Assembly (NCBI RefSeq): GCF_026672275.1
Contig: NZ_JANQCD010000038.1
Coordinates: forward strand, 1-43,171
DNA: 43,171 nucleotides
Source of the DNA: Marinifilum sp. D737
Lineage (GTDB): Bacteria > Bacteroidota > Bacteroidia > Bacteroidales > Marinifilaceae
Reading direction: 5' to 3'
Shown here: in pieces, positions 1-43,171 of the stretch
How the letters are laid out: every line of letters begins with the position of its first letter
Numbering within the stretch: the stretch's first letter is position 1
Made by a program: the position numbers and the translations under genes
The notes under the pieces: model-generated
What the model was told of the DNA's origin: nothing
Databases searched by the model: none
What the model saw: the letters and a program-made list of their open reading frames with translations, nothing else

Positions 1-80
1 TTTTTTTTTGTATTTTAAAGGTTCCCCCCTCTTAGTTGTTAAAGTGGGATCGAAGTGAGAAAAGAAAAGGAATAAAACTC

Positions 81-97
81 AATCGGCATGACCGATT
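81..97. other. Small hairpin upstream of the YbaK-like gene
   Basis: The arms AATCGG and CCGATT flank a five-base loop CATGA. It lies about 57 bp before the first ATG and could be a leader hairpin or the end of a terminator belonging to a gene outside the window. There is no clear T-tract, so its role is unknown. Confidence 0.3.
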
Positions 98-153
98 AAA
101 GGCGATAGAGCCTTATGCGGATTGCAAATTTTAAACCATAGAACCAGAACGCT

Positions 154-627
154 ATGCCTATCCGAAAGTTAAAGCAATATCTAGATGAAAGACAGATAAA
201 ATATGTTACGATTCGGCACTCTTCAGCTTATACAGCTCAACAGATTGCGGCATCGGCCCACATACCCGGGAAAATGCTTGCAAAAACCGTAATGATTAAA
301 ATTGATGGTAGAATGGCAATGGCTGTCTTACCAGCATCTTATTTGATCGATTTTGATTTGTTAAAGCAAATGTTAGGTTGTAAAAAAGTTGAATTAGCCC
401 ACGAACAGGAGTTTAAAGATATATTCCCTCAGTGCGAAGTAGGAGCAATGCCTCCTTTTGGAAATCTTTATAACCTGGAAGTTTATGTGTCAGAAAGTTT
501 AGTAGAAGATGATGATATCGTATTCAACGCAGGAACTCATACCGAATTAATCATGTTATCGTATGAAGATTTCCACAATAGTGTTGAACCAGTAGTTTTG
601 AAATTTACACATAAGTGTTACGCTTAG
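154..627 (+). CDS. YbaK/ProX-type aminoacyl-tRNA deacylase domain protein
   Basis: This is a 157-residue single-domain protein of the YbaK / prolyl-tRNA editing family, whose members hydrolyse mischarged aminoacyl-tRNAs in trans. The conserved lysine that orients the substrate is probably K44, in the stretch LAKTVMIK. The family glycine/proline loop appears as GAMPPFG at residues 97-103. Length fits a free-standing deacylase (about 150-160 aa). No signal peptide is present, so it should be cytosolic. It starts at an ATG without a Shine-Dalgarno sequence, which is normal in Bacteroidota. It converges with the amidase gene on the minus strand. Which amino acid it edits cannot be read from the sequence; some family members near this branch are annotated only as YbaK/EbsC proteins. 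Confidence 0.8.
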   Translation: MPIRKLKQYLDERQIKYVTIRHSSAYTAQQIAASAHIPGKMLAKTVMIKIDGRMAMAVLPASYLIDFDLLKQMLGCKKVELAHEQEFKDIFPQCEVGAMPPFGNLYNLEVYVSESLVEDDDIVFNAGTHTELIMLSYEDFHNSVEPVVLKFTHKCYA

Positions 628-669
628 AAATTATATAAATGATTAAAATTAAAAAACACTTTTCTTTTC

Positions 670-1656
670 TTACTTTTTCTTTTGTTCCTTATAATCATCA
701 ATAATTCCTTCGCATAGCCATTTTGCCAAAGCTTGTCTGTTATCAGTTTTGGTAAATCTAATCTGATCCCTGTAATTGTTAATATTTCCAAGCTCTACGA
801 ATACCGATGGAGGTGTAGTGGTTTTTAGCATGTACAACCTTCTTGAACCAACGGTTCCTGTATATTTTCTGTTGGGTTGATATTTCGCGTATTTGGCTTT
901 CATCTTTTTTTGAAGGGTTAATGCAAGCTTTTTTCCCTTTGTACTATTGGCATGATGATAGAAGTATACATCGGTTCTGTTTCTTTTACTTCTTGAATCG
1001 AGATGCAATACAATTAAGCGTTGATAGCTTCCTGGTTTTTCTTTTCTGGCTAATATGTTTACGGCAGCTGCTCTTTGTCTTAAGCGCGGGGTTTGTTTTC
1101 TCGGAATTACCTGGGAAGGATAGCATTTTTCATCTTTATCGGGTTTTAGAAAAGCCGCATTTCGAATTCCATCATTGGCATCTCTAATAATAAAATGGAC
1201 CTTTGCCCCTTGCGATATAAGCTCTTTACCCAATCTTAAAACAATATCATAGGCATACTCGTCTTCACAAATTTTATTGCCCGATACTTTACCTACAGCA
1301 CCAGGATCTGGACCTCCATGACCGGCTACCAAATGAATTACTGCACCTTCCAATGAATTATTGACTTGCTTTACGCTTGCGTGTTCTTTTCCTAGCAGGG
1401 GAATGGAATGGACGGAATATCGCAATGGAACTTTGTATTTTCTACCAGCAATTAAATGACCACTTTTTGTGAAACGACCTGGGTTTAAGGCTTTGAATTG
1501 TGTGGTATGTTTGGCTGGAGTGAGTTGGTTTCGGTATAAAAAAGCATTGAATCCTTCACCTTTTTTTACACTTACCCATTTGAAATTTTCTTGTGAAAAT
1601 ATTGGATTGCTTAGGCTTAGTAGAAATATTATTAAGAGAGGAAGGTATTTTAACAT
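670..1656 (-). CDS. Secreted N-acetylmuramoyl-L-alanine amidase (Amidase_3)
   Basis: A zinc amidase that cleaves the bond between N-acetylmuramic acid and L-alanine in peptidoglycan. Residues 1-22 form a signal peptide ending near FSQ. Residues about 25-80 resemble a LysM-like or other short wall-binding segment (WVSVKKGEGFNAFLYRNQ). The catalytic domain begins near residue 104. Probable zinc ligands are H113 (AGHGG), E131 or E133 (CEDEY) and H218 (LHLDSR), with catalytic E288 in FVELGN. The usual SIHANA-like motif is replaced by LHLDSR, as in some Bacteroidota homologues. At 328 aa it is of normal length for an AmiC-like protein. It is a single gene with its own upstream gap from the DUF4249 gene, and probably acts in the periplasm during wall turnover. 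Confidence 0.85.
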   Translation of the reverse strand: MLKYLPLLIIFLLSLSNPIFSQENFKWVSVKKGEGFNAFLYRNQLTPAKHTTQFKALNPGRFTKSGHLIAGRKYKVPLRYSVHSIPLLGKEHASVKQVNNSLEGAVIHLVAGHGGPDPGAVGKVSGNKICEDEYAYDIVLRLGKELISQGAKVHFIIRDANDGIRNAAFLKPDKDEKCYPSQVIPRKQTPRLRQRAAAVNILARKEKPGSYQRLIVLHLDSRSKRNRTDVYFYHHANSTKGKKLALTLQKKMKAKYAKYQPNRKYTGTVGSRRLYMLKTTTPPSVFVELGNINNYRDQIRFTKTDNRQALAKWLCEGIIDDYKEQKKK

Positions 1657-1724
1657 TGAAAAGCGTTTAATTTTGGTTCAATAAAAATAGATCAATTTTT
1701 AATATAACCCTCAATGTCATTTAA

Positions 1725-2591
1725 TTATTGTTTGGATACAATTTTATAATCCAAGGCATAGCTTGAGAAAATGCCAAATGCTTCTTCAACATTGGAATAG
1801 AGATTTGTTTTATTGGAAAATAAGATATCGTCTTTGTTTTCGAGGGATACAAAGGATCTTTCGTAATTGAAATAATCTTCGTTTAGGTGATACAATTCAA
1901 TTTTATATTCTGGATAATCCACAAAAAAATCATTATTCAAAATATAAAATGAAATCTCAACTTGTGAACTTTCAAAGTTTTTATCGGAAAAGCTTCGGCT
2001 ACCACGAAGCATATTTTGATCAAAGTCATTATCATTTACATTCAAATTTCCTTCAAATACAATATCGTTGCTATAATATTGAATCACATTCGAGTGATTA
2101 TTTGCGATGCCTTTTACGAGCAGCATATAGTAATTGTTTTGTGAGGCATCATCAGTAAATTTTAAATGAAAAGTGGTTTTGCCTTCTGATACATCATTCA
2201 CAAGTTGGATGTCATTGATCGATACTTTTTCTGGCGCAAAGGTGTTTGTTGTGATTTTTTTGAAACTTGGATGTGTTACTGTAATTTGATACTTGGATTC
2301 ACTCGCCAGGTATTGACCAGGGAGTTCATAAATACCATTTTGTCGATAAACGAAATCGCCTAATTCTTTATCGTTTTTATGTGCTGTAATTCTTGCATCA
2401 GAAATATATTTTATTTCAACAGATGTTCCAGTACTCTTTGATAATTTTACCTGAATTAAACTATCTACACCCATTAATGAATTGACAGAAATGATCTGAT
2501 GGGATTTTGCTTCAGGAAGCTCTTCTTCCTCTTCGCATGAAACAAGTAGTAAGAATAAAATTAAGCTGGTTAATAGTTTAAAATAATTCAT
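1725..2591 (-). CDS. DUF4249-family lipoprotein, partner of TonB receptor
   Basis: A 288-residue protein with a lipoprotein signal peptide; the lipobox LLVSC places the lipidated cysteine at residue 19 and is followed by an acidic EEEEE run typical of surface-exported Bacteroidota lipoproteins. The rest is beta-rich and matches the general pattern of DUF4249 proteins (early EVKL-type strand, a segment on nested strings, an aromatic C-terminus). It begins 10 bp after the stop codon of the STN TonB receptor, the standard receptor + DUF4249 gene pair. It probably sits on the outer membrane and helps the receptor bind or deliver its ligand; the ligand is unknown. The family call rests on length, lipobox and gene order more than on diagnostic residues. 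Confidence 0.75.
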   Translation of the reverse strand: MNYFKLLTSLILFLLLVSCEEEEELPEAKSHQIISVNSLMGVDSLIQVKLSKSTGTSVEIKYISDARITAHKNDKELGDFVYRQNGIYELPGQYLASESKYQITVTHPSFKKITTNTFAPEKVSINDIQLVNDVSEGKTTFHLKFTDDASQNNYYMLLVKGIANNHSNVIQYYSNDIVFEGNLNVNDNDFDQNMLRGSRSFSDKNFESSQVEISFYILNNDFFVDYPEYKIELYHLNEDYFNYERSFVSLENKDDILFSNKTNLYSNVEEAFGIFSSYALDYKIVSKQ

Positions 2592-2601
2592 GATTAAAGG
2601 A

Positions 2602-5187
2602 TTAAAATTTATAGGAATAGCTTACACTTGGTATAAATGAGAACAGGTGGATTTTTTTTAATTTAGGGTCAGTATATGTATTATTATCAGTAGATACATA
2701 CATAAAGCTAGTGTTTTTTCTATTGTAAAAATTATAGATGTTTATATCCCAGGACCTTGTTCCATGTTTCTTCTTCTTTATAAAACTAATTGACAAATCA
2801 AAACGGTGATAGTCTGGAAGTCTGTAAGAATTTCTTTCAGTAAAGACTGTTTTTGTTTCAAAGGAGGAAGGATCATATGGAGATATGGCTGAAATATTGG
2901 AAGTCGATAAGGTTGCGGGAAGTCCGGTTCCATAAGTCCAGAAAGCAGAAAACTTGGTTTTATTGCTAATGAACTGATTGACTTGAATGGAAAAATTGTG
3001 TCGACGATCATAAGGAGAAGCATAAGCCTTGCCATTATTGATACCTTTAAACTTTACTTTTGAATGAGATAGGGTATAGGCAATGTTTCCATTTGTTTTC
3101 CCCATGCTTTTACTCAACTCTATTTCCAATCCTTTACTCCATCCTTTGCCATTTTCAACCATATATTCCCAATCAGAACTAACGTCTTGAAAGTATGATG
3201 TTTCTTTTAAATCCAATAGGTTTCGACTTAGTTTGTGATATATTTCGATGTTTAATTTTACTGATTTGTTAAATGAATAATGTGTTCCAGCTGTATATTG
3301 GAAAGAATCGATTGGTTTAATTTTTTTGGTTACCGGAAACCATAAATCAGTTGGCAAACTTAAGGTGCTGGTTCTTACCAAATGAAGGTATTGTGTCATT
3401 TGAGAAAAACTACCGGTAAGTGACCATTTTGGGGTTAGGAAATATTGTGAATTTAATCTAGGTTCAATTGTAGAGTAGTAGGTATTATCCACAAAGAAAC
3501 TGCTCCAGCGAGTTCCCATATTAACCAGTAATTTCTTACCAAATCTAATTTGAGCTTCACCATATAAGTTAATCTCTTTTGATTTGATTAATTCATCAGT
3601 TGAAATTCCAGGGTTGTTATCTCTGGTGTTTTTGAGAAAATCACTACCAGGTTTGGTATGATGAAGCGAAGCTTCCAGTCCAAATTTTAAATAATGTTTA
3701 TAATCGGGGATAAAGTCAAACTCTGTTTTAAATGAGAAATCACGAATACCGGATTTAAATTCATGATTATAGTTTTCAATATAGTCTGAATCATTGTTTT
3801 TTTCACTTCTCTTTTCTTTCAGCAAGAAGGTATATCTGCTTAATATCAGAGTTGTGTTACCAAATAAGTGATTGTTGTACACATGATTCCAGCGCAGTGA
3901 GTTGGTGAAATTTCCCCAGCCTAGTTTATATCGGACTTTTTCTCTGATGTTTGCAGAAATATCTTCTGAGCTTTTTATACTATACAAATCACCTCCCCAA
4001 TAAGTACTGAAGTATAGTTTATCTCGTTGAGAAAATCGGTGCACAATTTTCCAGTTTAGATCACCAAAATAGTAGCCGGCATTTACATTGCTACCTGAAA
4101 GATCCAGAATCCCATTAATCAAAAGATCAAGATAGGTCCTGCGTATAGATAAGTTGAATGTAGTTTTATCTTTTTTGATTGGCCCATTTAGATTGAATTT
4201 TGCAGTAAGCAATCCCAAACTATAGCCTCCTTCCAACTTCCTGGTATTTCCATCTTTCATACGAATGTCTAAAACTGAAGATACTCTTCCTCCATAATGT
4301 GCAGGAAAACCTCCTTTAACCAGCTTCACCTGGTTGATGGCATCCTGATTAAAAACAGAATACAGGCCCATTAAATGCGAAGAATAATAAACAGGAACAT
4401 CATCTAATAGGATAAGATTTTGATCGGGTGAGCCATTCCTGATATTTAAGCCACCTAAACCTTCGTTGCTGTTTTGCACACCAGGCAAATGTCTTAAGTT
4501 TTGGAATAAATCATTTTCACCAAAAACACCCGTTTGTTGCATGGTTTTGGCCTGGAAACTATTCGTACTAACAAACAAATGATTAATGTTGTTTGTTCTC
4601 TCGTCTGCGGTTACTTTAACTTCCTGAAGAATGGTTTTGGGTTGCAAGGATATGTTAATGGAAGTATCTCTCTCCAGCTCAACATCTAGTAGTACCTCTT
4701 TGTAACCCACAAAAGAAAACTGCAAAAGGTGTGTTTTGTTTTTTAAGCTCAGGCTGTAAAAACCAAAATTATTACTAACTGTTCCTGTGAAGTTGCTCAG
4801 GTTTGCAATAGTTGCATTGATTAATACTTCTCCAGATTTGGCATCACTGATGTATCCACTAATTCTGTATTTTCTGTCGTAGGGTGGAATAGAGATAATG
4901 AAAATTTTATTGCCTTTTGCCTGTATCTTAAAATTTTTCAGGTTAATGGACTGATTTAGGATATCTCTAATGGATGAAACTGAATCAGATAGTTGAACCC
5001 TTTTATTGGTGTTTAGTTCACTGGTAAAACTAAACTGGGCCTTGGTTTGATCTGTAATTTCTTCCAGTAGTTCGGATAATTGATAACGACTTTTTGGAAG
5101 GCTAATTTCTTGTTGCAGATTGACATTCTGACAATAGGCCGATAGAAAACAGAGCAATAATGAAAAAGTAAAAATAAATTTTACCAT
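2602..5187 (-). CDS. TonB-dependent receptor with N-terminal STN signalling domain
   Basis: An 861-residue outer-membrane receptor. Order of parts: signal peptide (1-19, ending at AYCQ), STN/secretin N-terminal domain (about 22-100, QISLPKSRYQLSELLEEITDQ), CarboxypepD_reg-like domain (about 107-190, YRISGYISDAKSGEVLINATI), plug domain (about 215-325, with GGLNIRNGSPDQNLILLDDVPV) and a 22-strand-type barrel ending in an aromatic YSYKF. STN domains contact the periplasmic part of FecR anti-sigma factors, so this receptor should both import a ligand and report it to the FecR/ECF pair encoded upstream (6434-8048). SusD is absent, so glycan uptake is not implied; the DUF4249 neighbour is the other common arrangement. 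The substrate cannot be inferred. Confidence 0.9.
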   Translation of the reverse strand: MVKFIFTFSLLLCFLSAYCQNVNLQQEISLPKSRYQLSELLEEITDQTKAQFSFTSELNTNKRVQLSDSVSSIRDILNQSINLKNFKIQAKGNKIFIISIPPYDRKYRISGYISDAKSGEVLINATIANLSNFTGTVSNNFGFYSLSLKNKTHLLQFSFVGYKEVLLDVELERDTSINISLQPKTILQEVKVTADERTNNINHLFVSTNSFQAKTMQQTGVFGENDLFQNLRHLPGVQNSNEGLGGLNIRNGSPDQNLILLDDVPVYYSSHLMGLYSVFNQDAINQVKLVKGGFPAHYGGRVSSVLDIRMKDGNTRKLEGGYSLGLLTAKFNLNGPIKKDKTTFNLSIRRTYLDLLINGILDLSGSNVNAGYYFGDLNWKIVHRFSQRDKLYFSTYWGGDLYSIKSSEDISANIREKVRYKLGWGNFTNSLRWNHVYNNHLFGNTTLILSRYTFLLKEKRSEKNNDSDYIENYNHEFKSGIRDFSFKTEFDFIPDYKHYLKFGLEASLHHTKPGSDFLKNTRDNNPGISTDELIKSKEINLYGEAQIRFGKKLLVNMGTRWSSFFVDNTYYSTIEPRLNSQYFLTPKWSLTGSFSQMTQYLHLVRTSTLSLPTDLWFPVTKKIKPIDSFQYTAGTHYSFNKSVKLNIEIYHKLSRNLLDLKETSYFQDVSSDWEYMVENGKGWSKGLEIELSKSMGKTNGNIAYTLSHSKVKFKGINNGKAYASPYDRRHNFSIQVNQFISNKTKFSAFWTYGTGLPATLSTSNISAISPYDPSSFETKTVFTERNSYRLPDYHRFDLSISFIKKKKHGTRSWDINIYNFYNRKNTSFMYVSTDNNTYTDPKLKKIHLFSFIPSVSYSYKF

Positions 5188-5249
5188 GAATTAAAGGATG
5201 TGATTGGTTAAGGCCGTAAAAATAATTATTGTCATTATAAACAACAAAA

Positions 5250-5268
5250 GGAAGCCCATAAGGCTTCC
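5250..5268 (-). terminator. Hairpin downstream of small secreted protein gene
   Basis: Seven-bp perfect arms GGAAGCC and GGCTTCC enclose a five-base loop; read on the minus strand it is followed by TTTTG. It lies 55 bp beyond the stop of the 5323-5784 gene and before the receptor gene, so it may reduce read-through into the receptor and act as an attenuator within the operon. Confidence 0.55.
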
Positions 5269-5322
5269 AATTTAATGCATTTTATTTGAATCTTTTATAA
5301 TTTCATTTGGTTAGAAGGGATA

Positions 5323-5784
5323 TTAATTATTATTTAACCTCTTAAAGATATATCTGGTAATGAATATCCCTTTACCATCACCTTTACCACTATCACTTTC
5401 AACACCACTGGCAACAAATGCCAATTCCCATCCTTCGTTGGTAAGTTTGTTAATTTTCGACGATAACAATGCATCGTTAGAAGCAATATTCTGGAAGTTA
5501 ATACCTGCAATACTATAGAAGTTTAGCAATTTGGTTTCTGAGAAAAGGTTCACTTTTGCATCCGATCTTTTCACCGCTTTTTGTTTGCTTTTCTTACCAT
5601 CGGTTCTTTCAGTGGTGAAATTTGCAGCCTCAATTGGATCTTTCTCTTCAATGATTCTTGAACGACCAATTCCCATAGGAACGATTGACTCTACTGAAGT
5701 AATCACTTTATATTCTACTTTTTGAGCATTTGAAGTTGAGAAAAATCCGAATGCAATTGCTGCAATAATTAATAATCTTTTCAT
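5323..5784 (-). CDS. Small secreted protein with DUF4177-like C-terminus
   Basis: A 153-residue protein with a clear Sec signal peptide (MKRLLIIAAIAFGFFSTSNA, cut before QK). The mature part opens with VEYKVITSVES and ends with INKLTNEGWELAFV...FITRYIFKR. The pairing of an EYKVI strand with an N-x-L-x-x-EGWEL segment and a final hydrophobic strand resembles the small DUF4177 fold, here with a longer basic insert (KKSKQKAVKRSD). It is encoded between the DUF3575-like gene and the TonB receptor of the sigma/FecR unit, and is probably periplasmic. No catalytic residues are visible. The fold assignment is tentative; function unknown. Confidence 0.6.
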   Translation of the reverse strand: MKRLLIIAAIAFGFFSTSNAQKVEYKVITSVESIVPMGIGRSRIIEEKDPIEAANFTTERTDGKKSKQKAVKRSDAKVNLFSETKLLNFYSIAGINFQNIASNDALLSSKINKLTNEGWELAFVASGVESDSGKGDGKGIFITRYIFKRLNNN

Positions 5785-5881
5785 GTTTATTTATTTGTTT
5801 AATTAATTTTTAGACACAAGTTGAGCCTTTCACTCAAATTCTCGAGTAAATAATACTTTCTTTTAATACGTTTTGTGATTT

Positions 5882-6415
5882 TTAAAATGCAATCCCCAAG
5901 GTGATTCCTGCTCGCAAGGTAAAGCCATCCCAGCTACCGGTATCAAAGTCATCTTCAACACCTGATTCTACATCCAAATCAATATTGGTGTAACCCGGAC
6001 CAAAGAACCATTCGAAGCTAACTCTTTCTTTGAAAATGTATTGCTGACCAATAATTAAACCAGCTCCCAATCCATTCATTTTTGCTTCGTTATTGGCTTC
6101 ATTTTCCAATTCAAAATGTAAATATCTGGCGTAAGGAGCAACAAAAAAACCTTTTGGAGCAGGTGAATCAGAAAGATAGAATCTGTATTCAGGAGTTACA
6201 CCCCAGCCTCTGATTTGTGTATCATCCCAGGTTTTTCCGGTATACAGTAAGCCCAACTGTATACTGCTATTATCGTTTAATTGATGTTCTACAAAAAATG
6301 ATCCTGTTCGTACCAATGGACTAAGCATATTGGCTTTTACTACTGTTTTCTGTGCTTTTGCAAATGAAACGCTTAGCAATAGTATGAATGATAGAAGTGT
6401 AATTTTATTTTTCAT
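5882..6415 (-). CDS. Outer-membrane beta-barrel-like protein (DUF3575/porin family type)
   Basis: A 177-residue protein with a signal peptide (1-21, ending FAKAQ) followed by alternating amphipathic strands (TVVKANMLSPLVRTGSFFVEHQL, SSIQLGLLYTGK) and a hydrophobic C-terminal strand FTLRAGITLGIAF ending in phenylalanine, as expected for a small eight-stranded outer-membrane barrel. The N-terminus matches the style of DUF3575 proteins. It begins 18 bp after the FecR stop, so it is co-transcribed with the anti-sigma factor. Possible roles are an envelope sensor component or a passive channel. The neighbours suggest that it belongs to the first sigma/FecR circuit, but no direct function can be read. 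Confidence 0.65.
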   Translation of the reverse strand: MKNKITLLSFILLLSVSFAKAQKTVVKANMLSPLVRTGSFFVEHQLNDNSSIQLGLLYTGKTWDDTQIRGWGVTPEYRFYLSDSPAPKGFFVAPYARYLHFELENEANNEAKMNGLGAGLIIGQQYIFKERVSFEWFFGPGYTNIDLDVESGVEDDFDTGSWDGFTLRAGITLGIAF

Positions 6416-6433
6416 CGTTTCTTTCTTTTAGAT

Positions 6434-7411
6434 TTAATTACGCTTTTCTGAAATAATGAGATGCTTGCCCCTTTTCACTGTTTTTACATTCAGATGCAAT
6501 TCCAGTTCTGATATCACATCTTTGATATCATCGTTGTTGAATATGCTGTTAAATGTCAGCGTATCTATTCTTTCGCATCTGTTCGTAATTTTTACACCAT
6601 AGTAGTCTTCTATGTATTTAAAAACTACTGGTATTGGTGTCTTGTTAAATCTTAGAATTCCAGTTTTCCAGGCATCAAAATTTGGTTCATCATTTTCCGA
6701 CTCGCTAAGATTGGAATTGTGCAAAATTCCCTTTTCACCTTTGGTCAGGTAAACCACTTTTTTAGTTTTCTGATCTGTTAAACTTACTTTTCCAGATTGA
6801 ACGGTTACTATGGTTCTTCCATACTCATCGTTGCGAACATTAAAGGCGGTACCAAGTACTTCAATTATCGCATTTCCAGAAGTGATTATAAATGGTTTGG
6901 ATGGATCTGATTTTACCTGAAAGTAAGCTTCACCTTCCAATTTTACATTTCGTTTTTTACTACCAAACTGGTTTGGATAAACAAGTCGGCTATTCTGATT
7001 TAAATAAACTTGTGTTCCATCAGCCAAAAGAACCTGATCTTTGTTTATTTCGGTTTTTTGCTGAGCCAATTTTCCAAATCCGGGAGTGGTTTCATAAAGC
7101 AACACAAAACTCAATCCGATTAAAAGCACAACTGAAGCTGCATATCGCATAAAAACCCTAAGTTTTCTTGATTTAACCGATGCACCACTTTTTGATTTTA
7201 CCAATTTCCAGTCTGCTTCTACATCAATTTTATCAAATACCTCAATTTCAGTACTCTTTTCCCAAATCTTACGAACTTTGTTAAAAACAGCTTTGTTTTC
7301 CGGATTTGATGCCATCCACTTTTCAAATGTTTCTACATCTTCCTCCGAAGCCTTTTGATTTAAAATGCTTAATAATATTTGCTCGTCGATATGTTGTTTG
7401 TTCTTGTTCAT
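6434..7411 (-). CDS. FecR-family anti-sigma factor (circuit 1)
   Basis: A 325-residue single-pass inner-membrane regulator. Residues 1-75 form the cytoplasmic anti-sigma part (ILNQKASEEDVETFEKWMASNPENKAVF pattern, split here only for description), residues about 89-106 the transmembrane helix, residues about 120-215 the FecR beta domain (LADGTQVYLNQNSRLVYP and FNVRNDEYGRTIVTV), and residues about 255-325 the DUF4974 C-terminal domain that contacts an STN domain. It lies 64 bp downstream of its ECF sigma factor gene. By family analogy it holds the sigma factor until the ligand-loaded receptor (2602-5187) signals through its STN domain. Confidence 0.9.
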   Translation of the reverse strand: MNKNKQHIDEQILLSILNQKASEEDVETFEKWMASNPENKAVFNKVRKIWEKSTEIEVFDKIDVEADWKLVKSKSGASVKSRKLRVFMRYAASVVLLIGLSFVLLYETTPGFGKLAQQKTEINKDQVLLADGTQVYLNQNSRLVYPNQFGSKKRNVKLEGEAYFQVKSDPSKPFIITSGNAIIEVLGTAFNVRNDEYGRTIVTVQSGKVSLTDQKTKKVVYLTKGEKGILHNSNLSESENDEPNFDAWKTGILRFNKTPIPVVFKYIEDYYGVKITNRCERIDTLTFNSIFNNDDIKDVISELELHLNVKTVKRGKHLIISEKRN

Positions 7412-7475
7412 TTTCGCTTTTCTAATAGTAAGACAAGTAAGAATATCCTCACACGTATTTAAATTTGAAAAAAAA

Positions 7476-8048
7476 TCACATTTTTTCCATGAGCCATAAA
7501 ATCAGCAGGCTTGCTAGCATTGGTCCAATTTTATTTCGTAGGATTTTTAATGCTTTACTGATTTGTGTTTCTACAGTTCGTTTCGATATGCCTAACTGAT
7601 CGGCAATTTCCTGGTTGGTATAACCATCAAAACGATTCATTTTAAAAATACGCTGGCATTGTTCTGGCAACTCATCAATGGCTTGATACAATTCATACTC
7701 CAGTTCGGTTTGCTCCAAAATTTTGTCAACACCAACTCCGATATCCGAGTTCAAGTACTTGATATTTTCATGATGCTTGGCATGCGTGTTTTTTTGTTTG
7801 ATTGCGTTTAGGCATGCATTTCGAACAGAGGTATACAAATGTGCTTTTGCCGAGGTGTGAATTTTAACAGTGTCTTTGTGGTCAATTAACTGAACAAATA
7901 CATTTTGGACAATTTCACGGGCATCATCCAAATCGGAAAGAAATTTATTGGCATAGGCCGTTAAAACCGCATAGTGTTCCTTAAACAGTGCTTCAATTCT
8001 TTTTTCAGTAAGTAATTCTATAGAATAGTTGGTAGAGCTTTGTGTCAT
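7476..8048 (-). CDS. ECF sigma-70 factor, FecI-like (circuit 1)
   Basis: A 190-residue ECF sigma factor. Region 2 includes LFKEHYAVLTAYANKFLSD and DDAREIVQNVFVQL; region 4 includes LPEQCQRIFKMNRFDGYTNQEIADQLGISKRTVE, the helix-turn-helix that reads the -35 element. I chose the ATG at 8048; an in-frame TTG at 8081 would add 11 residues (201 aa), but conserved sequence starts only after residue 10 of the shorter form. A hydrophobic tail (MLASLLILWLMEKM) follows region 4. The downstream genes, FecR and an STN receptor, define a cell-surface signalling circuit. Confidence 0.88.
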   Translation of the reverse strand: MTQSSTNYSIELLTEKRIEALFKEHYAVLTAYANKFLSDLDDAREIVQNVFVQLIDHKDTVKIHTSAKAHLYTSVRNACLNAIKQKNTHAKHHENIKYLNSDIGVGVDKILEQTELEYELYQAIDELPEQCQRIFKMNRFDGYTNQEIADQLGISKRTVETQISKALKILRNKIGPMLASLLILWLMEKM

Positions 8049-8200
8049 CGATATCGCGCTTGTAATTCCCTTTATTTTCAATTCATATATTAATATATCG
8101 AGTAGGTATATTTTGAATATGAATTTAATGTTTTTATTGCAATATTACCTACCCTCATTCATTAGACAATTAATTCTTGTACTACACGTACTGATGGTGT

Positions 8201-8231
8201 AAAAAAAAAGATCATTGCAATGGCAATGATC
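8201..8231 (-). terminator. Intrinsic terminator of the coiled-coil gene
   Basis: Perfect nine-bp arms GATCATTGC / GCAATGATC with a four-base loop; on the minus strand it is followed by nine T residues (A-run 8201-8209). It ends the transcript of the 8254-8610 gene and separates it from sigma circuit 1. Confidence 0.88.
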
Positions 8232-8253
8232 CTATTTTGATAAGTGTGGTGGT

Positions 8254-8610
8254 TTAAGCAGACTCTTCAATTTTCGTTTTGGTCGATTCGTCAACCGTGA
8301 AGCCCCAGCCACCCAATTTCTTTAAATCCTCTGGATAATGAGCCTTTAGAAGGTTACGGATTTGAATAATATCCTTTCTTACCGCTTTTGCTTCTTTGTT
8401 TTTCTGTTCATTCAATTCTTCTTTCAAACGATTCGCTTCATCAGCTTTTTGTTCATATTCCTGCATTTTAGCCAATCGTATTTGTAGAGAAGCAAAGTTT
8501 GGAAAATCTTTAAGTAGGCTTGATTCACCATCTGTGGTGTTTTTAGCGATGATCTTGCTAGCCAAATCAGCAAGTTCATGCACTTTCGATGAAATCTTAA
8601 CTCTTGACAT
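8254..8610 (-). CDS. Small charged coiled-coil protein of unknown function
   Basis: A 118-residue soluble protein without signal peptide or membrane segment. Residues about 45-85 form a predicted coiled coil rich in K, E and Q (MQEYEQKADEANRLKEELNE); the C-terminus carries a compact motif LGGWGFTVDESTK. I do not recognise a named family. It has its own strong terminator, its own ATG, and normal base composition for the region, so it is likely a real gene. Upstream of it, with no other gene in between, lie about 0.9 kb of repeats including the inverted 21-bp arrays, which makes a functional link worth testing. A DNA-binding or structural role would be speculation. Confidence 0.7.
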   Translation of the reverse strand: MSRVKISSKVHELADLASKIIAKNTTDGESSLLKDFPNFASLQIRLAKMQEYEQKADEANRLKEELNEQKNKEAKAVRKDIIQIRNLLKAHYPEDLKKLGGWGFTVDESTKTKIEESA

Positions 8611-8883
8611 ACAAATTTGTTTTAAAATAATTATTTATCCATTGTTAAATTAATAAAACTTACTCGTGGTAAGATCAGCTAAGCTGCTGAATTTCAAAAT
8701 TTATAATCGTTTTAAATAGTATGTTAAGTGGTAATGGGCTTGTGAATGGTCCTGTGTATTGTTAATGAGCCTGTAGATGGTAATGGTAATTTCTTTTGTA
8801 TTGCCTGATAATACAGGAAAATATAGTTTTATAGTAAGTTTTGTGAATGGGATGATTTACCATTAAATGATGAATTTTCAGCA

Positions 8884-9030
8884 CGAAGTATGTGAGATGT
8901 TACCAAGGGTGTATGTGATATAAACGTAGGAAAATATGAGCAGAACGTGGAAATATATGACGCTGACGCAGGAAAAACTCATCTGAACGTAGGAAAATAT
9001 GATCTGGACCCTAATTTTTGAGATGTTTTT
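8884..9030 (-). repeat. Block A of degenerate 21-bp repeats (about 7 units)
   Basis: Consecutive units of exactly 21 bp begin at 8884, 8905, 8926, 8947, 8968, 8989 and 9010. The clearest four are 8926-9009. On the minus strand the shared pattern is CTCAT, a T/A tract, TTTTCC, then TACGTTCA or a variant. Units differ at several positions but hold the 21-bp phase without indels. The outer units are weaker. On the plus strand the phase also gives an open frame of heptad-like units, but it lacks a start codon. Confidence 0.8.
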
Positions 9031-9042
9031 GTGGAATTGGAT

Positions 9043-9249
9043 GTCATTTTCCTACAAAAATATAATGCCAGGCTAGCCAAAATAGACAAAAAAATGCGTT
9101 GATGTGATTCCGACGCGCGTCAGGCTCATCTTTTCCCAGGTTTGGCTGATCTCAACGTGCGTTCAGCTCAAGTAAACCTGGGTCAGTGTCACATCTACCC
9201 AGGAACGGAACTCATTTATGCGCGTGGGGGAGAGTGTGACGCATGAAAG
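9043..9249 (+). repeat. Block B of degenerate 21-bp repeats, inverted to block A
   Basis: Units of 21 bp begin at 9103, 9124, 9145, 9166, 9187, 9208 and 9229, with a related unit near 9043 (TGTCATTTTCCTAC). The pattern on the plus strand, GCTCAT then TTTTCC or similar then a CCTGGGT/CGTTCA-like end, is the same as that of block A on the minus strand. The two blocks therefore face each other around about 9035. Confidence 0.75.
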
Positions 9250-9271
9250 TATCTTATAATTGCAGGAAAGA

Positions 9272-9297
9272 AAAGCCAAGTTTCACAGCTTGGCTTT
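9272..9297. terminator. Hairpin, possible bidirectional terminator
   Basis: Nine-bp perfect arms AAAGCCAAG and CTTGGCTTT around an eight-base loop, with A/T runs of three on either side. There is no obvious gene for it to terminate; it may close a transcript crossing the repeat blocks. Confidence 0.45.
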
Positions 9298-9413
9298 CAT
9301 ATCGTGCATGCAGTTTTAATTGTTCTTCTAGTGCATTTCTCCAATATCGTCCATATTGGGTTTATATTTCTCTGCTCATAAAAGGTAGCACATTACCCTT
9401 CCAATTGAGACTA

Positions 9414-9490
9414 AAAAGTCGCTGAGCGACGATAGTATGGTAGCCAATTTCATATGGTGTAGAAAAAGTACCATAGGTACGATATTGTCA
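9414..9490 (+). repeat. Pair of 13-bp palindromes with common flanks
   Basis: GTCGC-TGA-GCGAC at 9418-9430 and GTACC-ATA-GGTAC at 9468-9480. Both are preceded by AAAAA and followed by GATA(G)TAT-like sequence, and they lie 50 bp apart. The flanks are alike but the stems differ, and each stem stays fully paired. Confidence 0.75.
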
Positions 9491-9502
9491 TTTAGCAATA
9501 AA

Positions 9503-9530
9503 AAAGGCCTTGCAATTCTGCAAAGCCTTT
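9503..9530 (-). terminator. Intrinsic terminator of the DUF819 gene
   Basis: Arms AAAGGC-C-TTGCA and TGCAA-A-GCCTTT pair over 11 bp with one internal mismatch and a four-base loop ATTC; an A-run (9499-9505) gives a T-tract on the minus strand. It lies 26 bp past the stop codon. Confidence 0.8.
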
Positions 9531-9555
9531 CTTTATATATGGTTTATTGATATGT

Positions 9556-10722
9556 TTAGCTCAAATAAATCGCAATACTAACCCCAATAAAAGTACCAAT
9601 AACATAGCCCAAAATTCCGACTAAGATACCAGGAGTTACCAGCTTTTTTTGTCCCATTGATGCAGCCATGGGTGCGGCAACCGATGGGCCCATAATATTG
9701 GCAGCCGAAGAAATAACCACTTCGTAAACATCAAGTTTGAACAGTTTGGCCAATGCCAGTAGAAACAAAAAGTGGAAAATCATAATGGTAAGATAGAAAG
9801 CCAATACAGCTGGTCCGATACTGAATATTTGCTGAATGTTTGTAGCGGCACCAATGACAGCTAAAAACACATACATCATCCATAAACCAACCGAGAATGC
9901 GGTGTTTTCGAGAGGTTGTAAGAGTTTAGGAAACAGGTTGGCTGCCAGCACTGCAAAAACCGTAATGATTAGAATGCTTAAATTGATATCAGTATTCAAA
10001 AGACTTTGCAAATAAGGAGAGACAAAGCTACCTGCACCTGCTATGAAAGCTGCAATAAATACCGAAACGGCAATTCGCTCCATGGTGATAGGATATTCTG
10101 CTTTTTTTGCTGAGCTTTCTTCTACACGATTTTCGGCCTTAGGCTTTACAAAAAAGCGAGCCAAAAATAGCAGAGAAGGAGTTAAAAACAGGAATAGGGT
10201 GTACAGGTTGGAAACAAAATTATCAACAGCAATGGTAGCTGTAAACAATGGGTTTGTACTAAAATTAAGTGCTTCGGCAGCAGCTATAAAATTCACACTT
10301 CCACCAACAAGCGTTGCTGCAATAACTCCTGCAGTTTTACCAGAATCAGGACCCAAATCGATAATGTTGAAGGCCAAAAAACAACCCAAAACAATGCCAA
10401 TGGCTCCTAAAATGTAGGCCACAAGCAATTTGCCGCTTTCCTTTACAATTTTTACAATGTTAGAACTAAACAGGAGCATAGGAATGGAAATGGGAATGAA
10501 GTACGAAAATACCAATTCGTAAACATCTACCTTAATGTTTGGGTTCGATGCTACCGGAACAACTCCAGCCATTGCCAACAAGGACATGGAAATCATGGTA
10601 ACCAAGATACCTGATAGTTTTCCAAACCATTTTTTGTGTTCAGAATAGATTCCAAAGGCGGCAGCACCTGCCACAACGAAAAACAACACCATGTTGCTTT
10701 CGGGAGAGATAAGTGATTGCAT
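9556..10722 (-). CDS. DUF819 integral membrane protein (YjcL-like)
   Basis: A 388-residue polytopic inner-membrane protein with about ten to twelve hydrophobic helices. The DUF819 hallmarks are GVIAATLVGGSVNFIAAAEAL in the first half and ANIMGPSVAAPMAASMG in the second, two pseudo-symmetric glycine-rich re-entrant-like segments, as in antiporter or carboxylate/amino-acid carrier folds. Members are described only as putative transporters; the substrate is unknown. Length matches the family (about 380-400 aa). It is monocistronic: a terminator follows directly, and 404 bp of repeat DNA separates it from the helicase gene upstream. Confidence 0.85.
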   Translation of the reverse strand: MQSLISPESNMVLFFVVAGAAAFGIYSEHKKWFGKLSGILVTMISMSLLAMAGVVPVASNPNIKVDVYELVFSYFIPISIPMLLFSSNIVKIVKESGKLLVAYILGAIGIVLGCFLAFNIIDLGPDSGKTAGVIAATLVGGSVNFIAAAEALNFSTNPLFTATIAVDNFVSNLYTLFLFLTPSLLFLARFFVKPKAENRVEESSAKKAEYPITMERIAVSVFIAAFIAGAGSFVSPYLQSLLNTDINLSILIITVFAVLAANLFPKLLQPLENTAFSVGLWMMYVFLAVIGAATNIQQIFSIGPAVLAFYLTIMIFHFLFLLALAKLFKLDVYEVVISSAANIMGPSVAAPMAASMGQKKLVTPGILVGILGYVIGTFIGVSIAIYLS

Positions 10723-10832
10723 GTGTAAGATATTGAAATTAGTGTATTAGACCACTTTGCTTGAGTTCAAACAAAATGGCTTACCGAATTTAATAAATAA
10801 TTTGAATCAAGGATTGAAAATTTCCCTATATC

Positions 10833-11018
10833 CTCAAGCCGGAAGGCTTTTACTTTTTCCATTGATGAAAAAGTAAACAAAAAATCTAGGGCGTGTAAGC
10901 TAAAACTGCTTCTACTTGAAAACTTTAAGTGCGGCGGAGTGATCTTCGAACAAGTTCTCAGCTTCTCCGTCTTTCTAAAAGTTTACTGCGTATAATCAGC
11001 TTGACCTTCCAATGCCCC
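10833..11018 (+). repeat. Dispersed repeat R1, copy 1
   Basis: Begins with CTCAAGCC and ends at CAATGCCCC. It matches the reverse complement of 35654-35907, but lacks about 60 bp from the middle of that copy. The frame running through GCTTTTACTTTTTCCATTG translates to AFTFSIDEKVN, then RACK.KLLLLEN.K.GGVIF, as in copy 2; here there is AAG where copy 2 has ATG, so no start. Confidence 0.85.
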
Positions 11019-11092
11019 AAAGACATGATGTTATACTAAACCTTTTTAAAGGAAATATTACAATCCTGGACTCTTAAAATATTCAAAAGAAA

Positions 11093-11117
11093 AGCTCAAA
11101 CTATATTGGTTTGAGCT
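11093..11117 (-). terminator. Intrinsic terminator of the DEAD-box helicase gene
   Basis: Nine-bp arms AGCTCAAAC and GTTTGAGCT with a seven-base loop; on the minus strand it is followed by TTTCTTTTG. It is 10 bp beyond the stop codon. Confidence 0.8.
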
Positions 11118-11126
11118 CGAAGTATT

Positions 11127-12371
11127 TTACTTTTTCTTTCTTTTTTTCTTTTTTGGATTTTCGAAGTATTCATCTGCTTCTTCCATAAGTTCTTTCAAAC
11201 TTTTTGAATAATCTTCCGAAAAGTCGATGGTTGCAGAGTATTCCTGGTGTGAGATATCCATCACTTGAATTTCCCCTCCAAGATAATCTTCAATTTCGTT
11301 TAAAAGTTCCTTTTCAGTATCTGGGCAACAGAACGAAATGGCAGTTCCTTTTTGTACGCCACGTCCTGTACGTCCAACTCGGTGTACGTAGTTCTCAGAA
11401 ACATCAGGAAGATCGTAGTTTACCACGTAATCAACATTGGGAATGTCAATTCCACGTGCACTTACATCGGTAGCAATTAGAATTTTTACTTTGCCGGATT
11501 TAAATTCATTTAAGGCGGCCAAACGATCTTTTTGCTCTCTATCGCCATGAATCAATTGTGTTTTTACGCCCACACGATCCATTGCTTTGTGTACACGTTC
11601 GGCACGAACTTTGGTTCTTACAAAAACCAAAATTTTACTTTCCTCATGCTCTTTGGCAATGCGTTCAAGGAAGAATCGCTTGTCATCCATTTTTACATAT
11701 GCCAATGAATGCTCCACATTTCTTGATACCGGATCTTTCGGTGAAATTTGAATGCGAATGGCTTTTCGAACCAATGAATAGGCCAACTTCTTAATTTTTG
11801 GCGTAATGGTTGCCGAAAAGAATAAGGTTTGTCTGTTTCTTGGCAAAAATTTAATTAGGTCTTGAATGTCTTTAATAAAGCCCAAATCCAACATGTGATC
11901 TGCTTCATCCAATACCAGGGTGTCAATGTTTCTCAAATTGATATAGCCTTGGCTTGTAAGGTCGAACATTCTGCCTGGAGTCGAAATTAAGATGTCGATT
12001 CCCTTCTGCAATTTTGCAATTTGTGGATCTTGTTCAACGCCACCAAAAACGCAAAAGCTCTTTACTTTGGTGTACTTGCCAACTTCCTGAAACACTTCGG
12101 TAATTTGTATTGCCAGCTCGCGAGTAGGAACCATTACAACACATTTAATGTCTTTACTGCTTTTGTTTTTCTTCGATTTGTGAATTTTATCGATAATAGG
12201 AATGGCAAAGGCTGCCGTTTTACCGGTACCGGTTTGTGCAATAGCCAAAACATCCTCACCTTTTACAATGGGTGGAATGGCTTTGTACTGAATATCGGTG
12301 GGTCTTTTAAAACCAAGTGTTTCCAGATTCTTCTTAATATCTGGAGAAAAGTTATATTGACTAAACTTCAT
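11127..12371 (-). CDS. DEAD-box ATP-dependent RNA helicase (RhlE-like)
   Basis: A 414-residue helicase with the full DEAD-box motif set: Q motif PTDIQ (24-28), motif I AQTGTGKT (45-52), Ia PTRELA (82-87), Ib TPGR (131-134), II DEAD (155-158), III SAT (near 186), V ARGIDIP, VI HRVGRTGR. A basic tail (PKKKKRKKK) follows and probably binds RNA. This is a short RhlE-type protein involved in ribosome assembly or mRNA turnover; the exact paralogue cannot be fixed. It is transcribed alone from a TAnnTTTG promoter 25-32 bp upstream. Confidence 0.93.
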   Translation of the reverse strand: MKFSQYNFSPDIKKNLETLGFKRPTDIQYKAIPPIVKGEDVLAIAQTGTGKTAAFAIPIIDKIHKSKKNKSSKDIKCVVMVPTRELAIQITEVFQEVGKYTKVKSFCVFGGVEQDPQIAKLQKGIDILISTPGRMFDLTSQGYINLRNIDTLVLDEADHMLDLGFIKDIQDLIKFLPRNRQTLFFSATITPKIKKLAYSLVRKAIRIQISPKDPVSRNVEHSLAYVKMDDKRFFLERIAKEHEESKILVFVRTKVRAERVHKAMDRVGVKTQLIHGDREQKDRLAALNEFKSGKVKILIATDVSARGIDIPNVDYVVNYDLPDVSENYVHRVGRTGRGVQKGTAISFCCPDTEKELLNEIEDYLGGEIQVMDISHQEYSATIDFSEDYSKSLKELMEEADEYFENPKKKKRKKK

Positions 12372-12395
12372 TCTTCTTTGTCTTCAAATTTGCGA

Positions 12396-12403
12396 CAAAG
12401 ATA
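12396..12403 (-). promoter_or_regulatory. Bacteroidota -7 promoter box for the helicase gene
   Basis: TATCTTTG on the minus strand matches the Bacteroidota -7 consensus TAnnTTTG and lies 25 bp upstream of the ATG. The transcription start would then fall very close to the gene, giving a short leader. Confidence 0.55.
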
Positions 12404-12546
12404 GTTGTAAAAACTGAGTTTGCAGGCATATCCATTTTCTGATTTTCACAATTAATTCTAATACATGCAGACCGCATGAATAATATTGCCATGAATCTTT
12501 AAATTATTATCCACTGCACTGTATTTAAATGCCAATTATAGATTCT

Positions 12547-12720
12547 AATACTTCGGTGCACTGCACCTTTTTATTTGCTATAAATACTTCGCCACTCTGT
12601 GGCTTGTTTCGTATTGATTTTAATTAAAAACAGGTTGATAAGGAGCGTAGCACCAAAGTCTCTATAGAATAAATGAGTTGAATAAAACCTAAGGTGCAGG
12701 GCACCGCAGTATGTAATACC
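12547..12720. repeat. Three 13-bp palindromes with conserved GAAGTAT-like flank
   Basis: GGTGC-AGT-GCACC (minus, 12555-12567) and GCCAC-AGA-GTGGC (minus, 12591-12603) are both followed on the minus strand by GAAGTATT; GGTGC-AGG-GCACC (plus, 12693-12705) is followed by GCAGTATG. Same architecture as the pair at 9414-9490. A decayed relative, GGAGC-GTA-GCACC, lies near 12642. Confidence 0.75.
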
Positions 12721-12740
12721 AATACTACTTCAAGTGCTAT

Positions 12741-13727
12741 TTATGCCCGCTTCATTTCTACCCAATATCTAAAATAACCATATCCACCCAGCACAAGGGT
12801 TCCGATAAAAGTTAGCCCGTTGGATAAAATTCCAAAACTAATTCCTGCATTGGCATCGAGCTGATAGGCCAAAAATAATTGTAGCAAAAAGAAATGCGTG
12901 GTTCCTATTCCGCCCGGACTTGGTAGTGCCCATCCTAATCCTCCAATAAATAAAATTACTACGGCAAAGAAGATTGAATATTCTGATGTTTCGGGCAAAC
13001 ATAGTAGGTATATGTAATTTAGAATTACCAGTGTCATCCAAATTAAAAGGGTAAGTAGAATAAACTTGAATCTCTTTTTTAAGAGCAATCCTTGTTTTAA
13101 GGATTCAAACATGCTTTGCAAAAATCCAACCACTTTCTTGATAATTGGTTTCTCTGATTTTTTAAGTCTTTTGAGACTAATCAAAAACAAAACGACAAAG
13201 AGAATTAGAAGGATTGGCAGGACATAGATGTAGCGATATCCGTAGATGTGTGAAATGCCACCAATGGTTGAATCAATAATTCCTTGTAGTCTTTCTACCT
13301 CGATAACGAAAATGCATACAATTCCTAATCCTAGTATTAACAAGTCGTAGGCACGTTCGGCCATTACACTTCCCATGGAAACAGCCACCGGAACTTTCGA
13401 GTTTTTTTGAAGTGATGTACAACGGATGATTTCGCCAAGTTTAGGCGTGAAACTATTTACGAAATATCCCAAAAGGAGAGAGGTGAGTACTTTATCGGAT
13501 TTAGGAGTTTCTCCTGTCTCTTCGATTAATAGTTTCCAGCGCAAAGCTCTTAGGTAAAAGACCAGGAACAGACATAGAAAACTAAGGAAGATGAAAAAAT
13601 AATCGGCTCCTGCCAAGCTTTCCCAAACAGGACCTAATGGTTTTTCATGTAGGGTAAGAAAAAGGAATATTGCTCCGATAATTACACCAGATAGGTTTTT
13701 AAGTATGCTTTTTATATTATTTATCAT
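12741..13727 (-). CDS. UPF0104 / lysylphosphatidylglycerol-synthase-like flippase domain protein
   Basis: A 328-residue inner-membrane protein with about eight helices. It carries the UPF0104 signature pieces: LFYLRALRWKLLIEE (family RxxRWxxLL, residues about 58-70), LLLGYFVNSFTPKLGEIIRC (family G-x-x-x-N-x-x-P-x-x-x-G-E-x-x-R) and GGLGWALPSPGGIGTTHFFL near the C-terminus (family P-x-P-G-G-x-G). The domain is homologous to the membrane half of MprF, but no aminoacyl-transferase domain is attached. Role probably lipid flipping or handling; exact substrate unknown. It is followed by no clear terminator. It begins 46 bp from the end of the DUF5655 gene, so the two may be co-transcribed. Confidence 0.85.
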   Translation of the reverse strand: MINNIKSILKNLSGVIIGAIFLFLTLHEKPLGPVWESLAGADYFFIFLSFLCLFLVFYLRALRWKLLIEETGETPKSDKVLTSLLLGYFVNSFTPKLGEIIRCTSLQKNSKVPVAVSMGSVMAERAYDLLILGLGIVCIFVIEVERLQGIIDSTIGGISHIYGYRYIYVLPILLILFVVLFLISLKRLKKSEKPIIKKVVGFLQSMFESLKQGLLLKKRFKFILLTLLIWMTLVILNYIYLLCLPETSEYSIFFAVVILFIGGLGWALPSPGGIGTTHFFLLQLFLAYQLDANAGISFGILSNGLTFIGTLVLGGYGYFRYWVEMKRA

Positions 13728-13773
13728 CTATTAAAAATTCAATTGTAATTAGAGGAAGAAACAAAAATATAAA

Positions 13774-14187
13774 TTATTTTTTCCTCACGGTCCAATAGGC
13801 AGCCTTTATCCAATCCTTTATTTGTGCATCGAAATCTTCAGCTTCGGCTATTACTAACCTATGAAGCACCCTGTTTTTAGATATTCGCTTGCAAAAGATT
13901 ACAGGGAAAACATCTTCTTCGTGGTGAAGCTGATATTCCAGTACAAGTCGATCTTTTTTAGGGTAAACCGATAAGAAATTTGCACCAATTTTAAACTGAA
14001 TGCAGGTTTTTAGGTATAAAATCTCGATGTTTTCGAAAGTATTCACATACTCTTCCAATAGGGCAAAGGTAGCCACTACATTGTCACTCATTTTATTGGT
14101 ATGAGTTTCTTTATCGGTGATATAACACGAATGATATTGATTTGGTCCGGGAAGAATTCGCTTACAATTGGGGCAAGTCCAAGGCAT
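13774..14187 (-). CDS. DUF5655 domain protein with N-terminal zinc-binding-like motif
   Basis: A 137-residue cytosolic protein. The first 20 residues hold CPNC and HSC (WTCPNCKRILPGPNQYHSC), a probable zinc site. The rest (FALLEEYVNTFENIEILYLKTCIQFKIGANFLSVYP... ending WIKAAYWTVRKK) fits DUF5655, a small domain also seen at the end of DUF4287 proteins. Function of the family is unknown. The gene lies between the UPF0104 gene and the second sigma/FecR unit, on the same strand. Confidence 0.75.
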   Translation of the reverse strand: MPWTCPNCKRILPGPNQYHSCYITDKETHTNKMSDNVVATFALLEEYVNTFENIEILYLKTCIQFKIGANFLSVYPKKDRLVLEYQLHHEEDVFPVIFCKRISKNRVLHRLVIAEAEDFDAQIKDWIKAAYWTVRKK

Positions 14188-14247
14188 ACTTCAATTCTAT
14201 AATTTTCGGAAAGATACAACAAATCTTAATTTTACATAGAACTCACG

Positions 14248-15825
14248 TTAATTTAGATCTGACCTGCCCAAAGCAATTTGTTGCATGCTGTTGTTGATTC
14301 TTTTTAAGGCATCCTGAATGTTCTCTTCGGGTTTTATAAAATTGCTTTTTCCCCAAAAAGTAGGATCATATCTTGTTTTGTAATTGGAGAAAATGGTAGT
14401 AGGAGGTAGGGATTCCCTATATTTAAATCGTACAACATTCTCCGCTTTAACATTTGTAGTTGCCATCTCGAATGAGGTGAAGAAATAACTGGAGAACAAT
14501 CTCTTTTTATTTTTAACTTTGAATTTTAGATTTCCCAAGGCATGATTCAAATAGTATTTTCCGTTGATATCTCGATAGCTCACTACATAATTTATCATGC
14601 TTGGTTTGGCCTTGGTCTTTGCACTGCCTTTTACAATGAATCGGTTTTTTAGTTCGTTCATGCGATACTTTTCGAAACCAAATTCAGCTCGAATGATGGC
14701 CAAATTATTAGTTTCAATAAATAATTTACCTTCTAACATAGGTTCACTCAGTTTAGGCCTGGGTTTAAACTCAATAATGTATACCGAACGATTGTTGTAA
14801 GTGCTGATATCCAACAAACGGTAATTGTACAAATGGGTATATTCTTCGTTTAGAAATTCGGGTAGGTTTTTCACAATATCCAACTGTAAACATCCTTGAA
14901 TTCCACCTTTTAGTCGAAACGAAATGGTATCTAATCTGGTAACATCATAAATTTTTCGGCTTTTAAAAACTTTTACTCTTTCCAGTGCATCTTGATGAGA
15001 ATAGGAACTTTTGTAGATATCCAATACTGATTCCAGATAAATCATGTATTTGTTATTTTTCATCACCGATTCCCGGTAGAAAGAGGTTAGGTTTGTTGAT
15101 TTTTGAGGATAGTTCTTGTGGATGTTATTCACAGCTGCATGAACCAAAGCCAAAGGATCATTGTTTCGAATAATTACTTCTTGAAGGGAAATGAAATCTT
15201 CTTTGAGTTCCACTTCAATTTGATTTTTCTTTAAATTGGCAACAACAATTTCATTATTCTGATATCCAACATATGAAAAAACCAATGTGTCATTTAAGTT
15301 CTCCGAAGATATGCTTAGTGAGAATTCACCATCTTGGTTGGTTATGGTACCCACGTGCTTTCCTCTTATTCCGATGCTGGCATATGGTAAAGCTTCTTTT
15401 GAATTCAAATCTTTAACAATACCAGTAAGTTTTCGGTATGAAATGTATGGTATAATTTCCTTAGGAGCCTGAACATTAAGAGCTTCCTTTACAGGAACAA
15501 TAACAATGTGCTTTTTGGTTACATGAAAATTAAGGTCTTTATCAGGGATTAATTTTCTTAGTACACTTGAAAGTTTTTCATTTTTGATGGTAATATTTAA
15601 AGGCTTTCGATCTTTAAAAAGGTCGGCATTGTAGGTGAAATAACATTGGGCTTTTTGTTCAATGCTGTCTAGTGCACTTTCAATAGGAGTTTCAGATAAG
15701 TTTAGGTTGATCTTTTTATCCAACAAATGAATTTGAGCTTTGGTATTAAAGCATAGAAATAGCAGAATGAAAAGTATGGTATGTTTTTTCATTGAGTACT
15801 TTTGATATGATTTAATACGATCCAT
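14248..15825 (-). CDS. STN + CarboxypepD_reg-like protein, putative partner of FecR circuit 2
   Basis: A 525-residue exported protein. An ATG at 15792 (residue 12, MKKHTILFILLFLCFNTKAQ) gives a classical signal peptide and may be the true start. Then come an STN domain (about 33-115, ESALDSIEQKAQCYFTYNADLF), a CarboxypepD_reg-like domain (about 133-215, TGIVKDLNSKEALPYASIGI) and a C-terminal region beginning FYRESVMKNNKYMIYLE with no barrel. It begins only 6 bp after the FecR stop, so it is in the same operon. STN usually sits on TonB receptors; here it is on a non-receptor protein, which may be the signal input to FecR 2. The C-terminal part is shared with the 17614-18918 protein. Confidence 0.82.
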   Translation of the reverse strand: MDRIKSYQKYSMKKHTILFILLFLCFNTKAQIHLLDKKINLNLSETPIESALDSIEQKAQCYFTYNADLFKDRKPLNITIKNEKLSSVLRKLIPDKDLNFHVTKKHIVIVPVKEALNVQAPKEIIPYISYRKLTGIVKDLNSKEALPYASIGIRGKHVGTITNQDGEFSLSISSENLNDTLVFSYVGYQNNEIVVANLKKNQIEVELKEDFISLQEVIIRNNDPLALVHAAVNNIHKNYPQKSTNLTSFYRESVMKNNKYMIYLESVLDIYKSSYSHQDALERVKVFKSRKIYDVTRLDTISFRLKGGIQGCLQLDIVKNLPEFLNEEYTHLYNYRLLDISTYNNRSVYIIEFKPRPKLSEPMLEGKLFIETNNLAIIRAEFGFEKYRMNELKNRFIVKGSAKTKAKPSMINYVVSYRDINGKYYLNHALGNLKFKVKNKKRLFSSYFFTSFEMATTNVKAENVVRFKYRESLPPTTIFSNYKTRYDPTFWGKSNFIKPEENIQDALKRINNSMQQIALGRSDLN

Positions 15826-15831
15826 AAGTAA

Positions 15832-16827
15832 TTAAATTCCCTTTTTCAATATGATGGTTTTACCTTTCTTCTCATATGTCAGATTAAATGACATACAGAT
15901 ATTGTTTAAAACATGCCTAAGCGATTCCTGATCGAAAGTGGTATTAATTTTCTCTTTTGCAATTTCATCGCTTTCAAACTGAATTTGAACGTGATAAGTT
16001 CTTTCAATTACTTTGGCAACTTCTTTTAGCTCCATTCTTCTGAAAACCATTTTTTGTGTTTTCCACGATAAGTAATTGTCATCGTTCATTAAGCTTTTGC
16101 TCAGTAAGCTTTCTTTCAAAATCGCAAAATCACCTTTTTCAAGGATAACCGATTCCTTATTGTTGATCTCAGAAAATTTAACTTTCCCCGTTTTAACCAG
16201 AACTTCAACTTTATCATCCTTGGCAATTACATTGAAAGATGTTCCCAAAACTTTAATTTCGGCATCTTTTGCTGCAATAATAAAGGCTTTGTTTGGGTTT
16301 TTGGCAATATCAAAAAAAGCTTCACCTTCCAGGCTTACATTTCTGGTATCATCATTAAATTTTCTTGGATAAACCAGTTTGGCTTCTCCGTTTAGAGTAA
16401 CGGTCGAACCATCGGCAAGAACAATGGATTTATTGCTTTCATGGGCTTGCGAAATAAAAGTTTGATATGGCGATAGGTAATCATTGTAAACTTTGTTAGA
16501 AATCAGGCCCAAGCCAATTACTACAATAATCATTGCTGCAAACTGAAGAACTCTTTTGGTATTAAGAATTAACTTTTTGCCACTCTTCTTATTCTTAATT
16601 TGGCCGTTTACTTTGTTCCAGGCAATATCAGCATTGTATTGCTCTCTGATTTGCATTACATCTTCAACCAAACCCAAATCCTTTTCTGATGCTGCAACAA
16701 TTTGAGCATATTCGGGCTTCGAATCAATCACCTTTTTAAAGGCTGCCTTTTCTTCCTCACTCATTTCTCCGCTCAAATACTTCGAAATGATTTCCCATTC
16801 AATGTTATGTGATGTTTCCTTCTTCAT
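15832..16827 (-). CDS. FecR-family anti-sigma factor (circuit 2)
   Basis: A 331-residue single-pass membrane regulator. N-terminal cytoplasmic part (1-90, ISKYLSGEMSEEEKAAF), transmembrane helix about 94-110, FecR domain about 125-225 (LADGSTVTLNGEAKLVYP, LGTSFNVIAKDDKVEVLV) and DUF4974 C-terminus about 255-331 (MVFRRMELKEVAKVIERTY). It begins 6 bp after the sigma-factor stop and is followed after 6 bp by the STN protein, so translation is probably coupled. By analogy it transmits a periplasmic signal from the STN domain to the sigma factor. Confidence 0.92.
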   Translation of the reverse strand: MKKETSHNIEWEIISKYLSGEMSEEEKAAFKKVIDSKPEYAQIVAASEKDLGLVEDVMQIREQYNADIAWNKVNGQIKNKKSGKKLILNTKRVLQFAAMIIVVIGLGLISNKVYNDYLSPYQTFISQAHESNKSIVLADGSTVTLNGEAKLVYPRKFNDDTRNVSLEGEAFFDIAKNPNKAFIIAAKDAEIKVLGTSFNVIAKDDKVEVLVKTGKVKFSEINNKESVILEKGDFAILKESLLSKSLMNDDNYLSWKTQKMVFRRMELKEVAKVIERTYHVQIQFESDEIAKEKINTTFDQESLRHVLNNICMSFNLTYEKKGKTIILKKGI

Positions 16828-16833
16828 TTTATT

Positions 16834-17388
16834 TTAAAGCACAATAATACTAACGTAATCTTTTAAATTTTTGCGAAATGCCTTTAATGCTTTTCCCATA
16901 TTGGCTTCAACAGTTTTTACCGATATGGAAAGTTTGTCAGCTATTTCTTGATATTTTAATCCTTCAAATCTACTCATTTTAAATATTTTACTGCATCTTT
17001 CTGGCAGATTTGATAGTGTGTTTTGTATAATGGTTTGAATTTCCTTTTCTTCCAGGCTATGATTTGTGGATGAATCGTTAATTCTGGTGTTTTTTAAATG
17101 ATCTTCGTATTGGTTTCTAATTCCTTTTTTTCTTAAGTGTTGCAAGCTGTTTAAGTAGGTTGCTTTGTACAAATAAGCTTTGAAAGAGGTATGAATTTTT
17201 AGTTTTTTTCTGTCTTCCCAGACCTGGCAAAACAGATTTTGAACAACTTCTTCTGCTTGATCAGGATTTTTGACAAATTTTACCGCATAATGACATAACA
17301 GTGGGTAATAAAACTTAAATAATTTTTCAAACTCTTCTATATTGCCTTTTTGAATGCTTAATAATATGGTGTTTGTATCTTCCGACAT
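16834..17388 (-). CDS. ECF sigma-70 factor, FecI-like (circuit 2)
   Basis: A 184-residue ECF sigma factor with region 2 (LFKFYYPLLCHYAVKFVKN, QAEEVVQNLFCQVWEDR) and region 4 (LPERCSKIFKMSRFEGLKYQEIADKLSISVKTVE). It is the first gene of a tight three-gene unit with FecR 2 and the STN protein. It is clearly related to the sigma factor of circuit 1 but differs in region 4, so the two probably read different promoters. Preceded by 225 bp containing inverted repeats. Confidence 0.92.
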   Translation of the reverse strand: MSEDTNTILLSIQKGNIEEFEKLFKFYYPLLCHYAVKFVKNPDQAEEVVQNLFCQVWEDRKKLKIHTSFKAYLYKATYLNSLQHLRKKGIRNQYEDHLKNTRINDSSTNHSLEEKEIQTIIQNTLSNLPERCSKIFKMSRFEGLKYQEIADKLSISVKTVEANMGKALKAFRKNLKDYVSIIVL

Positions 17389-17448
17389 TCTTATTTTCGT
17401 ATTCCTTATATATTAGTTTAATTATTTTCTAATATAGGATATTTAGTT

Positions 17449-17577
17449 ATTAATTCCTTAGGATATGTTTACTTTAAAAGTGTGTTTTTTTGATGTATTC
17501 TTAAGGAATTAATGGAAAGAACCACATTTACTCTTTGTTATCCCCATATAAAGAGTTTGTAATTCTTTCCATTATTA
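17449..17577. repeat. Two overlapping inverted repeats between sigma 2 and the paralogue gene
   Basis: First pair: ATTAATTCCTTA (17449-17460) with TAAGGAATTAAT (17502-17513). Second pair, overlapping it: AATGGAAAGAA (17511-17521) with TTCTTTCCATT (17563-17573), which contains an inner pair ACTCTTT (17530-17536) / AAAGAGT (17550-17556). The minus-strand transcript of the 17614-18918 gene would end in this structure, so it could be a terminator, or a switch in the leader of the sigma gene. Confidence 0.6.
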
Positions 17578-17613
17578 GTGCTTTATCAGTTAATAGTAGG
17601 TTATGCTATTTAT

Positions 17614-18918
17614 TTAACGAGCTTTTCTTTTTAATTTTCGAATTGCTGCCTCAATAGATTGATCTGGTTCAATTGTATTATGGGCACCCCAGAAATTCTT
17701 ATCAGCAAAGTTTCCAATTTCATCAACCATTACTTGATTTCGTTTGAATTTTTCATGTCGATTGAATCTCACAACATTGGATTCATCTCTGTCAGTAATT
17801 GCAATTTCGGTCATAGCTGTGTAGTTGGTGTTGAATAGTTTTCTTTTCCAATTACATTTGAAATTGATTTCACCACGGGCATAGTTAAAATACCATTTGC
17901 CTCCTGTTTCATGATAGTTTACGATATAATTAGCTGAGGTTGGTGTTACCTTAACGCCTATTGGTTTTCTTCTAATAAATAACCTGCTTGCATCTTCCGG
18001 ATTATCAAGGTTTAAGCTGAATTTTGCACTTGTCAATGCCAGGTTTTCAGTTTCTACATAAAGTAATCCATAGTATAAAGGAATGTCAACTGCTTCTCTT
18101 TGAATAAACTCAATTACGTAATGTAATTTTCCATTAATCTGTGTAATTGATTTTAAATTGAACTTATAACTTTGGCTGAAATCTTCTGAAAGCAAGTTGT
18201 AAGGGTTCTTAATTACATCAAGTAACAATGCAGTTGCCGGTCCACCTTGTAGTTTAAAAAGAAGTGTGTCCATTTTCTTAACATCCTGGCTTTTTCTTCC
18301 TTTAAAAACCTGAACCTGGTCTGATTTGGCTTGTTTGTAGCCTGACTTGTGAATGTTAACAACAGCTTCAGATATTGCTACATAGTTTCTATTTTTACGA
18401 ACGGTTTCTCTGTAGAATCCTTCCATCATATTGGGCGTTGTTGAGTAGTTTTCACCTACCTTCTTTAAAATTCTTCTTACCAACTGCTCAGGATCCAAAG
18501 GATAAATATTGATTTCATCCAAAGGAATAACAGCCATCTGAAGTTGCAATACATTTTTCTTAGGTTTTAATGATTTGATATCGACTTCCAGATTTTTGTA
18601 TCCAACATGACTGATTTCAATTTTACTAACAGGCAAATCTTTAGCAATTTTTAGTGTAAATTCGCCTTCATTATTTGATACGGTAGCTACATTTACTCCT
18701 TTTACTGCCACTGTAGCAAAAACAAGAGGGTCTCTAGAATCTTGATCTTGTATTTTACCTTTATATACATTGTATTTTAAGGTGTCAATAACATGCTGTA
18801 CCTTATTCTTTTCTTTCTTCTTTTTTTTCTTCCATTCTCCTGCTGATACAGAAATGGATGACAATAATAAAAATGCCGAAAGTAGAATGGTAATTTTTGA
18901 AATAAAATTTGTTCTCAT
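17614..18918 (-). CDS. CarboxypepD_reg-like exported protein, paralogue of the STN protein
   Basis: A 434-residue protein with a signal peptide (about 1-26, ending SVSAGE), a short very basic segment (WKKKKKKEKNK), a CarboxypepD_reg-like domain (about 50-135, YKGKIQDQDSRDPLVFATVAVKGVN split across the text) and a long C-terminal region with FYRETVRKNRNYVAISEAVVN, GGPATALLLDVIKN and NYHETGGKWYFNYARG. The C-terminal region aligns over most of its length with that of 14248-15825, ending NFWGAHNTIEPDQSIEAA versus FWGKSNFIKPEENIQDA. It lacks the STN domain. Likely periplasmic or outer-membrane associated; function unknown. Encoded directly before the sigma/FecR/STN unit. Confidence 0.8.
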   Translation of the reverse strand: MRTNFISKITILLSAFLLLSSISVSAGEWKKKKKKEKNKVQHVIDTLKYNVYKGKIQDQDSRDPLVFATVAVKGVNVATVSNNEGEFTLKIAKDLPVSKIEISHVGYKNLEVDIKSLKPKKNVLQLQMAVIPLDEINIYPLDPEQLVRRILKKVGENYSTTPNMMEGFYRETVRKNRNYVAISEAVVNIHKSGYKQAKSDQVQVFKGRKSQDVKKMDTLLFKLQGGPATALLLDVIKNPYNLLSEDFSQSYKFNLKSITQINGKLHYVIEFIQREAVDIPLYYGLLYVETENLALTSAKFSLNLDNPEDASRLFIRRKPIGVKVTPTSANYIVNYHETGGKWYFNYARGEINFKCNWKRKLFNTNYTAMTEIAITDRDESNVVRFNRHEKFKRNQVMVDEIGNFADKNFWGAHNTIEPDQSIEAAIRKLKRKAR

Positions 18919-19167
18919 GGCAAAATGTTTTTATCTGTTTATATTATTGTTGTTTATATGGAATTACGATCGTTCAATTTCCTGTTTCTATTACTATGAT
19001 GCATGAGGTTGAATTTACCCTATTAAAAATTGTTGTTTTTTTTTATTTTCGGTTAATTTCCTTTAGTTCACGTATGTATATTCTTAATAAGAAGTAATGC
19101 ATAGACATCTCGGATTTTATAAGTAATTTTAGTTTGATTCATTACGCAAATAATCATTTAAATTAAT

Positions 19168-19878
19168 ATGAAAGTAGATTTCTGCAAAGAGGAACTGGTT
19201 TTAAAAGTTTACCCGACTATTGGAGGGTGTTTTCAAGAAGGATGGAATGTATTGAGGAATCATTTTTTGATTCTTTTCCTGGCAGTGGTTCTTGCCGGAT
19301 TACTGGATATTCCAATGGGGTACAAGCAATACATTGAAAATGTAGATGATTCTTATTCAGTGGGGATTTCTTTTTTTAATTTAATTGGATTCATCTACTA
19401 TGTAATGATCATCACGCCATTTAATTATGGTTTTGATTGGATATATTTAAATGCAGCCAGAAAAAAAGAGCCACAATTCGAAGAAATACTTTCAGGCTTT
19501 AAAAAATACTTAGTTGTAATTCTTAGTCATTTACTGGTTATAGGCATCACAGGATTTGGCTTTATCCTACTGATTATTCCAGGTATATACCTATTGTGTA
19601 AACTGGTTTTTGTGCCTTATTTGGTGATGGATAAGAATGTAGATCCTATTCAAGCAGTAAAACTAAGCTACTACCTTACGAAAGGCTACTTCTGGACAAT
19701 TCTTGGAATGGGTATTCTATCGTTCTTTATTATCATTCTGGGAATTATTTGCCTTGTGGTAGGGGTATTTGTTTCCTTAGTTTGGGTGCACTCGGCCTTT
19801 GCGGTTTTATACAGGGCTGTTGATGAATTACATTTTAAAGAGGCTTGCGAATTAGCAGGAGTAGAAATAAAGGAATAA
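19168..19878 (+). CDS. Polytopic membrane protein, DUF975/GDPD-membrane-like
   Basis: A 236-residue integral membrane protein with about six helices, at roughly 30-50, 68-90, 110-130, 132-150, 172-195 and 196-215. The pattern GWNVLRNHFLILFLAVVLAGL, GFILLIIPGIYLLCKLVFVPYLV and PIQAVKLSYYLTKGYFW resembles DUF975 and the membrane domain of GlpQ-like proteins: a repeated unit of a hydrophobic helix, P-G-I-Y/W, and a polar loop with xLxxSxxLTKG. No catalytic domain. It converges on nadA over a shared terminator. Function unknown. Confidence 0.7.
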   Translation: MKVDFCKEELVLKVYPTIGGCFQEGWNVLRNHFLILFLAVVLAGLLDIPMGYKQYIENVDDSYSVGISFFNLIGFIYYVMIITPFNYGFDWIYLNAARKKEPQFEEILSGFKKYLVVILSHLLVIGITGFGFILLIIPGIYLLCKLVFVPYLVMDKNVDPIQAVKLSYYLTKGYFWTILGMGILSFFIIILGIICLVVGVFVSLVWVHSAFAVLYRAVDELHFKEACELAGVEIKE

Positions 19879-19881
19879 TAA

Positions 19882-19907
19882 AAAAGCCATCACATCTGAT
19901 GGCTTTT
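19882..19907. terminator. Bidirectional terminator between membrane gene and nadA
   Basis: Eleven-bp arms AAAAGCCATCA and TGATGGCTTTT around loop CATC, giving T-tracts on both strands. It lies between two convergent stop codons. Confidence 0.88.
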
Positions 19908-19916
19908 CTTATACAA

Positions 19917-20843
19917 TTACAGTTTTAACTGTTTCGACATTTCAAGCATTTTAACTATTGGAGCTTTGGCATTCTCCATGATATCATCGGGTAGAATAAT
20001 TTCTGGTTGTTCATTTTTAAGAGCCAAATAAATTTTCTCCATGGTATTTAACTTCATGTATGCACAATCGTTACACGAACAAGTTTCATCAGCAGGAACA
20101 ATTAAAAATTCTTTTTCGGGCGAATCTTTTTTCATTTGATGAAGAATACCTGTTTCGGTAGCAACAATAAATTTCTGAGCATCGCTGTCTTTGGTGTATT
20201 TCAACATAGCGGTTGTAGAGCCAACAAAATCAGCAAGCATTAAAACAGGCTGAGGACATTCTGGGTGAGCGATTAAAGTTGCATCAGGGTTCTCAACTTT
20301 CATTTTCATGATTTTTTCTGCTGAAAGAATATCATGAACCTCGCAAGTTCCATCCCATAAAACCATATCTCTACCAGTTATTTCATTAATGTAACGACCT
20401 AGATTTTTATCTGGTGCGAATATTATTTTCTGATCTTTAGGCAATGATTCAACCAATTGTACAGCATTTCCTGATGTGCAAATTAAATCAGAAAGAGTCT
20501 TTATTTCTGCACTACAATTAATGTACGAGATCACCATGTGATCGGGATATTTTGCTTTAAATTTCGCAAAATCACTTGCAGGGCATGATTCAGCCAATGA
20601 GCATCCAGCTTCCAAATCAGGAAGAAGAACTTTAGTATTTGGATTTAGGATTTTTGCAGTTTCGGCCATAAAATGAACCCCTGCAAATAAAATAATATCT
20701 GCATCTACTTCAGTTGCCTTTTGTGCAAGTGCCAAGCTATCACCTTTAAAATCCGCAATTTCCTGAATATCCGGAGTTTGGTAATAGTGCGCTAAAATAA
20801 CTGCATTCTTTTCTTTTGCCAGTTGAAGAACTTTCTCTCTCAT
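19917..20843 (-). CDS. nadA: Quinolinate synthase A
   Basis: The 308-residue [4Fe-4S] enzyme that condenses iminoaspartate with dihydroxyacetone phosphate to form quinolinate in de novo NAD synthesis. I chose the ATG at 20843; an in-frame TTG at 20885 would add 14 residues, but the family start MREKVLQLAKEKNAVILAHYYQ-like sequence follows the ATG. Probable cluster cysteines are C81 (EAGCSLAESC), C167 (DGTCEVH) and C260 (CAYMKLN), matching the positions known in other bacterial NadA. Family motifs YINCSAEIK and HPECP are present. nadB and nadC are not in the window. Confidence 0.95.
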   Translation of the reverse strand: MREKVLQLAKEKNAVILAHYYQTPDIQEIADFKGDSLALAQKATEVDADIILFAGVHFMAETAKILNPNTKVLLPDLEAGCSLAESCPASDFAKFKAKYPDHMVISYINCSAEIKTLSDLICTSGNAVQLVESLPKDQKIIFAPDKNLGRYINEITGRDMVLWDGTCEVHDILSAEKIMKMKVENPDATLIAHPECPQPVLMLADFVGSTTAMLKYTKDSDAQKFIVATETGILHQMKKDSPEKEFLIVPADETCSCNDCAYMKLNTMEKIYLALKNEQPEIILPDDIMENAKAPIVKMLEMSKQLKL

Positions 20844-20947
20844 CAAATTTTTCTTTGCTATAAGGTTGTATAAATACAGATGCAAATATCTTTAAATTCT
20901 TGAGAAATCCAAGAGGAGTCAGTTTATTTTAACAGGTTCTTAAAAAT

Positions 20948-23900
20948 TTAAGCAGAGGGCAGAGTAAATAGAAAAGTGCTTCCTTCACCTAATTTGCTTT
21001 CCACTTTTATCTGTCCTCCATTAATTTCTACAAATTCTTTGCAAAGGAGTAATCCCAATCCCGTACCTTTTTCTCCTGCTGTACCCGATGATTTATATTT
21101 CAGGTCAATTCTGAATAGTTTGTCAATATTCTCCTTATCAATACCGATGCCTTGATCTATGATTTGAATTTCATGAAAATCGGCGTGTGGAATAACCTGG
21201 ATCGAAACATTGCTGGTATTATGAGAAAATTTGATTGCATTATTAATCAGGTTTCTTAAAATAGAACTACACATGTTCCGATCTGCTTTCACCCTTATTT
21301 CTTCAGAACAAAATTTTGTAAGATTGATCTGTTTTTTATCTGCTGAAGCTTCGTATAGACTTAATGTATCTGATATCAATTCACACAAATCAAATTCACT
21401 TGGTTCAAAATCAATTTTTCCTGTTTGTGAACGTGACCAGGTAAGAAGGTTTTCTAATAAATTGAAAATGTGTTTTACTGACTCATGAATTTTTTGAATG
21501 CCAATTTGCTTTTCTTCCTCTTCTACATGTTCGTAATTCTCATGAATCATCTCACTAATCGAAAGTAAGCTGGTAAATGGATTTTTTAAGTCATGAGATA
21601 TAATTCTAAAAAACTTGTCTTTGGTGGCAACCATCTCTTTTAGGTTTTGTTCCGATTCTTTTAGGTTTTTATTGGCAACTTTAATTTTCTCGTTTTGTGC
21701 ACTGAGTAGTTTATTGGTTTTAATGTTTAAAAGATAACCATATACAAAAACTATAATACCACTAGCAATGATTACCAAAAGAAAAATAAACCACCAGGTC
21801 ATGTAAAATGGGGGATGAATGATGATTTGCAACTCTTTGGGAGTTTCGCTCCATTTTCCGTAAGGGTTTTGTGCAATTACCTGGAAACTATATTTACCAG
21901 GCGAAAGATTAGAGTAGGATGCAAAATTTCTTTTCTCAGAATACACCCATTTTTTTTCCAGGCCTTTAAGTCGATAGGCATAATTCACCTTGTCGGGAGA
22001 AAAGTTTGACAAGGTCGAGAATTCAAATGAAATGAACCGATGTTCATAATCCAATTCTATTGAATCGGTAAAGGCAATGCTTTTTGAAAAACCATAGCTG
22101 TCGTTTTCTTTGTTATAGGATATTTTATTGCCTTTTGAAATTGCTGGAAGAACATTTACTGGCTGACCATGAATCTCGAATTTTGTGAGCACAGCATCAT
22201 ACAATGCATCTTCTGTAATTTCGTTATCCGGATTGATAATGTTTAATCCATAAACTCCACCAAAATAGAGCAAGCCACTTTTTCCTTTGTGGAATGCTCC
22301 TCCATTAAATTCATTGCTTTGCAAGCCGTCATGAACATCAAAATTGTTACAAGAATGATTGTTTAATGAAAACTTACATATTCCGGAATTGGTGCTGAGC
22401 CACAAATTGTTTTTCTTGTCGGGAAGAACTCCATAAATTACATTATTGGGTAAACCGTGTTCTGTTCCAAAATGTTCAAATTGCTGAGTGTTGGGATTGA
22501 ACTGGTTTAATTTGTTGTTCGTGCCAATCCACAAAGTTCCATTTTTCTCTTCGTAAATGGAGAATACCACATCGTCTGAGATTGTGTTTTGCGAATTGCT
22601 TTTATAGGTATAGCTTTTGAATGATTTTGATTCTTTGCTGTAAACATTTAATCCACCGCCATAAGTTCCTACCCAAATGTTTCCTTTGGTATCTTCGAAA
22701 ATTACCGAATAAACAAAATTGTGGGAGATGCTGTTGGGATCATTGTCCGAATGTTTAAATTGTGTGAATTTTTCTGTTTTAGGATCAAGCAGATTTAAGC
22801 CATTTTGTGTGCCAACCCACAGTAAACCTTCGCTGTCCTCAAAAATTACGCGAACCGAGTTGTTGCTAATCGATTGCTTGTTGTTTGAATCATTGGTATA
22901 ATATTTTCTTTTCCCATTTGAAGGATTATAACGGATCAGGCCGTCGCCATCAGTACCTATCCAAATCAGGCCTTTTCGATCTTCATAAACTTTACGAATG
23001 GCTTTATGCGGAAGCTTTCTGGATTGTCTAAAATCATATCTGATAAAGGTATCCTGACTTACCTGATATTGTGTGAGACCTTGGTTATTTGTTCCTATCC
23101 AAACATTAGCGTCTTTATCTTCGCAAATTGACCAAATAAAATTACCTGGTAAACTATTTAGATCTAAAGGATCGTGTTTTAATAAATCGAATTTATGCAA
23201 TTGAGGATCGTAGATGCTAATACCTGCTCCAAAGGTTCCAATCCAAATAACTCCATTTTTATCTTCGTAAATACAATTGATGGAGTTTTCAGATAAACTT
23301 TGAGCATCTGCTGAATTGTTCTTGTAGTGGTATTTTTTCTGCTCTCTGGTATCTAATCGAAACAATCCTGAACCAAATGTGCCAAACCATAAATTGTTGT
23401 GGTTATCAATGATTAGTGGTTTTTCCGTATTAATGGAAAGACTATTTGTTGATTCGAATGATTTTACTGACTTTTTAAAATGTGTAGCATCTTTAGGTTT
23501 ATAGAGCAGTGCGTTATTGGTAGAAATCCATATCGTAGAGTCTTTATCGAATAGGATTCTTTCCACTTCAATATCTTTAAGGAAATGTTGGCGTTTGGCT
23601 TTTAGATTTTTATCGAGAAGATAAAAACCATTGTTGGTCCCAACAAAAATGGATTTAGGGGTTTGAACTAAGGTCGTGATTTGAATGCTATCCTGACCAT
23701 CAGAAAGTTTCTCTTTTGTGATTTGATTGGATTTTTGGCTGTATGAGTACAATCCGACATCTGTTGCGATTAAGATGATATTGGAATTGATCTGGAGAAT
23801 ACCATTAATCCTGGAGGAAATACTTGGGGAGTTTTTAATGCTGATGGAACTTAGCTTTTCGATATCAATGCAATTGATTCCATCTAAAGTGCCAACCCAC

Positions 23901-24334
23901 AAACGCTTATAAGAATCTTCATACAAATGTGTAATCGAATCGTTTGTTAAAGCTTTATTGGTCCCTATGCCTCTAAATTGAGTAAATTGTTCATGAACAG
24001 GATCAAATCGAGTGAGTCCGCCTTGAGATCCGAGCCATAATTTTCCTTTGCTATCTTCATAAATATGCTCTATCCATTTGTGAGTTATGGTGTTTAAATC
24101 ATCGGGATTGCTTCTGTAAATCACAAAGTTTTTGCCATCGTATCGATTTAAACCATCTTCGGTACCAAACCACATGAACCCTTTAGAGTCTTGAAAAATA
24201 CAGTAGACAGAACTAAGTGACAAACCATCATTAATTGTAATACGTTTAAATCGAATGTTATTTTGTTGTGCTAAAACATTGCCAAAAGACAACAAAATAA
24301 TAAGGAGGAGCAAAATTGTTTTTTGGTGGTTCAT
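20948..24334 (-). CDS. Large propeller-type sensor histidine kinase (Reg_prop, Y_Y_Y, HisKA, HATPase)
   Basis: An 1128-residue membrane sensor. The ATG at 24334 gives a signal peptide (MNHQKTILLLLIILLSFGNVLAQ, here cited in parts); the in-frame TTG at 24358 adds eight residues. About twelve to fourteen Reg_prop repeats (WxGTxxGL, e.g. FMWFGTEDGLNRYDG and LWIGTNNKLNQF) build two seven-bladed propellers; a Y_Y_Y domain follows (about 710-775), then one TM helix (about 790-812), a short coiled coil, HisKA with H-box IISHDLKNP, and HATPase with N, G1 and GTGLGLLL motifs. Hybrid kinases of this family normally continue with a receiver and an AraC HTH; this one stops after the HATPase. No response-regulator gene is adjacent. 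Confidence 0.92.
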   Translation of the reverse strand: MNHQKTILLLLIILLSFGNVLAQQNNIRFKRITINDGLSLSSVYCIFQDSKGFMWFGTEDGLNRYDGKNFVIYRSNPDDLNTITHKWIEHIYEDSKGKLWLGSQGGLTRFDPVHEQFTQFRGIGTNKALTNDSITHLYEDSYKRLWVGTLDGINCIDIEKLSSISIKNSPSISSRINGILQINSNIILIATDVGLYSYSQKSNQITKEKLSDGQDSIQITTLVQTPKSIFVGTNNGFYLLDKNLKAKRQHFLKDIEVERILFDKDSTIWISTNNALLYKPKDATHFKKSVKSFESTNSLSINTEKPLIIDNHNNLWFGTFGSGLFRLDTREQKKYHYKNNSADAQSLSENSINCIYEDKNGVIWIGTFGAGISIYDPQLHKFDLLKHDPLDLNSLPGNFIWSICEDKDANVWIGTNNQGLTQYQVSQDTFIRYDFRQSRKLPHKAIRKVYEDRKGLIWIGTDGDGLIRYNPSNGKRKYYTNDSNNKQSISNNSVRVIFEDSEGLLWVGTQNGLNLLDPKTEKFTQFKHSDNDPNSISHNFVYSVIFEDTKGNIWVGTYGGGLNVYSKESKSFKSYTYKSNSQNTISDDVVFSIYEEKNGTLWIGTNNKLNQFNPNTQQFEHFGTEHGLPNNVIYGVLPDKKNNLWLSTNSGICKFSLNNHSCNNFDVHDGLQSNEFNGGAFHKGKSGLLYFGGVYGLNIINPDNEITEDALYDAVLTKFEIHGQPVNVLPAISKGNKISYNKENDSYGFSKSIAFTDSIELDYEHRFISFEFSTLSNFSPDKVNYAYRLKGLEKKWVYSEKRNFASYSNLSPGKYSFQVIAQNPYGKWSETPKELQIIIHPPFYMTWWFIFLLVIIASGIIVFVYGYLLNIKTNKLLSAQNEKIKVANKNLKESEQNLKEMVATKDKFFRIISHDLKNPFTSLLSISEMIHENYEHVEEEEKQIGIQKIHESVKHIFNLLENLLTWSRSQTGKIDFEPSEFDLCELISDTLSLYEASADKKQINLTKFCSEEIRVKADRNMCSSILRNLINNAIKFSHNTSNVSIQVIPHADFHEIQIIDQGIGIDKENIDKLFRIDLKYKSSGTAGEKGTGLGLLLCKEFVEINGGQIKVESKLGEGSTFLFTLPSA

Positions 24335-24532
24335 GTTGGGTAAATCTGGGTTAATCAATCCACAACAAATTAATGAAAAAAGTTCTCTTTACGTAATTTA
24401 TAAAATTAAAGATTGTTAAATCAGCTATTTGGGATGGAATGCGATTCCATATTCAAAATTTATTGTGTTTTGTGGGAAGAGAAAATTACTTTTACCTTTT
24501 CAAAGCTTAATGTTAGAAAAGAACCTGAGAGA

Positions 24533-25267
24533 ATGTTAGAAATTTGTTGTTATTCGGTGCAATCGGCAATAATTGCTGAACAATCTGGTGCCAATCGTAT
24601 TGAATTGTGTGCTGGTGTTTATGAGGGTGGTACTACACCAAGTTTGGCTACAATACAATTGGTAAAAGAAAAAGTAGACATCCCCGTTCATGTTATTATT
24701 AGACCCAGAGGTGCCGATTTTTGTTATTCGGATGTTGAATTTGAATGCATGAAGATGGATATCCTATCCTGTAAAAAAGAAGGGGTAGAAGGTGTTGTAT
24801 CAGGCATTTTGCTTGCCGATGGAAAAATTGATATTGAACGAACAAAAGAATTGGTTGATTTGGCAAAACCAATGAGTTTTACCTTTCACAGGGCATTCGA
24901 TATGCTTGAAAATCATGCTGAGGCATTGCAGGAATTAATGGAAATGGGTGTTGAAAGAATTCTTACTTCGGGTGGAATGCAAACTGCAGAAGAAGGAATT
25001 GATCTGTTGATCGAATTGGTAGAAAGAGCAGAGAATAGAATCATTATAATGCCTGGTAGTGGTGTAAATGAAGATAATATTGGCAAACTTCGAGATGTAA
25101 CAGGAGCTAAAGAGTTTCATTGTTCAGCCAAAAAGTTGGTAAAAGGCAAAATGGAATATCAGAATCCGAATATCAATATGGGAGGAGAGGGAAGTATTCC
25201 CGAATTTGAATATTACGAAGCAGATTCTGAGAAAATAAAGAAAGTTTTATGCAAGCTTCATGCATAA
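24533..25267 (+). CDS. cutC: Copper homeostasis protein CutC
   Basis: A 244-residue TIM-barrel protein of the CutC family. Motifs: MLEICCYSVQSAIIAEQSGA, RIELCAGVYEGGTTPS, HVIIRPRGADFCYSD, FHRAFDM, LTSGGMQTAEEG and IMPGSGVNEDN. I chose the ATG at 24533; an upstream in-frame TTG (24413) would add 40 residues with no family match. CutC has been linked to copper tolerance, though its biochemical role in bacteria is uncertain. It is transcribed divergently from the propeller kinase gene, with about 200 bp between them, and ends before repeat R2 and a shared terminator. Confidence 0.93.
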   Translation: MLEICCYSVQSAIIAEQSGANRIELCAGVYEGGTTPSLATIQLVKEKVDIPVHVIIRPRGADFCYSDVEFECMKMDILSCKKEGVEGVVSGILLADGKIDIERTKELVDLAKPMSFTFHRAFDMLENHAEALQELMEMGVERILTSGGMQTAEEGIDLLIELVERAENRIIIMPGSGVNEDNIGKLRDVTGAKEFHCSAKKLVKGKMEYQNPNINMGGEGSIPEFEYYEADSEKIKKVLCKLHA

Positions 25268-25463
25268 TAAAAACTTGCATGATGAAATGCGAATCACCAA
25301 CAGAAATGAAACTTTTCGTGTCGCGATAGCTATCGGGAGTGTAATTTTTTCATTGTGTAAATGTAGAATTAGAACTATGCGTCAGTGCATTATTGTATTG
25401 ACCATTGAATTTTACAACTATTCTACCTTTCCACGATTCAAACTGTTCAAGACTTTCAAAATA
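25268..25463 (+). repeat. Dispersed repeat R2, copy A, with preserved reading frame
   Basis: About 195 bp matching the reverse complement of the region 42716-42900. It contains an imperfect palindrome (25321-25338, core CGATAGCTATCG). A 73-codon frame (25260-25481) translates with MRITNRNETFRVAIAI at the start and FSTF-like FPRFKLFKTF at the end; the same frame is open in copy B. No family is recognised. It overlaps the end of cutC by 8 bp, so expression as read-through is possible but unproven. Confidence 0.75.
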
Positions 25464-25498
25464 AAAAGAGCTGTTTCATAATTGAAACAGCTCTTTTT
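25463..25498. terminator. Bidirectional terminator between cutC/R2 and deoB
   Basis: Fifteen-bp perfect arms beginning AAAAAGAGCTGTTTC with loop ATAATT, yielding T-tracts on both strands. Ends both the plus-strand cutC transcript and the minus-strand deoB transcript. Confidence 0.9.
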
Positions 25499-25532
25499 AT
25501 TGATTTGAAAACTTTTAATCGAATTCAGTATT

Positions 25533-26711
25533 TTAGTAAAGGTCTTTGGCAAAACTTCCTTCCACTTTATTGCCTAGTAACAATTCTTCAACTGTTGCTG
25601 CAATATCGGCAAAAGTAGCTCTGGTTCCCAAATTAACATTCTGTTTGATGTTTTTACCATATACCATTACAGGAATGTATTCCCTTGTATGATCGGTTCC
25701 TTTATAGGTTGGATCACAACCGTGGTCTGCGGTTAAAATTAAAATTTCGTCTTCTTTTAGTTTTTCCTGAATTTGTGGCAGGTACTTGTCGAACTCTTCC
25801 AAAGCATCTTTGTATCCTTCAGGATTTCTTCTGTGTCCGTAAACCATGTCAAAATCAACAAGGTTGGTAAAGATTAATCCTTTTGAATCTTCTTCAAGAG
25901 CAACAAGCGTTTTTTCAATACCATCCACATTGTCTTTGTTGGTACCTCTTGAATCGGTGATTCCTTGTCCTGCAAAAATATCTTTGGTTTTACCAATTCC
26001 AATCACATCCAAACCATTTTCTTTTAAACGATCGAGAACAGTTGGTTTTGGTGGCGTAACCGAATAGTCATGACGATTGGCAGTACGAGTAAAGTTTCCT
26101 TTTCCGCTTCCCAGGTAAGGACGAGCAATTACACGAGCTACCGGTTCATGTTCAGAACAAATTTCCAAAGCAATTTCACAAGCTTTGTATAATTCTTCCA
26201 AAGGAATAACTTCTTCGTGTGCTGCAATCTGAAATACAGGATCGGCAGAAGTATAAACAATCCAATTTCCTGTTTTCATTTGCTCATCGCCATATTCATC
26301 AAGAATTGCCGTTCCTGAAGCTGGCTTGTTTGCCATTACTTTTCTACCGGTTCTTTCTTCGAATAACCTGATGGTTTCCTTAGAAAATCCGTTGGTATAA
26401 GTAGGGAAGGCTTTTTCTAGTTTCACACCAGCAATTTCCCAGTGGCCGGTAGTTGTATCTTTACCTTTCGATGCTTCAGCCGCTTTTCCATAAGCTCCAT
26501 TGGCATTGTTTTCAGGTTCAACACCTTCAATATCGATGATGTTACCTAAACCAAGTTTTTGCATGTTTGGCAGCTTGATGCCTCCGCAATGTTTTGCAAT
26601 ATTTCCGATGGTGTTCGATCCAAGATCACCAAATTCTTCAGCATCTGGTAAATAACCAACACCTGCGCTATCTAATACTACGATTGTAGCACGTTCAATT
26701 TTTTGAATCAT
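25533..26711 (-). CDS. deoB: Phosphopentomutase
   Basis: A 392-residue alkaline-phosphatase-superfamily enzyme that interconverts (deoxy)ribose 1-phosphate and 5-phosphate in nucleoside salvage. Start at the ATG 26711 (MIQKIERATIVVLDSAGVG); an in-frame TTG upstream (26789) has no support. Motifs: metal-binding D in VLDSAGVG, phosphorylated threonine region GKDTTTGHWE (about 85-94), GTAILDEYG, FTNLVDFDMVYGHRR and the second metal site TADHGCDPTYKGTDHTREY. Length is typical (about 390). No other deo genes are adjacent. A TAnnTTTG promoter box is found 62 bp upstream. Confidence 0.95.
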   Translation of the reverse strand: MIQKIERATIVVLDSAGVGYLPDAEEFGDLGSNTIGNIAKHCGGIKLPNMQKLGLGNIIDIEGVEPENNANGAYGKAAEASKGKDTTTGHWEIAGVKLEKAFPTYTNGFSKETIRLFEERTGRKVMANKPASGTAILDEYGDEQMKTGNWIVYTSADPVFQIAAHEEVIPLEELYKACEIALEICSEHEPVARVIARPYLGSGKGNFTRTANRHDYSVTPPKPTVLDRLKENGLDVIGIGKTKDIFAGQGITDSRGTNKDNVDGIEKTLVALEEDSKGLIFTNLVDFDMVYGHRRNPEGYKDALEEFDKYLPQIQEKLKEDEILILTADHGCDPTYKGTDHTREYIPVMVYGKNIKQNVNLGTRATFADIAATVEELLLGNKVEGSFAKDLY

Positions 26712-26772
26712 AAAGTATTGTGTTTTTATGTATTTCGAAAAATACAGATGATGGGTTGTTTTTGTAGTGCTG

Positions 26773-26780
26773 CAAAGATA
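26773..26780 (-). promoter_or_regulatory. Bacteroidota -7 promoter box for deoB
   Basis: TATCTTTG on the minus strand, 62 bp upstream of the deoB ATG, matches TAnnTTTG. No clear -33 element was assigned. Confidence 0.5.
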
Positions 26781-26864
26781 ACGGATCAATTAGTAATTAA
26801 CAATTAATATTGAATAATATTAGAGTACAGCAGCCAGCAGTCAGATTCAAGTTTCAAGAAACAA

Positions 26865-26942
26865 GTAATACCGATTATTAATTTATATAAGCCATTAGTG
26901 CGCTTCACTTCTAATGCCTAACAAATTATATATCGGCATTAT
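26865..26942. repeat. Imperfect 32-34 bp inverted repeat
   Basis: Left arm 26865-26898 (begins GTAATACCGAT, ends CCATTAG) and right arm 26911-26942 (begins CTAATG, ends CGGCATTATAC) pair imperfectly around a 12-base loop. A separate hairpin GAGAGCT/AGCTCTC with a following T-tract lies just beyond at 26956-26985. Confidence 0.6.
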
Positions 26943-27063
26943 ACCTAAACTATTCGAGAGCTTAAAATAGCTCTCTATTTTTTATATATGGTATAACAAG
27001 CGAAATGAATTCAAATCGCAGTTAATGCTCATTACTAATTGTTCATTATTAATTGTTAATTGC

Positions 27064-27100
27064 AAAAAAAGATCCCCCAAACAACAAGTGTCTGAGGGAT
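27064..27100 (-). terminator. Intrinsic terminator of the ABC-F transcript, 290 bp from the stop codon
   Basis: Twelve-bp arms (27072-27083 and 27089-27100; ATCCCTCAGACA against TGTTTGGGGGAT on the minus strand) pair with two G-U wobbles and a five-base loop; a seven-T tract follows on the minus strand. The only minus-strand gene that could use it is the ABC-F gene, whose stop is at 27392. Confidence 0.8.
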
Positions 27101-27107
27101 GAAATAT

Positions 27108-27380
27108 TAAAACCTGAATTCATCTAAAAATATTTACACAGTTTCAGCTATTTTTTAGTAGAAATTATTACAGATTTTTGTAGCACTATCGGGATAATGC
27201 AAAAAAATATGGAATGATTTATACAAAAAATAATGTAATCCATAAGGAAAGTCACCTTTATTCAATCTTTAAATTAAAAATTCTTCAAAATACCCCGGTA
27301 TTCTTTCAAAATTTTTAATTCAAATCTTAAACAAATTTGACTTTCTGTGTTAGATATTTTTAGGTGAATTCAGGTTTAAG
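27108..27380. mobile_element. Nested inverted-repeat element (MITE-like or structured RNA)
   Basis: Outer arms about 27108-27141 and 27345-27380 share AACCTGAATTCAYCTAAAAA followed by TAT and ACACAG on opposite strands. Inside, a second hairpin has 46-47 bp arms (27247-27292 and 27299-27345, beginning GAAAGTCA) around CCCCGG. It carries no ORF. TTAA occurs next to both outer ends. It lies between the ABC-F stop codon and its terminator, as expected for an insertion. Family unknown. Confidence 0.65.
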
Positions 27381-27391
27381 ATTTATATAGA

Positions 27392-29050
<1,659 letters not shown>

Positions 29051-29159
29051 TTATTCTCTTTAATAAAACATATGAGCCATGAAGTTTTTGTAAATATGTC
29101 CTGTAATACAGTAAAGTTGTTACATGCAATGTCTTTATCAGTAATATTTGATAATATTT

Positions 29160-31208
29160 CTATTGATGAGATATCGATTCCTCTATAAAGATTTTTTCGG
29201 CATTTGGCACTGTAAATCTGAAAGTTGTTCCGTGTCCCTCTCTGCTTTCTACCCAAATTTTACCATGATTTCTCTCGATAAAATCCTTACAAAGTATCAA
29301 GCCCAAACCGTTTCCTTTTTCTCCGCGGGTTCCACTACTTGTAGTATCCAACTCAAAAATGTGGGAAATTGCTTCATCCGAAATGCCTACACCATTGTCT
29401 TCTATATAAATCTCGGTATAATCTTCTTTCATTTCAGCTCCAAGAACAATTAAGCCACCTTCGGGCGTAAATTTTAAAGCATTGTTTAAAAGGTTACGAA
29501 CAACAGTTTCCAACATTGGTCGGTCGGCATACACAAAAAGATTTTGTGATATGGACAATTCCAACAAAATGTTTTTTTGTTGCGCACCGGCTTTATAAAT
29601 TTTCAGGATTCCGGATAATAAATTCTTAACCGGGATAACTACAGGAGTGAAAGGCAATTTGCCGGATTGATTTAACGACCAGGACAATAGATTATCGGTA
29701 AGGTTGAGAACACGTGTTACGCATTCGTTCAAATCCTGGCTGGTTTCATCCAATTCGTGATATCTTCCTTGCTTTAAAAGAATTTGTATTAAATGGGATA
29801 TGCCCGATACCGAAGCCAAAGGGGAACGCAAATCGTGAGAGATGATTTGGAACAGTTTATTTTTGGTTTGGTTCGATACTTTTAATTCTTTGTTTCTGCA
29901 ATCAAGAAGTTCTTTCGACCACTCGATTCGTGATTTTTGCAATCTAAGTAATCTTGTTAGCTTTTTGTTACTGTAATACGAATAGACTATAAATCCGGCA
30001 TAAGCTGCAATCAATATCAAAATAACAACTAGGCCATTACGTTGCATAGCCTTGTTGTTGTTCTCTTTTTTTAACAAAGCAATTTGCGCTTCTTTCTTTT
30101 CTGCTTCGTATTTGGCCTGAATTTCAGAAACTTGCTTAAGGATTTCTGTATTGAGAATACTATCTCTTAATTGATCGTGAATATCGAAATAGGAAATTGC
30201 ACTATCCGAGAGGTGCTTGTGCGTGTAAATTTTGAAAATTTCTTTGGAGCTATTTTCTTGTAACTCAATATTGCCAACTTCTTTACCCAATTGATATGCT
30301 CTTTTGCTATAACTTAGTGCTTTATCCAAATTATTGGTCATATAATAGGAGTGTGACAAGCCGTTTAAGGAGGTAATGATTAAACTCTTGTTCCCTATTT
30401 TTTCCTTTAAGTTTAAACTCTGTTTATGGTAGTCGATAGCCATGGCATATTGTTTCATCAATAGCAAACATGCACCAATGTTGTGGTAGGTTTGTGCCAG
30501 GCGATATTTATTGGGCTTCGCTTTAAGTACATCTAAGTTTTTCTTGTGATAGCATAAGGCTTCCTGAAATTTATTTTGAATGGAGTAGATGTTGGCGATA
30601 TTGGTATTTGATAGGTAAAGAGATGAATTTAAGTTATATTCTGTGCTAATTCCAGATGACTTTCTGTAATAGTATAGGGCTTTGTTGTAGTTTTTGAGTC
30701 GCTTGTATACAACACCAATGCTATTGTATATTGAAGAAAGTGCTTTAGTATCGTTTTGATTTTCAAAAAAAATCGCACAGCCCAAGTAATCCTTAAGAGC
30801 CTGATTAAGATTCCCAGTTTTAGAATAAACGATAGCTCTATTAAACAAAGTTTTGTTTATGCCTGTAGAGTCATCTGTTAGCTTATAAATATCTATTGCC
30901 CTTGTATAATAATTAAGAGCTTCTTTGTAGGAACTTTTTCTTTTTGCAAATAATCCCAATCTATTTAATGCATCTCCTGCACCAGAGTAATTCTTACAAG
31001 CTATTGCAAGTTCAAAACATTTTTCTGAATAAAACAATGCTTCATTAGGGTGTTTTCTGTAGTTTGTTCCAGTCCAATCGTTTAAGAATTTGATCTGCTC
31101 ATGAACATCTTGTATGGAATCCAATTGTCTATCAACAAACGAATTGTTTTGACCAAATGATTTTATGGAGAATGCCAGTATGAATGTAAAAAGAAGTAGT
31201 TTTTGCAT
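29160..31208 (-). CDS. TPR-containing sensor histidine kinase
   Basis: A 682-residue sensor. Start chosen at ATG 31208, which yields a signal peptide (MQKLLLFTFILAFSIKSFGQ); an upstream TTG (31268) is less likely. Residues about 60-350 form six to eight tetratricopeptide repeats (e.g. YKEALNYYTRAIDIYK, YNKALYYYRKSSGIS, YAMAIDYHKQSLNLK) in the periplasm, followed by a TM helix (about 395-415), a short coiled coil, HisKA with ISHDLRSPLASV, and HATPase with NLLNNALKFTP, DNGVGIS and GNGLGLILCKDF. Kinase part closely resembles that of the propeller kinase at 20948. No receiver domain or neighbouring response regulator. Ligand unknown. Confidence 0.9.
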   Translation of the reverse strand: MQKLLLFTFILAFSIKSFGQNNSFVDRQLDSIQDVHEQIKFLNDWTGTNYRKHPNEALFYSEKCFELAIACKNYSGAGDALNRLGLFAKRKSSYKEALNYYTRAIDIYKLTDDSTGINKTLFNRAIVYSKTGNLNQALKDYLGCAIFFENQNDTKALSSIYNSIGVVYKRLKNYNKALYYYRKSSGISTEYNLNSSLYLSNTNIANIYSIQNKFQEALCYHKKNLDVLKAKPNKYRLAQTYHNIGACLLLMKQYAMAIDYHKQSLNLKEKIGNKSLIITSLNGLSHSYYMTNNLDKALSYSKRAYQLGKEVGNIELQENSSKEIFKIYTHKHLSDSAISYFDIHDQLRDSILNTEILKQVSEIQAKYEAEKKEAQIALLKKENNNKAMQRNGLVVILILIAAYAGFIVYSYYSNKKLTRLLRLQKSRIEWSKELLDCRNKELKVSNQTKNKLFQIISHDLRSPLASVSGISHLIQILLKQGRYHELDETSQDLNECVTRVLNLTDNLLSWSLNQSGKLPFTPVVIPVKNLLSGILKIYKAGAQQKNILLELSISQNLFVYADRPMLETVVRNLLNNALKFTPEGGLIVLGAEMKEDYTEIYIEDNGVGISDEAISHIFELDTTSSGTRGEKGNGLGLILCKDFIERNHGKIWVESREGHGTTFRFTVPNAEKIFIEESISHQ

Positions 31209-31281
31209 AGTGTTAAAATGATTAGCAAAAACTAAGATATGAAAAACTGTAAGAATTTCATCAAACAATGATTAAAAACAC

Positions 31282-31313
31282 AGAACGGACATTGATTAAT
31301 CAATGTCCGTTCT
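31282..31313. terminator. Perfect 32-bp palindrome, terminator of the 114-aa protein gene
   Basis: Sixteen-bp arms, AGAACGGACATTGATT and its exact complement, meet without a loop. A/T tracts lie on both sides (TATTTTTA on the plus strand, TGTTTTTAATC on the minus strand). It lies 20 bp beyond the stop of the 31334-31678 gene and upstream of the TPR kinase gene. Confidence 0.8.
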
Positions 31314-31333
31314 ATTTTTAATAAAAAACTTAC

Positions 31334-31678
31334 TTAAAGAATTTCTTCTTCGGCATCATCAAAATCCACATCAGTACTTTTATCCTCCGTAGGATTGGTT
31401 ATCAAAGAAGCATCCACCATTACCATGCTAACGGTTTTAATTTCATTGGTTGGACCTTGTTCCAATGGCACTGAGAATTCAGCGATTTCTGTTCCAACAC
31501 CACCATTAGAAGTAATGGTAGCAGTAACCGCCCAAAGCTTTTTGCCATTTTTTTCAATTTCTCCTTGGCTAAGCGTATTTAAAGCATAGCCTTTTGGTAC
31601 CGATACTACTGAATTAAGTGTGTAAACTCCATTTGATGCAGACTTGATCAAATTCACATAGGGTTTTAGTAATTTCAT
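31334..31678 (-). CDS. Small protein of unknown function with acidic tail
   Basis: A 114-residue protein with no signal peptide or membrane segment. The middle is beta-rich (LWAVTATITSNGGVGTEIAEFSVPL) and the end is strongly acidic (DVDFDDAEEEIL). I do not recognise a family. It has a good ATG, a strong palindromic terminator and ordinary base composition, so it is likely genuine. It stands alone between the aldo/keto reductase and the TPR kinase. An acidic tail of this sort is found in chaperone-like or DNA-mimicking small proteins, but this is not evidence for either. Confidence 0.65.
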   Translation of the reverse strand: MKLLKPYVNLIKSASNGVYTLNSVVSVPKGYALNTLSQGEIEKNGKKLWAVTATITSNGGVGTEIAEFSVPLEQGPTNEIKTVSMVMVDASLITNPTEDKSTDVDFDDAEEEIL

Positions 31679-31808
31679 ATGGCAATTATTTTAATTGTAC
31701 AATAAATCAATTTTGAAATTAGCAAAAAAGCGCCAATCAACCAATAAATTTTATACATAAATTTATTTCATGATAATGATTTTTTTGAAGCTCAATATTC
31801 TAGCTAAC

Positions 31809-32798
31809 CTAACTTTTTAAGATCTTTTCAATTTCTTCCAATTCGAAAATTTCAAAGTGTAGGTTGTTTACACTATCGATATTCTGATCGAGTTGAGCAA
31901 CCGAACTAGCTCCAATCAGAACAGAAGTTACACGTTCATCTTTCAATAGCCATGCAATGGCCATTTGTGCCAGACTTTGACCTCTTCTTTCTGCCATTTG
32001 GTTTAAGGCTTTTACCTTATCAATTGCCTTATCGGTAATTTGATCTTTTTGCAAGAAACCATGAGATTTGGCTGCTCTCGAATTTTCAGGAATGCCCTTA
32101 ATGTATTTGTTGGTGAGCAAACCTTGTGCAAGAGGCGAGAAGACGATTGAACCAATTCCATCATTTTCGATCTGATCCAGCAAGCCATCTTCTACCCAAC
32201 GATCGAACATCGAATACCTTGGTTGATGAATCAGACAAGGAGTACCCAGTTCACGCAAAATTTGCGCTGCTTCACGGGTTTGATCAGGAGAATAGGACGA
32301 AATTCCTGCGTATAAAGCTTTGCCTTGGCGTACCACATGATCCAATGCCATCATGGTCTCTTCAAGTGGCGTATTGGGGTCTGGTCGGTGCGAGTAGAAG
32401 ATGTCCACATAATCCAAACCCATTCGCTTTAAACTTTGGTCGAGACTGGCAATTAGATATTTGCGTGATCCCCAATCACCATATGGGCCCGGCCACATAT
32501 GATAGCCTGCTTTGGTGGAAATGATCATCTCATCGCGGTAGTGACTCAGGTGTTCCCGAAGGATCTTACCAAAGTTTTCTTCGGCCGAACCAGGGGGTGG
32601 TCCGTAGTTGTTTGCCAAATCGAAATGTGTAATTCCTCTGTCGAATGCTCTGAATAGGATTTGCTTGAAATTATCGTATAGATCTACATGTCCGAAATTG
32701 TGCCATAATCCTAAGGAAATGGCTGGCAGCAATAATCCACTTCTTCCACATCTTCGGTAAGGCATGTTTTCATACCTGTCTTCACTTGCTTTGTGCAT
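31809..32798 (-). CDS. Aldo/keto reductase, YghZ/L-glyceraldehyde-3-phosphate reductase type
   Basis: A 329-residue NADPH-dependent (beta/alpha)8 reductase. Catalytic tetrad D60 (FDLANNYG), Y65, K96 (STKAGY) and H137 (YSHRPD). The segments MPYRRCGRSGLLLPAISLGLWHNFG, GPPPGSAEENFG and HQPRYSMFDRW are characteristic of the YghZ (Gpr) branch; the NADPH site is near VLIGASSVAQLDQN. Length is typical (about 330-346). E. coli YghZ reduces L-glyceraldehyde 3-phosphate and methylglyoxal, and this may do the same. Monocistronic; the DNA upstream is the octamer array. Confidence 0.9.
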   Translation of the reverse strand: MHKASEDRYENMPYRRCGRSGLLLPAISLGLWHNFGHVDLYDNFKQILFRAFDRGITHFDLANNYGPPPGSAEENFGKILREHLSHYRDEMIISTKAGYHMWPGPYGDWGSRKYLIASLDQSLKRMGLDYVDIFYSHRPDPNTPLEETMMALDHVVRQGKALYAGISSYSPDQTREAAQILRELGTPCLIHQPRYSMFDRWVEDGLLDQIENDGIGSIVFSPLAQGLLTNKYIKGIPENSRAAKSHGFLQKDQITDKAIDKVKALNQMAERRGQSLAQMAIAWLLKDERVTSVLIGASSVAQLDQNIDSVNNLHFEIFELEEIEKILKS

Positions 32799-32835
32799 TT
32801 TTTTGTAGTTTGATGAAGCTTGAAGATAAGGATAA

Positions 32836-33027
32836 AGTCTAATAGTACAACAGTTAAACTGTCTAAAAGTAGAACAGTCTAACCGTCCAATAGTCTAACC
32901 GTCCAATAGTCTAACCGTCCAATAGTCTTATGGTCCAACGGTCTAGTAGTTTAAGAGTTCAAAACATATTTAGCTTACAGAACTACTGGACAGTCGGACA
33001 GTCCGACAGTTTGACTTTGTGACTTTA
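32836..33027. repeat. Octamer-phased repeat array, 24 units
   Basis: From 32836 the sequence can be read as 24 consecutive 8-bp units with no indel, e.g. agtctaat, agtacaac, agttaaac, tgtctaaa, agtagaac. The centre has three exact 16-bp copies (32876-32891, 32892-32907, 32908-32923) made of agtctaac + cgtccaat. The right end turns to ggacagtc, ggacagtc, cgacagtt. It fills the whole gap between the reductase start and the phoR stop codon. Confidence 0.8.
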
Positions 33028-34821
33028 GGATAACTGCTTTTTCAAAGAGAAGAAAAACTCTGTGCCACCTTCTTTTCGCGCTTTAACAAAAATGCGTCCC
33101 TTGTGAAAGCCCACTGCATTTTTAACTATGGACAAGCCCAGTCCGGTACCGCCCATTTTTCTTGACCTACCATTATCGGCACGGTAGAAGCGTTCAAAAA
33201 TTCTTGGCAAGTGGTCCTCCGAAATGCCAATTCCATTGTCATGGTAGGAGAAGTAATGGTAGTTGTTATCCTCAAAGTAATTTTCTACCACGATGCTTGC
33301 TCCTTCTCCAGCATATTTAATTGAGTTATCGATCAGGTTTCTGAAAACCGAATCCAGTAATTCAGAGTTGCCTTTGATGTTTAAATCTTCAGGTATATGA
33401 AGCTGGATGTCCATTTTAGCATGTTCCAGTTTTAACTCAAAATCATCCAGCATTTCATTCAATAGTTTGCCAATATCTACATTTTCAATGGGAAACAATT
33501 GTTGTGTTTCTTCCATTTTGGTTAGCACCGAAATGTCTTGAATTAAATTCGATAAGCGGTTGATTTGCACGCAGGATCGTTCAATGAACAGAATCTTTTT
33601 ATCCTCGGGCATATCCGGATTGTCTTTAATGGTTTCTAAAAAGCCAGAAACAGCAGTAACAGGAGTTTTAAGCTCATGCGCAATGTTTAGCGTCATTTCT
33701 TGCTTAATGGTTTTTTCGTTTTCCGATTTGGTGATATCGTTAATCGAGATTTCGAAATTACAATCGGGGAAAACCACAACCTGGTACAAAAACATTTTAT
33801 GGCCCACGGTAACTACATTTTTCGAGCTGATGATCTCAACATTAGGGATGTAGTTTTTCTCCAGTTTTTTAATGTTTGATTTAATGAAATCATTAATCTC
33901 TTTCAGTTCGGGCAGCTCGAATATCTCCTCGTAGTTATGCGTTGAAATGTTCGACAGGTAATTGATATAATCAATAAAATGACTGTTCCACAGAATTAAG
34001 TTCCTGTTTTTATCGAAAACTGCTACACCTTCCTGTGCAATCTGAAGGTGCATAATTAGCTTTTCCTTTTCTTTTACCAGGTCTTCCTTGGTTTTGCTTA
34101 ACTTGTTGTAAATCTTTACAATTTGATGGCTGATTTCACCCAGTTCGGTTTTTCCAAAATTCTCATGTGGATCAATAGGTCGGTTTTTGGCAGCATTAAT
34201 GGCAAATTTACGAAGCTTGGCAATGGAGTTACCAAAATGCTCGGTTGCATAAAGCAAGAATACAATGGTAACGCCAAACAAGGCGATTAGGAAATAGAAA
34301 AACAGCTTGTTGGCCTTTAAAAAAGAGACTACACTCTCGTTGTAGGGTAGTGCTGCCCTTACAAAGTGTGTGTAGTAATGCTTTGAATAATAATAATAGG
34401 TTTGTCCTGTTGATCCTGATAATCGGATGTTGCTTCCTTTGTTCGCATAAATCGACTTTTGAACTTCAGGTCGATTCGTGTGGTTATCTAGCCGATCCAA
34501 ATTGTCAACATCAGAATCATAAACAACTTTGCCATCACGTAAAATAACGCTCAATCGTATATTATGGTCAGGCATTAAGCTTCTTAATGAATCAACTTCG
34601 AAAAATTCGTTTTTGGCAATTAAATCTTTCTGCCTGATTAACTCTTGAACCTGTTCGGTGTAGATATTCAGCGCATACTCCAATTTTTCTCTTCGGTAGG
34701 CAATTTCCTGGTTGTATTGGAAACCACCAATTAGCATGGAGAAAATCAACACAATCAAAAAGAAGTAAACAAATAAGCGTTTCTTGTATTTCGATCCAGA
34801 GTTAGGAAAGTTTGTTGTCAT
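33025..34821 (-). CDS. phoR: Phosphate-regulon sensor kinase PhoR-type
   Basis: A 598-residue membrane kinase. TM helix about 15-33, periplasmic sensor about 35-168, second TM about 172-191, HAMP-like linker, PAS-like domain about 255-360 (LQIAQEGVAVFDKNRNLILWN), HisKA with phosphorylated H382 (NIAHELKTPV), HATPase with NLIDNSIKYA, DNGIGIS and GGTGLGLSIV. The gene starts 18 bp after the response-regulator stop and belongs with the pst/phoU genes to the phosphate-starvation response, where it reports PstSCAB/PhoU status. A large periplasmic domain is unlike E. coli PhoR but usual in Bacteroidota and Bacillus homologues. Name inferred from context. Confidence 0.85.
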   Translation of the reverse strand: MTTNFPNSGSKYKKRLFVYFFLIVLIFSMLIGGFQYNQEIAYRREKLEYALNIYTEQVQELIRQKDLIAKNEFFEVDSLRSLMPDHNIRLSVILRDGKVVYDSDVDNLDRLDNHTNRPEVQKSIYANKGSNIRLSGSTGQTYYYYSKHYYTHFVRAALPYNESVVSFLKANKLFFYFLIALFGVTIVFLLYATEHFGNSIAKLRKFAINAAKNRPIDPHENFGKTELGEISHQIVKIYNKLSKTKEDLVKEKEKLIMHLQIAQEGVAVFDKNRNLILWNSHFIDYINYLSNISTHNYEEIFELPELKEINDFIKSNIKKLEKNYIPNVEIISSKNVVTVGHKMFLYQVVVFPDCNFEISINDITKSENEKTIKQEMTLNIAHELKTPVTAVSGFLETIKDNPDMPEDKKILFIERSCVQINRLSNLIQDISVLTKMEETQQLFPIENVDIGKLLNEMLDDFELKLEHAKMDIQLHIPEDLNIKGNSELLDSVFRNLIDNSIKYAGEGASIVVENYFEDNNYHYFSYHDNGIGISEDHLPRIFERFYRADNGRSRKMGGTGLGLSIVKNAVGFHKGRIFVKARKEGGTEFFFSLKKQLS

Positions 34822-34839
34822 GTATAAAAACGAATTAAT

Positions 34840-35529
34840 CTATTTTAAACGGGGATCAAAATAATATCCATACCCCGATTTGGTTTTAATTAAATTGTGA
34901 TATTCTGCAATTTTTTTTCTGATTCGTCGTACATTCACATCAACCGTTCGATCGCCTACAGAGCTGTCGTCCTCCCAAATTTTATTCATGATTTCATCAC
35001 GAGAGTAAATTCTTCCTGCATGGTTTAAGAGCAGGTGTAAAATCTCAAACTCTGTTTTGGTTAGGCCAACATCAATATTGTTAATCGTAACTTGTTTCGA
35101 TGCTGGAATCAATCTCAAATTTTCGTATTCGAAAGCAGATTCGTTTTTCGATTCAGAGAATACACGTTTGCAAATTACATGAATTCTGGCAATAACTTCC
35201 TTTACGGAAAAAGGTTTTGCAACATAATCGTCAGCACCTGCTTTAAATCCAAGCAATTTGTCGGTTTCACTTCCTTTGGCAGTGATAAACAGTATGGGTT
35301 TATCTACCAAATCGGGATTACGACGAATTATTTTAGCCAATTCCAGACCTGAGATTTCTCCCATCATAATGTCTAACAGGAAGAAATCATAATTGCTCAA
35401 GTCCAGTTGTAGGGCCTGTTCTGAAGAAAAGGCTGTATCTGCCTGAAAACCTTCTTGTTCGAGGTTGTATTGCAGGATTTCGCACAAATCCTCTTCATCA
35501 TCGACTACTAATATCTTTAAATCATTCAT
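34840..35529 (-). CDS. phoB: OmpR/PhoB-family response regulator
   Basis: A 229-residue regulator. Receiver domain 1-118 with acidic pair D10/D11, phosphoacceptor D53 (FFLLDIMMG), T/S84-like ITAKG and K105 (YVAKPF). Winged-helix DNA-binding domain about 130-225, with TKTEFEILHLLLNHAGRIYSRDEIMNKIWEDDSSVGDRTVDVNVRRIRKKI. Partner of the kinase gene that follows after 18 bp. The likely operators are the 11-bp direct repeats upstream of pstS. The gene is separated from phoU by 527 bp containing a dispersed repeat. Confidence 0.88.
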   Translation of the reverse strand: MNDLKILVVDDEEDLCEILQYNLEQEGFQADTAFSSEQALQLDLSNYDFFLLDIMMGEISGLELAKIIRRNPDLVDKPILFITAKGSETDKLLGFKAGADDYVAKPFSVKEVIARIHVICKRVFSESKNESAFEYENLRLIPASKQVTINNIDVGLTKTEFEILHLLLNHAGRIYSRDEIMNKIWEDDSSVGDRTVDVNVRRIRKKIAEYHNLIKTKSGYGYYFDPRLK

Positions 35530-36056
35530 TTTTAGGAAATCTTTCCGGGTTTTTTTAAGGTTATTTTGGTATAGTATGATTTTGTTGTGAGTAGTTTATA
35601 AAATTACCTATCTCATAAATTAAAAAATCATTTCTACTTTACTCGAGCGGACTTGGTGGGCATTGGAAGGACAAGCTTCTTATCCACAGAAAACATTTTA
35701 GAGAGACGGGGAAGCTTCGTCCCGAAATAGAATTTGTAAGCATTTGGGAGCCAAATGCAACAAAATTCATAATCGGGAGAGAAGATCACCCCGCCGAACT
35801 TAATGTTTTCAAGTAGAAGTAGTTTGTGCTTACACGCCCTTCCCGAAGCTTCGGGATTGTTTACTTTCTCATCGATGGAGAAAGTAAAAGCCATGCGGCT
35901 TGAGCAAAGTTAAACTAAAGAATGATCGATTTAGTTACTCACTATATTTCATACAGAACTGTTTTTTTTAGTAAAGTGTTTAGTATTCAGATCTTGAAAG
36001 TTCCCAGAGAGATTTTAGGGTTTATTGCTTACTGATCACAGGTAATTGTTCACCGA
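35530..36056. other. 527-bp gene-free region holding dispersed repeat R1 copy 2
   Basis: Contains the phoB leader, the R1 repeat copy (35654-35907) and about 150 bp of AT-rich sequence before phoU. The 86-codon frame in it belongs to the repeat. No gene is supported. Confidence 0.6.
35654..35907 (-). repeat. Dispersed repeat R1, copy 2
   Basis: The longest of three copies. On the minus strand it begins CTCAAGCCGCATGGCTTTTAC and the frame from that ATG (86 codons, to 35634) reads MAFTFSIDEKVNNPEASG, then RACKHKLLLLENIKFGGVIF. Compared with copy 1 it has an extra short palindrome CCCGAAGCTTCGGG (in-frame, three codons net) and about 60 bp more in its middle. Its plus-strand end GTGGGCATTGGAAGG...AAGCTTCTTA is also found in copy 3. 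Confidence 0.85.
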
Positions 36057-36749
36057 TTAATCTTCTTCAGATATGTCTTTGTGACGCAAATCGATTCCTC
36101 GTTGATAATAGATGGAAGCTTCGGCAATATTGGTAGCATTATCGGCAACTCTTTCAATGCTGCTTAAAATGTTTCCAAAGTTCAGCAAGTTGTACATGTC
36201 ATTCTGGTCTACGCCTTCAGGAGTTTCTTTTTTCACCATTCGTTTCATAAGATCGTATCTCATTTCATCAACAAACTCATCATTTTTAATGGTCCAAATG
36301 GCATATTCCATATCACTGTCTTCGAATGAAATTAATGCTTTACGCACCATTTTTTCACTTATCGATAGCATGTTTAGTAATGAATCGCGATGTTTTTCAG
36401 GGATAAATGGTGGTTCCATATGTTCGATGTATCGCAATACATTATTGAGTTGGTCTCCTATGCGCTCCATAAATCCGATCATCCTAAAGTAGGAGACAAG
36501 CAATCGCAATTCACTTGCCATAGGCTGTTGCAATCCCATGGTTAGAATGATATTGTCGCTCATTTTAATCTCCAGATTGTCCAGTTTATCTTCATTGGAT
36601 TTGAACTTTTCAATCCTTTTCGCATCGATGATATCCAGGCCATAGGATACAACTTCATCCATAATTTCAAATTGTTCCTGAAGGATTAGCTTCATTTTAC
36701 TGAAATCGGAATGTAGCTTATCGAATTTTTTATCTTTTTTGATGGACAT
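36057..36749 (-). CDS. phoU: Phosphate-specific transport system accessory protein PhoU
   Basis: A 230-residue all-helical protein with two PhoU three-helix repeats; metal-binding-type acidic clusters include LRLLVSYFRMIGFMERIGDQLNNVLRY in repeat 1 (E/D-rich ERIGD) and ILSSIERVADNATNIAE in repeat 2 (ERVAD-N-x-x-N-I-A-E). These ExxxD motifs are the family hallmark. It inhibits PhoR when phosphate is plentiful and limits Pst uptake. It follows pstB after 95 bp that contain a short TTATGAATTA-like tandem. Confidence 0.92.
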   Translation of the reverse strand: MSIKKDKKFDKLHSDFSKMKLILQEQFEIMDEVVSYGLDIIDAKRIEKFKSNEDKLDNLEIKMSDNIILTMGLQQPMASELRLLVSYFRMIGFMERIGDQLNNVLRYIEHMEPPFIPEKHRDSLLNMLSISEKMVRKALISFEDSDMEYAIWTIKNDEFVDEMRYDLMKRMVKKETPEGVDQNDMYNLLNFGNILSSIERVADNATNIAEASIYYQRGIDLRHKDISEED

Positions 36750-36763
36750 ACTATGTTAATTAT

Positions 36764-36803
36764 GAATTATGAGTTATGAATTATAAATTATGAATTGTAA
36801 ATG
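36764..36803. repeat. Short AT-rich tandem between pstB and phoU
   Basis: Repeats of the kind AATTATGA / ATTATGAG / TTATGAAT with slipping period of 8-10 bp. Simple-sequence DNA; no function indicated. Confidence 0.5.
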
Positions 36804-36844
36804 AGTAAGCGTAATTGCTTATTCAAACTTTAAATAACAGAAAA

Positions 36845-37693
36845 TCAACCAAATTTACCGGTTAGATATTCTTCGGTGCGTTTGTCTTTCGGCGTGGTAA
36901 ACATTTGCTTGGTCTTGCCATATTCTACCAACTCTCCCAGGTACATAAACATTGAGTAGTCGGAGATACGTGCTGCCTGCGACATGTTGTGCGTTACCAA
37001 TACGATGGTAAAGTCCTTCTTCAATTTCACCAGCAAGTCTTCAATTTTCGAAGTAGCAATAGGGTCAAGTGCCGACGTAGGTTCATCCAATAAAATAATG
37101 TCAGGAGTATAAGCCAGGGCACGTGCAATACACAATCTTTGCTGCTGACCACCTGATAAGAAAGTTCCTCGGTTGTGAAGTGCATCTTTTACCTCGTCCC
37201 AAAGTGCTACCTCTCGCAGTGATTTTTCAACGATTTCATCTTTTTCAGATCTTTTTAGCTTGATTCCATTCAGGTTAAAACCTGCAATTACATTGTCGTA
37301 AATGCTCATGGTTGGAAATGGGTTTGGACGTTGAAACACCATGCCAATCTTTCTTCTCAACTGAATAGGATTCAGTTCGTAGATGTTTTCATCACCCAAA
37401 TAAACCCCACCTTTATTGTGAGTGTTGGGATACAATTCGTGCATGCGGTTAATGGCTCTTAAAAGCGTACTTTTCCCGCATCCCGAAGGCCCCATAATTG
37501 CTGTAATTTTGTTTTTCGCGATGCCAGCGGATACATTCTGTATTGCATACTTATCACCTCCGTATGAAACCGATAAATCATCGATTTTTAAAACAGGAGA
37601 TTCAATCTTCTCAATAGGATTCTTTATCACGACGTTCTCTTTGTATTTTTGCTCTGTAGGCATTTGCTCTTGTTTTAGTATTGTACTTTCCAT
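36845..37693 (-). CDS. pstB: Phosphate ABC transporter ATP-binding protein PstB
   Basis: A 282-residue ABC ATPase. Walker A GPSGCGKST, Q-loop VFQRPNPFP (a PstB signature), LSGGQQQR, Walker B IILLDEPTSALDP, H-loop VTHNMSQAARISDY. It has an N-terminal extension of about 30 residues before VLKIDDLSVSYGG; an internal ATG at residue 7 is possible. Its start overlaps the end of pstA by 19 bp, implying translational coupling. Energises phosphate uptake through PstA/PstC. Confidence 0.96.
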   Translation of the reverse strand: MESTILKQEQMPTEQKYKENVVIKNPIEKIESPVLKIDDLSVSYGGDKYAIQNVSAGIAKNKITAIMGPSGCGKSTLLRAINRMHELYPNTHNKGGVYLGDENIYELNPIQLRRKIGMVFQRPNPFPTMSIYDNVIAGFNLNGIKLKRSEKDEIVEKSLREVALWDEVKDALHNRGTFLSGGQQQRLCIARALAYTPDIILLDEPTSALDPIATSKIEDLLVKLKKDFTIVLVTHNMSQAARISDYSMFMYLGELVEYGKTKQMFTTPKDKRTEEYLTGKFG

Positions 37694-38568
37694 TTTCTCG
37701 CGATTGCTTTAGCTGATAAATTCAGACCTAAGATTAATAGTAAGAGGAATAAGGAGGCACTCCATATCATATTTACCAGGTTGGGATCGTTGTAAAATTC
37801 CCAAACCAAAAGAGGTACCGCACTCGAAGGTTCTGTAATATTGGTGTTGATAACCGTACTTCCCAAGGCTGTAAGCATAAGGGGAGCTGTTTCTCCTGCA
37901 ATACGAGATATTCCCAGGATTACTCCGGTAAGGATGCCTGAAATACCAGTTGGTAAAATCACCTTAAGGATTACTTTGTGGTAAGGAACACCTAGAGACA
38001 GGGCGGCTTCTTTTAATGTTCCGGGAATCATTTTTAAGGTTTCTTCGGTTGAGCGGACGATAGATGGCAACATCATAATCGATAGGGCAACACTACCAGC
38101 CAAAGCAGAGAAACCGTTGGTTACCGGCTTTACAATCCAGATGTAGCCGATTACACCCAATACGATGGATGGTACACCCTGAAGCATATCCACAATAAAC
38201 CGAACCAAGCCTGCAAATTTTCCTTCGGCATTTTCGGCCAAATAGGTTCCACAAATAATCCCGATTGGAATGGCAATTAATGAAGCCAATCCAACAATAA
38301 TAAGCGTACCAACAATACCATTGGCAATACCACCCGGTATCACCTCGTTATTGGCAACTGCTATCATTGCTTCCATGGTATCAGGTGCTTCCTCGAAGAA
38401 AAAGCTGATGTTTAACTGGCGATATCCTTTAATTGCCAATTGGTATAGAATCAGGAACAATGGTACACCCGAAAGAAAGGCAAGGAAAATCATCGCATTG
38501 GTAAAGATTTTGTCTTTCAGCAAGCGCTGCTTCATCTTCCTGTCTGATATTTCTGTAGAGATATTCAT
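37675..38568 (-). CDS. pstA: Phosphate ABC transporter permease PstA
   Basis: A 297-residue inner-membrane permease with six helices. BPD_transp_1 signatures: AIPIGIICGTYLAENAEG, VDMLQGVPSIVLGVIGY and EAALSLGVPYHKVILKVILPTGISGILTG (the EAA loop that contacts PstB). An alternative start at residue 11 (MKQRLL) is possible. It lies 23 bp after pstC and overlaps pstB by 19 bp. Confidence 0.95.
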   Translation of the reverse strand: MNISTEISDRKMKQRLLKDKIFTNAMIFLAFLSGVPLFLILYQLAIKGYRQLNISFFFEEAPDTMEAMIAVANNEVIPGGIANGIVGTLIIVGLASLIAIPIGIICGTYLAENAEGKFAGLVRFIVDMLQGVPSIVLGVIGYIWIVKPVTNGFSALAGSVALSIMMLPSIVRSTEETLKMIPGTLKEAALSLGVPYHKVILKVILPTGISGILTGVILGISRIAGETAPLMLTALGSTVINTNITEPSSAVPLLVWEFYNDPNLVNMIWSASLFLLLLILGLNLSAKAIARKWKVQY

Positions 38569-38591
38569 TTCTTATCTTATATAATTGATGG

Positions 38592-39446
38592 CTAAGCCGA
38601 TAATTTTTTCATGATTAATTTTCCGATATAATTTACGATACCGGTGATGACGAAAAGGATCAAGCCGATCTCAATCAAAGCAGTGTATTTTAACCCTTCA
38701 GCTTCGCCAAATTGGTTGGCTATCAAACTGGCCATGGTATTTCCCAAATCGAAAATTCCGGTTGGCATATTATTGGAGTTACCAATCAGCATGGTAACGG
38801 CCATGGTTTCGCCAATTGCTCTACCTAAGGCAAGTATGTACCCTGCAAATATTCCCGAACCTGCATTGGGAACAATTACGTTTCTAACCACTTCGTAGCG
38901 AGTTGCTCCAAGTGAGTAAGCAGCTTCTTTTAAACTACCTGGAACCATTGAGATTACTTCGGCACCAAGAGAAGAAGCGTATGGAATAATCATGATCGCC
39001 AGAATTACCGATGATGTGAATATTCCGAATCCTTGTGCATTAAGACCCAGTTCTGCAACCAAAGGTTTTAATGCGTAAAATCCCCACAATCCGTATACAA
39101 CCGATGGAATACCAGCCAACAGATCAACTACCGATCTCAAAAAGGAAGGCAAGGCACCATCTTTAAAATATTCGCCTAAGAATAAGGAAATGGAAAAGGC
39201 GAAAGGAAATGTGATGATTAATGCCAGAATGGAGGTTAGGAGTGTACCGATAATAAATGGCAAAGCACCATAAGATTCACGTCCTTCTGTTGGATCCCAT
39301 TCTGTAGAAAATAAAAATCCAAACCCAAACTCTTTAAAAGAAGGGATGGAGCCAACAAATAGTGTAGCAACAATTCCCAGGGCAATCAGCACCATAAGAA
39401 CACCACTGCTAACTAATAAATATTTGAAGATTTTTTCGCTGTTCAT
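38592..39446 (-). CDS. pstC: Phosphate ABC transporter permease PstC
   Basis: A 284-residue permease with six helices. Signatures: FPFAFSISLFLGEYF, VDLLAGIPSVVYGLWGFY, and the EAA loop EAAYSLGATRYEVVRNVIVPNAGSGIF; GRAIGETMAVTMLIGN near the end is typical of PstC. It follows pstS after 114 bp with a strong hairpin. Confidence 0.95.
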   Translation of the reverse strand: MNSEKIFKYLLVSSGVLMVLIALGIVATLFVGSIPSFKEFGFGFLFSTEWDPTEGRESYGALPFIIGTLLTSILALIITFPFAFSISLFLGEYFKDGALPSFLRSVVDLLAGIPSVVYGLWGFYALKPLVAELGLNAQGFGIFTSSVILAIMIIPYASSLGAEVISMVPGSLKEAAYSLGATRYEVVRNVIVPNAGSGIFAGYILALGRAIGETMAVTMLIGNSNNMPTGIFDLGNTMASLIANQFGEAEGLKYTALIEIGLILFVITGIVNYIGKLIMKKLSA

Positions 39447-39475
39447 AAGATTTGAACGATTCAGTGTAATAGAAG

Positions 39476-39539
39476 AACGAGCTTGTTTCAGCTAATAGTT
39501 TGGAGAACTAATTGTTAGATAAGTTGAGACAAGCTCGTT
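39476..39539 (-). other. Large hairpin between pstS and pstC
   Basis: Fifteen-bp outer arms (39476-39490 AACGAGCTTGTTTCA with 39525-39539) hold one G-U wobble; an inner TAGTT / AACTA pair may extend it. No T-tract follows. It would lie in the pstS-pstC mRNA and could block 3' exonucleases or cause partial termination, allowing more PstS than permease. Confidence 0.65.
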
Positions 39540-39560
39540 GCTTGACCGAAGTCAATTGTT

Positions 39561-40631
39561 TTATTTTAATGCTTTTCCGTTATAAGTTACCTTCCCAAGA
39601 ACTGCTTTGGCTTTCGCTACTGCAGCTTCCGGAAGTGGAGCATAGTGTACTTTTGTAGTTTCTTTTTGAGCTTCAGGACTTACAACCCATTCAATCAATT
39701 TGATGGTTTGCGCCGCTTGATCAGCGCTTCTGTCGTTGTAGTTTTGCTCCTTGTAAAGAATTAACCAGGTAAAGCTGGAGATCGGATATCCATCAGCAGC
39801 ATCGGTATTGGTTAAGCTTACACGAGTATCAGCTGGCATTTCACCTTTGGCAGATGCACTTACCGACTCAACAGATGGAAGAATAAAGTTACCTGATTTG
39901 TTCTGGATGCTTGCTATAGGAATACCCATTGCAAAAGCGTACTCAGATCCGATGTAACCAATGGCACCTTCAGTTTGACTGATCGTACCGGCAACACCAG
40001 GGTTGCCTTTAGCGCCAATACCAACAGGCCATTTTAAAGCTTTACCGGCACCAATTTGCTCTTTCCATTCAGCACTTACTTTGCTCATGTAATCGCTGAA
40101 GATAAAAGTAGTACCCGATCCGTCAGAACGATAAACCACTGTGATTTCCATGTCAGGAAGTTCTACATCAGGATTTACTGCTGCAATTTTAGCATCGTTC
40201 CACTTGTTGATTTTACCCATGAAAACACCTTCCATCAATTCTGGCGTGAATTTTAATTCTGGTTTTCCTGGTAGGTTGTAAGCAGCAACAACAGCACCCA
40301 AACATGTAGGAACGTGAAGTACTTCTGCTGGCATGTCGGCTAGCTTCTTGTCATTCAGGAATGCATCGCTTGCTCCAAAGTCAACGATTTTATCTTTTAA
40401 GCTTCGGATACCTCCACCTGAACCAATTCCACCATAGGTTACCAATAAACCTTTTTCTTTGGTGTAGCTCTTGAAAATTTTGTTGTAAAATGGTTGTGGG
40501 AAGGTAGCTCCGGCACCTGTTATTGTTTTAGCCTTTTTATTGCTTGCAGTTTTATCTTTACCAGCATTTCCGCAACTTGCCATTAAGGCAACAGCAATAA
40601 CAGCAGTAAAAAGCAATTGAAATTTTTTCAT
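39561..40631 (-). CDS. pstS: Phosphate-binding lipoprotein PstS
   Basis: A 356-residue type-I-folded phosphate-binding protein. Lipoprotein signal with lipobox LMASC (C20). Binding-loop motifs: TGAGATFPQPFY (about 40-51), VTYGGIGSGGGIRSL, VDFGASDA, VVYRSDGSGTTFIFSDY and KGNPGVAGTISQTEGAIGYI. These loops are those that bind phosphate through backbone and serine contacts in PstS. First gene of the pstS-pstC-pstA-pstB-phoU series; upstream direct repeats suggest PhoB control. Confidence 0.96.
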   Translation of the reverse strand: MKKFQLLFTAVIAVALMASCGNAGKDKTASNKKAKTITGAGATFPQPFYNKIFKSYTKEKGLLVTYGGIGSGGGIRSLKDKIVDFGASDAFLNDKKLADMPAEVLHVPTCLGAVVAAYNLPGKPELKFTPELMEGVFMGKINKWNDAKIAAVNPDVELPDMEITVVYRSDGSGTTFIFSDYMSKVSAEWKEQIGAGKALKWPVGIGAKGNPGVAGTISQTEGAIGYIGSEYAFAMGIPIASIQNKSGNFILPSVESVSASAKGEMPADTRVSLTNTDAADGYPISSFTWLILYKEQNYNDRSADQAAQTIKLIEWVVSPEAQKETTKVHYAPLPEAAVAKAKAVLGKVTYNGKALK

Positions 40632-40957
40632 TTTGGTTTAAATTTTAGTTTAAAAAACGATTGTTCTTAGATTTTTTAATATTTTAAAATCTTGTTTGAT
40701 ACATTACATAGTGTAAAAAAGAACTAACTTGTATCTTTTCACACTACAATGTTAAAACACTAATGTTACAGGAATATTACAGCAATGTTAACAAATCGTT
40801 ACTAGTTGTAAGTATCAGAATATCAATGGTAAAAACTTGCGAAAATATTTTTAAGAAAGGATTTTTATTTAAGTTTCATTAATATTTTGTATCTGTTGTT
40901 ATGGCATTTTTGATTTAAAATAATTGAGCTTATTACAGATAAAATAATGTAGAAAGT
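40632..40957. other. 326-bp divergent regulatory region between pstS and the sirtuin gene
   Basis: AT-rich. Holds the direct repeats at 40749-40803 and leader DNA of both genes. Nothing else was identified. Confidence 0.55.
40749..40803 (-). promoter_or_regulatory. Putative PHO box: 11-bp spaced direct repeats
   Basis: On the minus strand the units CTGTAACATT, CTGTAATATT, TTGTTAACATT and AGTAACGAT follow one another every 11 bp (their TTA cores on the plus strand end at 40768, 40779, 40790, 40801; one more at 40754, 14 bp away). They resemble the enteric PHO box half-site CTGTCATA and have its 11-bp repeat spacing. They lie about 120-170 bp upstream of the pstS ATG. Confidence 0.65.
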
Positions 40958-41695
40958 ATGAAAAAGGATTTACAGGAAGTCGCCGATATCATTTCCAATT
41001 CAAAATCGATGATTGCTTTTACCGGGGCAGGAATATCGGTTGAAAGTGGAATACCACCTTTTAGAGGACCAGATGGATTGTGGAGCAGATACGATCCCCA
41101 ATGTCTGGATTTGGATTATTTTCATTTGAATCCTGTTGAATCGTGGAAGGCCATAAAGTCGATCTTTTATGATTTTTTTGGAGAAGCAAAGTCCAATGGC
41201 GCTCACAAAGTGTTGGCACAGCTCGAGGAGAAAGGATTGCTAAAAGCTGTGGTAACTCAAAATATCGACAATTTGCATCAAGAGGCAGGTTCAAAAACGG
41301 TTTATGAATTTCATGGCAATTCACAGAAGTTGGTTTGTTTGCAATGTGGTAAGAGCTATGTGCCATCTGAGGTAAATTTGGATGAATTGCCACCCAAATG
41401 TGAGCAAGACAAGAAAATTCTGAAACCCGACTTTGTCTTTTTTGGAGAAGGGATTCCTGAAGCAGCCTATCGAAAATCATTGCAGGCAGCCAGAGATGCT
41501 GATGTGGTATTGGTAATAGGAACTACAGGTGAAGTAATGCCTGCTGCCATGATTCCTACCGAGGCCAAACGAAATGGAGCGGTGGTAATCGAAATCAATA
41601 CCGAAGAATCGAACTATACAGATGGAATTACTGATTTTTTTCTTCAAGGAAAAGCAAGTGAAATTCTAGCCGAAATTTACAGTTTGATAAGATAG
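40958..41695 (+). CDS. NAD-dependent protein deacylase, sirtuin family (CobB-like)
   Basis: A 245-residue Sir2 enzyme. NAD motifs GAGISVESGIPPFRG (24-38), TQNIDNLH (100-107), catalytic H119 (YEFHG), FFGEGIPE. The zinc module has C127-x2-C130 and C148, but the fourth ligand position is D151 (KCEQD) instead of cysteine. Length usual for short bacterial sirtuins. It removes acyl groups from lysines at the cost of NAD. Divergent from pstS; nadA is also in the window, but not adjacent. Whether it prefers acetyl or succinyl groups is not clear. Confidence 0.9.
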   Translation: MKKDLQEVADIISNSKSMIAFTGAGISVESGIPPFRGPDGLWSRYDPQCLDLDYFHLNPVESWKAIKSIFYDFFGEAKSNGAHKVLAQLEEKGLLKAVVTQNIDNLHQEAGSKTVYEFHGNSQKLVCLQCGKSYVPSEVNLDELPPKCEQDKKILKPDFVFFGEGIPEAAYRKSLQAARDADVVLVIGTTGEVMPAAMIPTEAKRNGAVVIEINTEESNYTDGITDFFLQGKASEILAEIYSLIR

Positions 41696-41822
41696 GGAAT
41701 AGCTTGTAATGTCGTGTACTTGTGTGGTATAGAGGAATTGATTTCGATTTGAATTGTAATGAATACTGATACTCTATTGTTTTATGAGACATAAACAAAA
41801 GTAGATATCCCTGAAAATATTT

Positions 41823-41830
41823 TATATTTG
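41823..41830 (+). promoter_or_regulatory. Possible -7 promoter box for fabG
   Basis: TATATTTG fits TAnnTTTG and lies 86 bp upstream of the fabG ATG. No convincing -33 element, so this is tentative. Confidence 0.35.
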
Positions 41831-41916
41831 TTAGCGATTTTGGTGTTTGGGCTCGTGTATGAGTGGGAACATCATCCTTAATCAAGAATATATTTTTAAT
41901 AAAAATAGAATTTCAC

Positions 41917-42663
41917 ATGAAGTTATTAGAAGGAAAAACAGCGATTGTTACCGGTGCTTCTCGCGGTATTGGTAAAGCGGTTGCAATTGAATTTGCAAAA
42001 CAAGGTTGTAATGTTGCTTTTACTGACTTGTTCTACAATGAACAAGCTATCGAAACTGAAAAAGAAATTGCTTCTTACGGTGTAAAAGCAAAAGGATATG
42101 CTTCTGACGCAAGTGACTTTGCTGATACTGATAAAGTAGTTGCTGAAATCGTAAAAGAATTTGGTGCTATCGACATCTTGGTAAACAATGCTGGTATTAC
42201 TAAAGATACTTTATTAATGCGTATGACTGAAGAGCAGTGGGATGCAGTAATCAATGTGAACTTGAAATCTGTTTTCAACTTTACCAAAGCAGCTCAAAGA
42301 ACCATGTTAAAGCAGCGTAGTGGTTCTATCATCAACATGAGTTCAGTAGTTGGTGTTAGCGGTAACGCTGGTCAGGCAAACTACTCAGCTTCTAAAGCTG
42401 GTATCATCGGATTTACAAAGTCTGTAGCAAAAGAGTTAGGTTCCAGAGGGATCCGTTCTAATGCAATTGCTCCAGGTTTCATCATTACTGAAATGACTGG
42501 TAAATTACCAGAAGATGTAGTAAAAGAGTGGGCAGGAAAAATTCCATTGAAACGTGGTGGTACACCAGAAGAAATTGCTCAAACATGTGTTTACTTAGGA
42601 TCTGATTTGTCTTCGTACGTAACAGGTCAAACACTACACGTTTGTGGTGGTATGAACATGTAA
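41917..42663 (+). CDS. fabG: 3-oxoacyl-[acyl-carrier-protein] reductase
   Basis: A 248-residue short-chain dehydrogenase. NADPH site TGASRGIG (about 11-18), NNAG (about 87-90), catalytic serine in INMSSVVGVSG, and YSASKAG with catalytic Y and K. Segments such as GNAGQANYSASKAGI, SNAIAPGFIITEMTG and YVTGQTLHVCGGMNM are typical of FabG. The ATG at 41917 is chosen; an upstream GTG (41863) would add 18 non-homologous residues. Codon choice (GGT, GCT, AAC) is more strongly biased than in the neighbours, suggesting high expression. Followed by a strong terminator. Confidence 0.94.
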   Translation: MKLLEGKTAIVTGASRGIGKAVAIEFAKQGCNVAFTDLFYNEQAIETEKEIASYGVKAKGYASDASDFADTDKVVAEIVKEFGAIDILVNNAGITKDTLLMRMTEEQWDAVINVNLKSVFNFTKAAQRTMLKQRSGSIINMSSVVGVSGNAGQANYSASKAGIIGFTKSVAKELGSRGIRSNAIAPGFIITEMTGKLPEDVVKEWAGKIPLKRGGTPEEIAQTCVYLGSDLSSYVTGQTLHVCGGMNM

Positions 42664-42671
42664 GAAATATC

Positions 42672-42890
42672 ATACATTATAGATATGAGCCATCTCAATT
42701 GAGATGGCTTTTTTTATGAAAGTTTTGAAAAGTTTGAATCGTGGAAAGGTAGAAAAGTTGAAAAACTCAATGGACAATACCATGATGTAGCAAGGCATCG
42801 TTATAATTCCACATTCAAACAATAACAAAATTACACTCTCGATAGCTATTGAGACCCGAAAACTTTTATTTCGCTTGGTGATTCGCTTTC
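42672..42890 (-). repeat. Dispersed repeat R2, copy B, with preserved reading frame
   Basis: On the minus strand, the frame from 42888 to the stop at 42670-42672 is open for 72 codons and reads KRITKRNKSFRVSIAIES at the start and FSTFPRFKLFKTF towards the end; it agrees with copy A at 38 of 57 aligned residues by hand count. There is no in-frame ATG at its beginning. It holds an imperfect palindrome (42837-42854, core CGATAGCTATTG). Confidence 0.75.
42688..42715 (+). terminator. Intrinsic terminator of fabG
   Basis: Nine-bp arms AGCCATCTC and GAGATGGCT with loop AATT, followed by seven T residues. Confidence 0.9.
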
Positions 42891-43027
42891 ATCAGGTAAG
42901 TTTTTGTTAATAGACGCAGATTTTTAGGATTTCAGATGATTGTTTATGATATGCTTCGTTGGATGATTGATAGTGGGTAATTATTTTAAATTATTATTAC
43001 CAACCTTTAATTTGTTCTAGTGTCCAA

Positions 43028-43094
43028 AGTGGGCATTGTAAGGTTAAGCTGCTTAGACGTAGAAAAATTTTTAGTAATCCCGAAAGCTTTCCCT
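43028..43094. repeat. Dispersed repeat R1, partial copy 3
   Basis: AGTGGGCATTGTAAGG, then AAGCTGCTTA, AGAAAA, TTTTTAG, and a CCCGAAAGCTTTCCC palindrome, in the same order as on the plus strand of copy 2 (from 35654). More diverged than the other two. Confidence 0.65.
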
Positions 43095-43171
43095 TAGGTT
43101 TGCATAGTCATGGTTAATACAACTGATTTTGTAGTTTAGTGGTGATTAACCAGTCAGCAGAAGTAAACTAA

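Follow-up and report, generated by a model that had tools for sequence, protein, structure and literature searches.

Several described systems pair a small protein with repeated sites beside its own gene. Autoregulators of the Cro/C1 type (Pfam HTH_26) have a small helix-turn-helix (HTH) protein gene with upstream operators, few in number; in ParR-parC plasmid partition, a small protein sits on tandem repeats adjoining its own gene; plasmid iteron origins have repeats of about 21 bp adjoining the gene of the binding protein; and the repeats of the type III toxin-antitoxin system ToxIN are longer than 21 bp. Spacer-less repeat arrays are otherwise easily dismissed as minisatellites. Direct repeats of the heptamer TAACTGA, abundant and intergenic in Beggiatoaceae and some Bacteroidetes, often stand before genes, and excerpts of PMC4679880 propose them as regulator sites and place most copies in one genome within nucleotides of a start codon. 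Searches of open-licence PMC papers, which covered tandem repeats of 21 bp between genes, spacing by helical turns and repeats in Bacteroidetes, turned up no module of the kind considered below.

Here we analysed a stretch of 43,171 nucleotides from Marinifilum sp. D737 (the window), in which a 21-bp phased array lies upstream of the start of a gene for a 118-aa protein; arrays of the same step also lie upstream of two groups of small HTH protein genes (A8 and A9). The A8 and A9 groups, small HTH genes with presumed upstream sites, resemble the Cro/C1-type autoregulators, but known cases have few operators as against about ten or more phased units here and are not known to include many-copy co-diverging arrays, and the window protein has no HTH match. 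As in ParR-parC (ParMRC), tandem repeats adjoin a small-protein gene, whereas here no ParM or ParA ATPase gene is near the array, the contig is chromosomal, arrays occur without a gene, and no ribbon-helix-helix match was obtained. Repeats of about 21 bp beside the gene of a putative binding protein also recall the iteron origins, but no replication initiator (Rep) gene is among the neighbours of the window array, the nearest of which encode an ECF sigma factor and a DUF819 protein. With no ParA, ParM or Rep among these neighbours, a nucleoid or segregation site, once suggested for the array, finds no support at the locus. ToxIN, as excerpted from PMC8860590, likewise has a tandem array upstream of a small-protein gene, and differs from the present case in that the units here are of 21 bp, no ToxN-type endoribonuclease match was obtained and the sister modules contain HTH proteins. 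In the excerpts of PMC4679880 the TAACTGA repeat is a fixed heptamer, whereas the window-type arrays have a fixed 21-bp period and free sequence. No known system considered shares the full set of features: a two-turn step kept constant while the sequence is free, a position upstream of the genes of one non-HTH family and of two HTH groups but practically never downstream of them, and divergence together with the protein.

An exact 21-bp period had been read from the sequence by eye, with shuffled sequence named as the control, and the period proved to be real: identity at lag 21 over positions 8884-9249 was 0.441, compared with 0.257 ± 0.023 in dinucleotide shuffles (0/2000 as high). The values for 8884-9015 and 9103-9249 were 0.532 and 0.460, each reached by 0/2000 shuffles, and the maximum over lags 8-60 attained the observed values in 0/500 shuffles. 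The initial annotation had described these two segments as head-to-head blocks. Instead, rows of 21 started at 8884 aligned in columns as a single unstranded array of about 18 in-phase units up to 9261 (family A), on the evidence of lag identity, unit rows, profile and a four-genome comparison; the last unit (9241-9261) was weak. The supposed gap at 9010-9102 consisted, in the row alignment, of more diverged units that keep the phase, and its conservation between species (0.887) equalled that of the rest of the array.

The second block on the plus strand does match the first on the minus strand, as had been noted, but this follows from the strand symmetry of the unit and does not make the blocks head-to-head. 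A 21-column profile built from 54 units of three loci (18, 17 and 19) correlated with its own reverse complement at r 0.888 at one register and at 0.22 or less at the other 20, indicating a nearly palindromic unit. Boxes WCSYRSGW and TSA take turns every 10.5 bp; the richest columns were C21, T12 and S13, followed by G5, Y2, R3, S4, W6 and A14, and by inspection both unit orientations were present in one register, which is what had been taken for head-to-head blocks. Such symmetry was not general, being found in 9/26 arrays at p<0.01 and in 3/25 of the HTH set at p<=0.01, with array ends for the 26 arrays, here and in the A/T-period comparison, picked by eye.

The array had been judged not to be a CRISPR, and its contiguous, degenerate units, without the unrelated spacers and near-identical repeats of that class, bear this out. 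Since 21 bp makes seven codons, the array could instead derive from a gene that once encoded heptapeptide repeats, and one frame is, by inspection, mostly open in the window copy and in a second copy on contig C42 (64-aa ORF). As no frame is open throughout 8884-9261, the unit is strand-symmetric and ortholog differences showed no bias by codon position (100/98/84 for six pairs and two loci together), this origin was rejected as having almost no probability. Intrinsically curved DNA with phased A-tracts, whose periodicity is treated in PMC3940949, was also set aside: a 10.5-bp signal in A/T content reached p<0.05 in just 3/26 arrays, and in the window array such a period beyond the 21-bp repetition was not significant (p 0.255).

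The 118-aa protein gene (gene A; 8254-8610, minus strand) belongs to an unnamed helical family and is under purifying selection, with variable columns of 7/3/24 at codon positions 1/2/3, of 119 each. Between the gene and the array, genome comparison revealed a 33-bp run identical in four Marinifilum genomes (8696-8728, minus strand), which is probably the promoter or start region of the gene. From this run to the array edge extends a fast-evolving spacer (8731-8883, identity 0.744), and beyond the array, poorly conserved non-array intergenic DNA (9262-9555) reaches the DUF819 gene. In the four genomes, three array segments were 0.882, 0.887 and 0.892 identical with zero gap openings, the promoter-side stretch was 0.873 and gene A 0.95 identical, and the stretch 9250-9290 was 0.61 identical with 3 gap openings. 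Variability differed modestly among positions within the unit (permutation p 0.03); the larger contrasts in the ortholog-pair comparison count shared changes repeatedly.

The initial annotation had proposed looking for the unit elsewhere in the genome and in relatives, and a search with a unit model found the unit family at two further loci of the own genome. One of them (G000:C42:245003-245379) matched the window array over 377 bp at 75% identity with equal length on both sides, and is flanked by a hisS-like gene and by a gene whose small product resembles a membrane protein; the other, on contig C37 (L003, about 1249-1648), has a pabB/trpE-like gene on one side and, on the other, a gene whose small product resembles a lipoprotein (all names by inspection). 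The two arrays are upstream of the hisS-like and pabB/trpE-like genes, respectively. Across 57 genomes, a 66-column sequence-only model detected three arrays in the own genome (G000), two in M. flexuosum (G001) and three in Marinifilum sp. D714 (G002), where a fourth place matched at E 0.08 only; outside the genus the matches were weak, the best in G031 at 4.5e-4. The location of the window array is shared by M. flexuosum, Marinifilum sp. D714 and M. breve, in each of which gene A is also found. Presence in close relatives, as had been anticipated, thus held for these three and failed for two other Marinifilum genomes, G003 and G004, where no array match was found (G004 is 80% complete); array and gene A were both found in G000, G001 and G002, and neither was found in G003 or G004. 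The window and C42 arrays keep their positions in G001 and G002, no counterpart of the C37 array was found in G001, and the array of another locus, L114, was not in the same position in relatives. Between the own genome and G002, the C42 array was 0.833 identical and its flanks 0.75 and 0.748; between the own genome and G001, array identity was 0.958 and flank identities were 0.90 and 0.97, with no difference on one side.

The proposal that selection acts on the spacing of the units was supported in three ways: 366 bp remained free of indels in four genomes at 88-89% identity next to faster flanks, the 377-bp paralogue was gapless at 75% identity, and lags 21 and 42 were favoured among arrays of unrelated sequence. 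For this last point, intergenic DNA from 843 kb of the own genome and 1.2 Mb of four relatives was scanned at lags 10-60 in 210-bp windows, with thresholds of our own setting (z>6 or 6.5). The scan gave 32 arrays at z>6.5, of which 17 had lag 21 or 42 and 23 had lag 20-22 or 40-43, and no array in block-shuffled sequence (one shuffle per stretch, inside 60-bp blocks). The own-genome part comprised contiguous 20-kb stretches of long contigs (C42, C64 and C53) and the window, C42 and the window already being known to bear arrays, and intergenic meant outside ORFs of >=110 aa, so that some arrays may in fact be short genes (perhaps L140). Unit sequences varied from array to array. In G226, a more distant genome, 15 arrays were found in 400 kb, with lags 42 (7), 21 (3), 41 (2), 43, 14 and 51; G009 had two arrays, one of lag 21, and G048 had none. 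In 200 kb of E. coli, the only hit had lag 40 and lay in a tRNA cluster. A comparison of families A and B of Marinifilum for a shared unit grammar, with ends picked by eye, gave a best r of 0.43 (null 95% 0.38, 99% 0.46), which is insufficient for such a claim.

If the arrays were minisatellites, neutral or selfish, that slippage builds up preferentially in steps of 21 bp, their phase could persist simply because indels are less frequent than substitutions. Near-perfect 21-bp arrays occur beside degenerate ones (L006, L035 and L205), the length of the L068 array region varies between species, and the flanking intergenic DNA of the window locus also has few indels, as such an origin would have it. 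Nevertheless, the array changes more slowly than both flanks and without indels, its unit positions are unequally variable (the p of 0.03 above), and arrays have the strong one-sided association with genes described below; we therefore consider a neutral origin quite unlikely.

Several other repeats were observed. The window has a second intergenic array at 32832-32945 with 16-bp units (AGTCTAACCGTCCAAT), a period unlike the 21-bp class. L006 148-424 (G000:C86) is a near-perfect tandem array with some 13 copies of a 21-bp unit and may be a young member of the class; L012 2640-2960 (G000:C49) is a 42/43-bp array in which two 21-bp units alternate. In L032 900-1620 (G031:C219), 21/42/84-bp arrays with differing units stand back to back, followed by a 63-bp array, in a genome without a match to the 118-aa family profile A6. 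Beside an array in L103 (G000:C64), a 59-bp sequence at about 17190-17249 with many matches across four Marinifilum genomes forms a dispersed repeat of its own.

The window 118-aa protein had no Pfam or NCBIfam match below 0.001, and for its family neither a recognised DNA-binding domain or HTH nor an endoribonuclease match was found in Pfam, NCBIfam, PHROGs or PDB; a fold search gave nothing at E<=0.001 in PDB or BFVD. Matches to phrog_18778, which is of unknown function (window protein E 0.001, best 0.00097, 2/21 members), Takusan (0.00013, 1/21), the PQLLE family (8.5e-5, 3/21), GYDIA GHMP kinase (3.4e-4, 2/21) and the PDB coiled coils of apolipophorin-III and p85 (>=0.007) were set aside, being taken as coiled-coil resemblance. 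The AlphaFold model of the window protein was all-helical, with helices at 10-30, 39-91 and 96-102 (pLDDT 84.5, pTM 0.51), and the long helix was gap-free across the 21 sequences of alignment A6. In clade C, a set of short, well conserved Marinifilaceae paralogues, two predicted helices at 39-54 and 60-91 replace the single long one (pLDDT 85.8, pTM 0.75); this model has a short N-terminal strand followed by helices, an order reminiscent of a ribbon-helix-helix protein, with no sequence or fold match to that class, and single-chain models cannot show a dimer ribbon.

A profile search of 295 Bacteroidales genomes returned 21 family matches in 10 genomes, and the family spans 8 families of the order, that of the window included; since profile A6 matched the own genome alone in a phylum sample of 395 genomes, the family has so far been seen only in Bacteroidales. 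The profile is without three of the 20 homologues examined below (L197, L208 and L216) and without L162. A paralogue of gene A, 52% identical (gene B), lies beside arrays of the L068/L114 type (B-type) in G001, G002 and G003, and B-type arrays are kept in the own genome, in which no gene B was found. A mobile element was rejected as an explanation, as a plasmid match was absent for the window protein and a phage match for one remote member, and the window and C42 arrays keep their places in relatives, even though no such constancy was seen for the C37 and L114 arrays.

We then compared the surroundings of family genes. Among 20 remote homologues, 12 had a lag-21/42 array (z>6) within 600 bp upstream, with differing units, and one had an array downstream (L200). 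The background was 6/564, 10/282, 16/295, 1/271 and 2/130 genes (0.4-5.4%), counted in G000, G001, G009, G015 and G226 only, other homologue-bearing genomes being outside the count. G226 alone, which was picked for its family genes, had upstream arrays at 4/6 homologues and 16/295 genes; because its background within 1.5 kb on either side was 64/255, the test was limited to 600 bp upstream. The arrays mostly stop about 100-280 bp ahead of the start codon. For small ORFs (90-165 aa) in general, the counts were 3/101, 1/42 and 5/69 upstream, the last being for G226 and expected to include the three genes that led to the A8 group, and 2/114, 1/47 and 8/75 downstream; therefore, arrays as such favour neither side. 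All five Marinifilum gene A or B loci tested (the window, L164, L161, L162 and L163) had an upstream array. The remaining eight of the 20 homologues had none within 600 bp upstream: L200 is the locus with a downstream array, in L204 (z 5.0, weak), L214 and L216 the array was farther upstream, in L207 a contig end cuts the upstream region (z 4.4 in 229 bp), and L208, L209 and L210 had no array upstream. Likewise, an upstream array was found in 0/10 clade C loci (L208, L241-L249), one of which has a B-type array downstream. Read in frame, the arrays at L163 263-481 and L161 902-1207 give leucine-rich heptad ORFs; automatic annotation might mistake such arrays for genes of coiled-coil proteins.

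Comparison of the proteins flanking sampled arrays yielded two recurrent small-protein groups with an array upstream, A8 from three loci in G226 and A9 from one locus each in G001 and G015. The proteins match a Cro/C1-type HTH (PF13443), above the cut-off in 4/5 and below it in the fifth, and are, from this domain, likely to bind DNA; by sequence, the two groups may be distantly related. Relatives of A8 gave at least 51 matches in 15/295 genomes from 12 families, with up to 15 candidates scored per genome, a number reached in G226 and G311. Among the matches listed, 30 loci were examined, of which 23/28 testable ones had an upstream 21/42 array (20/25 without the three finding loci) and 0/30 a downstream array; L272 and L265 had too little upstream DNA to be tested, and two loci with lag 41 (L257 and L279) were scored as misses. 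Relatives of A9 in 7/57 genomes had an upstream array in 13/19 loci (11/17 without the two finding loci) and a downstream array in 0/19, these loci not being all independent since those of G002 and G003 closely resemble the G001 finding locus. The A8 group is expanded in some lineages, with at least 15 matches in G226 and at least 12 in G311, at part of which arrays were checked.

An array upstream of a small-protein gene is also the layout of an RNA-level module, in which a transcribed repeat leader or small RNA would bind the protein as in type III toxin-antitoxin systems, and the window array folds moderately better than expected, with z -2.08 on one strand and -2.10 on the other. However, an equal signal on both strands is expected of palindromic units, and symmetric arrays are alike on both strands; the units have diverged too far for identical processed RNAs, the 21/42 period is kept across unrelated sequences, and for the other linked proteins the match is to an HTH family that binds DNA. 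Rfam gave two hits in the window, both under the gathering score and outside the array. We regard action through RNA as very unlikely.

Proteins and units diverged together. For A8, protein identity and unit similarity were correlated over 25 loci, the two with lag 41 among them (Mantel r 0.43, 0/2000 permutations), and four loci from four bacterial families (L256, L258, L259 and L261), whose proteins share 66-80% in the first 90 columns, had unit correlations of 0.49-0.68, to be read beside the null 99% of 0.46, which comes from the family A/B comparison. The 118-aa family gave r 0.447 over 15 loci (0/2000), and 0.329 (6/2000) without the Marinifilum B pair. These correlations show linked descent of gene and array, which are inherited together, and recognition of the unit by the protein would be the simplest cause of the joint divergence.

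A common host protein, such as a nucleoid or silencing factor reading the two-turn period, might instead bind the arrays, with the regulator genes as frequent neighbours or tenants. Gene-less arrays outnumber gene-linked ones in our samples: 43 array hits had beside them one gene of the A6 type, that of the window, and five genes from the two HTH groups, where the remaining neighbours were compared among themselves rather than by Pfam and parts of one array may count twice. Moreover, only the period is common to many unrelated unit sequences, and G031 and G019 have 21-bp arrays with no A6 match at E<=1e-4. Against a general host factor stand the position of arrays upstream of three gene groups, with the downstream counts of 1/20, 0/30 and 0/19 given above, and the joint divergence of unit and protein. 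We consider such a factor unlikely.

The best reading is thus that of a cooperative protein-binding array, as the initial annotation had supposed, with the product of the adjacent gene as the candidate protein. Specifically, we favour, by a narrow balance of confidence over doubt, a two-part module whose cis half would be the phased array and whose trans half would be the small protein encoded just downstream of it. Protein dimers or rods would bind one unit per two helical turns, and with all contacts on one face of the DNA, binding would be cooperative and would hold the 21-bp step while the bases drift. Protein bound upstream of the promoter-like island (candidate 8696-8728) would control its own gene, and the dispersed family A arrays upstream of the hisS-like and pabB/trpE-like genes may be brought under the same protein or tied together. 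For the 118-aa family, DNA binding is suggested only by analogy with the HTH groups. Weighing against the module are the many sampled arrays without a neighbour gene, B-type arrays persisting in the own genome, where no gene B was found, the homologues and clade C loci without an upstream array, the minority of arrays with symmetry, the lack of a DNA-binding domain match in the family and the net charge of 0 or -1 in six of its 21 members. If only binding and autoregulation hold true, operator array would be the fairer label.

A bolder and decidedly tentative proposal, which we think more probably wrong than right, is that Bacteroidales chromosomes carry a class of such protein-array modules, each small-protein gene with its own upstream 21-bp phased array. 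Besides the two HTH groups, the class would include at least one family without an HTH, and some species would have a dozen or more modules in a genome in addition to many gene-less arrays. In the 118-aa family, the unbroken 53-residue helix would then be the ruler that builds a protein filament on DNA; its length is about 80 Å by arithmetic, compared with about 71 Å for 21 bp. Conservation of the step rather than of the sequence would follow from such a filament, and clade C combines a helix modelled as broken with the lack of an upstream array. A causal tie between the long helix and the array is speculation drawn from structural models.

In several families of Bacteroidales, small regulator-like genes are preceded by arrays that keep to a two-turn step whatever their sequence, and this brings to notice a 118-aa protein family without annotation. 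If the module is as proposed, a class of regulators and their sites would be predictable from DNA alone, and the array modules would offer a natural series of protein-site pairs for the study of how binding specificity evolves.
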